Assembly: GCA_027080725.1 (NCBI GenBank)
Contig: JALWRC010000086.1
Location: 62,001 to 126,000, forward strand
From: Saprospiraceae bacterium
Lineage (GTDB): Bacteria; Bacteroidota; Bacteroidia; Chitinophagales; Saprospiraceae
DNA length: 64,000 nt
Direction of reading: 5' to 3'
The notes beneath the pieces were generated by a model. It did not search any database and was not told the DNA's origin. It saw only the letters and a list, made by a program, of their open reading frames with translations. Shown one piece after another: positions 1 to 64,000 of this stretch; within the stretch, counting starts at the first letter, position 1; each line of letters begins with the position of its first letter. The position numbers and the translations under genes are program-made.

Positions 1-1046
1 CATTGGGGCATGGACATCCGGACATCATTCGCGCTGTGCAACACCAGATAGAACAGTATGCCCATACGATGGTGTACGGGGAGTATGTCCAAGCACCTCA
101 GGTCGAATTGGCATCGTTGCTCACATCTCATCTCCCCGATACATTGGACACCGTATATTTTGTCAACTCGGGAAGTGAAGCGGTAGAAGGGGCCATCAAA
201 CTCGCCAGAAAGCACACGGGCAGAGCCGAGATTATTAGTGCTTCCAATGCATACCATGGCAGCACTATCGCTGCAGAGAGCTTGCGAAGTGATATCGAAT
301 TTACCATGCACTATCAACCGATGGTACCGGGATTCCGGCATATCCGCTTCAACCGGGAGGAAGACCTTGTGAAAATCACGGAGTATACTGCCGCTGTTCT
401 TCTGGAGACGATACAGGCGGAGGCGGGTCTCATCCTTCCTCATACAGAGTATCTAAAAAAACTCAAAGCGCGATGTCATAAAACCGGTACTTTGCTCATT
501 CTGGATGAAATCCAAGTCGGGTTGGGGCGTACGGGCAAATTCTCTGCTTTCGAACATTATGGGATAGTCCCGGACATTGTTCTATTGGCCAAAGCCTTGG
601 GGGGAGGACTCCCCTTGGGGGCATTTGTAGCCGGAAGGACATTGATGCAGTCCCTTTGGTCGGCCCCAAGTCACGGGCATTTGACTACCTTCGGGGGAAA
701 TCCCGTATCCTGTGCTGCCGGACTGGCTGCGATAAAAGTATTGACAAGGCCGGGTTTTCTCGAAGACGTATCGTCCAAGGGACAGCTTATGAAATCCCTT
801 TTGGAAGGGGGTAAAGGTATTCAAGCGCTTCGCAGTAAAGGGATGATGATCGCCGTGGATATGGGAGATAAAACGACCAATACAGCGGTTATCCATCGTC
901 TTTTTGAAAAGGGGTATATCGTCGATTACCTCCTTTTTAATGATACGAGCTTCCGGATCGCCCCTCCCCTTACCATTACGGAAGAGCAACTCCAAAATGC
1001 CCTCTCTGTAGTCCGGGAGACTATCGAAGAGGTAGTGGGTAAGTAA
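1..1046 (+). CDS. Class III PLP aminotransferase (5' truncated by window edge)
   Basis: This is a fold-type I, class III aminotransferase of the acetylornithine/ornithine/4-aminobutyrate group, which moves an amino group from an omega-amine or amino acid to a 2-oxo acid. The visible part has the cofactor segment GSEAVEGAIKLAR, the LLILDEIQVGLGRTGKF block with the Asp that binds the PLP ring nitrogen, and the Schiff-base lysine in LLAKALGGGLPLGAF, about residue 197 counted from base 3. The frame is open to the window start and begins inside the usual G-L-N-L-G-H-x-H-P motif, so roughly 40-60 N-terminal residues lie outside. The TTG at base 3 is not a real start. The substrate cannot be told from sequence alone. 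Confidence 0.85.
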   Translation, partial: LGHGHPDIIRAVQHQIEQYAHTMVYGEYVQAPQVELASLLTSHLPDTLDTVYFVNSGSEAVEGAIKLARKHTGRAEIISASNAYHGSTIAAESLRSDIEFTMHYQPMVPGFRHIRFNREEDLVKITEYTAAVLLETIQAEAGLILPHTEYLKKLKARCHKTGTLLILDEIQVGLGRTGKFSAFEHYGIVPDIVLLAKALGGGLPLGAFVAGRTLMQSLWSAPSHGHLTTFGGNPVSCAAGLAAIKVLTRPGFLEDVSSKGQLMKSLLEGGKGIQALRSKGMMIAVDMGDKTTNTAVIHRLFEKGYIVDYLLFNDTSFRIAPPLTITEEQLQNALSVVRETIEEVVGK

Positions 1047-1114
1047 TAAGTAACAAAAATTTAGCAATTTTACACCTCCAAAGAATCTTAAGTCGCAGTT
1101 AAATTAATAGCGCC

Positions 1115-1783
1115 ATGCTTAGCAGAAATATAAAAAGTATTTCAAAATTACTGGGTTATGTGTTAATGTACGGGGTTTTCCTCACGTTGTTGCCCACTTT
1201 TTGGAGATGCGGGAATCCCAATGCCACCGAACACATTGTCCTCAGAGATGACTCTACACGAATAGTCAGGGAATACGATGTACTAAAAGGGACGAAGGTC
1301 AAACACGGTAAATTGACGGTCAAGGACTTCGATGGTAAGATGTATGAAGAATCCAATTTTGACCATGGCAAGTTATCCGGAGTACAAAAGCTCTATACGA
1401 AAGGCAAATTGTATAGTATCGCCCATTTTAAAGATAGTATCATCCATGGACTTTATACGAGTTATCATATAGAAACAGGTGAACCGTATGTTATCGGCAA
1501 TTACAATATGGGGGTCATGGAAGGCAAATGGAAGACGTATACCAACCAAGGCAAGCTGAAAGAGATCGTTACCTTTAAAAACAATGAAGAAAACGGTCCA
1601 TTTGTCGAGTTTTGGCCCAATGGAAAAATAAAAGCGGAAGGCGAATACCTCAATGGGGACAACGAAAATGGACTCCTCTACCTCTATTCGCCCAATGGAG
1701 TGCTCTACAAGAAAATGGAATGTAAAGAAGGCAACTGTCACACCATTTGGGAGAAGGGGAAGGAGGAAAAGAAAGGCCAATAG
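1115..1783 (+). CDS. MORN-repeat variant protein with N-terminal membrane/signal segment
   Basis: This 222-residue protein has a hydrophobic N-terminus (residues 10-30) followed by tandem repeats of about 23 residues. The repeats carry the pattern G-x-W/L-x-x-Y/F-x-x-x-G-x-x-x-x-x-x-x-F/Y, for example GKWKTYTNQGKLKEIVTFKN and GPFVEFWPNGKIKAEGEY. This is the bacterial MORN-variant (YwqK-like) repeat, common in exported Bacteroidota proteins of unknown role. A Cys sits after the hydrophobic stretch (FWRCGN), but Trp-Arg before it is a poor lipobox, so a lipoprotein fate is uncertain. It lies 68 bases after the aminotransferase and 58 before the CofE-like gene, on the same strand. No enzymatic motif is visible. 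Confidence 0.7.
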   Translation: MLSRNIKSISKLLGYVLMYGVFLTLLPTFWRCGNPNATEHIVLRDDSTRIVREYDVLKGTKVKHGKLTVKDFDGKMYEESNFDHGKLSGVQKLYTKGKLYSIAHFKDSIIHGLYTSYHIETGEPYVIGNYNMGVMEGKWKTYTNQGKLKEIVTFKNNEENGPFVEFWPNGKIKAEGEYLNGDNENGLLYLYSPNGVLYKKMECKEGNCHTIWEKGKEEKKGQ

Positions 1784-1841
1784 ACATAACTGTCACCAAG
1801 CGTTTTAGCATCTCACAATAGCCAACAATTTCATACCAAAA

Positions 1842-2564
1842 ATGGAAATTATTCCGATAAAAACCCGTCGGGTACTACCACCGAAGGACGATATTAAAGA
1901 CCTGTTTGATTGGCCCTTTCCGGTGTTAAGGGAGGGAGACATCGTATTGGTCGCCTCCAAGATTGCGGCTATTCATCAGGGGCGGTGTGTGCGTGCAGAA
2001 GAGGTGGAGGACGAGATGGCGCTCATTCGAAAGGAAGCGGACAAGGTGCTTTGCTCGATTGAATACAAGGGGCATGAGATTCCACTGACTATTAAGATGC
2101 AGACTGTCACGCCTTCTTCGGGCATAGACAAGAGCAATGCCGATGGATATTACGTCTTATGGCCGGAGTCCCCACATCGCCTCGCCAAGGAAATAGCACA
2201 ATGGCTAAAGGCCAGTAGTTCTATTCACTCCTTGGGCGTCATCATTACCGACAGCAGTCCCTTGCCCATGCGCAAAGGAACGGTGGGCATCTCTATCGGG
2301 TTTTACGGCATAGAGCCTTATAAAAACTATTTGGGGAAACGGGATATTTTCGGGAGGCCGCTGGAGATGACACGCTCCAATGTGGTGGATGCACTGGCTG
2401 CGATAGGGGTTTTGAGTATGGGGGAGGGGGATGAGCAGACTCCTATCGTAATCATTCGCGGGATGGAGGATGTGAACTTTACGGCGCGTGAAACGTATAA
2501 AGATTTGTTTATTGCCGAAGAGGAAGACATCTATCATCCTCTATGGCCAAAAGATAATGAATAG
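1842..2564 (+). CDS. CofE/FolC2-like gamma-glutamyl ligase (COG1478 family)
   Basis: This 240-residue protein is a full-length member of the F420-0:gamma-glutamyl ligase family. Visible hallmarks are EGDIVLVASKIAAIHQGRCV near the N-terminus, VITDSS in the middle, the GISIGFYGIEP and DIFGRPLEMTRSNVVDALAA blocks, and the closing MGEGDEQTPIVIIRG. In F420-making organisms the enzyme adds glutamates to F420-0 using GTP. In chlamydiae a relative (FolC2) is thought to polyglutamylate folate. Bacteroidota are not known as F420 producers and no other F420 gene is visible here, so the folate role is the better guess, but this is inference. Only 18 bases separate it from the queuosine transporter gene. 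Confidence 0.82.
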   Translation: MEIIPIKTRRVLPPKDDIKDLFDWPFPVLREGDIVLVASKIAAIHQGRCVRAEEVEDEMALIRKEADKVLCSIEYKGHEIPLTIKMQTVTPSSGIDKSNADGYYVLWPESPHRLAKEIAQWLKASSSIHSLGVIITDSSPLPMRKGTVGISIGFYGIEPYKNYLGKRDIFGRPLEMTRSNVVDALAAIGVLSMGEGDEQTPIVIIRGMEDVNFTARETYKDLFIAEEEDIYHPLWPKDNE

Positions 2565-2582
2565 TCTATCGGAACATCACAT

Positions 2583-3266
2583 ATGAATAATCAAAGGTTG
2601 CAGATATTGTATGGCTTGTTCATCGCTTTGTTGGTGGGCATGAATTTGCTTGGAGGGAAGATTGTTGAGTTGTTTGGGGTATCGGTATCTGTGGCTATCT
2701 TTATGGCTCCATTGACTTTCTTGATTACTGACATTGTAGAAGAGGTATATGGGCGACAGGCGATAAAGTATTTCATCAAAGGCGGAATCATCTCGTTGAT
2801 TTTCATCTTTGCGTTTACCGGGCTGTTCGTATATATGGAGCCCCATCCACGGTTTACTTTTGATGAGAGTTACCGGAAGGTATTCGGGAGTTCGATGCGC
2901 ATTTTAGTGGCCAGTATTGTCGCTTTTTGGCTTTCACAGATGCACGATGCGGTGGCATTTGACTTTTGGAAAAAGAAGACCGGAGGCAAAATGTTATGGT
3001 TGCGCAATAACCTTTCGACTATCGTATCACAAATGATAGATACCGCCGTATTCATGTTCATTGCCTTCTATCAAGTTACCCCACAGTTTACGGCATCATT
3101 TTTGGTGGAGTTAGGCGTACCTTATTATCTTTTCAAAGTATTCTTTGCTATCCTGGATACGCCATTGGTATATCTTGGAGTGTATTGGTTGAGAGGCGGA
3201 GGAGACAATGGAAGAGAGCAAACAGACAAAAATTCATTTTTCAATGCCGGAGTATTGAGTGAATGA
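2583..3266 (+). CDS. yhhQ: Queuosine precursor transporter, YhhQ/VUT family
   Basis: This is a 227-residue integral membrane protein with about six hydrophobic helices. It carries the family signatures TDIVEEVYGRQAIKYF near residue 60, and DAVAFDFWKKKTGGKMLWLRNNLSTIVSQMIDT around residues 120-155. YhhQ proteins import queuosine precursors (preQ0/preQ1 or queuine) for tRNA wobble modification, and length and topology match the family. It starts 18 bases after the CofE-like gene, so the two are probably cotranscribed. No preQ1 riboswitch can be placed in that gap. Confidence 0.88.
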   Translation: MNNQRLQILYGLFIALLVGMNLLGGKIVELFGVSVSVAIFMAPLTFLITDIVEEVYGRQAIKYFIKGGIISLIFIFAFTGLFVYMEPHPRFTFDESYRKVFGSSMRILVASIVAFWLSQMHDAVAFDFWKKKTGGKMLWLRNNLSTIVSQMIDTAVFMFIAFYQVTPQFTASFLVELGVPYYLFKVFFAILDTPLVYLGVYWLRGGGDNGREQTDKNSFFNAGVLSE

Positions 3267-3293
3267 ATTCTGATATAATTTAAACGATAGAAC

Positions 3294-4655
3294 ATGACTG
3301 GTTATAGAGCTCTTATGCTGCCGGGTTCAATTGGACAGATGGTAGTGGCGTTGTTGATTTTTGTGGTACCATTTCATACCTCCTTAAAGGGGAATATCCT
3401 GCATAAAACCCCACAATGGGTACAAAAGGCCAATGCTTACGAGGTCAATTTGCGTAACTTTTCAGAGGAGGGTACCGTCGATGCTTTTGCGGGGCATCTT
3501 CAGCGACTGAAGGATATGGGAGTGGATGTGTTGATCTTTCTTCCGGTGTATCCGATTGGACAGAAAAACCGCGAAGGTAGCTTGGGAAATCCCTATTCGA
3601 TCCGTGACTTTACGGGGTTTAACCGGGAGTTTGGGCATATCGACGACTTCAAAAAGATGGTCCGGCGAGCGCATCAACTCGGTATGCATGTGGTCCTGGA
3701 CTGGGAGCCGCGTCACACAGCCCCGGATCATGTATGGCTGGAAAAGCACGTAGATTGGTTTGAGACAAAATCCGGCAAAGAAGCGGTATTGGATTACGAC
3801 AATGAAGACATGTGTTCGGAGATGAAGGATGCCATGCATTACTGGGTGGACGATATCGGAATCGATGGGTATCGATGCTTTCACGCGGGAGAGGTCCCCG
3901 GGTGGTTTTGGGAAGATATCTGGACGGAACTGGAAGTTAAACGCCCGCTTTTGGGTATAGCAGCCGAAGAGCAGAAGACGTTTTTCGATCAGGGGTTTGA
4001 CATGGTGACGGCGGACAAACTGTACACTATAATCGAAAAAATGGGTAAGACCGGAGAAGGGGGCAAGGACCTCGAACAGTATATGGATTGGCGCAAAGAC
4101 TCGACAAAACCCGGGGATTTGTTTCTAAATTACATCACCAATTTTCAATTGAACACGACAAGGGGGCCATTGCGTGACCGCATTGGCAATCGCACCAAGA
4201 TTTTGACGATATTGAGTATTTTGCTCGATGGCATGCCGATGATTATGGGAGGGCAGGAAGCGGCCCTCAGCCAATCCTTGCCCTGTTGTGATAAGGCCCT
4301 CATCCCTTGGTACAGCTATATCCGCGCTCCCTTATTCAAACAGTTGTTTGACCTGAGGCATCAGCGTCCCTCTCTGGCTGCCGGACCGGAAGGAGGCAGG
4401 TATCGAGCCCTTCGCACCAATAGCGGAGGAATCGTAGTGTCATTCCTGAGAGAAAAGGGGAAGGATCGGGTATTTTATGAAATGAATCTCGAAGACCGCC
4501 ATTATATATTCCAGTTTTTGGATAAGGTACCGGAGGGTATCCCCATGTATGATTTCTTTACCCATGAAGCCGGCGACCTCAAGGATCTCAACAAACAATA
4601 TACAACGGCGGGAAGGATGGAATTTAAATTGTGGGTTTCCGATGTGGACAAGTAA
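3294..4655 (+). CDS. GH13 alpha-amylase-family pseudoenzyme, membrane anchored
   Basis: This 453-residue protein has an N-terminal hydrophobic segment (about residues 10-28) and then a clear GH13 TIM barrel: KANAYEVNLRNFSEEGTVDAF, LGNPYSIRDFTGFNREFG, and the late DGMPMIMGGQEAAL. The conserved active-site regions are present but substituted. Region I reads LDWEPRH, with Arg140 for the usual Asn. Region II reads GYRCFHAGEVP, with Phe196 where the nucleophile Asp belongs. Region IV reads NFQ, with Phe284-Gln285 for the His-Asp pair. The general-acid region reads IAAEEQ and probably also lacks the acid. Hydrolysis looks impossible, so a binding or scaffold role is likelier. The frame is intact, which argues against simple decay. 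The next gene starts inside its 3' end. Confidence 0.85.
   Translation: MTGYRALMLPGSIGQMVVALLIFVVPFHTSLKGNILHKTPQWVQKANAYEVNLRNFSEEGTVDAFAGHLQRLKDMGVDVLIFLPVYPIGQKNREGSLGNPYSIRDFTGFNREFGHIDDFKKMVRRAHQLGMHVVLDWEPRHTAPDHVWLEKHVDWFETKSGKEAVLDYDNEDMCSEMKDAMHYWVDDIGIDGYRCFHAGEVPGWFWEDIWTELEVKRPLLGIAAEEQKTFFDQGFDMVTADKLYTIIEKMGKTGEGGKDLEQYMDWRKDSTKPGDLFLNYITNFQLNTTRGPLRDRIGNRTKILTILSILLDGMPMIMGGQEAALSQSLPCCDKALIPWYSYIRAPLFKQLFDLRHQRPSLAAGPEGGRYRALRTNSGGIVVSFLREKGKDRVFYEMNLEDRHYIFQFLDKVPEGIPMYDFFTHEAGDLKDLNKQYTTAGRMEFKLWVSDVDK
3368..3378 (-). repeat. TATGAAATGGT word, copy 1
   Basis: Exact 11-base word on the minus strand inside the GH13-like gene. See findings. Confidence 0.8.
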
Positions 4656-5283
4656 AATACAGGAACATATCACGGTCATCTTATTTCTTGCATTGATATC
4701 TCTTACATCCAATGTATTTGGACAAGATATATCCTCTGTTCAAGCTTCGAAGTACTTGCATGACGGTGGGCTGGTCATCATTTTGCCTTCTTACAGTAAA
4801 AAAATCGCCCTTATCGATTCGCTATTGGCAAGCGACGAAGTGAGCCGGAAGAGCAAATCCAATCTCCGCAAGCGCCGAGAAGAGACCTTGGAAAAAAAGC
4901 GCAACGAACTCCTGTTTTTTGCCGGTGCGTTGAAGAAATACTATCCTCTCGGACCTTTGGCTTTTGCTTACGATACGGTACTTCCCCTGAACGGTCAACA
5001 AAAGGTGTATAATGGGATGTTTATTGACACTTCGGGGCATGTGGATGTCCAAATTGAGATGCATGCGCCCCTGCTGATAGCCCGGCCGGTACGGACACAA
5101 GAGCAAGGATTGGAGGCCTATACCTTTGCGGACGAAAAAGGGCATGCCGTAGCACGCCCTTTCCCTAAATATATTTTACGGCACCATCTCTACGATCGAA
5201 TGCTGGGCTTTTTTAAGCGTAAGAACCCGGAGGAGATGGCTGCACGTCGCTTTGTGCGTCAGCTCATTAACGCGCAGCGTTAA
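4642..5283 (+). CDS. Secreted protein of unknown function
   Basis: I do not recognise this 213-residue protein. The start at 4642 is chosen because it gives a clean signal peptide (hydrophobic [18 protein letters not shown], then Q-D) and overlaps the GH13 gene by 14 bases, a normal translational-coupling arrangement; the frame itself is open further upstream. A basic, coiled-coil-prone stretch ([20 protein letters not shown]) follows around residues 68-90. The rest is mixed alpha/beta with no known catalytic motif. Its 3' end overlaps the convergent superoxide dismutase gene by 17 bases. The tight coupling suggests it works with the GH13-like protein in the periplasm or envelope. Confidence 0.72.
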
Positions 5284-5878
5284 ACCTGCGAGCGACCTCT
5301 CCCCAATTGACGACATTGAAGAAGTTTTCTACATAGGCAGGTCGACGGTTTTGATAACGCAGGTAGTAAGCGTGTTCCCACACATCCAATCCGAGGATAG
5401 GTGTGCCGTTCGAGCATTCTGCGAAGGACATCAGCGGGTTGTCTTGATTTGGTGTAGAACAGACTTCCAAGCTGCCCTCTCCATTGACAATTAACCACGC
5501 CCATCCGGAGCCAAAACGGGTTTTGGCAGCGGTAGAGAAGCGGTCTTTAAACGATTCAAAAGAGCCAAAAGCACTGTTCATCGCCTCGGCCAAGTTCCCT
5601 GTGGGAGTGCCTCCTCCGTTGGGTGACATAATCGTCCAGAACAAGCTGTGATTGTAATATCCACCCCCGTTATTTCGCACGGCAGTATTGCTGCCGTCGC
5701 ATGCGGCCAACAGGTCTTCTATAGACATATCGTCCATAGGAGTACCGGCGATAGCCTTGTTGACATTGTTGGTGTAGCCGGCATGGTGTTTGGTGTGGTG
5801 GATAAGCATGGTACAGGTGTCGATATAAGGTTCGAGATCACCATACCCATAAGGTAAATCGGGAAGTGTAAAAGCCAT
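5267..5878 (-). CDS. sodA: Superoxide dismutase, Fe/Mn family
   Basis: This 203-residue cytoplasmic enzyme dismutates superoxide to oxygen and hydrogen peroxide. The four metal ligands are visible: His27 in LIHHTKHH, the His of YYNHSLFW, and the Asp and His of LDVWEHAYY. The [11 protein letters not shown] and TPNQDNPLM segments, with a Gln in the second, resemble manganese-type rather than iron-type enzymes, but metal choice cannot be settled by sequence and the enzyme could be cambialistic. Length is typical. It is transcribed toward the preceding secreted-protein gene, with a 17-base convergent overlap, and divergently from fumC across 163 bases. Confidence 0.96.
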
Positions 5879-6041
5879 AATTTATTTGGTTTTGATGGTT
5901 AACAAAATTGATTTTACTAATCATATTAACATCCTTTTCAGGCAACTGTTTTGAAATTGTGATGTTATTATCAGCGGACACCGGAAGTCACCAAACAATG
6001 CCGGTGGATTACGAAGCAAAACCAATAAAAAAAATAATTCC

Positions 6042-7424
6042 ATGAAATTTAGGACAGAAAGAGACTCTATAGGACCGGTGCTCGTCCCGGAGGACAAGTA
6101 TTGGGGCGCTCAAACACAACGCTCATTTGAGAATTTTAAGATAGGTGGTCAGCGGATGCCGGAAGAGATTATCCGGGCGTTTGCCTATTTGAAAAAGGCA
6201 GCAGCCATGACCAACCATGAGCTCGGCGTGCTCCCGAAGGAAAAGAGAGATCTCATCGGTCGTGTTGCAGATGAGATATTGGAGGGGAAGCTTTCGGACC
6301 AGTTTCCACTGGTCGTCTGGCAGACAGGATCCGGGACCCAGTCCAATATGAATGTCAATGAGGTCATAGCCAACCGGGGACATGTACTCGAAGGAGGAAA
6401 ATTGACCGATGAGAAGAAAGTGCTCCACCCCAACGATGACGTCAACAAATCCCAATCATCCAACGATACTTTCCCGACGGCCATGCACATAGCCGCTTAT
6501 ACAGCACTCGTGGAGGTGACCCTTCCCGGATTAAAGAAGATGCGGACTGCACTGGCCGAAAGAGCGGAAGCATTAAAATCCTATGTCAAGATCGGAAGGA
6601 CGCATTTTATGGATGCCACTCCTCTGACCTTGGGTCAAGAGTTCTCCGGATATGTCGCTCAATTGGATATGGCCATCAGCGGAATTGAAAAATCCCTTGA
6701 GTTTCTGGAAGAATTGGCATTGGGAGGAACGGCAGTAGGAACAGGGCTCAATACACCGGAAGGATACGATGTATTGGTCGCCAAGCACATCGCCCAACTC
6801 ACGGGCTATCCTTTCCGGACAGCAGCCAATAAATTTGCCGGATTAGCAGCGCACGACGCCGTGGTATACGCGCATGGAGCGCTTAAAACCGCAGCTGTAG
6901 CGCTGATGAAAATAGGTAATGACATCCGCATGTTGTCTTCAGGACCCCGTGCCGGTATAGGAGAGATTATTATCCCGGCCAATGAACCCGGCTCTTCGAT
7001 TATGCCCGGCAAGGTCAATCCGACTCAGGCAGAGGCGCTGACCATGGTGGCGGCTCAAGTGATTGGCAACGATGTGGCCGTCGCCAACGGTGGGATGACA
7101 GGGCATTTCGAGCTCAATGTGTTTAAGCCGATGATGATATTCAATTTTCTGATGTCTGCCCGTTTGATCGGCGACGCAGCGGTGAGCTTTACCGATAAGC
7201 TGGTCATCGGAATTGAGCCTAACGAAAAGCGTATCAATGAGCATTTAAACAACTCCTTGATGTTGGTCACGGCCCTCAATCCGGTATTGGGATATGACAA
7301 AGCAGCAGAAATAGCAAAGAAAGCCTACAAAGAGGATACCACGCTCAAAGCAGCAGCTCTGGCGTTGGGATATCTGACGGAAGAGGAGTTTGATAAATAC
7401 GTCGACCCTGCGAAGATGGTTTAG
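6042..7424 (+). CDS. fumC: Fumarate hydratase class II
   Basis: This 460-residue TCA-cycle enzyme hydrates fumarate to L-malate as a homotetramer without an iron-sulfur cluster. The superfamily signature [10 protein letters not shown] lies at residues 317-326, and the substrate-contacting blocks [11 protein letters not shown] and [14 protein letters not shown] are intact, as is [22 protein letters not shown]. Length matches class II enzymes, and aspartase is excluded by the high similarity to the FumC-type blocks. It is divergent from the superoxide dismutase gene and convergent with mnmE, leaving 26 bases at the 3' end. Confidence 0.97.
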
Positions 7425-7450
7425 GCCGGGGTTATTGTGTTTGCGGTACT

Positions 7451-8818
7451 CTACTTCCCGATACAAAAATTGGAAAACACATAATCGAGCAGGTCGTCGG
7501 GGTCGACCTTGCCGATGATGGTGCCGAGATGGTAAGAGGCCTGCCGGATATCCATGGCAATAAGGTCGGAGGGCAAATCTTGTCTCATACTCTCGCGCAC
7601 CCGGATTAAACTCTCATGGGCTTTAGTCAACGCATCAAAATGTCGGGCATTGGTGACGATGGATTGGTCTTGTAGAGAGGTGTCGCCGATGACTTCGGCA
7701 TGCATAAGTGCGCAAAGCTCTTCTATATTCTTTCCATATTTTGCACTGATTTGAATTTGGGCGCAGCCTATATCAGACATAGGCTGAGCATCCATGGACA
7801 AGTCGGATTTATTGGCGACGAGGATGCGGTGCGGGATATCCAAATTCAGAGCATTCATTTCCTCTAAAGCCTCTTTTGCCGTCGTCTCAAAAGCATCATA
7901 GAGGTAGAGTAACAGGCTACTATTGCGTATGGCTTCCAGAGCGCGGTCAACCCCAAGGGATTCTATGGCGTCTGAGGTGGAGCGGAGGCCTGCGGTATCG
8001 ATGATGCGATACCGCACCCCGTGGATGGTGAGGGCGGCTTCGATGGTGTCTCTGGTGGTACCCGGAATATCCGACACGATAGCGCGATCTTCATTGAGGA
8101 GTTGATTGAGGAGGGTGGATTTTCCGGCGTTGGGACGCCCTGCGATAACGGTGGGCACTCCTTTTTTGATGGCGTTGCCGAGCCGGAAGGAGTCTTTGAG
8201 CTTTGAGATAAAATGGAGCAAGTGCCCGACCGTATCCTCCAATTCTTTCCGGTCGGCGAAGGTGACATCTTCCTCACCAAAATCGAGTTCGAGTTCGATA
8301 AGAGCAGCGAAGGCAATGATCTTTTCTCTCAGCCCGGAGATATCCTTTGAGAATCCTCCTCTCAGCTGATGAACCGCCTGTTGGTGGGCTGCATCGGAGT
8401 CCGCTTTGATGAGGTCGATGACGGCTTCTGCCTGAGAGAGATCCATTTTGCCATGCAAGAAAGCGCGCATGGTAAACTCTCCCGGTGCCGCCATTTTGGC
8501 TCCATGGGAGATGGCCAATTCGAGGATCTTTTGGACGATAAAATCAGAGCCGTGACAGGAGATCTCTACCATGTCTTCCCCGGTAAAACTCGAGGGAGCC
8601 ACGTATTTGGTGAGTACCACCTCATCTACCATTTGCCCTTCGCCGGTGCGCAGGATGGCGTATTTGGACGAGTGGGGAGGCATTTTATGCAAGTCGATAC
8701 CGGGGGCCATCTTGGATACGATACCCAATGCCTGCTCTCCCGATAGCCGGACGATAGCCAGCGCTCCTTCTCCGGGAGGGGTAGCAGGTGCTACGATGGT
8801 GTCACTCGATAAAGTCAT
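7451..8818 (-). CDS. mnmE: tRNA uridine-5-carboxymethylaminomethyl modification GTPase MnmE
   Basis: MnmE, with MnmG, makes the 5-carboxymethylaminomethyl modification at wobble uridine-34 of several tRNAs, using tetrahydrofolate and GTP. The 455-residue protein has the N-terminal folate-binding domain (DTIVAPATPPGEGALAIVRLSG), a helical domain, an inserted Ras-like G domain near residue 225 (AGRPNAGKST, DIPGTTRD, DTAGLR, ANKSD), and the catalytic C-terminal tetrapeptide CIGK. All functional parts are intact. It lies 9 bases after the phosphatase gene on the same strand, so the two are likely cotranscribed. MnmG is not in the window. Confidence 0.97.
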   Translation of the reverse strand: MTLSSDTIVAPATPPGEGALAIVRLSGEQALGIVSKMAPGIDLHKMPPHSSKYAILRTGEGQMVDEVVLTKYVAPSSFTGEDMVEISCHGSDFIVQKILELAISHGAKMAAPGEFTMRAFLHGKMDLSQAEAVIDLIKADSDAAHQQAVHQLRGGFSKDISGLREKIIAFAALIELELDFGEEDVTFADRKELEDTVGHLLHFISKLKDSFRLGNAIKKGVPTVIAGRPNAGKSTLLNQLLNEDRAIVSDIPGTTRDTIEAALTIHGVRYRIIDTAGLRSTSDAIESLGVDRALEAIRNSSLLLYLYDAFETTAKEALEEMNALNLDIPHRILVANKSDLSMDAQPMSDIGCAQIQISAKYGKNIEELCALMHAEVIGDTSLQDQSIVTNARHFDALTKAHESLIRVRESMRQDLPSDLIAMDIRQASYHLGTIIGKVDPDDLLDYVFSNFCIGK

Positions 8819-8827
8819 GCTACGTCA

Positions 8828-9328
8828 TTAACGGGCGATAAATTCCGGAGAGTAAGCGCGGATGACTCCATCGGTAGCATCATCCAGCATCTCAAATACG
8901 CGCTCGAATCCCCCTTCGAAATAAGGGTCCGGGATATCCATATCTTTGTAGTTGGTGCTGTATTCACCGATGCGATGCACCTTATCGATCCATGCCCGGT
9001 CGCCTCTGGCCAGGGCGATGGTGTTGTTGTAGTTGGAGGTGTCCATTACGAGTATGAGATCGAAGTTTTTGAGGTCTTCGACTTGGAGCTTGCGGGAGTA
9101 GATGCCATACAGGGACACGTTGTTTTGTTTACTCACTTCATTGATTCGAGCATCGGGGCGCTCTCCTTCATGCCATCCGCTCGTACCGGCAGAATCCACT
9201 TCCCAAGGGAGTCCCAGACGTTTGATTTTGTCCCTGAGGAGCCCTTCTGCGAGAGGCGAGCGGCAGATATTCCCGAGACAAACCATGAGTATCTTCATCT
9301 CTGTGGGGTACGTGTTGTTCTTCGACAT
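8828..9328 (-). CDS. Low-molecular-weight protein tyrosine phosphatase
   Basis: This is a 166-residue cytoplasmic phosphatase. The active-site loop CLGNICRS (Cys17 to Arg23 from the chosen start) is followed by the expected Asp-Pro-Tyr general-acid loop near the C-terminus (DIPDPYFEGG). The family usually begins right before KILMVCLGN, so an internal ATG at 9298 (156 residues) is an equally good start. I kept the upstream ATG because it has the A-rich upstream context typical of Bacteroidota. The gene sits immediately upstream of mnmE. ArsC-type activity is unlikely because the extra redox cysteines seen in the arsC gene at 41.8 kb are missing. Confidence 0.92.
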   Translation of the reverse strand: MSKNNTYPTEMKILMVCLGNICRSPLAEGLLRDKIKRLGLPWEVDSAGTSGWHEGERPDARINEVSKQNNVSLYGIYSRKLQVEDLKNFDLILVMDTSNYNNTIALARGDRAWIDKVHRIGEYSTNYKDMDIPDPYFEGGFERVFEMLDDATDGVIRAYSPEFIAR

Positions 9329-9551
9329 AATTATAAAACATTTTCGTATAGTTTACCAACACCGGAATAGGGGGATTTGTTGTGGATTGTGTTAGTTATC
9401 AACGGCAATTAACGTATTGTTAAATCTCGTTTGTACACTTACTGTTCATTCTTTTCATACTGTACGATAGCATACATTTTCCCTTTTTTATCATACGAAA
9501 TATTATATAATCTCAACCAAACTATTAATATTGTGGCAAAATACAGTAGTT

Positions 9552-11138
9552 ATGAGAAATGACTTTTTGGTTCTTTCTGCTCTTTGGCTGATTGCGGTGC
9601 CATTGATAGCGGTATATGTGTGGCCTTCCTTTATTTGGGCATATGTGTTTGTGATTCCGTTTGTGTTGTGGGGGCTATACGACATGTTTCAGAAGAAGCA
9701 TGCCATCGCGCGCAATTTTCCCATCGTCGGAAGGACACGATATGTGATGGAGTGGCTGCGGCCAAAGATTTATCAGTATTTTGTCGAGTCGGACAGGGAT
9801 GGACGGCCTTTCAACCGGTTGTTTCGTTCTATCGTCTATCAAAGGGCCAAGGGGGTCAATGATACGGTTCCCTTCGGGACCCAATTTGACGTATATGCCG
9901 AGGGGTACGAATGGATGAACCATTCGATTAATCCCAAGGATCCGCATCATATTAACCACGATCAACGGGTGCTCATTGGGGGGAAGGACTGCAAGCAACC
10001 CTATTCCGCCTCCGTGTACAACATTTCTGCTATGAGCTTTGGGTCGTTGAGCAAGAATGCCATCGAGGCACTCAATGGGGGAGCGAAGTTGGGCGGGTTC
10101 TATCACAATACCGGAGAGGGAGGCGTGAGCCCGTACCATCTCGAGCCCGGCGGGGACCTCGTATGGCAAATCGGCACGGGCTATTTCGGTTGTAGGACGA
10201 AAGACGGAGGATTTGATGCCCACCATTTCAAGGAGACCGCCTCTCTTCCCAATATCAAAATGATCGAGATAAAGCTTTCACAAGGGGCTAAACCCGGACA
10301 TGGGGGCATTCTCCCTGCGGTGAAAGTGACGGAGGAGATCGCTAAGATACGCAAAATAACGGCGTATGAAGATGTCATTTCTCCACCTTATCACAAGGCC
10401 TTTTCCACTCCGGTGGGGCTATTGCAATTTGTGCGACAGCTCCGTGATTTGTCCGGTGGGAAGCCAGTGGGCTTCAAGCTGTGTGTCGGCAATCCTTCGG
10501 AGTTTCTCGGCATCTGCAAAGCCATGCTAAAGACGGGCATTTTGCCGGATTTTATCACGGTAGATGGTGGAGAAGGAGGTACGGGAGCGGCGCCATTGGA
10601 GTTCTCCAACTCTGTGGGGATGCCATTGAGAGAAGGATTGACTTTCGTGGATGATGCTTTGCGTGGATTCGGATTGAGGGATGCTATACGCATCATTGCT
10701 TCCGGGAAAATCGTGACGGGATTTCATATCGCACGGGCATTGTCATTGGGGGCAGACTTGTGCAATTCGGCCAGAGGTATGATGATGGCCTTGGGGTGCA
10801 TACAGGCACTGGAGTGCAATAAGAACACCTGTCCCGTAGGAGTGGCGACACAAGACAAGGAACTGATGGCCGGTCTGGATGTAGAGGACAAACGTCAGCG
10901 TGTCGCTCGTTTTCACGAGGAGACGGTGCACAGTTTTGTCGAACTCATGGGGGCGGCCGGTTACGGGGATTGCTCCAGATTTGACCGTACCAGCGTCTTT
11001 AGGCGCATCGTCATGGACAAGGTCAAGCGGTATGATGAGATTTATCCGCCATTGCAGCACAACGAACTCATGACTGAGGCGACGATTCCGGAAGGGTGGA
11101 AAAAGTGGATGCAGACGGCATCTCCGGAGACTTTTTAG
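9552..11138 (+). CDS. Membrane-anchored FMN-binding glutamate synthase domain protein
   Basis: This 528-residue protein has two N-terminal transmembrane helices (about residues 6-45) and then the FMN-binding synthase domain of GltB: SAMSFGSLSKNAIEALNGGAKLGGF, the TVDGGEGGTGAAP phosphate-binding loop, and the 3Fe-4S cysteines in GCIQALECNKNTCPVGVATQ. The glutamine amidotransferase domain of full GltB is absent and no gltD lies nearby, so it cannot be an ordinary GOGAT. The real acceptor and ammonia source are unknown. The ATG at 9552 is preferred to a TTG 21 bases upstream. It is monocistronic, with 169 bases before the next gene. Confidence 0.88.
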   Translation: MRNDFLVLSALWLIAVPLIAVYVWPSFIWAYVFVIPFVLWGLYDMFQKKHAIARNFPIVGRTRYVMEWLRPKIYQYFVESDRDGRPFNRLFRSIVYQRAKGVNDTVPFGTQFDVYAEGYEWMNHSINPKDPHHINHDQRVLIGGKDCKQPYSASVYNISAMSFGSLSKNAIEALNGGAKLGGFYHNTGEGGVSPYHLEPGGDLVWQIGTGYFGCRTKDGGFDAHHFKETASLPNIKMIEIKLSQGAKPGHGGILPAVKVTEEIAKIRKITAYEDVISPPYHKAFSTPVGLLQFVRQLRDLSGGKPVGFKLCVGNPSEFLGICKAMLKTGILPDFITVDGGEGGTGAAPLEFSNSVGMPLREGLTFVDDALRGFGLRDAIRIIASGKIVTGFHIARALSLGADLCNSARGMMMALGCIQALECNKNTCPVGVATQDKELMAGLDVEDKRQRVARFHEETVHSFVELMGAAGYGDCSRFDRTSVFRRIVMDKVKRYDEIYPPLQHNELMTEATIPEGWKKWMQTASPETF

Positions 11139-11307
11139 TGCGGATTGGGAGTGCTTCCCGGTTTTGTTTGGGGCATACTATTTGTCCGGTATTATCACCC
11201 ATTTGAATAGAGAAACACAAAATAAGATGGAAAATATGGGGAATATTAGACATTGGTGCCTCTAATTCATTAAAATGTAGTACATTAGGATTTGTAATAC
11301 GCAAACA

Positions 11308-13533
11308 ATGAACCCTTTGAAGATTTTCATACAATATTTTTTCCAGACTTTGTCCGGTTTTGTCAAAGCCCTTATTCCCAGATTGGAGTATCTGCAACCA
11401 TCGTTGGTAGGGTTATTTCTGGTGTTTTTTGTCTTATGGAGGACCAGTCAGGGTTTGGATTTGGTAGCGGATATGAGCCAGCATTATCTAAGCCTTCCCG
11501 TTTTGGCGTATTGGTGGGCTTTGACGGGTTATGCTCTCGTCTTGTGGTTTATACCCAACCAAATTGTAAAACGACCGACTTCATGGCAAATTTGGAGTTG
11601 GGCCTCCTATTCGAAAGAAGAGCGGACATTGCGCACTAATTCATTTGGCCCTTCCGGCATGTTATACCATAATGAGTTGCTACGTATGCCGCGATTGATT
11701 GCTGCCTTAACCCTGCTGACCGGAGGGATGATTTTTATTAAGTACTTTAGATTGGTACAAGCTCCCATGCCAGGAGAGGTGTATTCTCCTGAAGTGTTGT
11801 TTGCCATGCTGGTATTGGGTTTTATTCTGGGTCGCAATCATTTTACAGACTGGGTGGAAGCCATTTACCTCAACAATGGGGAGCGATTGATATTCGTCAC
11901 AGCCATCGTGTTTGTAGTCAGTGTACTGCTCCCTTGGGGGATAGAACATTTTTGGGGACAAAACGAATGGTACCTTTGGGCCTTGTTGTTATCCAATACT
12001 GCAATTGCATTGACCTTGTGGATGGTGTTGATTGTGCGGACATTGCCGAAGCCGGAGAGCCTGCGGTTTTCATGGCTCCGGTGGAGCAGTAGCCTTACGG
12101 TAAAGAGGGTATTTTGGATATATTTTGTGGTGCTTATCCTGGTTTATTCCCTCTGTTTTGTTGACCCAGTTCAATTGCAATATACCGTCCCCTTTCCGGC
12201 GGCATTGGTTCTTTTGATATTCTCCTTTTTGATTATCGTTTGGTCGATGATTTATCATTTTGTTTTGCGGAGTTCGTTTGCCGGATTGTTATTGATGGTT
12301 ATCGTCGTCCTGGCTGTTAAGGCTTTAACCCCGGAGCGCAACCCCTACCGGGTAGCGCTGTTGCATCAAATCAAACAAAAGGAGCGTCCGGACTTTGACG
12401 CATATGCCCACCAATGGTTGGAACGGAGAGCATCAGAGGAAAGCGGACCGGTACCGTGCTTTTTCGTCCTTGCAGAGGGCGGAGGTATCCGGTCGGCTTA
12501 CTGGACGGCACATCTGTTGGCCAAGCTTCGGGATACAGTAGGTAGTACGGCCGGTAAACGAATTTTTGCCTTGACAGGAGCATCGGGCGGGGCCGTTGGG
12601 GAAGCGGTTTACACAGCCCTCCAGTGGTCCGGGTCTTCTACAAGTCAAGTGGATAAGGTCGACGCCATATTTAGCTATAATGATTTTCTCACCCCTGCGC
12701 TGGGGGTTCTTTTCTCCAGAGATTGGGGGTACAGCATTATGTCACATTTTTGGAATATTAAGACGGAGGAAGACCGGGGAAGAGAGATTGAAGAGACCTT
12801 TGAGGCTGCGGTACTGCAGAGCGGGGATGGCGTGCCCCTTTCCATGCCGTTGACTGCTGCGGTAGCATTGGACAAACCCTTGTTTATCCCCCATGCTACA
12901 CATGTACAATCCGGCCGGAGGGCCGTAATTAGTCCTGTAGAGCTGCCGGACACTTATGATGACCGGATCATCGATGTGATGGACGAGATAACGGATACCT
13001 CCGATATGCGATTAATTACCGCGGGCGTCCTATCGGCGCGATTTCCCTATATTAGTTCCGGAAGTGAGATAAAGACCGGATATCAGTTTGTCGACGGGGG
13101 GTATATCGACAACTTTGGGGCGGGCAATGCATTGGCGATGCTAAGGAGGATGTATGAAATAGCCGGCCGTTTGGGCATTAATATTCGCCCGTTTGTCATA
13201 ATACTTTCCAACAACGGTTTCCCTGCGGAGGATGTATCAGAAGTGCGGGATCTCAATGTACCGCCAAAAACCCTGGCTGAGTTGCAAGCCAACCGGACCA
13301 AGAATGAAATGTGGAAGATAAACCGATACATGAAAAGCATAGGTTACTCTAACAATATATTAAGATTTGATTTGCACCGGTTTAAAGACAACGACCCCTC
13401 TGTGGTCTATCATTTTCCTTTGGGCTGGTATTTATCGGATCAGGCCATAGAAGGAATCAAACGCAATCTCCACCACGATTTTAACCGGAATAATGCGATT
13501 TTATTCGATCGGTTGGTCCGTTTGATGCAGTAG
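11308..13533 (+). CDS. Patatin-like phospholipase with polytopic membrane N-terminus
   Basis: This 741-residue protein joins about eight predicted transmembrane helices (roughly residues 30-350) to a C-terminal patatin domain. The patatin parts are the oxyanion loop EGGGIR at about 390-395, the nucleophile elbow GASGG with Ser426, and the catalytic Asp596 in VDGGYIDNFG. Patatins are lipid acyl hydrolases with a Ser-Asp dyad. The membrane half should place the active domain at the inner-membrane surface, and its own function is unknown. A second, soluble patatin lies at 19.0-19.9 kb. The amidohydrolase gene follows after 48 bases on the same strand. Confidence 0.82.
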   Translation: MNPLKIFIQYFFQTLSGFVKALIPRLEYLQPSLVGLFLVFFVLWRTSQGLDLVADMSQHYLSLPVLAYWWALTGYALVLWFIPNQIVKRPTSWQIWSWASYSKEERTLRTNSFGPSGMLYHNELLRMPRLIAALTLLTGGMIFIKYFRLVQAPMPGEVYSPEVLFAMLVLGFILGRNHFTDWVEAIYLNNGERLIFVTAIVFVVSVLLPWGIEHFWGQNEWYLWALLLSNTAIALTLWMVLIVRTLPKPESLRFSWLRWSSSLTVKRVFWIYFVVLILVYSLCFVDPVQLQYTVPFPAALVLLIFSFLIIVWSMIYHFVLRSSFAGLLLMVIVVLAVKALTPERNPYRVALLHQIKQKERPDFDAYAHQWLERRASEESGPVPCFFVLAEGGGIRSAYWTAHLLAKLRDTVGSTAGKRIFALTGASGGAVGEAVYTALQWSGSSTSQVDKVDAIFSYNDFLTPALGVLFSRDWGYSIMSHFWNIKTEEDRGREIEETFEAAVLQSGDGVPLSMPLTAAVALDKPLFIPHATHVQSGRRAVISPVELPDTYDDRIIDVMDEITDTSDMRLITAGVLSARFPYISSGSEIKTGYQFVDGGYIDNFGAGNALAMLRRMYEIAGRLGINIRPFVIILSNNGFPAEDVSEVRDLNVPPKTLAELQANRTKNEMWKINRYMKSIGYSNNILRFDLHRFKDNDPSVVYHFPLGWYLSDQAIEGIKRNLHHDFNRNNAILFDRLVRLMQ

Positions 13534-13581
13534 GGGTGCCGTTGCCGAAATATTGCTTTAATCATTAAATACAACGATTTC

Positions 13582-14739
13582 ATGCCGGATATCAGCTCTT
13601 TTTCACACCTCATCCAACACCGCCCGAAGGATCGGCTACCCGTCGGATTCCAATCCAAACTCAACGACAATAAGCTGTTGATTGACGTCCACACCCATTT
13701 ATTCAATGTCGATGATGTCCCGAGGGATTACCTCGGCATCCGGATGGATATTCCCGCAGAGTTTTTGCGGACGATTCAAGCGATACTGGACGCTACGCAT
13801 GTGGACGACCATCTCCTGCCGGCCAAATTCCGGCGTTTGATCGACAATATCCTATCGACCCCTACCCAATTGCTCGCTAAGCTCGAAGGGGCGTATGCCG
13901 GTTACCAAAGGATTTTGGTCGTGTTGATGATGGATATGCGGAGCTTAGGACGTCTCAACCGGCACACGTATCGACAACAGATTGAAGCATTGGAAGCGTT
14001 GATGGAATTGCACCCGGATACGATATTACCCTTTTTGGCAATCGATCCCAATCAACCGGATTTTATCGACTATTTCAAGGAGGTATTTACGCGGGATAAT
14101 CGCATTTTTCATGGCTTGAAATTGTACCCTTCACTGGGATATCTTCCCTCCCATCCCAATCTGATGGATATTTACGGTATATGCGAGGAAAAGAAGATAC
14201 CGATTACTACACATTGTAGTAGTGCACTGGTCAACTTGCGAAAACGACAGCTGATGGTCGAGGGACTGGACAGAGTAGGCAAGGCTTTTAGAAAGACTGT
14301 AAAATTGCCTTCCCGCTACACCTATAAGCACTATTTCAATGATCCCGCGAGATGGATACCGGTGCTTAAAAAACACCCCGGACTCAAAGTCAATCTCGCC
14401 CATTATGGGGGCGCCAAAGCGTGGGCGGAATATCAAAAAGGAGCCAATGGTAAGAAGGATGGCAAATGGGTGCATACCATCAACGCCTTGTTACACGGCT
14501 TTGAAGGGGTGTACACGGATTTTAGTTATACCATGTACGACAGGAGTGCTACCCAACGGTTGGTAGAAGATATCCGGAATGGAATTGTCCCGGAGGATAA
14601 AATCCTGTATGGTTCGGACTTTTTCCTTATAGAGAATGAAGGAAGCCAGGAGGAGTTATTCCGCCAGTTTCGGGATCAAGTCGGTACCGCACTTTTTACA
14701 AAGATGTCCCAGGAGAATAACATGGCGTTTTTGTTTTAG
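13582..14739 (+). CDS. Amidohydrolase family protein (PF04909 type)
   Basis: This is a 385-residue TIM-barrel metal-dependent hydrolase or decarboxylase. The first metal motif is DVHTH at residues 35-39. Later come a strand-5 His in PITTHCSSA, a His in VNLAHYGGAK, and the catalytic Asp in ILYGSDFF, the order expected for amidohydrolase-2 proteins such as aminocarboxymuconate-semialdehyde decarboxylase relatives. The substrate is not evident. About 30 residues precede the first metal motif, slightly more than usual. It follows the polytopic patatin by 48 bases and may share its transcript. The convergent TPR gene ends 121 bases downstream. Confidence 0.8.
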   Translation: MPDISSFSHLIQHRPKDRLPVGFQSKLNDNKLLIDVHTHLFNVDDVPRDYLGIRMDIPAEFLRTIQAILDATHVDDHLLPAKFRRLIDNILSTPTQLLAKLEGAYAGYQRILVVLMMDMRSLGRLNRHTYRQQIEALEALMELHPDTILPFLAIDPNQPDFIDYFKEVFTRDNRIFHGLKLYPSLGYLPSHPNLMDIYGICEEKKIPITTHCSSALVNLRKRQLMVEGLDRVGKAFRKTVKLPSRYTYKHYFNDPARWIPVLKKHPGLKVNLAHYGGAKAWAEYQKGANGKKDGKWVHTINALLHGFEGVYTDFSYTMYDRSATQRLVEDIRNGIVPEDKILYGSDFFLIENEGSQEELFRQFRDQVGTALFTKMSQENNMAFLF

Positions 14740-14860
14740 TAATCCGTCATACGTGTGGACAACGCTCCGTGTTTAATAATGACATAGGAGGCACGAATGG
14801 AATACCAGTCTTCAACGGCTAATGCTTTCTATGTCAGTATTGCACAAAGAAAATAGAGGA

Positions 14861-16678
14861 TCACAGCGCATCTCCCCGGAGTTCGCGGTATCGCTTACGG
14901 GCAGTGATAGCAAAGGTACTGTCCGGATGATCCACAAAGATCTTTTCATACCACTCGATCGCCTTTTCCGGGTTGTCCAGGATACGATCGTACATCCGGG
15001 CGAGTTGAAACATGGCATTGTCCGTCCGGATCGCATCGGGAAATTGTTTTACAAGTTGTAAATAATACTGTTCCGCCTTGTCATATTGACGAAGATCTTC
15101 ATAGATTTTTGCCTTTACAAAGAGGGCATCATCGGCGAGTTCGTGTTTGGGGTTCTCCTCCATAATACTGTCCAACATGGCGATAGCTTCGTCATGCTTT
15201 TTCTGAAAGAGCATAAGCTCGGCACGGCTAAACCGTTTCATGGTAGTGTAAGACGAATCCAAACCGGTATTTTCCATGATAAAAACAGAGCGGTCAATGG
15301 CATCGTTGGAGATCATTCTCGAGGTCGCGCGCTTTAAGATATCAAACTGTTCCTGCGCCCAGTCGAAATCCCCGAAGAAATACGCCAGCAATGCATTTTT
15401 ATAGCGTGCATCCTCTCCCAGTGGAGCTTCTTTGAAGGCTTTATCCACCTGTGAATACAGCAGAGTAGCATCCCATCGGTTGCCCTCTATCAAATAGAGG
15501 TCTGCCAGCTTCAGCTTGGCCTTAGCCAACAGACGCCGGTCCAGACCTTGGTATTGGATAAATTTTTCCAATAACTCGACAGGACGCTTATATTTGTGCA
15601 TATAAAAGGTCTGCAAATCCACCAAGTCCAGCACAAATTGCGCCGTTCGACCGTTAATTCCTTGCTCTTCGATAAATCTTTCGTACTCCGACTCCAGTGT
15701 GTCGAGGTCCTCGATACGATACATCGGATCGTCTGTTATGGCCTTTCTGCGCGTATCCAGTGAAGCGATCTTTGCATCAATATAATACGGGTTGCCCTTA
15801 CCTTTCTCCTCCGTGATATAAGCATACGAATGGAGGGCCGCATCGTACTGCTTCTCCGTCTCAGCGATTTTGCCCAGTAAATATACATCTTGGCCATTGC
15901 CATTGGTCCGCCGGTCCAAGGCTGTCGCCTGCTCTAATGCCTTGTCGTACAAACCGCGCCTGACATACAACCATTCGAGTATGCGTGGGTAGAGTATCGA
16001 TTCCGGATGATCCTGCAACCGGGTGTACAACTCCATCTCCAAATCGTCGAGGTCCTCTTCGTCGAGATACCGCGAAAAGTTTTGCTTTACTTGTGCGAGA
16101 CTCTTGGGCTGAAAATCGAGGTAATCCAAATACGCCCGGATCATCCCGGGTTTATCTCCTGTCGATCGATATAAATTGGCGATATTGTAAGCAAAATAAT
16201 TGGGCTTATTGAGGAGTTTTTCCCCTTTGCGATACACGTCTATAGCCAGATCCGTTTTGCGTTGCGATATGAATGCATTGGCCAGCCGCGAGATAGCACT
16301 ATAACTGGATGACATCTCATCGATGGCTTTGCGAAACCATTTCTTCGCCTCTTTTTCATCTCCTCGCTTCTCCAGTAATCCCCCGAGCGTGACGTACAGT
16401 GACTTGCGATCCGGATGTCGTTTGAGCTCCTTGCGAATCGCTTTCTCGGCCTTTTCATACTGCTCTGCCAACATCAGTGACTGGATATAGCGGTTGAAAT
16501 ACACGGTACTCTTGGACGACTGCCGATACATCTTGAGGTACAACTCAGCGGCCTTTTCATACTCCCCATTCATATAATAGCTATTGGCCAGTTTGTGGGT
16601 TTGGCCAAACCCATTCAGGCGGAGAAATATCAAAAAGATTACGATAATCCAACTTCGATATGAAATGCTTATTTTCAT
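14861..16678 (-). CDS. Secreted tetratricopeptide repeat protein
   Basis: This 605-residue protein has a signal peptide (hydrophobic SWIIVIFLIFLRLNGFGQ at residues 8-26) followed by TPR motifs over most of its length, for example YYMNGEYEKAAELYLKMY near the N-terminus, KHDEAIAMLDSIMEENPKHELADDALFVKA and EKAIEWYEKIFVDHPDS near the end. The last repeats resemble the BamD/YbgF-type TPRs of Bacteroidota envelope proteins. It probably acts as a periplasmic scaffold; no enzymatic domain is visible. It is separated from pdxA, upstream on the same strand, by 162 bases that hold one copy of the TATGAAATGGT word. Confidence 0.85.
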   Translation of the reverse strand: MKISISYRSWIIVIFLIFLRLNGFGQTHKLANSYYMNGEYEKAAELYLKMYRQSSKSTVYFNRYIQSLMLAEQYEKAEKAIRKELKRHPDRKSLYVTLGGLLEKRGDEKEAKKWFRKAIDEMSSSYSAISRLANAFISQRKTDLAIDVYRKGEKLLNKPNYFAYNIANLYRSTGDKPGMIRAYLDYLDFQPKSLAQVKQNFSRYLDEEDLDDLEMELYTRLQDHPESILYPRILEWLYVRRGLYDKALEQATALDRRTNGNGQDVYLLGKIAETEKQYDAALHSYAYITEEKGKGNPYYIDAKIASLDTRRKAITDDPMYRIEDLDTLESEYERFIEEQGINGRTAQFVLDLVDLQTFYMHKYKRPVELLEKFIQYQGLDRRLLAKAKLKLADLYLIEGNRWDATLLYSQVDKAFKEAPLGEDARYKNALLAYFFGDFDWAQEQFDILKRATSRMISNDAIDRSVFIMENTGLDSSYTTMKRFSRAELMLFQKKHDEAIAMLDSIMEENPKHELADDALFVKAKIYEDLRQYDKAEQYYLQLVKQFPDAIRTDNAMFQLARMYDRILDNPEKAIEWYEKIFVDHPDSTFAITARKRYRELRGDAL

Positions 16679-16741
16679 GTAGATATTTTCTGTTTCGTTA
16701 AAATGTTGAGCTCACTTGCTCCAAACGGCTTATTGGTCAGA

Positions 16742-16752
16742 TATGAAATGGT
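16742..16752 (+). repeat. TATGAAATGGT word, copy 2
   Basis: Exact word in the gap between the TPR and pdxA genes. Confidence 0.8.
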
Positions 16753-16840
16753 GATTAACAAAAAACGAGGCCAAGTGAATAGTTATTTTCTACGAAACAC
16801 TCTAAACTTCCAATCCTTCAAAAGATCCATCGCAAGCGCT

Positions 16841-17905
16841 TTATCTCCCCAATACCTTATGCATTTCTTCTACCGATTGTTTTTCGGTTTTATCCTGGCC
16901 GGCAATTGCATTTCGGTTTTTCCATATGTCGATACCGGCAAAGATAGCCGCTCGCATGGAGGTCGGATTGGCTATATTCTTGCCGGCGATATCCATTGCT
17001 GCACCATGGTCCGGAGAAGTACGTACTACCGGCAACCCGGCGGTGTAATTGACTCCATCGTGAAAAGCCAATATTTTGAAGGGAATCAATCCTTGATCGT
17101 GATACATCGCCAGAACCGCATCAAATTTACGGAATGCCATAGATCCGAAAAAACCATCGGAAGCAAAAGGTCCGTAAACCAATGCACCTTTCTTTTTCAT
17201 TTCAATAATGACCGGTCGAAGAATCTCTTGCTCTTCGTATCCGATGACGCCTTCATCTCCTGCGTGGGGATTGAGCCCCAGGATGGCTATAATTGGCTTC
17301 TCCTTTCCAAAATCCTTCTTCAATGCATGTATTGTCTGCCGGATTCGTTTTCTCACGAGGTCCGATGTAATCTGGGAAGAGACTTCAGAAAGCGGAATGT
17401 GTGCAGTCAACATACAGACCTTCAAATCATCATGGGCCATCATCATCATGACGTCCTCCACTTCAAAAGCCTTCTGTAAATATTCGGTATGTCCCGGATA
17501 CCCAAAACCCGCTAACTCCATACTCTTTTTATGGATGGGCCCGGTTACCAGGATATCGACATTTCCGGCTTTCAGGTCTTCTACCGCTCGATCCAAAGCA
17601 TACATCGCATACTGGCCCCCTTCTTTTGAGACTGTGCCCAGCTGAATGGTCGCGGTCTCCTCCCAGCAATTCACTACATTGATATGACCATTGCGGGCTT
17701 TGGAGCCATCGGGGACCGTCTGAAATTTTAAATCCTGTGCTTCTATGACATTCTTGTGGTAGGCCACGGTCTTGGCCGAAGCGTAAATAACCGGTATAAA
17801 ATGTTGTAACACGCGCTTGTCTGTCAAGACCTTAAGCGTCACCTCGGGACCAATCCCATTGATGTCTCCGAGAGTTATGGCAATTTTTGGTTTTTTGTTA
17901 TTCAT
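16841..17905 (-). CDS. pdxA: 4-hydroxythreonine-4-phosphate dehydrogenase PdxA
   Basis: PdxA oxidises 4-phosphohydroxy-L-threonine with NAD for the deoxyxylulose-phosphate-dependent route to pyridoxal phosphate. The 354-residue protein shows the N-terminal GDINGIGPEV motif, VTGPIHKKSM, the metal-site segment GYPGHTEYL, and the C-terminal YHDQGLIPFK and RTSPDHGAAMDIAGK blocks, all conserved in PdxA. It is divergent from rsmA across 325 bases; pdxA and rsmA are neighbours in many bacteria, usually in the same direction. A second vitamin B6 gene, pdxH, lies 2.3 kb away. Confidence 0.96.
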   Translation of the reverse strand: MNNKKPKIAITLGDINGIGPEVTLKVLTDKRVLQHFIPVIYASAKTVAYHKNVIEAQDLKFQTVPDGSKARNGHINVVNCWEETATIQLGTVSKEGGQYAMYALDRAVEDLKAGNVDILVTGPIHKKSMELAGFGYPGHTEYLQKAFEVEDVMMMMAHDDLKVCMLTAHIPLSEVSSQITSDLVRKRIRQTIHALKKDFGKEKPIIAILGLNPHAGDEGVIGYEEQEILRPVIIEMKKKGALVYGPFASDGFFGSMAFRKFDAVLAMYHDQGLIPFKILAFHDGVNYTAGLPVVRTSPDHGAAMDIAGKNIANPTSMRAAIFAGIDIWKNRNAIAGQDKTEKQSVEEMHKVLGR

Positions 17906-18230
17906 ATTTTTCGATAATATTTTTATAAGGATTGAAATGGGGTAGAATCTGTCTCAGGATACAATAACTCCTTCTTCACTGACCTTTAAACCGTCTTAGT
18001 AGTGCGAATAGTGCCAATACCGTCGAAAAAGATTAAAGTCATCCCGTTTTATGGTCCAAATAACCCTTCATGATGCATTACAAATGTGAAGTAATATCCA
18101 TTCCCTTCTGTCTCCGAAGAGCTTCACCCCGCGAAGATAACAATAGATTCAACCTTTTAATCGCTTAGTTGTTTTCTGTTGTAGTATTCAAGCCGCCAAG
18201 TTAATTAAAATCGCGGATTAATAGAACTAC
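17906..18230. other. Intergenic region between divergent pdxA and rsmA
   Basis: This 325-base stretch should hold both promoters. I find no convincing TAnnTTTG element, small gene, tRNA, terminator or repeat in it. It is moderately AT-rich with scattered short A/T runs near both start codons. Confidence 0.5.
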
Positions 18231-18995
18231 ATGAAGGCAAAGAAATCTTTTGGCCAGCATTTTCTCATCGATCGATCCCTATCCGAAGATATCGCAAGAC
18301 AGGTTACGAGAGATGCTGAGTATGACATACTTCTGGAAGTCGGACCGGGCAAAGGAGCCTTGACCGAGCATCTTATGAGAGAAACAAGAAAACCCTTCTT
18401 TGCGGTCGAAGCAGATAAGGATATGATTCGTTATTTGAGCCATAAATATCCGGACTGGAAGGGGTTGCTCCCTATGGATTTTTTAAAATTGGACTTTAGC
18501 GATTTTTTCGTGAATAAATCCATCGGCATCGTTGGTAACTTCCCCTATAACATCTCCTCCCAAATCGTCTTCCGGATGTTGGATAACAGGGAGCAAATAC
18601 CGGTTATGATTGGTATGTTTCAGAGGGAAATGGCCAAACGCATCATCTCTCCACCCGGATCAAAGGACTATGGTGTGATCAGTGTTCTCACCCAATTGTA
18701 CTATGAAGGAACACTTATGTTTGAAGTTCCACCCCACTCATTTTCCCCTCCTCCCAAGGTACACTCACAGGTCATCCGCTTGCAGCGCAATGAAAGGAAG
18801 GAGCTTCCATGTGACTACAATCGACTCAAGAATATCGTCAAAACCACCTTTAGTCAAAGGAGAAAAATGTTGCGCAATACCCTTCGTTCTATCATCCCAG
18901 ACCTCGACAAAATCCCTAAGGAATACCTCACGATGCGTCCGGAGCAACTTTCGGTCGAAGACTTTATTCGCCTCGCCTGCATCATCCAATCCTAA
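18231..18995 (+). CDS. rsmA: 16S rRNA (adenine1518-N6/adenine1519-N6)-dimethyltransferase RsmA
   Basis: RsmA (KsgA) dimethylates two adjacent adenines in the loop of helix 45 of 16S rRNA using S-adenosylmethionine, late in 30S assembly. The 254-residue protein starts with KKSFGQHFLID, has the SAM-binding EVGPGKGALTEHL, and carries the catalytic motif IV NFPYN at residues 103-107. The C-terminal helical domain includes TFSQRRKMLRNTLR, which is characteristic. Length and motifs are complete. The soluble patatin gene ends 12 bases past its stop on the opposite strand. Confidence 0.97.
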   Translation: MKAKKSFGQHFLIDRSLSEDIARQVTRDAEYDILLEVGPGKGALTEHLMRETRKPFFAVEADKDMIRYLSHKYPDWKGLLPMDFLKLDFSDFFVNKSIGIVGNFPYNISSQIVFRMLDNREQIPVMIGMFQREMAKRIISPPGSKDYGVISVLTQLYYEGTLMFEVPPHSFSPPPKVHSQVIRLQRNERKELPCDYNRLKNIVKTTFSQRRKMLRNTLRSIIPDLDKIPKEYLTMRPEQLSVEDFIRLACIIQS

Positions 18996-19007
18996 GCGTA
19001 CCCAAAA

Positions 19008-19916
19008 TTATTTGGGGATAGTGCTATCCCCTTCTCCCTCTTCCCTTTCCTTGGCATATTCAAACCCTTGGGCCCACCATTGTCGCATCTGGCGGGGGAT
19101 AAACAGCAGGGGATTGCTGGTCAAGGCTACAGGAGTATGGTAGTAGGTAATATTAATCGGATGCTGAATCGATTCCAATAGGGCGATATATTTCTCACTC
19201 TGAATATGCTGTTCTATCATGAAATCTCCCACGCGCAAAAAGAGATCAAAGGCATTGTCAATCGGTGCTTTATCCTTCATGGGATGCTTGGGATTGAGCA
19301 CGATAACATCGATTTCCGTAGCGCCAGCATCTATCGCCACTTCTATCGGAATATAGCTCCCGAATCCTCCATCCCCATACTCGCATTTATTGATCTTAGA
19401 AAGTGTCATAAAAGGCACAAAATTGGCCGATCGCCACATCCAATCCGCAAATTCCTCTGGAGTAGAGTCCCGAAGAAACTTGTTCTCCAATACATTGAAA
19501 GTAAAATTTGACACCGTGACCACCACCCTTTTGTCGCGCTGCTTTATCAGACGATACATCTCTTCATTGATATGCTTTCTCAGTAGTTTTCTCAAGTGAT
19601 AGGACTCTCCAAATGTCTTCCTGCCTTTGGCAAACTGTTTGAGAATGCCCATGTGATTGATTCTCGTATCGTACTCCCCATTCTTGCAGATAACCTTAAA
19701 GGGGTGCACACTAAAAATATCACTTTGGGTGGTATTGTGAAATATTTCTTTAATGGTATCCAGCTTGCCGGCTGCGAGGAATGGAATCAACAATGCCCCG
19801 GCAGAAGTGCCGGCAAAAAAATCGTAAGTGTGCCCGGCATGAAGTATCAAATACTCCGCCACTCCGCCGGCAAACGCAGCCTTCGAACCTCCTCCTGAAA
19901 TTACCAATGCACGCAT
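19008..19916 (-). CDS. Patatin-like phospholipase family protein
   Basis: This 302-residue protein is a soluble patatin of the bacterial RssA/YjjU-like kind. It opens with the oxyanion loop ALVISGGGSKAAFAGG (residues 3-18), has the nucleophile elbow GTSAG with Ser38, and the catalytic Asp in EYGDGGFGSYIP. Such proteins hydrolyse phospholipid or acyl ester bonds; no signal peptide is visible. The ATG at 19916 is chosen because the glycine-rich loop then sits at its usual distance from the N-terminus, although the frame is open 25 codons further upstream. It converges on rsmA with a 12-base gap. Confidence 0.88.
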   Translation of the reverse strand: MRALVISGGGSKAAFAGGVAEYLILHAGHTYDFFAGTSAGALLIPFLAAGKLDTIKEIFHNTTQSDIFSVHPFKVICKNGEYDTRINHMGILKQFAKGRKTFGESYHLRKLLRKHINEEMYRLIKQRDKRVVVTVSNFTFNVLENKFLRDSTPEEFADWMWRSANFVPFMTLSKINKCEYGDGGFGSYIPIEVAIDAGATEIDVIVLNPKHPMKDKAPIDNAFDLFLRVGDFMIEQHIQSEKYIALLESIQHPINITYYHTPVALTSNPLLFIPRQMRQWWAQGFEYAKEREEGEGDSTIPK

Positions 19917-20051
19917 AAATATGGTCTTTACGTTCTCCTGTGTCCACGAATTAACTCGTGAGGTGTTTAAACAGCTCGATTGATTGTACAAGTATGAAGC
20001 ACTCCATCGTAATATCTAACGTGTATTTCCCCGTATTGGTGCGTTTATTGG

Positions 20052-20091
20052 GTATGAAATGGTTGAATTTTGTATGAAATAGTTGAATCTG
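20052..20091 (+). repeat. Two tandem 20-base direct repeats upstream of pdxH
   Basis: GTATGAAATGGTTGAATTTT at 20052-20071 is followed directly by GTATGAAATAGTTGAATCTG. The two copies match at 17 of 20 bases, with a period of about two DNA helical turns. The first copy contains the exact 11-base word TATGAAATGGT discussed in the findings. It could be an operator for a dimeric regulator of pdxH, or a local duplication of the word. Confidence 0.6.
20053..20063 (+). repeat. TATGAAATGGT word, copy 3
   Basis: Exact word upstream of pdxH; a one-mismatch copy follows 20 bases later. Confidence 0.8.
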
Positions 20092-20167
20092 TCGCGCTAA
20101 ATGCAATGTTTGTCCGGAATAGTTTCGATAATCATCCCGGCTTCCTCCTTTGATGCCGGAAATGGTG

Positions 20168-20175
20168 TAATTTTG
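20168..20175 (+). promoter_or_regulatory. Putative -7 box of pdxH
   Basis: TAATTTTG matches the Bacteroidota -7 consensus TAnnTTTG exactly, 25 bases before the pdxH start codon. A TTTG at 20149-20152 could serve as the -33 box, though the 15-base spacer is shorter than usual. Confidence 0.4.
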
Positions 20176-20200
20176 ACCGGAAAAAACAAATAAGTAAACC

Positions 20201-20836
20201 ATGGACTTATCATCATTGAGGACAGAGTACAAGAAAGCCGTTTTGGATCCGGAAGAGGCGTATAAAGATCCATTCAAACAATTTGAAAAATGGTTTGATG
20301 AAGCCTCCAGAAGCCAGATTCCCGAGCCCAATGCCATGTGCCTATCAACTGTTTCCTTGGAACACAAACCGAGTTCGAGGATGGTCCTTCTCAAATACTA
20401 CGACGAGAAGGGGTTTGTATTTTTTACCAATTATCGTAGCCGGAAAGCCTTGGAGATTCAAAACAATCCCTCAGTGGCCTTGCTGTTCTTTTGGCAACCT
20501 CTCGAAAGGCAAATCCGTATCGAAGGGCGGGCAGAAAAAATTTCTACTGCAGCCTCCTTCAAATATTTTGCTTCTCGACCGAGAGGTAGCCAAATCGGCG
20601 CTTGGGTGTCTCCACAGAGTAGCACCCTATCGAGTAAAAAAATACTTCTGGCAAAATTTGAAGAAATGAAACGCAGGTTTGCCAATGGTAAGATTCCACT
20701 CCCGGATCATTGGGGAGGATATCGTATAGTACCGGATACTTTCGAATTCTGGCAGGGGAGAGAAAACCGGCTACACGACCGCCTCCTGTATAAACGTACA
20801 CTAAACAAATGGCAACAAGAATTACTCGCCCCTTAA
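20201..20836 (+). CDS. pdxH: Pyridoxamine 5'-phosphate oxidase
   Basis: PdxH is an FMN enzyme that oxidises pyridoxamine or pyridoxine 5'-phosphate to pyridoxal 5'-phosphate. The 211-residue protein has the substrate/FMN segments SSRMVLLKYYDEKGFVFFTNYRSRKA, FFWQPLERQIRIEG, and the C-terminal family signature EFWQGRENRLHDRLLY. Length is standard and all key blocks are intact. The next gene starts 28 bases inside its 3' end, implying a shared transcript. With PdxA it shows the deoxyxylulose-phosphate-dependent B6 pathway plus salvage. Confidence 0.97.
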   Translation: MDLSSLRTEYKKAVLDPEEAYKDPFKQFEKWFDEASRSQIPEPNAMCLSTVSLEHKPSSRMVLLKYYDEKGFVFFTNYRSRKALEIQNNPSVALLFFWQPLERQIRIEGRAEKISTAASFKYFASRPRGSQIGAWVSPQSSTLSSKKILLAKFEEMKRRFANGKIPLPDHWGGYRIVPDTFEFWQGRENRLHDRLLYKRTLNKWQQELLAP

Positions 20837-21900
20837 ACCACGCAGCTATTAAAACAAAGCAACTATTATCCCGGTTTTTCTCAGGCGAAACCCTCAATCT
20901 AAAAGTCGCCGTTTTTCTCATCTTACTTGAAGTGACATTGGGAATATTGGGATATGTATTTTTCGAGCGTTACACCTGGGTGGAAGCGTTCTATATGACC
21001 ATTATAACGATTTCTACGGTAGGATATGGAGAGATACATCCCCTCTCCTCCCAAGGGCAATTCTTCACAAGTGTATTGATTCTAGTAAACTTGGTAATAT
21101 TTGCCTATACCGCTTCTGCTTTTACCTATTACATCGTTCAGGGAGCCTTTTTCATCAAACTCAAACGAAGAGATATGGATAAAAAAATCAAAGTACTTCG
21201 CAATCACGTCATTCTTGCCGGTTTTGGCCGGTTTGGCGATGAAGTTGCAGAACAATTGCGGCTAATGGAGGTTCCTTTTGTCATCATCGAGAAGGATGAG
21301 CACATCATCCGGGCTATGGATATATCCAAAAATTTACTCTACATCCATGGTGATGCAACGGAGGACGAAGTGTTGATAGAAGCCGGAATCAAACACGCCA
21401 GTGCTATTATTACTGCCGTTCACGATGACACCTCCAATATGTACACGGTACTAAGTGCCCGTCAACTCCAACCACAGATCAATATCATTAGTCGAGCTCA
21501 AACGGCTAAGGCCGCTAGAAAGCTCAAACTTGCCGGTGCTTCTCATGTCGTACTTCCCAAGCAAATTGGAGGATTTTATATGGCGGCCCTCGTCACCAAA
21601 CCGGATGCAGTGGAGTTCTTTTCATACCTCACCAATAAATCTAATGCTGATATTTCATTTGAAGAGTATCATTATGACGAACTCCCGGATTCTTTTAAGA
21701 ATAAAACCTTGCAATCCATCCGGTTTAGAAAGCGCACCGGGGTCAATGTCATAGCTTATCGAAATCCGGAAGGGCGATTTGTTGTCAACCCACCTCCGGA
21801 CTTGATTATTGCTCCCAATACATCCATCATTGTCATTGGTTCAAGGGATCAGATCGACAAAATGCTTCAGTTTTGCCCAAAAATAAAAAAGAATCAGTGA
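20809..21900 (+). CDS. Two-TM potassium channel with RCK (TrkA-N/TrkA-C) domains
   Basis: This 363-residue protein has two transmembrane helices flanking a pore loop with the K+ selectivity filter TVGYG at residues 70-74. A cytosolic TrkA-N domain follows, with the Rossmann motif LAGFGRFGDEVAEQL and the acidic ribose-binding Glu in VIIEKDEH. A TrkA-C domain (FKNKTLQSIRFRKRTGVNVIAYRNPEG) ends it. The order matches MthK/Kch-type ligand-gated K+ channels, in which NAD(H), nucleotides or Ca2+ gate the pore through an octameric ring. It overlaps pdxH by 28 bases, which is a long overlap, but no later ATG keeps both transmembrane helices. Confidence 0.92.
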   Translation: MATRITRPLNHAAIKTKQLLSRFFSGETLNLKVAVFLILLEVTLGILGYVFFERYTWVEAFYMTIITISTVGYGEIHPLSSQGQFFTSVLILVNLVIFAYTASAFTYYIVQGAFFIKLKRRDMDKKIKVLRNHVILAGFGRFGDEVAEQLRLMEVPFVIIEKDEHIIRAMDISKNLLYIHGDATEDEVLIEAGIKHASAIITAVHDDTSNMYTVLSARQLQPQINIISRAQTAKAARKLKLAGASHVVLPKQIGGFYMAALVTKPDAVEFFSYLTNKSNADISFEEYHYDELPDSFKNKTLQSIRFRKRTGVNVIAYRNPEGRFVVNPPPDLIIAPNTSIIVIGSRDQIDKMLQFCPKIKKNQ

Positions 21901-21953
21901 AACATGCGAATGGATAAGTAGAATAAAACTACCTTGCAGCCTTATTATGTAAT

Positions 21954-21984
21954 CCGGTGCTTTTACCGGGATTTTTAATTTTTT
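21954..21984 (+). terminator. Possible intrinsic terminator after the K+ channel gene
   Basis: CCGGT (21954-21958) and ACCGG (21965-21969) form a five-pair stem with a GCTTTT loop, followed by a T-rich tract. The stem is short. The hairpin also lies in the leader of the RNA-binding protein gene, so it might instead act in that mRNA. Confidence 0.4.
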
Positions 21985-21996
21985 AATATTTTAATT

Positions 21997-22242
21997 ATGA
22001 ATATTTTTGTAGCAAAACTGGGTCGCAATACGACTTCAGATGACTTGAACGCATTGTTCAGCCAGTATGGTGAGGTAACATCCACTAAAGTAATTATGGA
22101 CCATGAAACGGGATACTCCAAGAGATACGGTTTCGTAGAAATGGCCAATGACGACGAAGCCTATAAGGCCATCGAAGACTTGAACGATTCTGAGTTTGAC
22201 GGAAGTAATATCGTTGTAAAGAAATCTACACCGAGAGGATAA
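21997..22242 (+). CDS. Small RRM-type RNA-binding protein
   Basis: This 81-residue protein is a single RNA recognition motif. RNP2 is MNIFVAKL at the very N-terminus and RNP1 is KRYGFVEM near residue 47, with the aromatic residues used for base stacking. Stand-alone RRM proteins of this kind are abundant in Bacteroidota and cyanobacteria, where they bind single-stranded RNA and can act as global post-transcriptional regulators. It is the only gene between a T-rich leader and a strong intrinsic terminator, so it is monocistronic and probably highly expressed. Confidence 0.95.
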   Translation: MNIFVAKLGRNTTSDDLNALFSQYGEVTSTKVIMDHETGYSKRYGFVEMANDDEAYKAIEDLNDSEFDGSNIVVKKSTPRG

Positions 22243-22264
22243 TCCTCCGGTTAAAATTGTACCG

Positions 22265-22291
22265 AAAGCACCCCATGGGGTGCTTTTTTTT
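22265..22291 (+). terminator. Intrinsic terminator of the RRM gene
   Basis: AAAGCACCCC (22265-22274) pairs perfectly with GGGGTGCTTT (22277-22286), and the run of T continues to 22291. This is a textbook Rho-independent terminator 23 bases after the stop codon. Confidence 0.92.
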
Positions 22292-22441
22292 GCTCTTTAT
22301 AGTAATTTCATTAAGAAATATGGATGCGTCCCTCTATCGCCTCACTCAAGAAAAATGGACTCCCACGTAAAAATGCTCTTTGAAAACTTCATGATGAAGA
22401 CATCAAATCTATCAAAACTTTCTTCTCACGAATAAGCACAT

Positions 22442-23236
22442 TTACCATTTTGTCCTCGATGAATTGAGCCAGGAATTGGCCATCTTGATGTACTGTCCCC
22501 TTGTAAATCCACAAGCACATCCGTAATAAGACATAATGTTACCTACGTCCGGACGGTAATAATCCCCGTTGGCATCCCGCTCCTGATATATAAAACGGCA
22601 CTTATCATCCACCCATTGGATTGGAGGGTCAGAGCCATAATAAGGATCTGCCGGCGTATCACAAATCTCATCTCCTGTCGTCTTACAATTCGAGCCATCT
22701 ACCAGCTCTAATCCTTTAGATTTGTCAAACGTATGTTTCAATCCAAAATAGTGCCCCAACTCATGTGTTATTGTTCCCGCAGAAGGCCCGACGATACAGA
22801 TTCCACCGTCATCTACGGCAATACCGCCGGCAGAAAAACCCCCGATGGGGTCCTTCCTAAAGGATCCGGTAAAATACATATTGATCCGGCGGTTGTGATG
22901 ATACTTTACAGTCAATTCATCCCATAGGGAATCGGCTACCTTATACATGTGGAAGTACTGGTAATTGGGCACTGTATCAAATTCACAAACTTCAAACCGG
23001 ACGCAAATGGGCGCAAAATAAGTATTGACCGTTTCAAATGCACGCACAATCGCACGCTTTCTCTTCTCTACATCCACTTTGTGTAAACTGTCAATCACAA
23101 TATATGCATAGATACTAAAAGTTTTGTTGAGACAGGGCAAAGGGGCCTCTTTGGTGTGCAATTGCTGTGAAAATCCCATAAAAGGAAGGACCAAAAGGAG
23201 AAGGAGGGGGCCTAAAATGTTAAAGTTTGTTTTCAA
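22442..23236 (-). CDS. Secreted M43-like zinc metalloprotease
   Basis: This 264-residue protein has a signal peptide (ILGPLLLLLVLPFMGFSQ). The metzincin zinc motif HELGHYFGLKH is followed by the characteristic M43 insert (GDEICDTPADP) and a Met-turn in NIMSYYG, with several cysteines that probably pair in the exported protein. M43 (cytophagalysin/pappalysin) proteases are typical secreted enzymes of Bacteroidota. No T9SS C-terminal domain is visible, so it may remain periplasmic or be exported differently. It is divergent from the giant PKD protein gene across only 70 bases, suggesting shared control. Confidence 0.9.
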   Translation of the reverse strand: MKTNFNILGPLLLLLVLPFMGFSQQLHTKEAPLPCLNKTFSIYAYIVIDSLHKVDVEKRKRAIVRAFETVNTYFAPICVRFEVCEFDTVPNYQYFHMYKVADSLWDELTVKYHHNRRINMYFTGSFRKDPIGGFSAGGIAVDDGGICIVGPSAGTITHELGHYFGLKHTFDKSKGLELVDGSNCKTTGDEICDTPADPYYGSDPPIQWVDDKCRFIYQERDANGDYYRPDVGNIMSYYGCACGFTRGQYIKMANSWLNSSRTKW

Positions 23237-23244
23237 TGTGTCAA

Positions 23245-23280
23245 TTTTTTGGTTAAATCTAAGAATCTTTTATATCTTGC
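23245..23280 (+). promoter_or_regulatory. Putative promoter of the PKD-repeat protein gene
   Basis: TTTTTTGG (23245-23252) and TATCTTGC (23273-23280) are 20 bases apart. The second differs from TAnnTTTG in its last two bases, but the same TTTTGG/TATCTTGC pair recurs before the TM2 operon with a 19-base spacer. Only 26 bases remain to the start codon. Confidence 0.4.
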
Positions 23281-23306
23281 CCAAAAATAACAAACACATT
23301 GATATA

Positions 23307-26300
23307 ATGAGGATAAATTTATTAACTTTAACACTTTTCCTTCTGACCTTTCCTTTTTTTATTTATGCACAATCTGCAAATCACCCTATAGGCTGTGCGC
23401 CTTTGAGCGTTGATTTTACTGCAGGAACGAATCTATCTCAATACTATTGGGATTTTAAGAATGGCGTTATTTCTAAGCAAAAAGACCCTTCTACCACTTT
23501 TACAAATTCCGGATCCTATAATGTAGAACTCAAAGAAGGGGAAAATGGACGTTCTGTTGGACATGTTTTAATTACCGTATACCCCAAGCCTATTATTTCA
23601 TTGACGGCAGATCCGACGTCCGGATGTGCTCCCCTCAATGTCTCTCTCAATTCTTCCGTCATCATCGACTCCAAAGTCAAGATCAACAACTACCATTGGA
23701 CCTTTGGAGATGGTAGCGCCAGAGATAATGGCCCGATGACCCAACATCTCTACACTAAAACCGGCAAATTCAGTCCGGCGCTTGAGATACAGACCAACAC
23801 ATACAACTGCAACCTCACAAAGATATTGGAGCCTCCGGTCGAGGTGTACGAAGCCCCTGTCGCAGGTATCAAAACCTCTCCCGGCCTTCCTCTGGCATGC
23901 GAACCACCCCTGAAAGTGACATTTACCAACACTTCTACCGGAGACGGTTTGACGTATCAATGGGACTTTGCAAATGGAAATAGTTCTACTGATAAAGACC
24001 CGGGAGAAGTCGTCTTTGACAAATACGGCGTGTATCGTGTCAAACTCAAAGTTACCAATACCAAGGGATGCGTCGATAGTGTCATTAAAATCATAACCGT
24101 CGGTAAACCACATATCCAACTCAGCTATCCGGATACCGTTTGTCTGAATATGCCCTTCTTTATAAGCAACCGATCTTCTATCGGATTCTACGAATGGGAT
24201 TTTTCGCCTGATGGAATGCCACAATCTTCTACAAAACGAACTCCTCTCCTTTTGTATGATACTCCCGGTTGGAAGACTTTTAAGTTTAAGGTTACATCAA
24301 GGGACAGAAAGTGTAGCTCAGACAGCACTTTCCGGATATATGTAGAAGATCCCTCTGCTGAGTTCACTACCCTTCCCCTCAAAAGATGCGATGACTCGAT
24401 AACACTATTTCATTATCCTGTCAACAAACACGGTGCAAAATATACTTGGTTTCATCATTATGACAGTACCTTTACCGACCAACGCGAAGATACCTTCACC
24501 TATGTAGAAAACCCACGAACACGGTATTATACCAAGAATGGACCGATCTACTTCCCGACAACCTTAGTCATCGAGACCAATGCCGGTTGCCTTGATACCG
24601 TGACCATCATTGATTCTATTTTTATATTAAATGCGCGGTTTATGCCCGATATTACGAGGGGCTGTGCACCTTTGGAGGTCACTTTCTCGGATTCCTCCTG
24701 GTCTGACTCCGATATCATCCGTTGGAGTTGGGATTATGGGGACGGCACCAAGGAGACCGTATCTGATGGTGCGCCGCGAAAACACACTTTCCAAAAACCG
24801 GGAATCTATCCGGTTACCTTAATTGTGGAAAATCAAATGGGCTGTATAGATACCTCATACATAGTTTATATAGAAGTAGGAGAAAAGCTCGACCTGGACT
24901 TTACCGTAGACAAAAGATCTGTTTGTAAGGGAGAAGAAGTGCATTTTTCTCCGACAAAACGCTATCCTGACTTAGATATTGATGGTTGGCATTTTCATAC
25001 CGACAGAGGAAGGGCGCACCAATGCCCCGATGATCCGGAGGCCTACCATATGTTTATCACCGAACCCGGAAAAATGAATGTAACACTCGAAGTGGACTAC
25101 CACGGATGCTATTCTACTATAACAAAACGCGAGTGGATTGAGGTCAAAGGCCCTTTTGCACGTATTGATTATCTGGTAAGGTGCGACTCTCCTTATCATG
25201 TTGTCTTTAACGATTCGAGCTACGGTACGACGGGTCAAACCTGGTATATAGAGGATAGTATCATCCGGGATAAAAAACACTTTGTGTACAAATTTGACTC
25301 CACAGGGGACTATACCGTAGTACTAAAAGCAGAAAACGACACCACAAGATGTCCGCCGGATTATGATACGGTCACTGTTTATATCCGGGATATCAAGGCG
25401 GCTACCCATCTTGCTCCGACGGCATGTGCAGAGGAGAAATACGTCCTTGACGGCATGGAAAGCAGGGATGTTGACAATAGATGCCACAAAGGCTATACCT
25501 GGTTGTTTGACAAATATCGTCCGCTTACGACGGACGAAGCCTATACCGATGATATTGGGTTTCCTGATACCGGACTATTAAAGATACGATTAGAAGTAGA
25601 AGACATCAATGGCTGCCGGGATACGTCAGATTATGATACCCTAAGGGTTTTTGGTATTCGACTGCAGATTGAGCCCTTACAAGATCGAATCTGCGAAGGC
25701 GGAGAAATGCGTTTTAAGGCTAAAGCGGAAGGGGATACGACGCTCACAGATTTCGAATGGAGTTTTGGTGATGGTACTAAGGGACATGGACAGGTAGTCA
25801 CACATACCTACCACAGTATTAGGGATAGCTTCCTGGTAAAAGTAAAAGTAACAGACGCCTTAGGCTGTACTCATTCAGACAGCTCCTTCTTTTATACTTA
25901 TACCCCTCAGACGGCGATTTTTACGGATCCCACCCCTTCCAATATTTGTGTGGGATCGAGCATCACGTTTGATGCCAAAGACTATACGAAAGGTGGCTCC
26001 CACCTCGCCTATGATTGGATGTTGAGCAACGGGTACCGGGATACTTCCGGACATTTCATCCTCAAATTTGATAAACCCGGGGAAATAAATGTCATTTTGA
26101 AAGGTACTGAGGTGTCTTCCGGATGTATCTCAGGAGATACGGTAACAGTACGCGTCCAGGATTATCCGGTGGCGGACTTCAGAAGTACCCTTGACCCGGA
26201 TACCATCGGGTGTGCCAATAGTATTGTGCGCTTTGACGCGGTAGATCATCCGGGGGGAACCGTGGTATTCCGCTCATGGAACCTCGGCAATGGAATTGTC

Positions 26301-27650
26301 GCTGACCGGACGCCATTTATCGAACAGGCTTTCAAGAAGGGAACTTATGACATACAATTGGTCGTATCTACCTCGTTTGGATGCATGGGTACCATCCTCA
26401 AATCCTACTCTTTTATCGGACCGGAGGGAGATATCAGCGCCGCCCGGGATACACTCTGTCCCGGAGATGTTGTCCAACTCAGCCTCAAAGACACTTCCGA
26501 TGTCGACAAATGGACTTGGGAAGTGAGCGGTAATACCTACAAAAACGTCAATCCCCTCTCCTCTGAAATATTTATTACTGATAGCAGGGATAGTGCTAAT
26601 GTAGTGCTTCGTCTCTTTAAGGATGAATGTGAATCGGTTATAGTCAAACCCATTTATTTCTTTAGAATATTTGCAGATTTTGACACCACACCGAGCTGTC
26701 TGGGGGACCACCGGTTTATTAATAATTCCAAAGGTGGAGAACTTTTCGAATGGGACTTGGGCAATGGACAAACTTCCAATCAACAGCATCCTATCGCAAC
26801 CTATACCGAACCGGGGACCTACAAGGTCAAGCTGGTCATTAGCGACAGTCATCACGGATGCGTGGACTCTACGGAAAAAGAGATTTTTATATTCCCTTCC
26901 CCCAAGCCGTCCGGAGTGGACAAGGTCACTTGTGAATGGGATACCGTCCAGTTGAATATCAAAAACAGAAACACAAAACACAGTTATCAATACACCACGA
27001 GTTCGGGAACCAATATCCCCGAACCATGGGTTACAGGGCCTTTGGGCGGAAGAAATAAGTACGTCTTTTTCCTCGAGGAAACAGATGAAAACAGTTGCAT
27101 CGGTATCGACACGGTCACGGTAGATATCATCCGCCAGCTCATAATTAATGACCTGGATACCTTTGTTTGTTTAGGAGACCCCATTGTTCTTCCGGCAGAA
27201 GACACCTTCGGGTACTACCAATTCGAATGGTCTCCACTGGTCAATGATTGTAAGGACTGTAAATCGCCTAAGCTACTACTCGAAAAAACAGATAGCTTCA
27301 CGTTGCGTTACAGCTCACCGATGGGATGCTTCGACTCGACCGCCCATTTTAAAATTGCCGTAATATCCAATCATCCGGATATTCCCAAGGCCTTTACTCC
27401 TAATGGGGATAATGTCAATGACAATTTTAAGGTCCTCGTGCCTTTCCCACTGGATGCTTCGACCGTAAAGCGGTTTGAGATATTCAATCGATGGGGGGAA
27501 AAGGTCTATGAAAATACCACCCCGACAGAAGGTTGGGATGGTATGTATAAAAATAAACCTGCGCCCAATGGTATCTACTTATACCTTTTGCACGTTTCTT
27601 ATAAAGGTTGTGAATTTACCATCAAGGGGGATGTGACTTTAATTAGGTAA
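23307..27650 (+). CDS. Giant PKD-repeat adhesin-like protein with gliding-motility (CHU_C) C-terminal domain
   Basis: This 1447-residue secreted protein begins with a signal peptide (INLLTLTLFLLTFPFFIYAQ) at the ATG at 23307. About 14-16 PKD/Ig-like repeats of 80-90 residues follow, many opening with GCAPL or CxG and carrying W-x-F/L-G-x-G cores such as YHWTFGDGSA and FEWSFGDGTK. The last 95 residues are the CHU_C domain (IPKAFTPNGDNVNDNF, FEIFNRWGEKVYE, GWDGMYKNKPAPNGIYLY), a T9SS sorting signal. Such proteins are surface adhesins or filaments in gliding and biofilm-forming Bacteroidota. Frequent Cys suggest disulfides. The frame is intact throughout. The longer upstream frame overlaps the divergent protease gene and is not used. 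Confidence 0.93.
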   Translation: MRINLLTLTLFLLTFPFFIYAQSANHPIGCAPLSVDFTAGTNLSQYYWDFKNGVISKQKDPSTTFTNSGSYNVELKEGENGRSVGHVLITVYPKPIISLTADPTSGCAPLNVSLNSSVIIDSKVKINNYHWTFGDGSARDNGPMTQHLYTKTGKFSPALEIQTNTYNCNLTKILEPPVEVYEAPVAGIKTSPGLPLACEPPLKVTFTNTSTGDGLTYQWDFANGNSSTDKDPGEVVFDKYGVYRVKLKVTNTKGCVDSVIKIITVGKPHIQLSYPDTVCLNMPFFISNRSSIGFYEWDFSPDGMPQSSTKRTPLLLYDTPGWKTFKFKVTSRDRKCSSDSTFRIYVEDPSAEFTTLPLKRCDDSITLFHYPVNKHGAKYTWFHHYDSTFTDQREDTFTYVENPRTRYYTKNGPIYFPTTLVIETNAGCLDTVTIIDSIFILNARFMPDITRGCAPLEVTFSDSSWSDSDIIRWSWDYGDGTKETVSDGAPRKHTFQKPGIYPVTLIVENQMGCIDTSYIVYIEVGEKLDLDFTVDKRSVCKGEEVHFSPTKRYPDLDIDGWHFHTDRGRAHQCPDDPEAYHMFITEPGKMNVTLEVDYHGCYSTITKREWIEVKGPFARIDYLVRCDSPYHVVFNDSSYGTTGQTWYIEDSIIRDKKHFVYKFDSTGDYTVVLKAENDTTRCPPDYDTVTVYIRDIKAATHLAPTACAEEKYVLDGMESRDVDNRCHKGYTWLFDKYRPLTTDEAYTDDIGFPDTGLLKIRLEVEDINGCRDTSDYDTLRVFGIRLQIEPLQDRICEGGEMRFKAKAEGDTTLTDFEWSFGDGTKGHGQVVTHTYHSIRDSFLVKVKVTDALGCTHSDSSFFYTYTPQTAIFTDPTPSNICVGSSITFDAKDYTKGGSHLAYDWMLSNGYRDTSGHFILKFDKPGEINVILKGTEVSSGCISGDTVTVRVQDYPVADFRSTLDPDTIGCANSIVRFDAVDHPGGTVVFRSWNLGNGIVADRTPFIEQAFKKGTYDIQLVVSTSFGCMGTILKSYSFIGPEGDISAARDTLCPGDVVQLSLKDTSDVDKWTWEVSGNTYKNVNPLSSEIFITDSRDSANVVLRLFKDECESVIVKPIYFFRIFADFDTTPSCLGDHRFINNSKGGELFEWDLGNGQTSNQQHPIATYTEPGTYKVKLVISDSHHGCVDSTEKEIFIFPSPKPSGVDKVTCEWDTVQLNIKNRNTKHSYQYTTSSGTNIPEPWVTGPLGGRNKYVFFLEETDENSCIGIDTVTVDIIRQLIINDLDTFVCLGDPIVLPAEDTFGYYQFEWSPLVNDCKDCKSPKLLLEKTDSFTLRYSSPMGCFDSTAHFKIAVISNHPDIPKAFTPNGDNVNDNFKVLVPFPLDASTVKRFEIFNRWGEKVYENTTPTEGWDGMYKNKPAPNGIYLYLLHVSYKGCEFTIKGDVTLIR

Positions 27651-27823
27651 AACAAACCCGGACTGACAATAAGCCTCTTTTGGCAACCACTCAGGTATGG
27701 TGCTTTGACATAGTAAAGGAATAGTAACTCCTCTCAAAGCGCTTTACTTGGGTCGTTAATCCTTGCAGGTAGGAGATGTGTCTTTTGGTGCGTGCTACAT
27801 TAACAGAGAAAAAACAATTTGCA

Positions 27824-29341
27824 ATGAAAAAATATTTACTGTTTATAATAATGCTGTTCTTTATCCTATCTACCGGATTTGCGCAAGATAAGGAGAAAAA
27901 GAAGAAAGATGCTATCCCAAAGCCGGAGGTCTCTACCACCCAACAATCCGTGACCATTAATGGCAAAACAATTCAGTTAACCGCCAAAGCAGGTACCCTG
28001 TTGCTTCGCGATGAAAGCAATGATCCTATCGCTCTATTTGGCTATACCAGTTATATGAAGACCTCTGGGGATAAAGCTACCCGTCCGATTCTATTTGCCT
28101 ACAATGGAGGCCCCGGATCGTCGTCTTATTGGCTCCATATGGGAATACTGGGACCAAAGCGTATCGTCATCAATGACCCCGATTTTACACCTGCAGCTCC
28201 TTATCAAATCGTCAACAATGAATACTCCATACTGGATGTGGCAGATTTGGTTATGATTGATCCGGTAGGAACCGGACTGAGTGTGCCTGTCGGAAAATCC
28301 AAGGGAACCGACTTTTGGGGAGTAGATCAGGATATCCGCTCGATAAGTTTGTTTATCACCCAGTATTTAATCGAAAACGACAGGATGAATTCTCCTAAGT
28401 TTTTACTTGGAGAAAGCTACGGCACCTTTAGAAATGCCGGAGTTATGGACAAATTGTTGAGCCAGGGAATTGCCCTTAATGGAGTCATCATGGTTTCTGC
28501 GGTCTTTGACCTGAGGACATTGCTCTTCCCCCCAAATGATGACCTGCCCTATATCCTTCATCTGCCTACCTATGCCACCACCGCCTGGTACCACAACAAA
28601 TTAAGGGACAAACCCGAAGATTTGGAAGCATTTATAAAGGAGGTCAAAGCCTTTACCCAAAATGAATACCTGCCCGCCCTTTTCAAGGGCAATGGATTGA
28701 CCAATAGTGAGAGAGGCGATATCGCTCAAAAGTTGGAGCATTATACCGGATTAAAGAAAGCGTATTGGCTACGGGCTGACCTACGCGTACAGGCACGCGA
28801 ATACTTTCAAGAGCTATTGCGAGACGATGGTTTGACCGTAGGAAGACTGGACTCCCGATTTAAGGGAGTCAATGACGACTTATTGAGCCAATTTGCCAAT
28901 TATGACCCTCAAAGCATCGCCATTTCTCCCGCTTTTACGACGGGATTTCTCGATTATTTCTACCGGGTTTTAAAGGTTAATAAAAAGCTGCGGTACAACA
29001 CTTCCGCATACAGTAATCCCGGGTTTAAATGGAACTGGAGTCACCGGGGCAACAAGCGTTGGAACGCCGATGCAGCCATCAATACCGGGCCGGATATGGC
29101 TCGAGCACTTAATCACGATCCCAATATGAAAGTACTCATCCTCAATGGATATTTCGACTTGGCCACCGTGTTTTATGGAGTCGAATACTCGATCGACCAC
29201 CTCGGATTGACACCGGATCGAAGAGATAATATCAGCATGAAATATTACCGGGCCGGACATATGATGTACATCTATCCGCCCGCTATGAAAAAATTTAAGC
29301 AGGACGTCTCCGGATTCATTATGAATGGCACCGGAAGGTAA
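27824..29341 (+). CDS. Secreted S10 serine carboxypeptidase
   Basis: This 505-residue protein has a signal peptide (YLLFIIMLFFILSTGFAQ) and then a lysine-rich linker. The catalytic triad of family S10 is complete: Ser198 in GESYG, Asp in LNGYFDLATVF, and His in AGHMMYIYPP, with the oxyanion segment NGGPGSSSYW. S10 enzymes remove C-terminal residues, often at acidic pH. The start at 27824 is chosen for the signal peptide; the frame is open 16 codons upstream. There is no T9SS domain, so the periplasm is likely. It converges on the DAHP synthase gene, leaving 105 bases. Confidence 0.92.
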   Translation: MKKYLLFIIMLFFILSTGFAQDKEKKKKDAIPKPEVSTTQQSVTINGKTIQLTAKAGTLLLRDESNDPIALFGYTSYMKTSGDKATRPILFAYNGGPGSSSYWLHMGILGPKRIVINDPDFTPAAPYQIVNNEYSILDVADLVMIDPVGTGLSVPVGKSKGTDFWGVDQDIRSISLFITQYLIENDRMNSPKFLLGESYGTFRNAGVMDKLLSQGIALNGVIMVSAVFDLRTLLFPPNDDLPYILHLPTYATTAWYHNKLRDKPEDLEAFIKEVKAFTQNEYLPALFKGNGLTNSERGDIAQKLEHYTGLKKAYWLRADLRVQAREYFQELLRDDGLTVGRLDSRFKGVNDDLLSQFANYDPQSIAISPAFTTGFLDYFYRVLKVNKKLRYNTSAYSNPGFKWNWSHRGNKRWNADAAINTGPDMARALNHDPNMKVLILNGYFDLATVFYGVEYSIDHLGLTPDRRDNISMKYYRAGHMMYIYPPAMKKFKQDVSGFIMNGTGR

Positions 29342-29446
29342 TCTGAAGTTTACCAAAACCTTTGCTATCCCCTTTCTTGCCAAACATATTAGTCATCATG
29401 CAGGACGACTTGATTCTTTTTATCCTTTAAGCGAAAAGTTTATCTG

Positions 29447-30532
29447 TTATTCTTCGTTTTCCCCCCGCAATATGCGCTGTTGCCGGTCAATGGATTCTTC
29501 ATGGATGATTTCTAAGAATTTGGTGACAAATGTGGATGCCAGGCCATTTTTTTTCGCTTTTTCCAACGATCGCTCCATGATTTCATTCCACCTCGCCGAC
29601 TGGAGAATCGGAATGTGATTGGCCTTTTTAAAATGGCCTATTTCATCTACGAGTTTCATTCTTTTCTCCAGTGCTTTGAGCAGCTGATCATCCAGTCTGT
29701 CTATCTTCGAGCGGATGTCAGAGAGCCCCTCTTGGGTCAACATTTCATCCGGATTCTGGTACCACTCTATCTCCTGTATCATCCTGCGATACGTGAAAGG
29801 GGTAATTTGTTGGGCGGCATCACTCCAGGCTTCATCCGGTCGCTCATGGACCTCCGTCATCAATCCGTCATAGTCGAGATTCATCGCTTTCTGTGCGACA
29901 TCCTGAAGGATATCCCGGCGACCACATATATGACTGACATCACATATCATAGGCATATCGGGGAAGGTACTTTTGATTTGTATCGGGATATTCCATTGGG
30001 GTTTGTTGCGATAGAAACTCTCCCCATAGCTGGCAAATCCGCGGTGAATCAATCCGATCTCCCGGATACCGGCCTTTTGGATACGTTCGACCGCTCCTGT
30101 CCATAGATTGAGGTCCGGATTGATGGGGTTCTTGACCATCACCGGGATATCAATGCCCTTCAGAGCATCCGCAATCTCCTGTACGCTGAAGGGATTGACC
30201 GTGGTGCGGGCTCCGATCCACAACACGTCGATGTCATGCTTGAGCGCCGCTTCCACATGCTGTTTGTTGGCCACTTCCGTCGTAACTTTCAAACCGGTTT
30301 CCCGCTTGACCTGTTGCAACCATTTCAAGCCTATCTCACCAATCCCCTCAAAATTATTGGGACGGGTCCGCGGCTTCCAGATACCTGCCCGAAAGAGTTG
30401 GATACCACTCTCTTTCAATTGTTGAGCGGTATTGATGACCTGTTCTTCCGTCTCCGCGCTACAGGGACCCGCTATGAGGAGCGGTTTGTGTTTCAAAATA
30501 GAATCTGATTTCATTAGCATCGTATTTTTCAA
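29447..30532 (-). CDS. aroF: Bifunctional 3-deoxy-7-phosphoheptulonate synthase / chorismate mutase
   Basis: This 361-residue fusion joins an N-terminal type I-beta DAHP synthase (LLIAGPCSAE near residue 18, RAGIWKPRTRPNNFEGIGEIGLKWL, and a late CDVSHICGRR segment) to a C-terminal AroQ chorismate mutase (residues about 265-355, DIRSKIDRLDDQLLKALEKRMKLVDEIGHFKK). It thus covers the first committed step of aromatic synthesis and the branch point to prephenate. The mutase half often mediates feedback control. It is the third gene of the operon, 4 bases after tyrA, and is therefore predicted to be under the Tyr-leader attenuator at 32.7 kb. Confidence 0.95.
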   Translation of the reverse strand: MKNTMLMKSDSILKHKPLLIAGPCSAETEEQVINTAQQLKESGIQLFRAGIWKPRTRPNNFEGIGEIGLKWLQQVKRETGLKVTTEVANKQHVEAALKHDIDVLWIGARTTVNPFSVQEIADALKGIDIPVMVKNPINPDLNLWTGAVERIQKAGIREIGLIHRGFASYGESFYRNKPQWNIPIQIKSTFPDMPMICDVSHICGRRDILQDVAQKAMNLDYDGLMTEVHERPDEAWSDAAQQITPFTYRRMIQEIEWYQNPDEMLTQEGLSDIRSKIDRLDDQLLKALEKRMKLVDEIGHFKKANHIPILQSARWNEIMERSLEKAKKNGLASTFVTKFLEIIHEESIDRQQRILRGENEE

Positions 30533-30536
30533 TCGG

Positions 30537-31376
30537 TTATTTGAGAATTGATTTGATTTTATTTGCCTTGGTCATCATTTGATCGATGGCTCCAAAATCG
30601 CCCTTGATGAGTGCCGTTCTAAAACTCGAAAGCACGGTGATGTGTTCATCCAGCACATCTAATAAAGGGGCTCTGTTCTGGCGAAAAATCGGCACCCAAG
30701 TCTTGGGATTGCTCTTTGCCAATCGCACCGTCGAGCGAAATCCCCCGCTTGCCAACCGGAAAATCTCTTCTTCGCTTTTCTCCTTATTGAGTACCGTCAA
30801 AGCCAGTGCTATCGAACTCACATGAGAGACATGCGATACATACGCCGCATGCATATCATGTACCTCTGCATCCTGATGCAGCAAGTGCATCCCAATGCCC
30901 GTAAAGATTTTTTCGACACATTCGAGCGCATCCCGGTCGCTCTTTTCGGCGTCGCAAATGACGCAATACTTGCCCTCGAAGAGATTTAATACCGCGGCAT
31001 CCGGTCCTGAAAACTCCGTCCCCGCCATCGGGTGACAAGCGACAAACCGCCCTCTTTTCGGGTGATTGGCACATGCCTTAACAATCTCGGACTTGGTACT
31101 CCCCACATCAAAGATGACTTGTCTGTCTACCCGGTCCAAAACGTCCGGAAGCAACCTCCCGATGCCGTCCACAGGAGTGGCAAGAACAATGACCTCTACC
31201 TCTCTGATTACATTTTCCAATGTATCTACAGCATCCACCAGCCCCAACTCCAAAGCTCTTTGCCGGTGTGTTTCACTTTGGTCAACCCCTATGATACTTT
31301 CGGCCAATTGATGCGCCTTCAGGCTCCTCGCCATCGACCCGCCTATCAACCCGAGTCCTATAATCGCTACGTTCAT
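30537..31376 (-). CDS. tyrA: Prephenate dehydrogenase
   Basis: TyrA oxidatively decarboxylates prephenate to 4-hydroxyphenylpyruvate, the tyrosine precursor. The 279-residue protein has the N-terminal Rossmann motif GLGLIGGS (residues 7-14), an acidic residue in the GVDQSE segment favouring NAD, the catalytic-His region CHPMAGTEFSGPDAA, and the helical dimerisation domain. No C-terminal ACT domain is present. The ATG overlaps the stop of the aminotransferase gene by four bases (ATGA). Position between an aminotransferase and DAHP synthase/chorismate mutase gives a compact tyrosine route. Confidence 0.95.
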   Translation of the reverse strand: MNVAIIGLGLIGGSMARSLKAHQLAESIIGVDQSETHRQRALELGLVDAVDTLENVIREVEVIVLATPVDGIGRLLPDVLDRVDRQVIFDVGSTKSEIVKACANHPKRGRFVACHPMAGTEFSGPDAAVLNLFEGKYCVICDAEKSDRDALECVEKIFTGIGMHLLHQDAEVHDMHAAYVSHVSHVSSIALALTVLNKEKSEEEIFRLASGGFRSTVRLAKSNPKTWVPIFRQNRAPLLDVLDEHITVLSSFRTALIKGDFGAIDQMMTKANKIKSILK

Positions 31377-32581
31377 CCGTCTATTGTTTTGTGTTGATGC
31401 TTTGTTTTTGTGGTATGAAATGGTACCATTTTATGCATGATGCGCTCTACGGCCAACTTTAAGACCTCTGCGTCCGAGCAAAGAGACCATCGGACATATT
31501 GGCTTCCATTTTGTCCAAAGACCACCCCGGGAGGGACAAAAACCCCGCATTTGTGTAGGAAAAAATCGGAGGCTTCCTCTCCGTCCCCAAAGCGATCCGA
31601 TACCTTCGACCAAATGAATAGCCCTGCCGTATCACTCCGGTATTCAAACCCAATGGCGTCCAACATGGGATACAGTATTTCCCTCCTCTTCCGGTATATC
31701 GTATCGTTCGCCTCAAACCATTTGTCTCCCAGCCCGAGTGCTACTGCAGCAGCTTCTTGAGAGGGCCGAAACATCCCCGAGTCCATATTCGATTTGAAGC
31801 GAAGCACTGCGTCTATGTACTCCGCTTGTCCCACCAGCATCCCAATCCTCCAACCCGGCATGGCATGTGATTTGCTCAGCGAATTGAGTTCGATACTGCA
31901 GGCCTTCGCACCGGGAATTGACAGAATCGATTTCCTATCTTTATTGAGTATAAACCCGTAGGGATTATCATTGACCAGGAGAATATTTTTTTGAAGAGCC
32001 AGAGATATGAGTTGCTCCATCACCTTGGAGTCCATGCGAGCACCGGTAGGCATGTGTGGATAATTCAGCCAAATAATTTTGGTATTACTGTCCAATTTTA
32101 CAGCCAATGCTTTTATGTCCGGTTGCCATCCGTTTTCCTCCGTCAAATCATACGTCCGCACTTCAGCGCCGGCCATCTTGCTCGCAGCGCTATAACTCGG
32201 GTATCCGGGGTCAGGGACCAGTACATTATCACCCGGATTCAAAAAGGCCATGGCGATATGCATGATTCCCTCTTTGGAGCCCATAAGCGGTAGAATCTCA
32301 GAGGCCGGATCCGGTGTACAATCCAGATGGTCTCTATAGTACCGGGCCATAGCCTCTCGCAAGACAGGTATGCCCTTATAGGATTGATATCCATGGGCAG
32401 CCGGGTGCTTCGCTCCACGTACCAAGGTTTGGATCACCTCATCGGGAGGGGCGATATCCGGACTCCCAATCCCAATATTGATCACCGGTATACCCCGGTC
32501 TACCATTGCCCGGACTTCCCTTAACTTCTTTGAGAAGTAATACTCTTGAACATCACTGATACGATGCGACAAAGGAATCAT
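31373..32581 (-). CDS. Class I/II PLP aminotransferase of the aromatic operon
   Basis: This 402-residue fold-type I aminotransferase shows the substrate segment INIGIGSPDIAPP, the NYPHMPTGA block that binds PLP, and the Schiff-base Lys in LNSLSKSHAMPGWRIG. It resembles the aspartate/LL-diaminopimelate/prephenate aminotransferase group, and its operon position suggests transamination of 4-hydroxyphenylpyruvate, prephenate or both. It is the first structural gene behind the Tyr-rich leader and overlaps tyrA by four bases. The last 15 residues are polar and contain one copy of the TATGAAATGGT word. Confidence 0.92.
   Translation of the reverse strand: MIPLSHRISDVQEYYFSKKLREVRAMVDRGIPVINIGIGSPDIAPPDEVIQTLVRGAKHPAAHGYQSYKGIPVLREAMARYYRDHLDCTPDPASEILPLMGSKEGIMHIAMAFLNPGDNVLVPDPGYPSYSAASKMAGAEVRTYDLTEENGWQPDIKALAVKLDSNTKIIWLNYPHMPTGARMDSKVMEQLISLALQKNILLVNDNPYGFILNKDRKSILSIPGAKACSIELNSLSKSHAMPGWRIGMLVGQAEYIDAVLRFKSNMDSGMFRPSQEAAAVALGLGDKWFEANDTIYRKRREILYPMLDAIGFEYRSDTAGLFIWSKVSDRFGDGEEASDFFLHKCGVFVPPGVVFGQNGSQYVRWSLCSDAEVLKLAVERIMHKMVPFHTTKTKHQHKTIDG
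31414..31424 (+). repeat. TATGAAATGGT word, copy 4
   Basis: Exact word in the 3' end of the aromatic aminotransferase gene, followed at once by ACCATTTTATG, so it forms a near-perfect inverted pair. Confidence 0.8.
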
Positions 32582-32631
32582 AACTCATTCTTTGCATTAA
32601 AAAAGATAACTAACTATTCCCGATCAGCTAT

Positions 32632-32660
32632 AAAAAAAGCCCGTCAAAAAGACAGGCCTT
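32632..32660 (-). terminator. Attenuator terminator in the leader of the aromatic operon
   Basis: On the minus strand AAGGCCTGTC (32660-32651) pairs with GACGGGCTT (32645-32637) across a TTTTT loop, and seven T follow at 32638-32632. The stem is about ten pairs including two G-U pairs. It sits 51 bases before the aminotransferase start and 27 bases after the leader stop codon, where it can only act on the operon itself. Confidence 0.88.
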
Positions 32661-32699
32661 CATTTATAACTAAAAAAGTTTACATACCTATAGCCCATC
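32651..32699 (-). promoter_or_regulatory. Predicted antiterminator pairing
   Basis: GATGGGCT (32699-32692, codons 18-20 of the leader peptide) can pair over eight contiguous positions, three of them G-U, with GGCCTGTC (32658-32651), the left arm of the terminator. Pairing would prevent termination. A ribosome at the leader stop codon (32690-32688) would cover the first strand, while one stalled on the Tyr codons would leave it free. Confidence 0.7.
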
Positions 32700-32750
32700 C
32701 GAAAGACGCGGACAATACCAATAGGAATAATATGTATACTTAATTCTCAT
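32688..32750 (-). CDS. Tyr-rich leader peptide of the aromatic amino acid operon
   Basis: This 20-codon frame begins MRIKYTYYSYWYC and ends SDGL, with five Tyr codons (positions 5, 7, 8, 10, 12) and one Trp at 11. Tyrosine is normally about 3-4 percent of residues. It lies directly after a TAnnTTTG promoter box, is followed by an intrinsic terminator and a matching antiterminator, and precedes an aminotransferase-tyrA-DAHP synthase operon. By established logic for leader-peptide attenuation, ribosome stalling on Tyr codons when Tyr-tRNA is scarce should allow transcription into the operon. It is too short for ordinary gene calling. Confidence 0.85.
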   Translation of the reverse strand: MRIKYTYYSYWYCPRLSDGL

Positions 32751-32759
32751 TTATGAAGG

Positions 32760-32767
32760 CAAAGATA
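32760..32767 (-). promoter_or_regulatory. -7 promoter box of the attenuated aromatic operon
   Basis: On the minus strand TATCTTTG matches TAnnTTTG exactly. A TTTT at 32787-32790 lies 19 bases upstream, a weak -33 box. Only nine bases separate the box from the leader-peptide ATG, so the transcript would be leaderless or nearly so. Confidence 0.6.
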
Positions 32768-32810
32768 AAACTTTATTTAGAACTGGAAAATACACCCACC
32801 CTTACGTGTG

Positions 32811-32880
32811 TATTATAAACTGCACTTTTCTGATTTGAACACTTGTAATAATCCCGTAGGGATGTCCTCTTTGTAGCCCT
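32811..32880 (+). repeat. Dispersed palindromic repeat, copy A
   Basis: These 70 bases match 57007-57076 at 63 of 70 positions, including the shared core TTTTCTGATTTGAACAC and the small palindrome ATCCCGTAGGGAT. The repeat lies in the gap between the aromatic-operon promoter and the phosphohexomutase promoter. Confidence 0.85.
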
Positions 32881-32910
32881 TCGGTCTCATGTCATCTGAA
32901 AAGATATCCG

Positions 32911-32918
32911 TAAGTTTG
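32911..32918 (+). promoter_or_regulatory. Putative -7 box of the phosphohexomutase gene
   Basis: TAAGTTTG matches TAnnTTTG exactly, 15 bases before the start codon at 32934. No clear -33 TTTG is present. Confidence 0.45.
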
Positions 32919-32933
32919 CGGGAAAAATAAGAT

Positions 32934-34334
32934 ATGGCTATAAAAATAAAATTTGGGACGGATGGTTGGCGAGCGATTATTGCCAAAGAATACACCGTAG
33001 ACAATGTACAGCGCGTTGCGGAAGCGACTGCCAAATGGATGAAAGGTCAAGGAATGTCGAAAGTTGTCATTGGTTATGATTGCCGGTTTGGGGGCAAGAT
33101 GTTTGCTGAGACTACGGCTGCCATGATGGGGGCGTGGGGCATAAAGAGTTATGTGGCACCGGATTTTGTATCTACGCCGATGGTGTCATTGGGGGTAAAG
33201 CAGTTGGGTGCGGACATGGGCATCGTAATCACCGCCAGTCACAACCCCCCTTCCTATAACGGATTCAAACTCAAATCTTCGTATGGCGGACCTACCGTAC
33301 CGGTGCATATAGCAGAGATTGAAGCGGGCATACCGGATGAGGTATATACCACCCTGCCCACCATTTCATACCTAAAAAACGCAGGCCTTATCGAAGAGGT
33401 GGACCTCGAGCAGATGTATTTCGATCATGTCAAAAACCGGTTTGATCTGCCGCTCATAGCCCGGTCCAATATCAAGGTGGCCTTTGATGCCATGTACGGC
33501 GCCGGACAGCGGATTGTACCCCGGATATTGCCGGATGCGTTGCTATTGCACTGTGATTACAACCCCTCCTTTAAGGGGCAAGCCCCGGAGCCGATACACA
33601 GAAATCTCACCGAGCTGTCCCAGTTGATTAAAGAGCGGGGAGATATTGATTTTGGCCTGGCCAACGACGGGGATGCCGATCGCATCGGAGCTTATGACGA
33701 GAATGGGGATTTTGTAGATAGCCACCGGATTCTCCTGCTGCTCCTCTATTATCTGGCCAAGTATAAGGGGATGAAAGGCAAGGTGGTCGTCACCTTTTCC
33801 GTTACGGAAAAGATGCAAAAATTGGCTGAATACTTTGGGTTTGAGTACCAGGTGACACCGATAGGGTTTAAGCATATCGCAGAAATTATGATAGAAGAAC
33901 CGGTCATCGTGGCGGGTGAAGAATCGGGAGGCCTCGCTGTCATGGGGCATATCCCGGAGAGAGACGGAGTTTGGAATGGCTTGATTTTGCTCGAATTTAT
34001 GGCCAAGACGGGCAAAAAGTTGACGGCTTTGTTGGAGGAGGTGTATGAAATCGTAGGCCGTTTTGACTATGACAGGGATGACCTGCATATCGATGAAAAC
34101 ACCAAACAGGCCATTATCGAGCGTTGTCAATCGAACCCTTATCCGGACTTTGGGCCGTATCACGTCAGACGCTTGGAGACCATAGACGGGTATAAATTTC
34201 ATTTTAACGAAGGACAGTGGGTGATGATTCGCCCCTCGGGTACCGAACCCGTCCTTCGCGTGTACGCACAGGGCAAAGAAATGGCAGAGGTGCGCGATAT
34301 ACTGAAGCATGTACACGAGACGTTGAAGAGCTAA
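32934..34334 (+). CDS. Phosphoglucomutase/phosphomannomutase family protein
   Basis: This 466-residue alpha-D-phosphohexomutase interconverts hexose 1- and 6-phosphates. It has the phosphoserine loop TASHNPPSYNG with Ser102, the Mg2+ loop DGDADR, the sugar-binding GEESGG, and the phosphate-binding RPSGTEP near the C-terminus. All four domains are complete. Which hexose (glucose, mannose or glucosamine) is used cannot be read directly. It begins a same-strand group with gldD and a glycosyltransferase (gaps of 13 bases and 1 base), which points to cell-surface polysaccharide precursor supply. Confidence 0.93.
   Translation: MAIKIKFGTDGWRAIIAKEYTVDNVQRVAEATAKWMKGQGMSKVVIGYDCRFGGKMFAETTAAMMGAWGIKSYVAPDFVSTPMVSLGVKQLGADMGIVITASHNPPSYNGFKLKSSYGGPTVPVHIAEIEAGIPDEVYTTLPTISYLKNAGLIEEVDLEQMYFDHVKNRFDLPLIARSNIKVAFDAMYGAGQRIVPRILPDALLLHCDYNPSFKGQAPEPIHRNLTELSQLIKERGDIDFGLANDGDADRIGAYDENGDFVDSHRILLLLLYYLAKYKGMKGKVVVTFSVTEKMQKLAEYFGFEYQVTPIGFKHIAEIMIEEPVIVAGEESGGLAVMGHIPERDGVWNGLILLEFMAKTGKKLTALLEEVYEIVGRFDYDRDDLHIDENTKQAIIERCQSNPYPDFGPYHVRRLETIDGYKFHFNEGQWVMIRPSGTEPVLRVYAQGKEMAEVRDILKHVHETLKS
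33360..33370 (-). repeat. TATGAAATGGT word, copy 5
   Basis: Exact word inside the phosphohexomutase gene (codes Thr-Ile-Ser-Tyr on the plus strand). Confidence 0.8.
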
Positions 34335-34347
34335 AGGGCGCTGTGAT

Positions 34348-34947
34348 ATGAAAAAAATCATCTGGCTGATAGGTGTCATTATCGGCTTTTCTTCCTGTGG
34401 AAACGAATCCGTTAATACTCCCAAACCCAGGGCGTACCCCAGAATCTATTATCCTCAGAGGGGGTATGTACAGGCGGAGACAGGCGATTGTCCCTACCGG
34501 TTCGAACGGCCGGTGTATAGCCGGATGGAGTGGGATAGCACTTTTTTTGATGAGAAGGCCCCCAACCCTTGTTGGTTTGACCTCACCTTCCCGGATTTTA
34601 ACGCCAAAGTCCACTTCAGTTACTTTGATGTCAAGGATAAGAATGATTTATTCAGACACATCAACGATGCGTTTAAAATGGCGGGCAAACACTCCAGCAA
34701 AGCCAATTATATCGACGAGCGTATTCTCAACAAACCGGGTGAGGTCTATGGAAGAATCTTTGAAATCGACGGCCCGGCAGCCTCACCATTACAGCTGTAC
34801 TTGACGGATTCGACTTCCCATTTTTTAAGGGGAGCTTTATATGTTCGAGCGAAGATTCATCCCGATTCACTCGCCCCAATCTACGATTTCATAAAAGAAG
34901 ACATCGCTCATGTGTTGAATACCTTTTCATGGAAAAAAAGCCTTTGA
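34348..34947 (+). CDS. gldD: Gliding motility lipoprotein GldD
   Basis: This 199-residue protein is an outer-envelope lipoprotein. The signal peptide KKIIWLIGVIIGFSSCGN ends in the lipobox SSC with the lipidated Cys17. The KPRAYPRIYYP segment, the paired Cys regions DCPYRFE and NPCWFDLTFPDF, and TDSTSHFLRGALYVRAKIHPDSLAPI near the C-terminus are specific to GldD. In Flavobacterium GldD is needed for gliding and T9SS function. It sits between the phosphohexomutase gene (13 bases) and a glycosyltransferase gene (1 base), so the three are probably cotranscribed. Confidence 0.92.
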   Translation: MKKIIWLIGVIIGFSSCGNESVNTPKPRAYPRIYYPQRGYVQAETGDCPYRFERPVYSRMEWDSTFFDEKAPNPCWFDLTFPDFNAKVHFSYFDVKDKNDLFRHINDAFKMAGKHSSKANYIDERILNKPGEVYGRIFEIDGPAASPLQLYLTDSTSHFLRGALYVRAKIHPDSLAPIYDFIKEDIAHVLNTFSWKKSL

Positions 34948-34948
34948 A

Positions 34949-36073
34949 ATGGTCATCGGGGTCAATGCGCGTTTTCTACTCAAAGGCAAGCTCGAAGGCA
35001 TCGGGTTGTACACCCATGAGGTACTGAAGCGAATGGTGGTAGCTCATCCTGAGGATACCTTTGTTTTCTTTTTTGATCGCGCCTATGACCCGTCTTTTTT
35101 GTACGCTTCCAATGTAAAGGGGGTGGTGGTCTCCCCACCTGCCCGGCATCCGGTGCTTTGGTATTGGTGGTTTGAGAAGAGCTTGCCCAAGGCGATTAAA
35201 CGCCATGGAGTAGACGTCTTTTTTTCGCCGGATGGATATACCTCTCTGTCTTCTCCTGTCCCGGACCTTCAGATCGTACATGACCTCGCCTATCTGCATT
35301 ATCCGGCACATGTGCCGTTTTTAGTCCGCAAATACTACGAGCATTACATACCAAAATATCTCGCCAAGTCGACTAAAATCGGGTGTGTGTCTGATGCGAC
35401 AAGGAAAGATATCCTCCGGCACTTCCCCGTATCGGAGGAAAAACTCTTTATCGCTTACAATGGTTGCAGGTCGGAGTTTCGCCCTTTGGATGAAAGGAGC
35501 GTCTCCCTGGTCCGGGAGCGTTACTCGGGAGGAAAACCGTATTTTCTATTTGTGGGAGCGTTGCATCCGAGGAAGAATGTGGCTCGCATGTTGGAGGCAT
35601 ATGAGCATTACCGGATGCAAGGAGGAAAGATAAACCGGCTGATATTCGTCGGCAGAAAAGCGTGGATGACGGGCCCCTTGGAACAGGTCTTCGACAGGAT
35701 GGGCTATCGGGATGAGGTAATCTTCACGGGATATCTTCAACTCAAAGCGTTGGCGGAGATTACCGGTGCGGCATTTGCATTGTTGTACATGTCCCTTTTT
35801 GAGGGATTCGGGGTTCCTATCCTGGAGGCGATGCACTGTGACATACCCATCATTACCTCCGACGTGTCCTCTATGCCGGAAGTGTCCGGTAATGCAGCCC
35901 TCCATATCCGGCCCACAGATGTACCGGCCATTAGCGATGCCATGAGGCGGTTGGAGGTCGACAGTGCCTTGCGATTGGCATTGGTGGAAGCGGGAAAAAA
36001 ACAGAGAGAGCGCTTCGATTGGGAAGCTACCGCAAAGAGCATATATGAAGGGTTGGTGAGCTGTCAAACGTAA
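34949..36073 (+). CDS. Glycosyltransferase family 4 protein
   Basis: This 374-residue GT-B glycosyltransferase has the N-terminal acceptor domain (GVNARFLLKGKLEGIGLYTHEVLKRM) and the C-terminal nucleotide-sugar domain, with FVGALHPRKNVARMLEAYEHY and the retaining-enzyme EX7E region SLFEGFGVPILEAM. It should transfer a sugar to a surface polysaccharide or glycolipid from a nucleotide-sugar donor; which sugar is unknown. The gene follows gldD after one base. Downstream lies a 332-base gap, so it ends the transcription unit. Confidence 0.92.
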   Translation: MVIGVNARFLLKGKLEGIGLYTHEVLKRMVVAHPEDTFVFFFDRAYDPSFLYASNVKGVVVSPPARHPVLWYWWFEKSLPKAIKRHGVDVFFSPDGYTSLSSPVPDLQIVHDLAYLHYPAHVPFLVRKYYEHYIPKYLAKSTKIGCVSDATRKDILRHFPVSEEKLFIAYNGCRSEFRPLDERSVSLVRERYSGGKPYFLFVGALHPRKNVARMLEAYEHYRMQGGKINRLIFVGRKAWMTGPLEQVFDRMGYRDEVIFTGYLQLKALAEITGAAFALLYMSLFEGFGVPILEAMHCDIPIITSDVSSMPEVSGNAALHIRPTDVPAISDAMRRLEVDSALRLALVEAGKKQRERFDWEATAKSIYEGLVSCQT

Positions 36074-36405
36074 AAATGATTATAACCATTAAAGGAAACC
36101 GTCTAAATCCTCCTTCCCACGGTTAAGCCCCTCGGCTATGTTAACGGTATAACTCCTGCTTGATTGCCCCGGTTTAGAAAAATTGCTACGGATAGATTAA
36201 GACTTATTTAATTCCTGTAGTACTTGCGAATACTTAAAACAAGTTCCCGACGTTATAATCGTATTATTTAGAGAATTATGGAAGAAATTCACCATTTCAT
36301 ACCCCCTCAAAGGGTATTTCAACAGAGGATTCAAATTGTTCGAATCTTCTTGTTTTTTCCTGTTTTTCCTTCTATTTTATTTCACCTTACAAATAATTAA
36401 TCCAA
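36074..36405. other. Intergenic region before the M16 protease gene
   Basis: The 332 bases hold one copy of the word TATGAAATGGT (36291-36301, minus orientation) and T-rich stretches. An ATG-initiated 40-codon frame (36278-36400) ends just before the protease start but shows no supporting feature. No terminator, RNA gene or clear promoter box was found. Confidence 0.5.
36291..36301 (-). repeat. TATGAAATGGT word, copy 6
   Basis: Exact word in the gap before the M16 protease gene. Confidence 0.8.
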
Positions 36406-39189
36406 ATGAAAAAAGTCAACTACCTTCGTGCCGTTTTTCTATTATTCCTCCTTTCAATATGCAATTTTGGCATTATGGCACAAATCAATATTCCCAAAGG
36501 CATCAAAGAAGTGCGTTCGGTCGAAGGAATCACTGAATACCGGCTGGAAAACGGCCTCAAAGTATTGCTATTTCCGGACCCCTCCAAGCCCACTATTACG
36601 GTAAATATCACTTACCGTGTGGGTTCGCGTCATGAGGGATACGGAGAGACGGGCATGGCTCATTTATTGGAGCATATGGTATTCAAAGGCTCTCCAAAGC
36701 ATAAGAATATCCCGCAAGAGCTCACGGAGCATGGGGCGAGACCCAATGGTACCACATGGTACGATCGCACCAATTATTTTGAGACCTTCAGTGCTTCGGA
36801 AGAGAATCTGGAGTGGGCATTGGATTTGGAGTCCGACCGGATGGTCAATTCCTTTATCGCTAAGAAGGACCTCGAAAGTGAGATGACCGTCGTACGCAAT
36901 GAGTTTGAAGCCGGGGAGAATCGCCCGGGATCCATCCTGTACGAACGTGTTTTATCTACTGCTTTTCTCTGGCACAACTATGGCAACAGCACCATCGGTT
37001 GCCGGGCAGATATCGAGAATGTTCCGATAGAACGTTTGCAGGCGTTTTATCACAAGTACTATCAGCCCGACAATGCGGTATTACTCGTAGCCGGTAAGAT
37101 AGACCCCTCCAAAACACTTCAGTTGGTAGACAAGTATTTTAGCGCTATTCCCCGTCCGGACAGAACGCTTAACAAGATTTACCCCACCTACACCAGAGAC
37201 CCGGAGCAAGACGGAGAGCGCTCGGTGACCTTAAAACGCATCGGTGATGTACAGGCGGTGTCTTGTTTGTACCATGTCCCGGCAGGAGCCCACCCCGACC
37301 ATAGTGCTATCCGGGTGCTCAATGAGCTTTTGACCAGTGAACCTGCCGGGCGGTTGTATAAGGCGTTGGTAGAGACAAAAAAGGCGACAAGCGTATGGGG
37401 ATTTAGCCCTCAGCTCAAAGAGCCCTCTTACATCTATTTCAATGCGGAAGTGCGTAAGGAAAAATCGGTTGATGAAGCCAGGTCAGCGATGTTGCAGACC
37501 TTGGACGACCTCACCAAAACCCCGCCGACTCAAGAAGAAGTAGATCGCGCCAAGTCTAAGTTGCTCAAGCATTGGGAGATGGGATTTAATGATGCCAACC
37601 GGGTAGGTATTATGTTATCCGGATATATCGCACAGGGAGATTGGAGATTGCTATTTCAATCCAGAGACCAACTTAAGAAAGTCACTCCGGATGATGTTTT
37701 TGCTGTAGCACAAAAATATTTTAAGCCTACCAATAGGACTCTCGGAACCTTTATACCGGTCGAAAAACAGGATAATGTTGAGGTGCCGGAAGCGCCAAAA
37801 CTCGAAGATCTTCTCAAAGACTTCAAAGGAGGTAAAGCGATTAGTGTGGGAGAAGCTTTTGATCCTTCGCCGGACAATATCGATAAACGAACGACCAATA
37901 TCGTCAATAAAGATGGCATCGATATCAGCCTGCTACCCAAAGAGACCCGGGGCAACTCTGTACGAGCACACATGACCTTTAGATTTGGGACCCTCGACAA
38001 GCTCAAAGGTAAATCCGAAATATCCGACCTCACCAACAGCATGCTCAACAAGGGAACAGCATCCATGACGAGACAACAAATACAGGACAAGCTGGACCAA
38101 CTCAAAGCATCGGTTCGCATCTACGGCGGACTCAACAACACAATCGTTGAAATCGAAACAGACAAGGAGCACCTCAATGATGTAATACTGCTGGTGTCCG
38201 ATATGGTAAAGCATCCTTCGATGGATAAAAATGAATTTGAAAAACTCATAGAGGAGGAGCTGGCCAACATCGAATCTCAAAAGTCAGAACCCAACGCTTT
38301 GGCCAATTATAAGTTTCGCTCCCTCCTCAGTCCATATCCCAAGGATGACCCGAGATATGTCAAGAATTTTGATGAGAGAATCGAATCAATTAAAGCAGTA
38401 ACCCTTGATCAGGTTAAGGCCTTTCATAAAGACTTCTATGGTGCCTCCGACGCTACGGTCTCCGTCGTTGGAGAATTTGACCAAAAGGAAATCAAAGACC
38501 TGTTGTTAAAAGAGTTCGGGGACTGGAAAAGTCCGCAAGCTTATGAGCGTATCCCTGCTGTCTATTTTGAGTCTAAACCCGCCAACGTCAATATCAATAC
38601 TCCCGACAAGGCCAATGCATTGTTCCTCGCCGGACAAAATATCCAAATGAATGTCAATGACCCGGATTATCCAGCAATGGTGTTGGGCAACTTTATGTTG
38701 GGTGGAGGATTTTTAAACTCCCGCCTAGCCACCCGTATCCGCCAGAAAGAAGGGTTGAGTTATGGTGTAGGGTCTTGGTTTAATGCACGGGTATTGGATA
38801 AAGTAGCGAATTTTGGTTCTTATGCAATTTATGCACCGGAGAACCGTGATAAACTAGAGAAGGCATACATGGAAGAAATTCACAAAGTCCTGAAGGACGG
38901 TTTTACGGATGACGAACTCAAAGCGGCAAAAACCGGTTGGCTACAATCCCAACAGGTGACCCGGTCTCAAGACAGAAGCCTGGCCAGGATTTTGGACGAT
39001 AATTTGTATTATAAGAGAGATATGAAATGGTATAAAGACTTTGAGAACAAAGCATCCATGTTGACCCCATCCGTCATCCATACCGCTATGAAAAAGAATA
39101 TCGATCCGACCCGACTCATTATGGTCAAAGCCGGAGATTTTGAAAAGAAGCTGAAAGATAAAAAGGAGAAGAAGGACATCAAGCCGTAG
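36406..39189 (+). CDS. Secreted M16 (pitrilysin-type) zinc metallopeptidase
   Basis: This 927-residue protein has a signal peptide (YLRAVFLLFLLSICNFGIMAQ) and two M16 halves. The N-terminal half has the inverted zinc motif His86-Leu-Leu-Glu89-His90 in AHLLEHMVFKG, with the third ligand Glu in the later VVRNEFEAGENRPG segment. The C-terminal half lacks this motif and provides the R/Y substrate-binding region (RIRQKEGLSYGVGSWF). This is the usual fused, clam-shaped M16 architecture, and such proteins degrade peptides in the periplasm. The C-terminus is rich in Lys/Glu/Asp (DFEKKLKDKKEKKDIKP). It contains one TATGAAATGGT word at 39019. Confidence 0.94.
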   Translation: MKKVNYLRAVFLLFLLSICNFGIMAQINIPKGIKEVRSVEGITEYRLENGLKVLLFPDPSKPTITVNITYRVGSRHEGYGETGMAHLLEHMVFKGSPKHKNIPQELTEHGARPNGTTWYDRTNYFETFSASEENLEWALDLESDRMVNSFIAKKDLESEMTVVRNEFEAGENRPGSILYERVLSTAFLWHNYGNSTIGCRADIENVPIERLQAFYHKYYQPDNAVLLVAGKIDPSKTLQLVDKYFSAIPRPDRTLNKIYPTYTRDPEQDGERSVTLKRIGDVQAVSCLYHVPAGAHPDHSAIRVLNELLTSEPAGRLYKALVETKKATSVWGFSPQLKEPSYIYFNAEVRKEKSVDEARSAMLQTLDDLTKTPPTQEEVDRAKSKLLKHWEMGFNDANRVGIMLSGYIAQGDWRLLFQSRDQLKKVTPDDVFAVAQKYFKPTNRTLGTFIPVEKQDNVEVPEAPKLEDLLKDFKGGKAISVGEAFDPSPDNIDKRTTNIVNKDGIDISLLPKETRGNSVRAHMTFRFGTLDKLKGKSEISDLTNSMLNKGTASMTRQQIQDKLDQLKASVRIYGGLNNTIVEIETDKEHLNDVILLVSDMVKHPSMDKNEFEKLIEEELANIESQKSEPNALANYKFRSLLSPYPKDDPRYVKNFDERIESIKAVTLDQVKAFHKDFYGASDATVSVVGEFDQKEIKDLLLKEFGDWKSPQAYERIPAVYFESKPANVNINTPDKANALFLAGQNIQMNVNDPDYPAMVLGNFMLGGGFLNSRLATRIRQKEGLSYGVGSWFNARVLDKVANFGSYAIYAPENRDKLEKAYMEEIHKVLKDGFTDDELKAAKTGWLQSQQVTRSQDRSLARILDDNLYYKRDMKWYKDFENKASMLTPSVIHTAMKKNIDPTRLIMVKAGDFEKKLKDKKEKKDIKP
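39019..39029 (+). repeat. TATGAAATGGT word, copy 7
   Basis: Exact word inside the M16 gene (codes Asp-Met-Lys-Trp-Tyr). Confidence 0.8.
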
Positions 39190-39254
39190 TGGTAAATAAA
39201 AATGAGATGCCCTTCATAACCAATTCATTCTGTAAACAAATCAAATATTTTGAT

Positions 39255-39887
39255 ATGAAAAAAATATTGGTATTCACTTTCTTCTTTACATTTGTAATAA
39301 TAGAAAGCTCTTACGGACAAATTAGATTAAAATTCTCTTCAGGAATCAACAAATCAAACTGTACATTTGAAAATCTTGAAGTAATCTCCCCAAAAGCAAG
39401 AATGGGGTATTTCTTAGGAATAGCTCCAAATTATCAAATTAATAATAGAATGCAGGTTCAAGTCGGGTTTCAATATAGCTTGAAAGGATATGATACCAGA
39501 AGTCCAAATACGGTTGCGCCATCATGGTCGAGATATGAATACTTGGATATTTTACCTGAAATTGAATTTTACTTCCTTGAACATTTGGCAATTGGTGTTG
39601 GTGTCAATTATGGAATAAAGCTAAATGAACAACTTAGATTTGGCGAAGAGAATGGGTCAAGTGCAGAAAAGCCTGAAACAATTAAATCTACTGACTTTGG
39701 TTTAATAGGTAAATTGGAATACAATTATAAAAGTCTATTCGGATTCGTGAGGTACAATATTGGAATTAAAGACATTGCTGCTACTACATTTACAGATGAA
39801 AATGGACAAGATATTTTTGATTTAAAACAATTCAACCGCAATCTACAAATTGGAATAGGGTATCAATTGAGTTTTAATAAGAATTGA
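39255..39887 (+). CDS. Outer-membrane beta-barrel protein (PorT-like), AT-rich
   Basis: This 210-residue protein has a signal peptide (KKILVFTFFFTFVIIESSYGQ) and then alternating hydrophobic strands with aromatic ends, for example VQVGFQYSLKGYD, YLDILPEIEFYFLEHLAIGVGVNYGIKL and LQIGIGYQLSFNKN. These are typical of the eight-stranded outer-membrane PorT/OmpW-like family. The ATG at 39255 is chosen for the signal peptide. Its codons are visibly richer in A and T than the M16 gene before it and menD after it, which suggests recent acquisition. Function is unknown. Confidence 0.8.
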   Translation: MKKILVFTFFFTFVIIESSYGQIRLKFSSGINKSNCTFENLEVISPKARMGYFLGIAPNYQINNRMQVQVGFQYSLKGYDTRSPNTVAPSWSRYEYLDILPEIEFYFLEHLAIGVGVNYGIKLNEQLRFGEENGSSAEKPETIKSTDFGLIGKLEYNYKSLFGFVRYNIGIKDIAATTFTDENGQDIFDLKQFNRNLQIGIGYQLSFNKN

Positions 39888-39992
39888 GTTTTGCCCAAAA
39901 TATCATATGGAAGTTTCCATTTGGCTTTTATATTTCACATATTGAAGCACGGATTTTTTTGTTTATGCATCTTCGAGGGCAAAAAGCTTTTC

Positions 39993-40021
39993 TTGACCAA
40001 TAGTTGTAAGTAATATATTTG
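39993..40021 (+). promoter_or_regulatory. Putative menD promoter
   Basis: TTG at 39993-39995 and TATATTTG at 40014-40021 (exact TAnnTTTG) are 18 bases apart. This predicts a leader of about 70 bases for menD. Confidence 0.5.
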
Positions 40022-40097
40022 CTGGTTTTAGGGGGTAATGTGATATACACAATCAAAACACCTAAACCATTCCCAGTAAATTGTGTTTATTTGCAGT

Positions 40098-41798
40098 ATG
40101 TTATCCGATAAACAACACGTACGGGATCTAGTCCATATCTGTTATCAAATGGGTATTCGCCATGTTGTCATCTCCCCGGGATCTCGTAACGCCCCACTTA
40201 CCATTTCTTTTGACAATCATTCGGGATTCAAATGTTACAGCATTGTAGATGAGCGGACGGCTGCTTTTTTTGCATTGGGAATCAGCCAACAGTTGCGGGT
40301 TCCCACCTTATTGGTTTGTACTTCGGGAAGTGCCTTACTGAATTATGCTCCTGCCATAGTAGAAGCTTACTACCAACACATTCCTCTACTGGTTTTGACG
40401 GCTGACCGTCCTCCGGAATACATCGATATCGGAGACGGACAGACCATGCGTCAAACAAACGTCTACCATAATTATATCCTGGCTTCTTATGATTTGTATG
40501 AGTCCGGTGATTCCCTTTTACGCGAGGAAAATATCGACAATATAGCACGGGCTATCCGGATGACACGTACCCCTACTCCCGGGCCCGTACACATCAACAT
40601 CCCCCTGTCTGAGCCCCTTTACAACACAGCAAAAGAAAAACCTTTAGATGACCTTTCTATACCTCCCCTAGAGAGGAAGATGCACAATAATTTACCGGAT
40701 TTAAGCCTCCATCTGGATCAATTGCCCCAATACCCCAAGGTACTCTTACTCTGTGGTATGATGCCTCCATCAAAGGAATGGAATAATGCTTTGGCCTCTT
40801 TTGTGGAAACCCACCCCAATGTGGTAGTGCTCTCCGAAACAACCTCCAATATCTCACACCCGAAAGTAATCTCTCAAATCGATCGAACACTCGCCGGATT
40901 TCTCCATTCGGAAAATGCCGGCGATTTCATACCGGACTTGCTGATAACCATGGGGCATAACCTTATCTCCAAACACATAAAAAAATGGTTGCGAAAGGCT
41001 ACGCTCAAGGCCCATTGGCATGTGGATGACCTGTCATCTTTTCCGGACACTTTTCATCAATTGACGTTCGAAATACCTATGTCACCCTCCCGGTTTTTGT
41101 CCGGCTGGAGGGATATAACACCGGATGAGAACTATGCGAGGAAATGGCATGATGTGGTGGATGCCGTACGCCTGAAGCACCATCGGTTCCTCCGGCAGAT
41201 TCCCTTCGTGGACCTACGGGCATATGATCCTATCCTTCAAAATCTACTTCCCAACACTGTTCTTCAGATGGGCAATAGTACGGTCGTGAGGTATGTTCAG
41301 CTCTTTGAAAATCGTCCGGATATCCAATATTTCTCCAATAGAGGCGTAAGTGGTATTGACGGATGCAGCTCTACCGCCATGGGTGCAGCTGCTGTGTCCG
41401 GACAACCTGTCGTGTTACTCACAGGAGATATTGCCTTTGGATATGACGCCAACGCCTTTTGGCATAACTACCTCGACTCTAATCTCAAAATTATCGTATT
41501 TAACAACGGGGGGGGCAGCATTTTCCGCTTTATCGACGGGCCGGATACCACCGGTCAACTCGATTCTCTCTTCGTCACCCACCGGCCGAATACCATTGAG
41601 GGAGTGGTACGGCGATACGATATGCCTTATATCAGGGTGGAAGATCTCCCCGCCCTTCAAGTCGTTCTTCCCTCCTTTCTTTCTGCAAAAGAGGACAAAC
41701 CTGCTGTTCTCGAAATCAAGACGGATGGCCGACGCGGGGCAAAGGTGCTGCGCGATTATTTCAAGGCATTGAGCAGCAGTAATTCGGTCGATATGTGA
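40098..41798 (+). CDS. menD: 2-succinyl-5-enolpyruvyl-6-hydroxy-3-cyclohexene-1-carboxylate synthase MenD
   Basis: MenD is a thiamine-diphosphate and Mg2+-dependent enzyme that joins 2-oxoglutarate-derived succinic semialdehyde to isochorismate in menaquinone synthesis. The 566-residue protein shows VISPGSRNAPLT, the cofactor-activating Glu in VDERTAAFFALG, and the ThDP motif GDIAFGYDANAFWHN...NNGGGSIF near residue 460. The ATG at 40098 is preferred to a GTG 15 bases upstream. It is the only menaquinone gene in the window. Chorismate made with the DAHP synthase at 29.4 kb is its upstream precursor. Confidence 0.96.
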   Translation: MLSDKQHVRDLVHICYQMGIRHVVISPGSRNAPLTISFDNHSGFKCYSIVDERTAAFFALGISQQLRVPTLLVCTSGSALLNYAPAIVEAYYQHIPLLVLTADRPPEYIDIGDGQTMRQTNVYHNYILASYDLYESGDSLLREENIDNIARAIRMTRTPTPGPVHINIPLSEPLYNTAKEKPLDDLSIPPLERKMHNNLPDLSLHLDQLPQYPKVLLLCGMMPPSKEWNNALASFVETHPNVVVLSETTSNISHPKVISQIDRTLAGFLHSENAGDFIPDLLITMGHNLISKHIKKWLRKATLKAHWHVDDLSSFPDTFHQLTFEIPMSPSRFLSGWRDITPDENYARKWHDVVDAVRLKHHRFLRQIPFVDLRAYDPILQNLLPNTVLQMGNSTVVRYVQLFENRPDIQYFSNRGVSGIDGCSSTAMGAAAVSGQPVVLLTGDIAFGYDANAFWHNYLDSNLKIIVFNNGGGSIFRFIDGPDTTGQLDSLFVTHRPNTIEGVVRRYDMPYIRVEDLPALQVVLPSFLSAKEDKPAVLEIKTDGRRGAKVLRDYFKALSSSNSVDM

Positions 41799-41803
41799 TC
41801 GTA

Positions 41804-42223
41804 TTACTGCTTTACTTGCCGGTGGAAGAAAGCAAAAAAATCTCTTAGAATTTCATCCCTTACCCGTCGAAACCCGGCTAATACCTCTTCCTTAGTGCCG
41901 GTCATCTCTGCCGGATCTTCAAATCCGATGTGGAGTCGATGCTTTACCCTACCCGTAAAGGCGGGACAACTTTCCTTCGCTCCTCCACATACAGTGACGA
42001 CAAAGTCAAACTCCTCGCCCAAAAATCGCTCCACCGGTTTGGGTTGGGCACCCGTGATATCCAATCCCAGTTCCTCCATCACCTCTACTGCCATCGGGTG
42101 CACCCGGTCAGAGGGTTCTGTACCGGCCGAATAGACCTTTATGTTGTTTTCTAAGGATTGTAGTATGGCCTCCGCCATCTGACTTCGACAGCTGTTTCCG
42201 GTACAGAGTATTAGTATTTTCAT
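41804..42223 (-). CDS. arsC: Arsenate reductase ArsC, thioredoxin-coupled type
   Basis: This 139-residue protein has the tyrosine-phosphatase-like loop CTGNSCR (Cys7 to Arg13) and the two extra redox cysteines Cys79 and Cys86 in VTVCGGAKESCP. That is the arrangement of Staphylococcus pI258 ArsC, which reduces arsenate to arsenite using thioredoxin. The mid-region FLGEEFDFVVTVC is typical. It lies 28 bases after the arsenite efflux gene, in the same operon. It converges on menD with a 5-base gap. Confidence 0.93.
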   Translation of the reverse strand: MKILILCTGNSCRSQMAEAILQSLENNIKVYSAGTEPSDRVHPMAVEVMEELGLDITGAQPKPVERFLGEEFDFVVTVCGGAKESCPAFTGRVKHRLHIGFEDPAEMTGTKEEVLAGFRRVRDEILRDFFAFFHRQVKQ

Positions 42224-42251
42224 GCGCTTATTTATTAAGGTCTTTTACGAA

Positions 42252-43283
42252 TTACCTGTAATATTTGTCCTTTAGCCAAAGTGCAATATTGACAAGAGCG
42301 ATTAGTACAGGAACTTCAATTAAGGGTCCAATGACTCCTGCAAATGCCTGAGGAGAGTTGATGCCAAATACCGCTATGGATACCGCTATGGCCAATTCAA
42401 AATTATTGCCTGTGGCAGTAAAACTGATCGCCGCATTGCGCTTATAATCGATACCCATCCGCTTGGCAATAAAAAAGCCGGTAAAAAACATCAACACAAA
42501 GTACACCACCAAAGGAACGGCAATGCGCACTACATCAAATGGAATTTGCACAATCAATGACCCCTTCAGACTAAACATCAATACAATCGTCCCTAATAAT
42601 GCATAAAGGGTGATAGGAGATATAACAGGAATAAACTTTCTGTTGTACCAGGATACGCCCTTTGCCCTTATTAGATACTTCCTGCTCAAATAACCTGCAA
42701 CAAAAGGAATACCCAAGTAGATCAATACACTTTGGGCGACTTCTCCTATAGTAATATCGATGACATATCCCTTTATCCCTATAAATTCCGGGACTTTGGT
42801 CAAAAATATCCATGCATAAATCGAATAAGTGAATACCTGAAATAAGCTATTGAGCGCTACAAGGGCGGCAGCATACTCTCTGCTACCTCCTCCCAAGTCA
42901 TTCCAAACAATCACCATAGCAATACAACGTGCCAGCCCTATTAGTATCACTCCCATCATATATTCGGGATAATCATTCAGGAAAACCAAGGCCAATACAA
43001 ACATAAGGACAGGACCAATGACCCAGTTGAGCAATAACGACAACCACATGGCCTTGCCATCTTTCAATACCTCAGGCAACAACCCATAATCTACCTTTGC
43101 CAAGGGGGGATACATCATAAGAATCAGCCCTATTGCTAGCGGAATATTAGTGGTCCCGACACTGAGGGTATTAACCCTGCCTGCTATACTTGGGAAAAAG
43201 TAGCCGATTCCGACTCCTACCAGCATGGCTAAAAAAATCCATGCCGTCAAATAGCGGTCTAACCACTTCATTTTTTTTTTCAT
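42252..43283 (-). CDS. acr3: ACR3 family arsenite efflux transporter
   Basis: This is a roughly 343-residue, ten-helix membrane protein that exports arsenite. The family hallmark [15 protein letters not shown], with the essential Cys in TM4, is present, along with [22 protein letters not shown] and the late [17 protein letters not shown] segment. The start at 43283 is preferred to a longer frame from 43310 that adds nine polar residues; an ATG at 43271 is also possible. With arsC it forms a two-gene resistance operon. No ArsR-type repressor is visible nearby. Confidence 0.93.
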
Positions 43284-43314
43284 ACCTGAATGTTTATCGC
43301 CTCCTAGCAAAACA

Positions 43315-43322
43315 CAAAGTTA
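43315..43322 (-). promoter_or_regulatory. Putative -7 box of the acr3-arsC operon
   Basis: On the minus strand TAACTTTG matches TAnnTTTG exactly, 31 bases before the chosen acr3 start. No good -33 box lies at the usual distance. Confidence 0.45.
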
Positions 43323-43394
43323 CTTGGATCCTGCCTCTAAGGAGCACTTCAAATATGAAATAATTGTAAATTTTCCTTACAGTACCGCTCGAAA

Positions 43395-44951
43395 TTATTT
43401 CCCGTTAAAACGATATCGTACGCCAAGATTCATTCTGTAGTTTACGTACTTCTGCTTAATGGGATAATCTTTACTCGATAGTGAAGTGGTAAAATATCTG
43501 ATACCGGGCTCGAAGAACACAGATGTGTTGTACCCAAGATAATATCCCAAGGTGCCAGACATTAACAGACTTATTCCAGCAAAATGCTTGTAGGGATATA
43601 CCTTGGATTCATTGAAGGCTGTAACCTTTTCTTCGGGTGTAAAATAGTACCCTGTTTGAAGGGCATAAATATTGACGTTAATACCCGAATTAAAATCGAA
43701 GAAAAAGCGATCCTTCCTCCAGGTATAAGATAGCATTATTGGTAAGTCTAAAAAGGAATACTGATTATCTTTAACCCGGTAACGTGGAGATTTTTTAATA
43801 CCAACCGTATCTCCGTTCTTATTAATATTCACAGAGATATTAAATCCATCCTGATATGTCATGGTCTCATTCACCTGTGTCAAGGTGATTCCTGTTTTTA
43901 CCGCAATGTCCCGGTTGATATTCCAAACATACCGCATGCCAATAAAATAAGCCGACTTCGCCTTTTCACTTTGATTACGGGAAGCGACATTATTTTGTAA
44001 GATGGAGTCCTCCGTATAAAACAAACGTTTTGCTTTTACCGGCCCGGCTAACACTTCGAGGTACTGTCGCTTGAATGGTTTTTCGACCATCTCCATACAG
44101 TCATCGGAGCCGCTCCAGTAAGAAGAAGGTATCCTGAAGTCCAATTTACGTGGTTGTGTCATATGGATCAATCGAGTCCTCCAATCCTCTAGCCCCTTTG
44201 ATGGTAGTTTTTTCATTGTAGGAGCCTTTACAAGACGGTTTTGATCTACAGAAACGTAGACTTTTTGACCACTTTCATTGTAATAAAAATCCCCTTGATT
44301 TTCTTCTGTATTATTAGAATTTTGAGATATCACCTCAAGGTCGGTGCTTGATTTTACGTGCTTGAGCAGCGCATTAGAATAACTTGGATATGTCTTTGAT
44401 TGGCGGTTTTGGTCCACCTTATTTCCGACCAAAGTCTCAGAAGATTCACCAAAATCAATTGTATGCGTTTTAAGATAGTTAATACTTGGATCGGTTACGT
44501 TTTTATTATTAGATGATTTTTGATTATAGTTTTCTGATGGTTGATTTACTCTTGATGACACCATAGAGGCATTCGTTCCGGCATCATTGCCATTGTCCAT
44601 TGTTTCCATTGTCCAATGTTCTTTGGATGGTTGGAGAGCAAGGGAGGGATCATTCCGATTAGAAGTGTTAGACCTATTCCCATTTTGGGTAACTTGTGTA
44701 TGAGAATCAGCTGTTATAGCCCCTTGATAGGTACGGCCTGGTGGAGTGGCGTTGTACCAGTATATTCCCCCAAGGGTAACTACCGTTAAGGCTGTTCCCA
44801 AGAAAAAATACACCCATCTAAATCCCGAAGAACTCTTCTCTAACATGGCCAACTGTTGTTCGATACCGGTCCATAAATGGTCGGGTCTTTCTACCTTATA
44901 GTCGTAGAGCTTTTCTCTAAACAACCGATCAATCAAATTTTGCTCTTTCAT
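43395..44951 (-). CDS. Envelope-spanning anti-sigma protein with C-terminal outer-membrane barrel (Dma-like)
   Basis: This 518-residue protein has a short cytosolic N-terminal part (residues 1-45), a single transmembrane helix (46-66, WVYFFLGTALTVVTLGGIYWY), an Asn/Ser/Gln-rich low-complexity linker of about 220 residues, and a C-terminal region of alternating amphipathic strands (about 300-518) resembling an eight-stranded outer-membrane barrel. It overlaps the upstream ECF sigma gene by four bases. This matches the dual membrane-spanning anti-sigma factors (Dma) described in Bacteroides, in which one chain spans both membranes. The anti-sigma activity is inferred from gene order and topology, since the N-terminal domain is short and not diagnostic. 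Confidence 0.72.
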   Translation of the reverse strand: MKEQNLIDRLFREKLYDYKVERPDHLWTGIEQQLAMLEKSSSGFRWVYFFLGTALTVVTLGGIYWYNATPPGRTYQGAITADSHTQVTQNGNRSNTSNRNDPSLALQPSKEHWTMETMDNGNDAGTNASMVSSRVNQPSENYNQKSSNNKNVTDPSINYLKTHTIDFGESSETLVGNKVDQNRQSKTYPSYSNALLKHVKSSTDLEVISQNSNNTEENQGDFYYNESGQKVYVSVDQNRLVKAPTMKKLPSKGLEDWRTRLIHMTQPRKLDFRIPSSYWSGSDDCMEMVEKPFKRQYLEVLAGPVKAKRLFYTEDSILQNNVASRNQSEKAKSAYFIGMRYVWNINRDIAVKTGITLTQVNETMTYQDGFNISVNINKNGDTVGIKKSPRYRVKDNQYSFLDLPIMLSYTWRKDRFFFDFNSGINVNIYALQTGYYFTPEEKVTAFNESKVYPYKHFAGISLLMSGTLGYYLGYNTSVFFEPGIRYFTTSLSSKDYPIKQKYVNYRMNLGVRYRFNGK

Positions 44952-45484
44952 ATAAAAGCGTTTAATGCGTTTCCAATAAATTTTTGAAGCATTTTACGTG
45001 CTTTGACGAGTTGAGACCGTGAAGTCCCCTCTCTAATTCCCAACATTTTTGATATTTCCTGATGATTATACCCTTCGATCGCATATAAGTTGAATACATT
45101 TTTATATCCGACAGGAAGTTGATCAATCATTTCAAGTAACGCTTCTTCCGATAGTTGAGATAACACTTCCGGTTCAACTTTCGTGATTTCCGTTTCTTCT
45201 ATGCCAATATTCTCCTTCTGAAAAGAGAATTTACGGATATGTTTCAGACAGGTGTTAATGATTATTCTTCGCATCCACGCCTCAAAACTACCCGTCCCGT
45301 GATACTGGTCCATATTGCGAAAGAGAGTAATAAAACCATCTTGCAACATGTCATCTGCCTCCAACCCATGTCTGGCATATCTTCTACATACCCCCAGCAT
45401 CGAAGCAGCGTATCGCTCATACAGTGCTTTCTGGCAATCTCTATCATTCGATAGACACCCTTTTATAATATCATTCAATTCCAA
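44948..45484 (-). CDS. ECF-type RNA polymerase sigma factor
   Basis: This 178-residue sigma-70-family protein has region 2 (YAASMLGVCRRYARHGLEADDMLQDGFITLFRNMDQYHG, including the DDMLQD core-binding/-10 segment) and region 4 (QLPVGYKNVFNLYAIEGYNHQEISKMLGIREGTSRSQLVKARKML, a helix-turn-helix for the -35 element). There is no region 3, as expected of ECF factors. The 3' end overlaps the envelope-spanning regulator gene by four bases, a classic sigma/anti-sigma pair. Autoregulation is likely but no repeated promoter motif could be assigned. Confidence 0.93.
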   Translation of the reverse strand: MELNDIIKGCLSNDRDCQKALYERYAASMLGVCRRYARHGLEADDMLQDGFITLFRNMDQYHGTGSFEAWMRRIIINTCLKHIRKFSFQKENIGIEETEITKVEPEVLSQLSEEALLEMIDQLPVGYKNVFNLYAIEGYNHQEISKMLGIREGTSRSQLVKARKMLQKFIGNALNAFI

Positions 45485-45786
45485 GTGCTGAGCTTTAGTG
45501 TTAGATGCTTTATGATTGAAAAATGCTGCCTAAGCCCTAAAATAATTTATTCTCTTCTAAACATTGTTTAAAAAAAACTCCAATTACAAGAAGTTATCCC
45601 TGTCCCCTTCGTCATAACCTCATGTTCTCCAATAGACAATGTTCCTAATTAACAGGATAAAAATACATAAAGTTTCCTTCCTAAAATGTTAAAATCCAAA
45701 ATGTTTTGCTATCAAACATGTTATGACAGCATTATTCATTGTGCAATATACCTTCAAAGTCCTATCCGAACTCCTTGGGGGTGCGG
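45485..45786. other. Intergenic region between heme A synthase 3' end and sigma factor 5' end
   Basis: These 302 bases are AT-rich. They contain a perfect five-base inverted repeat TAAAC-ATT-GTTTA at 45558-45570 and a G/C-run hairpin (GGGGG...CCCCC) overlapping the heme A synthase stop codon that lacks a T tail. Two same-strand promoters are expected here, but no exact TAnnTTTG was found in front of the sigma gene. Confidence 0.4.
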
Positions 45787-46869
45787 TTAACCCCCCTTCG
45801 GAATGATCTTCATCGGCTTTGAGGAGTAAAGCAAATAAAAGGTCAACAAAAACACCAAAATCGCAGTGATTTGATGCATTACCCCTAACCATAGCGGTAT
45901 TTCACCCAAGCAGTTGATTACCGTGTAAATTCCCAATAATAACTGTAGAAATACCAACATAAACAAAAGAGTTACACTGAGTTTCTCTGTGGCATTGCCG
46001 GATCTTAATGTAATGATGAGCAGGCTTACGACTGCCACAAAAATGAGGTATCCGGTACCTCGATGTAAAAACTGTATCAAGGCAGGCATCAGTCGATAAG
46101 CATCGTATTGGATGATATGTTCAGCTGTCCACTGAGCCGTATGGGTCAAAACATCTGGGATCCAATCTCCATTCATCTTGGGCCACGATGGATAGTACAT
46201 TCCTGCTTTCATGCCCGACATAATCCCCCCAAGAATGATCTGGAGCCCTACTAACCCGCTGAGAGCTTTTATCCATTTTCTGTTTTTGGTATGAAATGGT
46301 ACCCTTCTGACATCTCCTGCCATCAGGTAAGTCCAATACAAATATCCCAATAATAAAAAGGCCAATCCCAAATGAATACTCAACTTATAAGCATTGACAA
46401 GAGGACGGTTGACCAAGCCGCTGGCCACCATAATCCAGCCAAACGAGGCCACCAGAGCCGCCAATAAAAAGACCACCACCAGCCTTTTCCCCAACCATTT
46501 AGGAATCATTCGCTTAGAAACAAAATACAATAGGGGAAACAGAAAGACAAACCCCATGGTGCGGGCCCATAATCTGTGGATGTATTCCCAAAAGAATATG
46601 AACTTAAACTCTCGCAGCGGCATGTCATAATTGATCTTATGGTACTGCGGTGTCTGTTTGTACAGATCAAAAGCCTCATGCCATGCTGCCTCAGACATCG
46701 GGGGCAGTGTTCCACTCACGATATCCCAACGGGTAATCGAAAGGCCCGAACCGGTTATTCGTGTTATTCCTCCCAAAATGATTTGGAAGAATATCATAAT
46801 TATCCCCGCTATAAGCCACCGGCGCACCCATTTTGATACGGGAGGAGAAGTTGTATTTGTCTGAGACAT
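45787..46869 (-). CDS. ctaA: Heme A synthase (CtaA/Cox15 family)
   Basis: This is a roughly 360-residue, eight-helix membrane protein that oxidises the methyl group of heme O to the formyl of heme A for aa3-type cytochrome oxidase. Conserved segments include QIILGGITRITGSGLSITRWDIVSGTLPP, the first-half heme-binding His in FFWEYIHRLWARTMG, the repeated second half, and the late LQLLLGIYTVINC. The start at 46869 (MSQTNTT) is chosen; an ATG at 46899 would add ten residues. Length and spacing follow the long alphaproteobacterial/mitochondrial type rather than the short Bacillus type. One TATGAAATGGT word is at 46290. Confidence 0.93.
   Translation of the reverse strand: MSQTNTTSPPVSKWVRRWLIAGIIMIFFQIILGGITRITGSGLSITRWDIVSGTLPPMSEAAWHEAFDLYKQTPQYHKINYDMPLREFKFIFFWEYIHRLWARTMGFVFLFPLLYFVSKRMIPKWLGKRLVVVFLLAALVASFGWIMVASGLVNRPLVNAYKLSIHLGLAFLLLGYLYWTYLMAGDVRRVPFHTKNRKWIKALSGLVGLQIILGGIMSGMKAGMYYPSWPKMNGDWIPDVLTHTAQWTAEHIIQYDAYRLMPALIQFLHRGTGYLIFVAVVSLLIITLRSGNATEKLSVTLLFMLVFLQLLLGIYTVINCLGEIPLWLGVMHQITAILVFLLTFYLLYSSKPMKIIPKGG
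46290..46300 (+). repeat. TATGAAATGGT word, copy 8
   Basis: Exact word inside ctaA (codes Val-Pro-Phe-His-Thr on the minus strand). Confidence 0.8.
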
Positions 46870-46907
46870 GTTGATATATGAAGTTTTAACGCGATTCATT
46901 ACGGATG

Positions 46908-46915
46908 CAAAGGTA
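46908..46915 (-). promoter_or_regulatory. Putative -7 box of ctaA
   Basis: On the minus strand TACCTTTG matches TAnnTTTG exactly. It lies eight bases before the upstream ATG (46899) and 38 before the preferred ATG (46869). The -33 region falls inside the end of the Dna2-like gene. Confidence 0.45.
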
Positions 46916-46917
46916 GT

Positions 46918-49900
46918 TTATTCCGGCCTTTCGGAAAGATCCCATCTGAATGCATATTGTATCCAGCTATTCAGTGCAGGGTCCAGTGCCATAATATCCC
47001 GATTGCCCAAGACGATCACCTGTCTTCTGGCACGTGTCAGGGCCACATTCAGTTTTCTATTCAGCCGGTCAGGTTGGGGTGCTCCTATTATTTTAATCTG
47101 ATGATGGTTATTCGTGCAGAGTGATAGCACAACAACATCCCGGGCGGACCCCTGATATCTCTCTACTGTATCTACTGTGATATCCATTTCCTCTGTCAGC
47201 CGGCCCAATTGCTCCTTTATTTGTGCAATTTGTGCTCGATAAGGTGTAATGATACCAATATTGAATCGCGGGGTTTGTGCTTTGATTAACAAAGACAGCT
47301 GACCAACAATGCGTGCTATCTTCTCCGCTTCATCCAAATTGGTCTTTCCTGTAATACTCTCTGTATCTACCTCCGTAGGCACATACAGACATCTCTCCTC
47401 TAACAATGGTCCGCTAATTCGTTCTTCCAAACTTTGTTTTACCGGATAAATAGTGGATTCAAACAGTGCTTCTATTCCGGGCAAAGGGTTAAGTTGGCTG
47501 TCATAAAATGCTCCCGAAACAAACTTTACAATTTCATTATGCATGCGACCTTGATATTGGAGCATTCCATAAGCGTGAGCCCAGTCGTTCTTTTGTGCGT
47601 GTTGGATGAGTCGCTCGAATAGAGAAAGGTCTTTTCTGTAAAGACCTATTTGGTGGAGAAGAGCGTCCTCCGTCTCAAAATATTTCTCCGATTGGGTGAT
47701 TACCGCGGGCAACTGACGGTGATCTCCCACCAGTATAAATCTCCGGAATCGCGTTAAAACAGGGGTGAGTGCGGCCTCCAATATCTGTCCGGCCTCATCC
47801 ACTATCACCGTGTCAAAGGAGAAAGTTTCAAAGAGAACGTCATTGCTGTTAAGAGAAGCCAATGTGGTGATAAATACTCTTTTAGAAAGCAAAAACGCCA
47901 ATAGTTCCTTACGGCTGGATAGCTCATTGAGTGCATGGTGAATGAGATTTTTTTTATGTCTGGGATCGGTAGCAAACCGCGACCCCAATCTCAAATACAT
48001 ATCCCGGTACCGGGATCCCAAGGACTCTACTGCACTACATATCTCATCGACCGCTCTATTGGTGTATGCCAAGAGCAAAACGCGCTCTTCCGTCGAATCC
48101 ATCAAATACCGGACAAAATACTTCAAAACAACACTGGTCTTTCCCGACCCGGGTGGCCCCCAAAGCAAAAAATAATCTTTAGAAGCCACCATTTTATCCA
48201 ATATTCGCTCTTGAGACTCATGCAGCGAAAAACCATCTCCGTTCCAGGTGAGTTGCGGAGTAAAACCGGGCCTTCGTGGCATTTGGAGTCCGTAAATAAG
48301 TTCCCGTTTTTCTTTTGGAGCCTGCAAAAACCGGTACATCCCACGTATGACTTGATTCATCGTGCTGTCCAATGTGTCATGCTCCAAATTCCAACTCGTC
48401 TCCTCCTTGAGATAATCTTCCAGTAATTGGGCGCTGCGCAAACGAAGGTCTACCTTGTCCTGATTAATAGAAAGAACGGTACACTTAAATACCTGGTGGT
48501 GCAATACCGAATCTTGACTTCCATCGTAAGGGTACAACACCGCTATATCTCCCACTCTAAAGTTGACTAAATCCACCTCTTCATGGCTCTGTCTTCGCAT
48601 GGTTATGACCGGCCTATCCTCACTAAAATCCCCCGATACGTAACTCAACCGGTGGAGAATATCGTACTGGTTGATTTTTTCCTGTATCGTGCTCAACCAA
48701 AGAGATGCTACTCCACGACGGGTCCTAAGCCCACGTCTCCCCAAGCGTGCCACTTGTTGCTCCCTGGCCATAAGCCCGACAAAAGTCCGGTAGTAGGCCC
48801 GGTCGAGTTTGCTCGTTTGACCCAACACCTCCGCAAGGGAACGCACATCCCTACCGAAAAAACCTTGGTGATCTTTCTTTGATTCTTTTAACAACAGATC
48901 TATTGGCCCGGGGTCTTGGTCCATCTGTGTCAGCCAATATTCATAGTACATTATCTTATTTCGAACAGAAATCGCTTTCTTTTGCAATTGGCTAATGACC
49001 GGAGCAAACCGTAACGGTTTATCCTTGTATTTGGAGTAAAGGATATAATTCATTCGCTTAATCCCCGGATAAACAGAGTAGATCAATCGGTCGTACATTA
49101 GGGTTTGTACGTAGTGATTTATATTCAAACCGTAATCGTTTGGGCGAAAAGTGCTGCCGCTTTTTAGTTCTACTATAGACGCCGCTTTTTTCTTTTCATT
49201 CATATAGTACAGATCCAATCGCCCCTGAATCCCGTATTGAGGAGCATAAAACGAAGGCTCTAATAGAGCCGCCTTGGGAGGGATGTTTTCTTTAGGCAAC
49301 ACGTCTTTTACCGTGTGTTTCAGGGTGTCATAATGTTTTTTTAAGGTGTTTACAATCGTCCGGGTTTGGCCGTCATTATAGCGTATCCAATGAAGGGGAT
49401 ACTGTTTAAATACCCGCGTCAGCAAGGGAATAAAGTCACTGTCCGGTTGGCGTATCAATTGATCCAAAAAATCGTTGGCCACGTTACCGATCAGCAGATA
49501 ATGGGATGGGTTGGTCGGGGTCAACTTGCGTAACAGATACTTGATCTCATTGATGCCGTCCGGCTCAAAACACTCCGAAACGGCAGTGATATCCACTAAA
49601 TAATCGGGCTGAATGACAATCCCTTTTGGAGCCAATACATCGCCCTCCTCTTCCCATTCCATCACCTGGACGACCAAGGGGAGGATATCCGGCAGCTCAA
49701 CCGCCTCCCGAAGGGTCGCTCTATCGGTCTCAGGGAGGTTAATGTCCCGAATGTGTAGTGTCTTGTCCGGGGTGGTCTCATCCACTCCTTCGTATTTTAT
49801 ACCCTCTTCCGATTCTTGGTATCCGGTGATAATAATCCGGCGAATTGACTTGTGAGACGGACGGGAAAAAGAAATAGGTATATCCTTTATATGCTCATAG

Positions 49901-50250
49901 TAGGCCTTTAATTCGGGAGGAACCGGCTTGTGGTATCTAAATTCGATAAGCGAACAAATAGCGGCAACAGCATACTCCGTTTGTGCATGCTCTTCCGTCG
50001 TATCTATCGCGCTCTGTCTGCTCATCCGGCGATAGGTATGACACCACCGGACCAAACGGGGAGGCCAATGATACTTTTTAGAAAGAAAAGCAATGCGGTT
50101 AAAAAGGGTATGACACAAGACCACTTCCTCTTCCATCCATTCGTCGATATAGCGATTGAATAACAGATAAAGCAGGGTGTTCTTGGTGGCGACATCACTG
50201 TGATGAAGCGCTTCAAATACCGGGTCGTATATCGTCTTTGTCGTGTTCAT
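46918..50250 (-). CDS. Dna2-like PD-(D/E)XK nuclease and SF1 helicase fusion
   Basis: This is a protein of about 1110 residues. A central nuclease domain (residues about 335-365) has GIQGRLDLYYM followed by SIVELKSGS, giving the Asp and Glu-x-Lys of PD-(D/E)XK enzymes. The C-terminal half is an SF1B helicase: Walker A GPPGSGKT near residue 700, the AYTNRAVDEI motif Ia, Walker B VIVDEAGQ, GDHRQLPA, and motifs V/VI YQGSARDVVVLS and LNVALTRARR. The order is as in Dna2, which trims 5' flaps and resects DNA ends. The N-terminal 300 residues are unassigned. The start at 50250 is chosen; a longer frame reaches 50283. Confidence 0.92.
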   Translation of the reverse strand: MNTTKTIYDPVFEALHHSDVATKNTLLYLLFNRYIDEWMEEEVVLCHTLFNRIAFLSKKYHWPPRLVRWCHTYRRMSRQSAIDTTEEHAQTEYAVAAICSLIEFRYHKPVPPELKAYYEHIKDIPISFSRPSHKSIRRIIITGYQESEEGIKYEGVDETTPDKTLHIRDINLPETDRATLREAVELPDILPLVVQVMEWEEEGDVLAPKGIVIQPDYLVDITAVSECFEPDGINEIKYLLRKLTPTNPSHYLLIGNVANDFLDQLIRQPDSDFIPLLTRVFKQYPLHWIRYNDGQTRTIVNTLKKHYDTLKHTVKDVLPKENIPPKAALLEPSFYAPQYGIQGRLDLYYMNEKKKAASIVELKSGSTFRPNDYGLNINHYVQTLMYDRLIYSVYPGIKRMNYILYSKYKDKPLRFAPVISQLQKKAISVRNKIMYYEYWLTQMDQDPGPIDLLLKESKKDHQGFFGRDVRSLAEVLGQTSKLDRAYYRTFVGLMAREQQVARLGRRGLRTRRGVASLWLSTIQEKINQYDILHRLSYVSGDFSEDRPVITMRRQSHEEVDLVNFRVGDIAVLYPYDGSQDSVLHHQVFKCTVLSINQDKVDLRLRSAQLLEDYLKEETSWNLEHDTLDSTMNQVIRGMYRFLQAPKEKRELIYGLQMPRRPGFTPQLTWNGDGFSLHESQERILDKMVASKDYFLLWGPPGSGKTSVVLKYFVRYLMDSTEERVLLLAYTNRAVDEICSAVESLGSRYRDMYLRLGSRFATDPRHKKNLIHHALNELSSRKELLAFLLSKRVFITTLASLNSNDVLFETFSFDTVIVDEAGQILEAALTPVLTRFRRFILVGDHRQLPAVITQSEKYFETEDALLHQIGLYRKDLSLFERLIQHAQKNDWAHAYGMLQYQGRMHNEIVKFVSGAFYDSQLNPLPGIEALFESTIYPVKQSLEERISGPLLEERCLYVPTEVDTESITGKTNLDEAEKIARIVGQLSLLIKAQTPRFNIGIITPYRAQIAQIKEQLGRLTEEMDITVDTVERYQGSARDVVVLSLCTNNHHQIKIIGAPQPDRLNRKLNVALTRARRQVIVLGNRDIMALDPALNSWIQYAFRWDLSERPE

Positions 50251-50457
50251 ATCGTACTTTCGTAACTTCCGGATACCAACCAATCCGTCTCCATCTTATA
50301 AAAAAGTTCTACAGCCATTCATCCTTCGGAAGTTATTGCCTCCCTCTATCTCCTCCAACTCCCATCGGATAATAAGTTGTGGCCTGATGCTCCATACATG
50401 AAATCAATACACGTAAAAACAGAGCTTATATACCGTTAGGAGCACTACTTCTCCGAT

Positions 50458-51432
50458 CTACTGTTGTTCATAAATGACCTGTAACAAAGTCTTACCAACA
50501 GCCGCCAATTTATCTGCCGAAATGATCTCAATATTATCGCCTTGTGTGTGCCAGTGCTTGCCAAAACCACTGGTCGTTTCGTTGGTTGTATAAATGATGT
50601 CAATCGTCGGAATTCGCCCCAATAAATTGATAAAAACATGATCGTCCAACACCGCGCGACCCTCTCCCGAAATGAAATACTGGCCGTTGCCGGATTTTTT
50701 GGCTGCATTCCAAACTAAACTATTCACCTGAGGAGCATAGCGTTCCGAAAACTTCTCCTTGACAAAAAGAGCCTTTTTGCTGCCTACCATATCCAATAGA
50801 ATCCCAAAAGTTGCCTGATATCCGGAAGGTATCTTATTCTTTGCCCAGTGTTGGGAGCCCAAACACCAGGACTCTTCATTGCCACTGGCAGCACCTTGAT
50901 CCTCCAGGTCAACCAAAAGCATGTCCACTCCGATATTGGGTTTGCCCTCTTGTAAAGCACGTGCTAATTCAAGCAATATCGCGGTACCACTCGCCGCATC
51001 ATCTGCACCGGGAACCGGCAATTTCTTCTTCTCCGGATCTGTCTCTTGGTCGGATGTATAGCGGCAATCCCAATGGGTCAACAAGAGAATCCGCTTCTTT
51101 AATTCCGGTCTGTACTGAATGAAGATATTCGTACCTGACATCGCCTTACCGTCAAATCTCTTCGCCTCAAAGTCCTGTGGCAATACCTTACAGCCGGTAG
51201 CCTTGGCTTTCTGCATGAGCCACTCTTTAGCCGATTTGTGTGCCGGAGTATTGGGGACACGGGGCCCAAAGGATAGCTGTTTTTCCACCATTTCATATGC
51301 CCTCTGACCACTAAAAGGGGGTAGCTTGATTTGTTTCTTAACTACGTGTATCACCTGTGGCTTTTTTTCGTCCTTGCAACCAAATACGGTCACAAGTGCT
51401 ATCAGGACAATAAGAATGGATCGTAATTTCAT
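50458..51432 (-). CDS. Glutaminyl-peptide cyclotransferase, M28-like lipoprotein
   Basis: This protein of about 324 residues begins with a lipoprotein signal (LRSILIVLIALVTVFGC) with the lipidated Cys at about residue 18. The catalytic domain has the M28-type fold with the segments LSFGPRVPNTPAHKSAKEWL, THWDCRYTSDQETDP, the metal-binding GADDAASG, SWCLGSQHWAK, and the late HWHTQGDNIE. These match Bacteroidota glutaminyl cyclases, which convert N-terminal Gln to pyroglutamate. T9SS and Sec substrates in this phylum often begin with Gln after signal cleavage, and several secreted proteins here do (for example PKD and S10 with AQ). That link is inference. Confidence 0.9.
   Translation of the reverse strand: MKLRSILIVLIALVTVFGCKDEKKPQVIHVVKKQIKLPPFSGQRAYEMVEKQLSFGPRVPNTPAHKSAKEWLMQKAKATGCKVLPQDFEAKRFDGKAMSGTNIFIQYRPELKKRILLLTHWDCRYTSDQETDPEKKKLPVPGADDAASGTAILLELARALQEGKPNIGVDMLLVDLEDQGAASGNEESWCLGSQHWAKNKIPSGYQATFGILLDMVGSKKALFVKEKFSERYAPQVNSLVWNAAKKSGNGQYFISGEGRAVLDDHVFINLLGRIPTIDIIYTTNETTSGFGKHWHTQGDNIEIISADKLAAVGKTLLQVIYEQQ
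51287..51297 (-). repeat. TATGAAATGGT word, copy 9
   Basis: Exact word inside the glutaminyl cyclase gene (codes Ala-Tyr-Glu-Met-Val). Confidence 0.8.
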
Positions 51433-51455
51433 AAATGCTGAGCTATTTTTTATTG

Positions 51456-51463
51456 CAAAGGTA
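51456..51463 (-). promoter_or_regulatory. Putative -7 box of the glutaminyl cyclase gene
   Basis: On the minus strand TACCTTTG matches TAnnTTTG exactly, 23 bases before the start codon. The -33 region coincides with the palindrome at 51477-51495. Confidence 0.5.
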
Positions 51464-51476
51464 ATGATTCTTCGCA

Positions 51477-51495
51477 CTATAGTTCCGAACTATAG
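51477..51495. promoter_or_regulatory. Perfect 19-base palindrome at the -33 region
   Basis: CTATAGTTC, a central C, then GAACTATAG form a perfect 9+9 inverted repeat. Its position over the expected -33 element of the glutaminyl cyclase promoter suggests an operator for a dimeric regulator. Confidence 0.55.
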
Positions 51496-51502
51496 GGCCG
51501 CT

Positions 51503-51518
51503 GTATTACAAACTGCAC
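51503..51518 (+). repeat. Solo copy of the 16-base repeat arm
   Basis: GTATTACAAACTGCAC here is the exact reverse complement of 56972-56987, 5.4 kb away. Confidence 0.75.
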
Positions 51519-51774
51519 AAAAATCAGTACTATGAATCTAATGCTCTGCGAAGAAAACAACTCCCCATATAACCTCGTAGTTTATTGCTCAATCAAGGTA
51601 CTCGAACAAGAGTTAACATAGCTCACGATTTTCGCTATCCCTTTTTAACCGAGCATTTCATTAATAATGATGTTATTATCGACCATATTCAAAACACATT
51701 TAGAACTAATGATTCATTAACGACAGGAATAATCTTCAAACCAACTCTTATAAACAATAAAAATCCTACTTAAC

Positions 51775-51807
51775 TTTTGGACGGGTTATTTAAAAAATAT
51801 ATCTTGC
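51775..51807 (+). promoter_or_regulatory. Putative promoter of the TM2-DUF2752-DUF4870-M48 operon
   Basis: TTTTGG (51775-51780) and TATCTTGC (51800-51807) are separated by 19 bases. The -7 box deviates from TAnnTTTG at its last two bases, as in the promoter of the PKD gene. The leader would be about 125 bases. Confidence 0.45.
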
Positions 51808-51940
51808 AGCCAGAAATAATTATGTTTTACACATGATTTTTATTAGTCAAAACAAAATGGAGACCTGTTACCAATTAATAAACGGGGCGTAACCGAAAAG
51901 CCAAACGAGTAGGACAATTTTTAACCAAAGAAAAGCAATA

Positions 51941-52279
51941 ATGGATGCACAAAAAGTCGACATGTTCATCATGTCAAAAGGGAAATTTTTTGAAAGTCAT
52001 GAAGTCAACGAAATCAGAGAAAGATTGTTAGACCTTGATGACTCCAATTGGGCAATTTTATCTACTACACAATTTAAGGATCCGACAACAATACTTATCA
52101 TTTCTATTCTGGCCGGCAGCTTAGGTATAGACCGGTTTATGATTGGTGATACAGGACTTGGGGTGGGCAAGCTTTTAACCTGTGGCGGCTTTGGCATATG
52201 GACTATTATTGATTGGTTTATGATCCAAAAAGCAACAAGAGAAAAGAACATGCTAAAACTTCAACAGATATTGCGTTAA
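51941..52279 (+). CDS. TM2 domain-containing membrane protein
   Basis: This 112-residue protein has about 50 polar residues and then a TM2 domain: two close transmembrane helices (IISILAGSLGIDRFMIG and a second around residue 85) with the conserved G-x-x-x-x-D-R-F motif and GVGKLLTCGGFGIWTIIDWFMI. TM2 proteins are poorly characterised and common in host- or surface-associated bacteria. Its stop codon overlaps the next start codon by one base (TAATG), so it is translationally coupled to the DUF2752 gene. Codons are AT-rich relative to the flanking genes. Confidence 0.9.
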   Translation: MDAQKVDMFIMSKGKFFESHEVNEIRERLLDLDDSNWAILSTTQFKDPTTILIISILAGSLGIDRFMIGDTGLGVGKLLTCGGFGIWTIIDWFMIQKATREKNMLKLQQILR

Positions 52280-52695
52280 TGTCAATCAACAGGAACAAGT
52301 TGTATTCGTTACTGATGATTGGATGTTTAATCGGGTATGTTTGGGTTTACTATGGTTTGACAACAGACTTTGCTGAAAATAAATCAACGGGGGTTTGCTT
52401 AATAAAGTACGCTACTAATATACCTTGCCCTTCTTGTGGTTCTACTCGTTCGATTATATCATTGTTAAAAGGAGATTTTAGAGAAGCACTACACCTAAAT
52501 CCGTTCGGTTATCTGATTGCCATAATAATGCTTGTAGTTCCTGTTTGGATTGTTACGGACACGATATCAAAACGGGATTCGCTCTTTGTAACTTTTCAAA
52601 AAGTTGAAACCCATCTCAAGAATCCAAGGATTGCGATTCCTTTGATTTTACTTGTAATTATAAATTGGATTTGGAATATCGTGAAAGGGTTATGA
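52279..52695 (+). CDS. DUF2752 domain-containing membrane protein
   Basis: This 138-residue protein has three hydrophobic helices and the DUF2752 hallmark IPCPSCGSTRSIISLLKGDFREALHLNP, with its paired cysteines and following Asn-Pro. The function of the family is unknown. The chosen ATG at 52279 sits on the TM2 stop codon, and the end overlaps the DUF4870 start by four bases (ATGA). TM2 and DUF2752 genes often occur side by side, which suggests that they act together. Confidence 0.92.
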   Translation: MSINRNKLYSLLMIGCLIGYVWVYYGLTTDFAENKSTGVCLIKYATNIPCPSCGSTRSIISLLKGDFREALHLNPFGYLIAIIMLVVPVWIVTDTISKRDSLFVTFQKVETHLKNPRIAIPLILLVIINWIWNIVKGL

Positions 52696-53123
52696 TACAC
52701 ATAAAGCCATTCAGTTACAAACCGGGCGAACACGAAGCTGAAGCTGCATCCAATAGTTATTTGATGTCAGTAATAGCCATTGTCGTTGGGCTTCCTTTGC
52801 CAATAATTAATCTGATTGCCACACTAATATTTTACTTTGGTAATAGAAAATCCACCTATTTTGTCAGATGGCATTGTTCGCAGGCTTTAGTCTCACAGAT
52901 ATCCATGCTTTTCATTAATAGTTTTGGGTTTTGGTGGACAATATCGATCATATTTACAGATGCAACCATCTCCAATAGATATATTGCTTACATGATAACA
53001 GCAATCGTTTTCAACTTAACAGAATTTATTGCAACGATCTATACCGCCATTCAAACAAGAAAAGGAATTCATGTTGAATGGTGGTTTTACGGAGCTTTGA
53101 CCGACATAATATGTAAATCGTAA
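52692..53123 (+). CDS. DUF4870 domain-containing membrane protein
   Basis: This 143-residue protein has four predicted helices of the DUF4870/Tic20-like type: a polar start with EAEAASNSYLM, a helix VIAIVVGLPLPIINLIATLIFYF, the motif RKSTYFVRWHCSQAL, and further helices. The family is uncharacterised. The ATG at 52692 overlaps the DUF2752 stop; a TTG nine codons upstream is less likely. It lies two bases before the M48 protease gene. Confidence 0.88.
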   Translation: MIHIKPFSYKPGEHEAEAASNSYLMSVIAIVVGLPLPIINLIATLIFYFGNRKSTYFVRWHCSQALVSQISMLFINSFGFWWTISIIFTDATISNRYIAYMITAIVFNLTEFIATIYTAIQTRKGIHVEWWFYGALTDIICKS

Positions 53124-53125
53124 TC

Positions 53126-53923
53126 ATGAAAAAGACCTTCGTTCAAGGCATAATAACCATTCTCCTGTTTTTTGGGACATGGTTTACTCTATCACAGATA
53201 AACTGGGTAAAAACACTTAACATACGACAAGTAACGAATAAAACGGAGCAAAAATTAGGAGACTTATATTGGAGTGTTTTCAAAAATACAGAAAAGGACA
53301 ATAATAATCCTTATGTTGTTCTTTCTATTGATAGCATTGTAACTCATCTTTGTAAAGCCAATCAAATTGATAGAAATTATATTCAGGTGCACGTTTTTAA
53401 CAACGATGAAATCAATGCATTTGCATTGCCAAATGGACATTTGATTATTTACAAAGGATTAATATTAGATTCAGATAATCAAGAGGAATTGACCGGTGTC
53501 ATAAGTCACGAAATAGCACATATTGAGCTGAATCATGTAATGAAAAAACTTATTACGGAAGTGGGCTTATCCGTATTAGTGTCGATTACCACGGGCAGTG
53601 GCGGTTCCGAAATTATTAAAGAAACTGCAAAGGTTCTTTCTTCGACGGCTTTTGATAGAAAATTAGAAAAGGCGGCAGATATAAAAGCTGTTGATTATAT
53701 GTTAAATGCACAAGTCAATCCAAAACCATTTGCAGATTTTCTTTACAAACTATCAGACAGTAATAGCGAGCATCCTGATTATTTACAATGGATACGTTCT
53801 CACCCTGAATCTAAAGAGAGAGCTGAATATATCCTTGAATACAGCAATAGCAAAGAAATAGAGTACAAACATATCTTATCAGACGACACATGGAGTAAAT
53901 TAAAAGAAAAGCTTACCGAATGA
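53126..53923 (+). CDS. M48 family membrane-associated metallopeptidase
   Basis: This 265-residue protein has an N-terminal hydrophobic helix (GIITILLFFGTWFTLSQINW) that may be a membrane anchor or signal. The M48 zinc motif HEIAHIELNHVMKK follows near residue 130, with a downstream Glu in the KLEKAADIKAVDYML helix as the third ligand (E-x-x-A-D). Asn-Glu-Ile-Asn-Ala-Phe-Ala-Leu-Pro, just before, is the usual M48 lead-in strand. Such proteases handle membrane or exported protein quality control. As the last gene of the island, it may process one of the three small membrane proteins. Confidence 0.92.
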   Translation: MKKTFVQGIITILLFFGTWFTLSQINWVKTLNIRQVTNKTEQKLGDLYWSVFKNTEKDNNNPYVVLSIDSIVTHLCKANQIDRNYIQVHVFNNDEINAFALPNGHLIIYKGLILDSDNQEELTGVISHEIAHIELNHVMKKLITEVGLSVLVSITTGSGGSEIIKETAKVLSSTAFDRKLEKAADIKAVDYMLNAQVNPKPFADFLYKLSDSNSEHPDYLQWIRSHPESKERAEYILEYSNSKEIEYKHILSDDTWSKLKEKLTE

Positions 53924-53930
53924 AAGGAAA

Positions 53931-53963
53931 ACCTGCTGTAATTCACAGGTGGAGACCTTTTTT
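53931..53963 (+). terminator. Weak candidate terminator of the membrane island
   Basis: ACCTG (53931-53935) and CAGGT (53946-53950) form a five-pair stem, with a T run at 53958-53963 a few bases on. The stem and its distance to the T run make this weak. Confidence 0.25.
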
Positions 53964-54077
53964 GAACCCTTTATAGATTATCATTGAAAAAACTGTGGCG
54001 CAGCCAAACAATCACTCGCTAAAGGTTGTATTTGTGACTTGAATCTTAACCTGTCTTTTTTCGTCAACAATACAAAA

Positions 54078-54188
54078 TCAGTCCTGATCTCTATCTCTGT
54101 ACTTTTTTAAGCTAAAGGAGGCAATCCAGAACAATAGGGCGATGACGACCAACCAAAACAGCAACTCTTTGACGATAAACTCAACCAT
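54078..54188 (-). CDS. 36-residue single-helix membrane microprotein after HMG-CoA reductase
   Basis: This frame starts one base after the HMG-CoA reductase stop codon (TGA-A-ATG). It encodes 36 residues: a short acidic/basic start (MVEFIVKE), a hydrophobic helix rich in Leu, Trp, Phe, Val and Ile (about residues 9-25), and a basic then acidic tail (KKYRDRDQD). The composition is that of a type of small inner-membrane protein, and the tight spacing implies translational coupling to the mevalonate-pathway gene. It is too short for standard gene finding. I cannot assign a function. Chance occurrence of a clean transmembrane helix with charged flanks at this exact position seems unlikely, but homologues would be needed to be sure. 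Confidence 0.6.
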   Translation of the reverse strand: MVEFIVKELLFWLVVIALLFWIASFSLKKYRDRDQD

Positions 54189-54189
54189 T

Positions 54190-55524
54190 TCAAGTGTTTT
54201 TGATTCCTTCTAAATACTGACGTACAGAGCTAAAGGATACCACCTTTTCTTTGAAGTACTCCACTGCCATTTGTTTTTGATACTCCGTGGCCCCCAATTC
54301 TATCAAAATATTGTGGAGGTGCATTTTCATATGCCCCTTTTGAATGCCTGTTGTCACGAGAGAACGTATTGCGGCAAAATTTTGTGCCAATCCGGTCACC
54401 GCAATAATCATCATGAGCTCTTCTGCCGATGGATGATTGAGAAGCTCCAGAGATCTTTTGGCAATGGGATGAATCTTGGTCAATCCTCCGACTGTCCCGA
54501 TAGAAATCGGGAGATCCAACCAAAAAACAAACTCTCCGCCGTCAATTGTACAATGCGTCAAGCTACGGTATTGTCCCGTCCTGGAGGCATAGGTATGGCC
54601 ACAAGCTTCTACAGCCCGGAAGTCATTGCCGGTAGCCAATACGACTGCATCTATCCCATTAAAGATACCCTTATTGTGTGTCGTCGCCCGGTACGGGTCT
54701 ATGTGCGCAATATCAATAGCGCGTTTGAATCTTTCTGCAAACTGTCGAGAAGAAAATCCCTCTACTTCCCCCAATTCATCTATTGGACAGCGGACCTCCG
54801 CCCGTACGATAGACTCCGGGGTATAATTGGATAGTATGGACATCATCACCTCTACTTCTTTGGCCTTGCCTGAAAAATCCGGATGCGACCAAAGATAGTC
54901 TTCCAAAATTTTACTAAATCGCTCCAGAATTGAATTGATAAAATTGGCGCCCATTGAATCGCAGGTGTCAAACGTGGCAAATATCTGATAATAGCCCGGC
55001 ATCCGGTCCGTCATATTGCGCAGAGTGATATCTAATATTCCTCCACCTCTTTGCTCCATATTGACGGTCAAATCCCGGGTTTTTTCCCGGAAGACGCGAT
55101 TCAACTCCGGAAAGACTTCAACCAATTGCTCCTCTTCCCCGTGCCACAAAAAATGCACTTGTCCTATTTTTTTCATGCTCTTCATCTCGGCATGAAATCC
55201 CCCTCGTTTCATCCAAAACTTGGCTGCCGCAGAGGCTGCCGCAACCACCGAACTCTCTTCTATCACCATCGGGACACAATAGGCTTCACCGTTAATGATA
55301 AAATTAGGAGCCACGCTATAGGGCATCGGAAAATTGGATATTGTGTTTTCACTGATCGTATCCATGATTTTCTGATGCTCCTCTCTTGGGAGGAGATAAT
55401 CCTTGAGTTCGTGCATCACGGTCTCCGGATCTTTGAAAAAATTCTCTACAATCCATTTGATCTTACCTCTTTTGGATAACTTCGAAAATCCGGATATCGT
55501 CTTCTTATTATTCCCGTCACCCAT
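54190..55524 (-). CDS. mvaA: Hydroxymethylglutaryl-CoA reductase (class II-like)
   Basis: This 444-residue cytosolic enzyme reduces HMG-CoA to mevalonate. It shows the family order: ENTISNFPMPYSVAPNFIINGEAYCVPMVIEESSVVAAAS, CDSMGANFIN, HNKGIFNGIDAVVLATGNDFRAVEA, and a C-terminal catalytic His in GHMKMHLHN. There are no membrane helices, unlike class I enzymes of eukaryotes. The ATG at 55524 is used because it removes an unrelated N-terminal extension that would overlap idi; it lies eight bases inside the idi 3' end. NADH or NADPH preference is undetermined. Confidence 0.94.
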   Translation of the reverse strand: MGDGNNKKTISGFSKLSKRGKIKWIVENFFKDPETVMHELKDYLLPREEHQKIMDTISENTISNFPMPYSVAPNFIINGEAYCVPMVIEESSVVAAASAAAKFWMKRGGFHAEMKSMKKIGQVHFLWHGEEEQLVEVFPELNRVFREKTRDLTVNMEQRGGGILDITLRNMTDRMPGYYQIFATFDTCDSMGANFINSILERFSKILEDYLWSHPDFSGKAKEVEVMMSILSNYTPESIVRAEVRCPIDELGEVEGFSSRQFAERFKRAIDIAHIDPYRATTHNKGIFNGIDAVVLATGNDFRAVEACGHTYASRTGQYRSLTHCTIDGGEFVFWLDLPISIGTVGGLTKIHPIAKRSLELLNHPSAEELMMIIAVTGLAQNFAAIRSLVTTGIQKGHMKMHLHNILIELGATEYQKQMAVEYFKEKVVSFSSVRQYLEGIKNT

Positions 55525-56536
55525 CGGTCTTACTCTTTTTGATCCGCAAAAACGCCTGTGCCATGCGCAGTCCTTGGATTTGTTGGCTGAGGTAGGTGCG
55601 CAAATCCTCATAATCCTCCCTCGCATATCGGAGCACTGAAGAGGCTACTCCATAAATGGACGGCGCATTCAGGCTTTGTATGAAATAGTACCCATCCAGA
55701 AAAGTTCTTATCCCTCCGGACACAATAAAGGATTTGCAAGTGATCTTTTCTTTTCCCTCTTCGAGTATTTGGTTTACAAATTGGGTCATCTGATTCGCAT
55801 CATGGCCCAAAAGGGTAATGTTTTCAAAAGTGGAAGAGGACTCTTCCCGGTTTTTCCGGAGCCACTCCAGTTTGGAAAAATTGGTCCCACCGGCTGCTCC
55901 ATATTCTATCGCTGCGAGTGGCAACTTCATGAGGCGACGCAAACTATCGGGGCCCATGCCCTGGCCGACCTCCTTTACAATGATGGGAAAATCCGTACGT
56001 TGGAGCAGGTGTGCTATAGTCTCTATGGGGGGGGATTGAAAGCGATCCCCTTCGGGTTGCATCCATTCCTGAAGAGGATTGACGTGGACGACCAAACCAT
56101 CAGCTCGAAGTTTGTCGAGAAGGTCAAATATCCTGTTTTCCTCTTTTCGATGCAGCAATTGTTCTACCTGAGCAATGCCGAGATTAGCATAAAAAGGCCG
56201 GTCCTCACCGATGACCTCCCTCCAGTCGAAATCCGGATAAAAACCGGGGTTTTCAAGCAAAACCCGGCATGATCCAAGGGCCATTCCAAGTCCAAATTCT
56301 GCCGTAGCGCGTGCCAAATTACGATTGATCTTAGCCGCCTCCCCTGTCCCTCCGGTCATGCTCGATATCCATATTGGGGCGAGCAACTCTTTTCCCAAGA
56401 ATGAAAGCGATATATCCTCATCTTCTTTCGGATGACCGGACAGCATGGGTTCATAAAAAAATCTATGATCCAGTTCAGACGAAGGCACCCTAGCTTTGTC
56501 TGTCAAATGTATATGGTCTTTTTTTCTATCTTTCAT
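55517..56536 (-). CDS. fni: Type 2 isopentenyl-diphosphate delta-isomerase
   Basis: This 339-residue FMN- and NADPH-dependent enzyme isomerises isopentenyl and dimethylallyl diphosphate. Family segments are KDHIHLTDKA, SSMTGGTGEAAKINRNLARAT, VKEVGQGM, YGAAGGTNFSKLEWLR and VSGGIRTFLDGYYF. It is the first gene of the operon, overlapping HMG-CoA reductase by eight bases. Together they mark a mevalonate route to isoprenoids, which in bacteria is limited to some groups including certain Bacteroidota. The other mevalonate genes are not in the window. Confidence 0.95.
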   Translation of the reverse strand: MKDRKKDHIHLTDKARVPSSELDHRFFYEPMLSGHPKEDEDISLSFLGKELLAPIWISSMTGGTGEAAKINRNLARATAEFGLGMALGSCRVLLENPGFYPDFDWREVIGEDRPFYANLGIAQVEQLLHRKEENRIFDLLDKLRADGLVVHVNPLQEWMQPEGDRFQSPPIETIAHLLQRTDFPIIVKEVGQGMGPDSLRRLMKLPLAAIEYGAAGGTNFSKLEWLRKNREESSSTFENITLLGHDANQMTQFVNQILEEGKEKITCKSFIVSGGIRTFLDGYYFIQSLNAPSIYGVASSVLRYAREDYEDLRTYLSQQIQGLRMAQAFLRIKKSKTDG

Positions 56537-56546
56537 TTATAACAGA

Positions 56547-56554
56547 CAAAAATA
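56547..56554 (-). promoter_or_regulatory. Putative -7 box of the idi2-HMG-CoA reductase operon
   Basis: On the minus strand TATTTTTG matches TAnnTTTG exactly, ten bases before the idi2 start codon, so the mRNA would be nearly leaderless. No clear -33 box is seen. Confidence 0.5.
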
Positions 56555-56971
56555 CAGTTTTTTTAAGATACGGATTTGGGAGGGGTATTTGGGGTGTGTA
56601 ATACAAAGTGCGCTATTACGCCCTGTACGCCTTATTGCCTCAGGTTTTAAGTAATATAGACTGTGCCGCCATAGCGGTACAGGAAGAGAGTGTACACCCT
56701 CTTAATCCCGAATCCCGTCTAAACAACCTCATCCCCTAACCCCTTCTCCTTTGAAATACATTAAGTAATATAGTAAATACATAGCCAAAGGAGAAGGGGG
56801 AGACACTTTATATCTAGCTGAGTATTACCCTAATGAAATTCCTTACAGTTAGAGAAACATAAGCCCCCCCCTCTCCTTCATCATAAATATTTATACGATG
56901 TACAGATTGAATAAGAAGGTGTAGAGCCTGTGCCGCTGTGGCGGTAGGGATGGGGTTGAGGTTGTAAAAAT

Positions 56972-57101
56972 GTGCAGTTTGTAATACACACGGTATTGGG
57001 GAGGGGTATTACAAATTGCACTTTTCTGATTTGAACACCTGCAATAATCCCGTAGGGATGCCATCTTTGTAGCCCCGTACGAGCGACAGCGAAGTGCGGG
57101 G
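56972..57101. repeat. Dispersed palindromic repeat, copy B with REP-like hairpin
   Basis: GTGCAGTTTGTAATAC (56972-56987) and GTATTACAAATTGCAC (57006-57021) are inverted arms with one mismatch. The 70-base stretch 57007-57076 repeats copy A at 32811. It ends in CCCCGTAC (57073-57080) and GTGCGGGG (57094-57101), an eight-pair stem with one G-U pair. Overall it looks like a mobile palindromic element of REP type. Confidence 0.8.
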
Positions 57102-57216
57102 TTTATAAGAGCACCCAAAGCCGTTTTGGCTGTATTTTTGCTCGACGCAATAGGGTTATATACTTGGAAGTGTTGCATGCAAAAATAGTGACAAAACAAT
57201 GCAATGGCTCATTTTA

Positions 57217-57266
57217 GTGCACTCTGTAATACACACGGTATTGGGGGTGTGTGTTACAAACTGCGC
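57217..57266. repeat. Inverted pair of the 16-base repeat element
   Basis: GTGCACTCTGTAATAC (57217-57232) and GTGTTACAAACTGCGC (57251-57266) are imperfect inverted copies of the same 16-base arm as in copy B, separated by a related G-rich centre (CACACGGTATTGGGGG). Confidence 0.7.
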
Positions 57267-57421
57267 TTTGGAGAAAAACTTTCAATGTCTTTCTCCCTTA
57301 TTTTGGTAGGTGGATTTCTTGGCGCATTTGCGGCTTGGGGAGAAAGAATTCTCATTTGATTCATTATCACAATACAGCGTAACGCACTTACCTCTTATGG
57401 TGACAAAGCCTTCTCCTCTCC

Positions 57422-58639
57422 CTAAAAAACTTGCAATCGCAGCAAATCCTCCAACGATTCTCGTTTTCGAATCAAAGTCATCCCGTCTTTTCCTTCCAAA
57501 AGGACCTCGGCAGGTCTAAGACGGGAATTATAGTTGCTGGACATGGCAAATCCATACGCTCCGGCGTTGAGAAAGCAGAGTATGTCCCCGGACGATATTT
57601 CCGGAATAACCCGGTTGACCGCAAAGGTATCCGTTTCGCAAATGTACCCGGTTATGGAGTAAACCCTCGATTTTTCTCCGGTATTGGACAGATTGAGAAT
57701 CTCGTGGTGTGCTCCGTAAAACATCGGTCGTATGAGGTGGTTAAATCCCGAATCTACCTGTGCAAATACATTGGAAGTCGTCTGTTTTATCCAGTTGGCT
57801 TTGACTAAAAAATACCCAGAATTACTCACCAGATACTTTCCCGGCTCCAATATCAACTTTAGGTCTTTGCCATAGGCAGTACAAAATGTTTTGAAACGTT
57901 GACTCAGGGCTTTCCCCAATTCCTCTATATCGGTTTCTATATCATTCTCTCTGTACGCCACCTTAAAACCACTTCCAAAATCCAAATAGCTCAAATCCTC
58001 AAATGATTCTGCCACTCCAAACAGAATCTCCGAGGCCTGCAGAAAGGCACCGATATCAAGGATATCGGACCCCGTATGCATATGCAAACCCTCTATTCGC
58101 AACCCCAACGACTCTACCAGTCTGTGCACCATCGGCATCTGATACACACTAATACCAAACTTCGAGTCCATATGCCCTACGGATATCTTTGGATTTCCCC
58201 CGGCCATCACATGTGGATTGATGCGAATACCTATCGGGATCCCTTTGAAGTGAAGGCCAAAATATTCCAACACTTCCAGATTGTCTATATTGATTCGTAC
58301 TCCGAGATCGATGGCCTCTTTGTATTCGTCAATACCGATTCCACTTGGGGTAAAAATGATGTCTTCAGGAGTAAAACCGGCCATCAGCCCCATTTTTACT
58401 TCTTGAATGGAGACCGCATCCAATCCGGCACCAAGGCTTTTAAGCAACTGAAGAATTCGCATGTTGGTCAGTGCTTTTGTGGCAAAATGAATTTCCACAT
58501 TTTTAAAGTCAAAGGCGTCTTCAAAGCGCCGGTATTGGTGTTTGATTTGGTCTCCATTATAGACATAAAGCGGAGTACCATGTGATTTGACTGCCCGGAG
58601 CAATCGTTTTTGTATCTTCTCAGAGGGATAAAAACTCAT
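57422..58639 (-). CDS. lysA: Diaminopimelate decarboxylase
   Basis: LysA decarboxylates meso-diaminopimelate to L-lysine. This 405-residue fold-type III PLP enzyme has the Schiff-base Lys55 in HFATKALTN, the Gly-rich phosphate loop (DFGSGFKV), the GLHMHTGSDI segment, and the second active-site Cys region CETDTFAVNR with the EPGKYLVSNSGY block. The ATG at 58639 puts the TPLYVYNGD start at its usual place; the longer frame to 58714 is not used. It is monocistronic as far as can be seen. No Lys-rich leader was found upstream. Confidence 0.95.
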   Translation of the reverse strand: MSFYPSEKIQKRLLRAVKSHGTPLYVYNGDQIKHQYRRFEDAFDFKNVEIHFATKALTNMRILQLLKSLGAGLDAVSIQEVKMGLMAGFTPEDIIFTPSGIGIDEYKEAIDLGVRINIDNLEVLEYFGLHFKGIPIGIRINPHVMAGGNPKISVGHMDSKFGISVYQMPMVHRLVESLGLRIEGLHMHTGSDILDIGAFLQASEILFGVAESFEDLSYLDFGSGFKVAYRENDIETDIEELGKALSQRFKTFCTAYGKDLKLILEPGKYLVSNSGYFLVKANWIKQTTSNVFAQVDSGFNHLIRPMFYGAHHEILNLSNTGEKSRVYSITGYICETDTFAVNRVIPEISSGDILCFLNAGAYGFAMSSNYNSRLRPAEVLLEGKDGMTLIRKRESLEDLLRLQVF

Positions 58640-58837
58640 GTTTTGTTTTAATAGAATGAGACTACAAGAATTATACCGTAATGAACAAAATCTCTGTCGC
58701 GGGAGGACTATCATCGTTATCGAATATTTGAAATGCGGCGATATGGCATAATTATTGGATATATTTAAACGGACTTCAAGGAGGTACTCTTCTTGGAGTG
58801 GGGCAGATCATAAGCTAAATACAAAAACCCTCTAATT

Positions 58838-59482
58838 ATGAAATTGAATAAATGGATCGTACTATCGCTGCTATATATGACCACTATATCGTTGTCTTTT
58901 GGACAGTATTACACCCCGGAGGAGCGATATATCAACAAGTATAAAGAAGTCGCAATAGAGGAGATGTATTTGCTCGGGATTCCCGCCAGCATAACCTTGG
59001 CACAAGGCTTGGTGGAGTCACAAGCCGGTATGAGCGATCTCGCCGTTTACGCCAACAATCACTTTGGTATCAAATGTAAGAATGAATGGGACGGTGCCCG
59101 TTTCTTTCAAGAGGATGACGATAGGGATGCCTTTGGACGTTTGAGAAAATCTTGTTTCCGCATCTACGATAACGTAGAGGATTCGTATCGGGATCATTCC
59201 GAATTTCTTCGTAATCGTTCCCGTTATCAAATCTTGTTTACCTATGACAGAACGGATTATAAAGCCTGGGCCAGAGGTCTGAAAGCCTGCGGCTATGCCA
59301 CGGACAAACGCTACCCCAAGAAGCTCATACGAATCATCGAGAAGTACAGACTTCATCAGTATGATTTGGCTCCGATGCCCCAGTCCCTCGTCAAAAGGGA
59401 AGAAATCAATACCCCTCCTCCTGCCTACCGGCTGCCGGACAATTATCAACCAGGCGACAACGACAAAGGACTCAGGAATTAG
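58838..59482 (+). CDS. Secreted glucosaminidase-domain (GH73) protein
   Basis: This 214-residue protein has a signal peptide (NKWIVLSLLYMTTISLSFGQ) followed by a GH73 N-acetylglucosaminidase domain. Glu60 in SITLAQGLVESQAG is the expected catalytic acid, and YANNHFGIKCKNEW and FRIYDNVEDSYRDHSEFLRNRSRY are conserved blocks. These enzymes cut peptidoglycan at GlcNAc. The LysM tail present in many Bacteroidota relatives is absent here; the C-terminus is a short Pro-rich tail (NTPPPAYRLPDNYQPGDN). The PepSY gene follows after 64 bases. Confidence 0.92.
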   Translation: MKLNKWIVLSLLYMTTISLSFGQYYTPEERYINKYKEVAIEEMYLLGIPASITLAQGLVESQAGMSDLAVYANNHFGIKCKNEWDGARFFQEDDDRDAFGRLRKSCFRIYDNVEDSYRDHSEFLRNRSRYQILFTYDRTDYKAWARGLKACGYATDKRYPKKLIRIIEKYRLHQYDLAPMPQSLVKREEINTPPPAYRLPDNYQPGDNDKGLRN

Positions 59483-59546
59483 TGCTTTACTTTATTTATT
59501 ATATCCATACCTTTTGCTCCATATGTCCGCTTAATATTATGGCGGT

Positions 59547-60278
59547 ATGAAATCGTATCATTATTACATCAGAAAAACACATCGCTATCTCGGACTATTT
59601 ATCGGGATACAGTTTCTTTTGTGGACATTGGGCGGTTTGTTTTTCAGTTGGACCAATATAGACCGGATTCACGGGGACCATTTGGTCAATAGAAAGGTTA
59701 GTCCAGCCCACTTTCCGGACAGACTCTTTCCGCTTGATAAAATTCTCGATGAAAACCGTATTCCCCACCATTTCATACAGTCCGTTGCTCTAATGCCTTT
59801 GCACTCCGGATGGTACTACCAACTTATCCGCAAAGACACACCAATTGTCCGGTACTTTGACGCCCAAAACGGTATGATGCTTCCTCCGATGGATAAAAAA
59901 GAGGCATTGCAACTCACGGCCATGCATTACAGATACGATTATCCACCCGACAAGGTAAAATACATCACAGAAGAGAACAAAGACGAGCATTTAGATTATA
60001 GAGGTGGGGCACTTCCGGCTTGGGGAATCCATTATAGCGCACCGGAAGATGTTTGGCTCTACTATAGTGCCCGGCATCATCGCCTCGAAAAGGTTCGTAC
60101 AGGCAGATGGCGGTTGTTTGACTTCCTGTGGATGCTACACATTATGGATTTCGACGAAAGGGACAATATTAACAACTCCCTCCTTCGTGTTTTTTCAATT
60201 CTCGGTCTTTTGACGATCCTTTCTGGCTTTGCCCTGTTTTTCGTTAGTTCGCGTACGATTAGAAGGTGGAGGGTATAA
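59547..60278 (+). CDS. PepSY domain-containing membrane protein
   Basis: This 243-residue protein has N- and C-terminal transmembrane helices (YLGLFIGIQFLLWTLGGLFF at about 14-33; FSILGLLTILSGFALFFVS near 215-235) enclosing a periplasmic region with a PepSY-like fold (YYQLIRKDTPIVRYFDAQNG). The RKTHRYLGLFIG and WMLHIMDF segments are the usual ends of PepSY-TM proteins, which are often associated with heme, iron or flavin reductase systems. No partner is nearby. One TATGAAATGGT word (59767-59777) lies inside. Confidence 0.85.
   Translation: MKSYHYYIRKTHRYLGLFIGIQFLLWTLGGLFFSWTNIDRIHGDHLVNRKVSPAHFPDRLFPLDKILDENRIPHHFIQSVALMPLHSGWYYQLIRKDTPIVRYFDAQNGMMLPPMDKKEALQLTAMHYRYDYPPDKVKYITEENKDEHLDYRGGALPAWGIHYSAPEDVWLYYSARHHRLEKVRTGRWRLFDFLWMLHIMDFDERDNINNSLLRVFSILGLLTILSGFALFFVSSRTIRRWRV
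59767..59777 (-). repeat. TATGAAATGGT word, copy 10
   Basis: Exact word inside the PepSY gene (codes His-His-Phe-Ile on the plus strand). Confidence 0.8.
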
Positions 60279-60299
60279 ATCTCTATTTCGCCTCTTAAA

Positions 60300-61454
60300 C
60301 TACTTCACATAAAGCTTCCCGTTTCTCACTTGACCGGTGTTGGAAACAATGCGATAATAGTACATTCCGGTGGATAAGCCTTCTAGATATAAGGTTGCAT
60401 GAACATTTCTTATTTCTTTCTTCTCTTTGATTGTGACTCCATTTGTATCATAGAGCTCAATGCGATACCCTTCCACCGCAAATTCTCTGGGCACCTTAAA
60501 ATGCACGATTTCATACGATGGATTAGGAAAAACGAGTAGCTTTAATTCCGGTGAAATATGGGAAGTATTAAGCGTCCTTCCACACTTGCAGGAAATGGGT
60601 TTGGTGGAGATGACAAAGTTATCCAAATAGCGCTCCTGAAGGACGGGAGATCCTTTGTTCCAGTAATTTTCGATAAAGATGGCATTTATTTTAAGATGCT
60701 TTGGGTCCTTGTTCCACGTCCCGTGCCAGTTCAAATCATATGATCCGGCCTGAAGCGAATCGTTAATCCAAAACTCGAAGATGCCATCCTTTTTACCCGG
60801 CGTGTTGAGTTTGGCATGTGCCACTACGCAGTACCATTTGCCAGAGTTGGAGGTGCTAAACAAATCTATATCCCCTCTTTTGAATCCTAGCCATCTCAGA
60901 TGACTAAAGTCGTTGTACTGGGTGCTGACCAGCTCTCCGGAAGGGCTTATACCGGAGGCGGGGTCCATTCCGAGATAGGCATTACCCGGTCCTGAAGACC
61001 AAATATGAGCAATCATTCCCTGCGCCCAATTACTATTGGCCAGAGTCATGGCCCGGGAGAGCTTATCTGCTCCTCCTCCCTGCCATCCGGGTTGGGTTCT
61101 GACATCGATCCTCCAATAGATTTCATCGTACATCGTGTCGGGCGTCACAGCATGCCTGCCAATATACCCGTCCGGAGTCTTCCCAAAGGATTTTTTAAAC
61201 CCTCCGGCTCCCACCTGACCAGGTTGCCAGCGCACCCGCATGCCAATGCCGGAATCCCGACCCACCCCTTTGAGAGGAACAAACATTCCACCATTGTCAC
61301 CGTATTCGAAATACCTGTCTTTCAGGGGTGTTCCCGATTCAAAATCATCACAAAATATAGTCCCCTCCGGTGCATCAGAGCAAGAAAAACAGTGCTGACT
61401 TCTCAACAAACCCACACTGACAAACAAAGCAATTAGAAGCGTAATAATTCGCAT
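60300..61454 (-). CDS. Secreted protein with T9SS type A C-terminal signal, jelly-roll-like
   Basis: This 384-residue protein has a signal peptide (IITLLIALFVSVGLLRSQ) and a Cys-rich start (HCFSCSDAPEGTIFCDDFE). A beta-rich body follows that resembles concanavalin-like sugar-binding or polysaccharide lyase folds (FWINDSLQAGSYDLNWHG, YLDNFVIST). The last 70 residues are a T9SS type A sorting domain (LLVFPNPSYEIVHF, IELYDTNGV, LEGLSTGMYYYRI). Catalytic residues cannot be identified. The ATG at 61454 is preferred to an upstream one at 61514. It is separated from the phosphatase gene by 101 bases on the same strand. Confidence 0.75.
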   Translation of the reverse strand: MRIITLLIALFVSVGLLRSQHCFSCSDAPEGTIFCDDFESGTPLKDRYFEYGDNGGMFVPLKGVGRDSGIGMRVRWQPGQVGAGGFKKSFGKTPDGYIGRHAVTPDTMYDEIYWRIDVRTQPGWQGGGADKLSRAMTLANSNWAQGMIAHIWSSGPGNAYLGMDPASGISPSGELVSTQYNDFSHLRWLGFKRGDIDLFSTSNSGKWYCVVAHAKLNTPGKKDGIFEFWINDSLQAGSYDLNWHGTWNKDPKHLKINAIFIENYWNKGSPVLQERYLDNFVISTKPISCKCGRTLNTSHISPELKLLVFPNPSYEIVHFKVPREFAVEGYRIELYDTNGVTIKEKKEIRNVHATLYLEGLSTGMYYYRIVSNTGQVRNGKLYVK

Positions 61455-61555
61455 AATAACATGGTTTAATATATGTGAATAAGAGTCCGGCAAAATCCTC
61501 ATAATATATCTCAAATCATGTGGTGACTTGCCTTTTACCGCCGCTTTTCACTGGA

Positions 61556-63634
61556 TTATTGTACGATGAGAGCTTGATAATTTGTTGCCGACGCAGTCTC
61601 TATTCTTAAGGTATATTGTCCGGGAGTGACCCCTTTTAACGATAGTTGACCGGTCTTACTTCCGGCAACGATTTCTCCAATCACGTTGTATAAAGTAAGA
61701 GATTTTAACGGGGTCTGAGTCCGGATACTGACCACTAACCCGGACTTGACCGGATTGGGCATTATTTCATATCCCTTCTCCTCCGCCATACGGGTCACTG
61801 TAGATATCCCGGTCTTGTGTATCGTAAACAAGTCACTCACTTGCCCTGCGTCATTGATAAACTTGACAGTGAGATTTTGTGCATCGGCACCGTCGTTTTC
61901 GATTTCCATGATGCAGGAACCCAGCTCGAGCAGGGAGGCGTACATCGCACGGTGATTGAGGGAGGCATTGGAAATTTTTCCCGCCGAACCGGAGGTGATA
62001 TAAACAGCTCCCTTGGGGGTTTTGACAGACTTCTCGTAAGCGCCGTCCGGAGTATCCGGATTGCCGGAGAGCCTTCCATTGGCCCCGACAGTATGCTTAT
62101 CCTTGTCAAAAGTATTGGAGAATCCGTAGTGACCGTTGAGGAAATAACTCCGCTCGTAAGAATGCGAGTGACCACTGAGGACGAGGTCTACCCCGTTGCT
62201 CTCCAAGACCGGCAAAAACCGGGATCGCATCGCCACGAGGTTGGGTTCGAGGTCCGAGTTATGTGAGCCCTTCGAATAAGGAGGATGATGAAACAAAGCG
62301 ACCACCCAATCCTGCTTCGTGGACTGAATATCCGCTTTTAACCAATTGAGCTGCGTTTGATCTAAAAAGAGGGTGACGGACTCCAGGACTATGAAGTGAA
62401 TATTGGCGTAATCAAAGGAGTAATAGGCTTCTGTTCCGGATGGGACACCTCCTATTTCCCCTTTCTTTGGAAAGGTGAAAATATCGTAGTACGGTCCGGA
62501 TTGTGCCTGAGAATTGGCAGACCTCCCGTCGTGATTGCCCAATGTGGACCAGGCGGGAGCCCGTTTGAGCATTTTTGTATATACGTCAAACAAACTCGAT
62601 TGGTACTGTTGGTCGGTACCACTGCTATACGCATTGTCCCCCAAAAACAAAATCATATCCGTCTGCTCCGGATGATTGGGGGTAGAAGCCACATAATCGT
62701 AATATTCGTTTCGCACTTTTTTCTGATTGACGTTGCCGGTGCCTGCATCGCCCAGTATCCAGGCACGAACGAAAGTCTTCTTACCGGTTTCGGGTGAAGT
62801 GTGTATAAACATTCCACTTTCCCGGGGGATATACGCTCCATCTGTGGTCGCAATCTCAAAGTAATACCGGGTGTCGGGCTTCAGTCCGGTGACCACCATT
62901 TCATGCTCCGTAACCGCTTCCTCCTCTTGTATCATACTGTCAAGACTTTGCAGCGAAGTGCCATAGAGGAGTTGGGAACGAACCGGAGAAGCTGTTCTCC
63001 AGCGCACAGTAGCTCCCGCCTGGGATCCCATTTGGATGTAGGGCTGACGGGTGACCTGTACCGGCAATTTGTCATAGGCGGTCATCTTAAAGTTAAAACT
63101 GATATCCGAGCTGGACCTCGAACGCTGGTGTATCTCTACCGCGATGACATTTTTCCCTTTTTTTAACGTCCCTTTGATGGTCTTATTAATCCATGCATCT
63201 TCGGCTCCTCCACTAATAGTACTACTCGCATAGGTGCGGTAATCGAACTTAGCGCGCATATTGTCCGCCCAAACCAACTGGCCGTTGAGATAGACGGCCA
63301 TCCCGTCATCCCTTATAGCTTCCATTAACAGGTGTTTTAATGGCGCAGGATCATCGACGTCAAAATCTCTTCTAAAATAGGTGGTGATGTACTTGTTGTT
63401 TTTGCTTCCTCCATAACTGACGACTGTGTTTTCATCGCCATCCCCATACCCGAGTTGGGCATGCCCCTTCTTCCAACCACTGTCATCAAACTCTATAGAA
63501 GTCCAATTAGAACCCTGTTCCGAGCCGTTGTCCAAATACTTCCACAGGGCGTCTTGCTCTATAAGGCGTACCGGATTTTGAGCAAAAAGACCCACTAAAG
63601 GCACAAAAAATATTAAAGTAAATAACTTCTTCAT
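61556..63634 (-). CDS. Secreted purple-acid-phosphatase-like metallophosphoesterase with T9SS signal
   Basis: This 692-residue protein has a signal peptide (KLFTLIFFVPLVGLFAQ), an N-terminal galactose-binding-like beta domain, a fibronectin type III domain typical of purple acid phosphatases (VTRQPYIQMGSQAGATVRWRT), and the catalytic domain. The metal ligands are visible in order: GDAGTG, LFLGDNAY, LGNHDG, LFHHPPYS and SGHSHSYER. A T9SS type A domain ends it (IMPNPVKSGLVVSI, LKGVTPGQYTLRI). It should release phosphate from organic phosphates outside the cell. Its start overlaps the upstream TPR gene stop by four bases. Confidence 0.9.
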   Translation of the reverse strand: MKKLFTLIFFVPLVGLFAQNPVRLIEQDALWKYLDNGSEQGSNWTSIEFDDSGWKKGHAQLGYGDGDENTVVSYGGSKNNKYITTYFRRDFDVDDPAPLKHLLMEAIRDDGMAVYLNGQLVWADNMRAKFDYRTYASSTISGGAEDAWINKTIKGTLKKGKNVIAVEIHQRSRSSSDISFNFKMTAYDKLPVQVTRQPYIQMGSQAGATVRWRTASPVRSQLLYGTSLQSLDSMIQEEEAVTEHEMVVTGLKPDTRYYFEIATTDGAYIPRESGMFIHTSPETGKKTFVRAWILGDAGTGNVNQKKVRNEYYDYVASTPNHPEQTDMILFLGDNAYSSGTDQQYQSSLFDVYTKMLKRAPAWSTLGNHDGRSANSQAQSGPYYDIFTFPKKGEIGGVPSGTEAYYSFDYANIHFIVLESVTLFLDQTQLNWLKADIQSTKQDWVVALFHHPPYSKGSHNSDLEPNLVAMRSRFLPVLESNGVDLVLSGHSHSYERSYFLNGHYGFSNTFDKDKHTVGANGRLSGNPDTPDGAYEKSVKTPKGAVYITSGSAGKISNASLNHRAMYASLLELGSCIMEIENDGADAQNLTVKFINDAGQVSDLFTIHKTGISTVTRMAEEKGYEIMPNPVKSGLVVSIRTQTPLKSLTLYNVIGEIVAGSKTGQLSLKGVTPGQYTLRIETASATNYQALIVQ

Positions 63635-64000
63635 TTTGGATTAATTTCTTTTTTAAGTGAGGATATTTTTTGTTGTAGTTCTTGCATTGCAGAATCGTTT
63701 TTTAGGCGATCGGGAAGGGACTCCAACTCGATGCCGGCCTGCATCAGGGCTATTTCGGCTTTGTCATCCCGATGTATTTGATGCAGAAACCGGGCTTTTT
63801 CGTAGTACCAATGCTCCTTTCGTCCTCCTGTGAGGATTAATTCGTTGTACCGCTTTTCCACCTGATCATAAGCTCCCAGGTGGCTATAAAGCTGGATCTC
63901 GCGTAAAAGTAGGGTAGGAGGACGAGTGCCGAGCCGGTGCATTCCCTCCTCTATTGCTTCAATGGCGGATGTAAAATCTCCTTCCGAAGTAATTAGTTCG
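63631..64000 (-). CDS. TPR-like protein, C-terminal part (cut by window end)
   Basis: The frame is open to the window end; the visible 122 residues are helical, with the TPR-like spacing LREIQLYSHLGAYDQVEKRYNELIL and EKARFLHQIHRDDKAEIALMQAGIELES. The ATG at 63942 is internal to this frame. The protein ends ISSLKKEINPK, and its stop overlaps the phosphatase start by four bases (ATGA), so the two are coupled. The domain content upstream of the window is unknown. Confidence 0.65.
   Translation of the reverse strand, partial: ELITSEGDFTSAIEAIEEGMHRLGTRPPTLLLREIQLYSHLGAYDQVEKRYNELILTGGRKEHWYYEKARFLHQIHRDDKAEIALMQAGIELESLPDRLKNDSAMQELQQKISSLKKEINPK

Follow-up and report, generated by a model that had tools for sequence, protein, structure and literature searches.

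A tyrosine-rich leader peptide and candidate transcription attenuator upstream of an aminotransferase–tyrA operon in Saprospiraceae, with related aromatic leaders across Bacteroidota

Leader region of the aminotransferase–tyrA operon

The window, that is, the whole 64 kb stretch of Saprospiraceae DNA that was analysed, carries on its minus strand an operon of aromatic amino-acid biosynthesis headed by an aminotransferase gene. The first-pass annotation had named an aminotransferase, tyrA and a DAHP synthase/chorismate mutase gene downstream of a Tyr-rich leader, and all three were found on the minus strand. The elements claimed for the leader region were each located on the same strand, with positions matching to the base. 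The features are listed below, with the basis of each leader element in brackets.

31373–32581, minus strand: aminotransferase, class I, LL-DAP-aminotransferase-like, first gene of the operon
30537–31376, minus strand: tyrA, prephenate dehydrogenase (NCBIfam equivalog, above cut-off)
29447–30532, minus strand: DAHP synthase/chorismate mutase fusion
32760–32767, minus strand: TAnnTTTG (−7 box) of a predicted Bacteroidota sigma-A promoter, TATCTTTG (sequence)
32688–32750, minus strand: leader peptide ORF of 20 codons, MRIKYTYYSYWYCPRLSDGL followed by TAG (sequence, conservation in the congener, unique in the window)
32715–32738, minus strand: control codons 5–12, Tyr Thr Tyr Tyr Ser Tyr Trp Tyr (sequence; T-Y-Y-S-Y-W-Y identical in locus L007 of the congener)
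32676–32741, minus strand: protector (1:2) hairpin over the control codons and the stop codon (MFE fold)
32691–32700, minus strand: strand 2, 5′ arm of the antiterminator, GGATGGGCTA (pairing, spacing and folding tests)
32651–32658, minus strand: strand 3, GGCCTGTC, 5′ arm of the terminator and 3′ arm of the antiterminator (sequence, alignment)
32632–32645, minus strand: intrinsic terminator, strand 4 GACGGGC (32645–32639) followed by T7 (32638–32632) (sequence, fold, scan)

The leader ORF runs from an ATG at 32750 to the end of the TAG at 32688 and begins 9 nt after the TAnnTTTG box. Tyrosine is encoded by codons 5, 7, 8, 10 and 12, that is, by five of the eight control codons, and tryptophan by codon 11. 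This agrees with the first reading of the sequence, which had given a TAnnTTTG box and a 20-codon leader with five Tyr codons within codons 5–12 and a Trp codon. The antiterminator strand had been described as overlapping the last leader codons, and it does so, at 32700–32691. The intrinsic terminator is located between the leader ORF and the first gene, with a TTTTT loop separating GGCCTGTC from GACGGGC. It is not listed by a simple promoter/terminator scan of the window and was recovered by folding and by a dedicated scan. The RNA of the leader region forms two hairpins (fold z = −4.9 against dinucleotide shuffles); the value for the protector-hairpin region of the window is −1.6.

Both strands of the 64 kb were scanned for ORFs of 8–40 codons that have four or more Tyr in a stretch of nine residues and are followed by a terminator no more than 110 nt away. 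There is a single match, the leader at 32688–32750. No equivalent combination of ORF and terminator was found on either strand of the 64 kb for W, H, F, L, T, C, P, G or R, nor was any found for I/L/V-rich ORFs (at least seven of nine residues).

Prephenate dehydratase (PF00800, pheA) is found in neither genome of the genus to which the window belongs (G000 and G041), and chorismate synthase is present. Judging from its gene content, the genus is probably auxotrophic for Phe and His, with the Tyr and Trp pathways kept, and perhaps auxotrophic for Leu as well. HisG (PF01634) has no match in either whole genome, and PF00682 matches only a short HMGL-like protein in both.

Leaders of the relatives and their codon content

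The comparison within the genus involves one other genome, G041 (locus L007), whose aminotransferase is 62 per cent identical to that of the window. Despite this divergence, the Tyr leader, the terminator and the antiterminator are all kept: the leader MNYTSTYYSYWYYLLMTDRPVL is located upstream of the aminotransferase, strand 2 is GGACAGGCC, at the same location as GGATGGGCTA of the window, and the terminator is AAAGCCTGTCATTTGATGATGGGCTTTTTTT. The nearest relative bearing pheA, Saprospiraceae AK_MB52 (L036), has a single leader, CFFFFYFWY, and shares the terminator core AGCCTGTC with the window.

In the alignment of the window with G041 and L036, strand 3 (GCCTGTC) is identical in all three. 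Strand 2 has the forms GATGGGC, GACAGGC and GATAGGT and strand 4 the forms GACGGGC, GATGGGC and GACAGGC, all of them able to pair with strand 3. Such constancy of strand 3, next to variation in strands 2 and 4, is what one would expect if strand 3 has two partners. The first-pass annotation had proposed to look in relatives for pairing-preserving changes, and was ready to give up the attenuator if they lacked the frame or the alternative pairing. In the relatives, the aromatic frame is conserved together with the terminator and the alternative pairing, and the differences in strands 2 and 4 among these three sequences leave the pairing with strand 3 intact.

The survey across Bacteroidota is based on 80 named loci with the aminotransferase, of which 79 were counted; 77 leaders were used in the mechanism tests. 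By the strict count, an aromatic leader with a terminator is present in 68 of the 79 loci, compared with one case on the opposite strand and zero to two in each of five shuffle sets. In most of the loci, pheA heads the operon and the aromatic-rich leader and terminator are upstream of pheA. Among the Saprospiraceae, upstream sequence sufficed for 85 pheA-first operons, and 73 of these have both elements; Phe codons are present in all 73 of these leaders. The seeming lack of a Tyr leader upstream of the aminotransferase in other Saprospiraceae is explained by the gene order: pheA intervenes, and a Phe/Tyr leader is found upstream of pheA. A TAnnTTTG box is present no more than 60 nt upstream of 43 of the 77 leaders and in 25 of 727 control stretches. 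On this comparative basis, the predicted Tyr leader of the window belongs to a large, mostly undescribed family across Bacteroidota.

Tandem attenuators are often seen in the Saprospiraceae. Two tandem aromatic leader–terminator units precede pheA in L009, L010, L027, L059, L082, L084, L095, L111, L164 and other loci; in L111 and L164 a Phe-rich or mixed unit is followed by a Tyr-rich one (NQYYSYWYF and NQYYPYWYF).

The codon content of the leaders varies with the position of pheA. The pheA-first leaders mix Phe and Tyr codons. The nine-residue core is devoid of Phe in 13 of 17 aminotransferase-first leaders (including the first L108 entry, probably a chance match far upstream) and in none of the 59 pheA-first leaders (Fisher p = 1.6e-11, uncorrected for kinship, the Tyr-only leaders representing about three lineages). 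Tyr-only leaders are confined to loci without pheA in the operon. Their lineages are the genus of the window, Cytophagales (Arcicella, Flectobacillus, Pseudarcicella, Siphonobacter, Aquirufa and MAGs) and a Lentimicrobium MAG. Spirosomaceae-type genomes carry pheA elsewhere, as a chorismate mutase–prephenate dehydratase fusion, and no Phe leader was found before this stand-alone gene in Spirosomaceae. PF00800 was not found in the genomes of L073, L075 and L108.

We also tried a stricter rule, that loss of pheA always leads to a Tyr-only leader. It is broken by three aminotransferase-first loci, L135 (G082), L070 and L076, where no pheA was detected in the genome and the leaders are Phe-rich; these exceptions may be recent losses or incomplete assemblies. 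Two further genomes have a stand-alone pheA with its own Phe-rich leader and terminator (L207 in G102 and L214 in G063), and no leader was found at their aminotransferase operons.

We consider it rather probable that the window holds a natural Tyr-specific attenuator within a phylum-wide series, the codons having been re-tuned in several lineages once pheA had left the operon or the genome. If this is true, the change from Phe + Tyr to Tyr-only codons is a readable record of regulatory specificity tracking metabolic loss. A different origin is possible, and we mention it tentatively: the Tyr leader may be the surviving second, Tyr-type unit of a tandem pair, and not a leader re-tuned codon by codon after the loss of pheA. 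Tandem attenuators being common in Saprospiraceae, it is consistent with such an origin that the second leaders of L111 and L143 (NQYYSYWYF) and of L164 (NQYYPYWYF) resemble YTYYSYWY of the window. The nearest pheA-bearing relative speaks against it, having the single leader CFFFFYFWY with the same terminator core.

Alternative pairing, ribosome placement and proposed mechanism

Pairing of strand 2 with strand 3 is stronger than in shuffled sequences across the 77 leaders (mean z = −3.1; p < 0.05 in 79%). In the window, it amounts to −10.8 kcal/mol against a shuffled mean of −8.7 (p = 0.185), and is not significant alone. Of the earlier claim that the left arm of the terminator pairs with the antiterminator strand, the arm itself was located as described, and the pairing is not significant in the window by itself; support for the predicted, mutually exclusive antiterminator comes from the relatives. 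Strand pairs of the same locus are more stable than strands swapped between loci (−12.4 versus −7.5 kcal/mol, p = 6.5e-14); this swap across loci took the place of a covariation count, as the stem columns barely vary in the close Flavobacteriaceae alignment. The region upstream of the terminator is also more structured than shuffles in the 77 leaders (mean z = −2.1).

The position of strand 2 is constant relative to the control codons. It starts at a median of 13 nt (IQR 11–15) past the last aromatic codon in the 77 leaders, and 15 nt past the last Tyr codon in the window. The leading edge of a ribosome lies about 9–11 nt beyond the A-site codon, and the antiterminator strand would begin just outside a ribosome stalled at the last aromatic codon.

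The nascent RNA was folded with a ribosome at the last control codon, at the stop codon, or absent. With the ribosome on the last control codon strand 2 is free, and strand 3 is bound to upstream RNA in 73 of the 77 leaders; with the ribosome at the stop codon strand 2 is covered, and this number falls to 4 of 77. For the window, the fraction of strand 3 tied upstream is 0.73 with the ribosome stalled, 0.36 at the stop codon, where it corresponds to a structure of −1.1 kcal/mol, and 0.00 without a ribosome, owing to formation of the 1:2 hairpin. If the full-length RNA of the window is folded to equilibrium, the terminator prevails even when the ribosome is stalled, so that the switch has to act kinetically, in line with the trp paradigm.

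With high confidence, we regard this region as a transcription attenuator of the ribosome-mediated, leader-peptide type, with charged tRNA-Tyr and possibly also charged tRNA-Trp as its signal. The attenuator had been proposed from the single sequence, and it gains support from the conservation in relatives, the alternative pairing and the Tyr-only codons where pheA is outside the operon. The Tyr-rich leader and its RNA switch very probably turn on the tyrosine-making genes, tyrA among them, when tyrosine is low. Transcription would begin shortly before the leader ORF, which a ribosome would translate. When Tyr is plentiful, the ribosome would reach the stop codon and cover strand 2, strands 3 and 4 would pair, and transcription would stop short of the aminotransferase gene. 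Under a shortage of Tyr-tRNA, the ribosome would stall on the Tyr codons within codons 5–12, leaving strand 2 just past its leading edge; pairing of strands 2 and 3 would then block the terminator and allow transcription of the aminotransferase, tyrA and DAHP synthase/chorismate mutase genes. Without a ribosome, the 1:2 hairpin would hide strand 2 and lead to termination.

The DAHP synthase of the operon also feeds tryptophan, and for this reason the attenuator may sense aromatic supply more broadly, with Trp codon 11 as a second control codon. The conservation of this codon in the congener suggests that a shortage of Trp could also be sensed, and Trp is present in many pheA-first leaders. We find broader sensing unlikely: five or six Tyr codons outnumber the single Trp codon, Spirosomaceae leaders of the Tyr-only type have no Trp, and the same genome already has a dedicated Trp leader at trpE. 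In both congeners the trpE-trpG-trpD operon is preceded by this leader, which carries Trp-Trp-Trp (WWW), and by a strong terminator:

G000, contig C13, upstream of 19253, minus strand: Trp leader MMQRFLNTNNWWWLHLSSFG (L128)
G041, contig C290: Trp leader MQFRTSNNWWWLNLFFDE (L127)

Against the Rfam family RF01692 both score 36–39 bits, below the cut-off, and Rfam would therefore miss them. With a WWW leader at trpE and a Tyr leader at the tyrosine operon, the leader is matched to the operon inside one genome.

Compared with the Tyr-sensing attenuator, a plain promoter-proximal terminator next to an incidental Tyr-rich ORF, keeping expression at a constant basal level or delimiting unrelated transcription, is very improbable. 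It is in line with the weak pairing of the window taken alone, but not with the recurrence of an aromatic ORF and terminator in 68 of 79 loci, compared with 1 and 0–2 in the controls, nor with the constant, ribosome-sized spacing and the matched antiterminators. A metabolite-binding riboswitch or T-box-type tRNA sensor without a translated leader would also show an intrinsic terminator and a structured 5′ region ahead of an amino-acid operon, but it is hardly credible here, since the element has no Rfam match at the gathering score and no T-box or riboswitch match up to E = 5, and the leaders have reading-frame content in common, not an aptamer-like conserved sequence.

Relation to known leaders

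Leader-peptide attenuation is a textbook mechanism. The order of the parts in the window (control codons, 1:2 hairpin, 2:3 antiterminator, 3:4 terminator) is that of pheL-pheA and trpL-trpE of E. coli, which sense Phe or Trp, whereas the window leader would sense Tyr. The tyrosine genes of E. coli are controlled by the TyrR protein and not by attenuation.

Within Bacteroidota, the closest known element is RF01692 (Bacteroid-trp), the Bacteroidete tryptophan peptide leader RNA of Rfam (Weinberg 2010, PMC2864571). Like the window leader, it is a leader-peptide RNA of this phylum, located before an aromatic amino-acid operon and with control codons matching the operon; its control codons are Trp, whereas the window leader has five Tyr and one Trp. 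The window leader has a weak full-length resemblance to RF01692 (22.7 bits, E = 2.7), below the gathering score of 49. The Bacteroid-trp-like leader of this genome is the trpE leader (36–39 bits), not the Tyr leader, for which Rfam has no family. In Flavobacterium psychrophilum, transcriptome maps have suggested attenuation by leader peptides upstream of amino-acid operons (PMC9723704), which is the same proposed mechanism in the same phylum; the part of that account cited here names neither the amino acids nor the operons. In this species, the pheA leader (L086) has Phe and Tyr codons mixed.

Among aromatic leaders studied by experiment, the nearest comes from Actinobacteria. In C. glutamicum aroR-aroF, a Phe-Tyr-Phe leader peptide, with one Tyr codon, precedes the DAHP synthase operon (Neshat 2014, as reviewed in PMC11802643), and transcription is unaffected by tyrosine availability (PMC11802643). 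According to a 2010 survey, which added Firmicutes, leader peptides had until then been known only in Proteobacteria and Actinobacteria (PMC2965389).

No tyrosine-sensing leader peptide was found in the literature searched, which was mostly outside subscription journals; the 2010 comparative survey of attenuation by Lopatovskaya and others may list some of these leaders. The first-pass annotation had suggested that a Tyr leader of this form was undescribed in Bacteroidota. This holds for the Tyr leader, for which we found no description, and not for leader attenuation as such, already known in the phylum (RF01692; PMC9723704). The mechanism is of a known kind; what we could not find described is its specificity for tyrosine and the series of aromatic leaders, matched in codons, throughout the phylum.

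The regulation of amino-acid synthesis in Bacteroidota is poorly described. For aromatic biosynthesis, these leaders would provide a concrete means of control that lends itself to testing, and they occur in most of the operons examined. Tyrosine would join the amino acids to which translated leaders respond. As the codon content varies with the operon content, the sensed amino acid could be predicted from the leader sequence alone. The series also illustrates how a sensor may change its specificity upon loss of a pathway branch.

Two other features of the window may be mentioned. The only Rfam match is a DUF805 RNA (RF03081) at 51852–51919 on the plus strand (73.6 bits). A very large ORF (23124–27650, plus strand) contains, as judged by eye, repeated PKD-like segments and a C-terminal gliding/secretion-type domain, and appears typical of Bacteroidota surface proteins.
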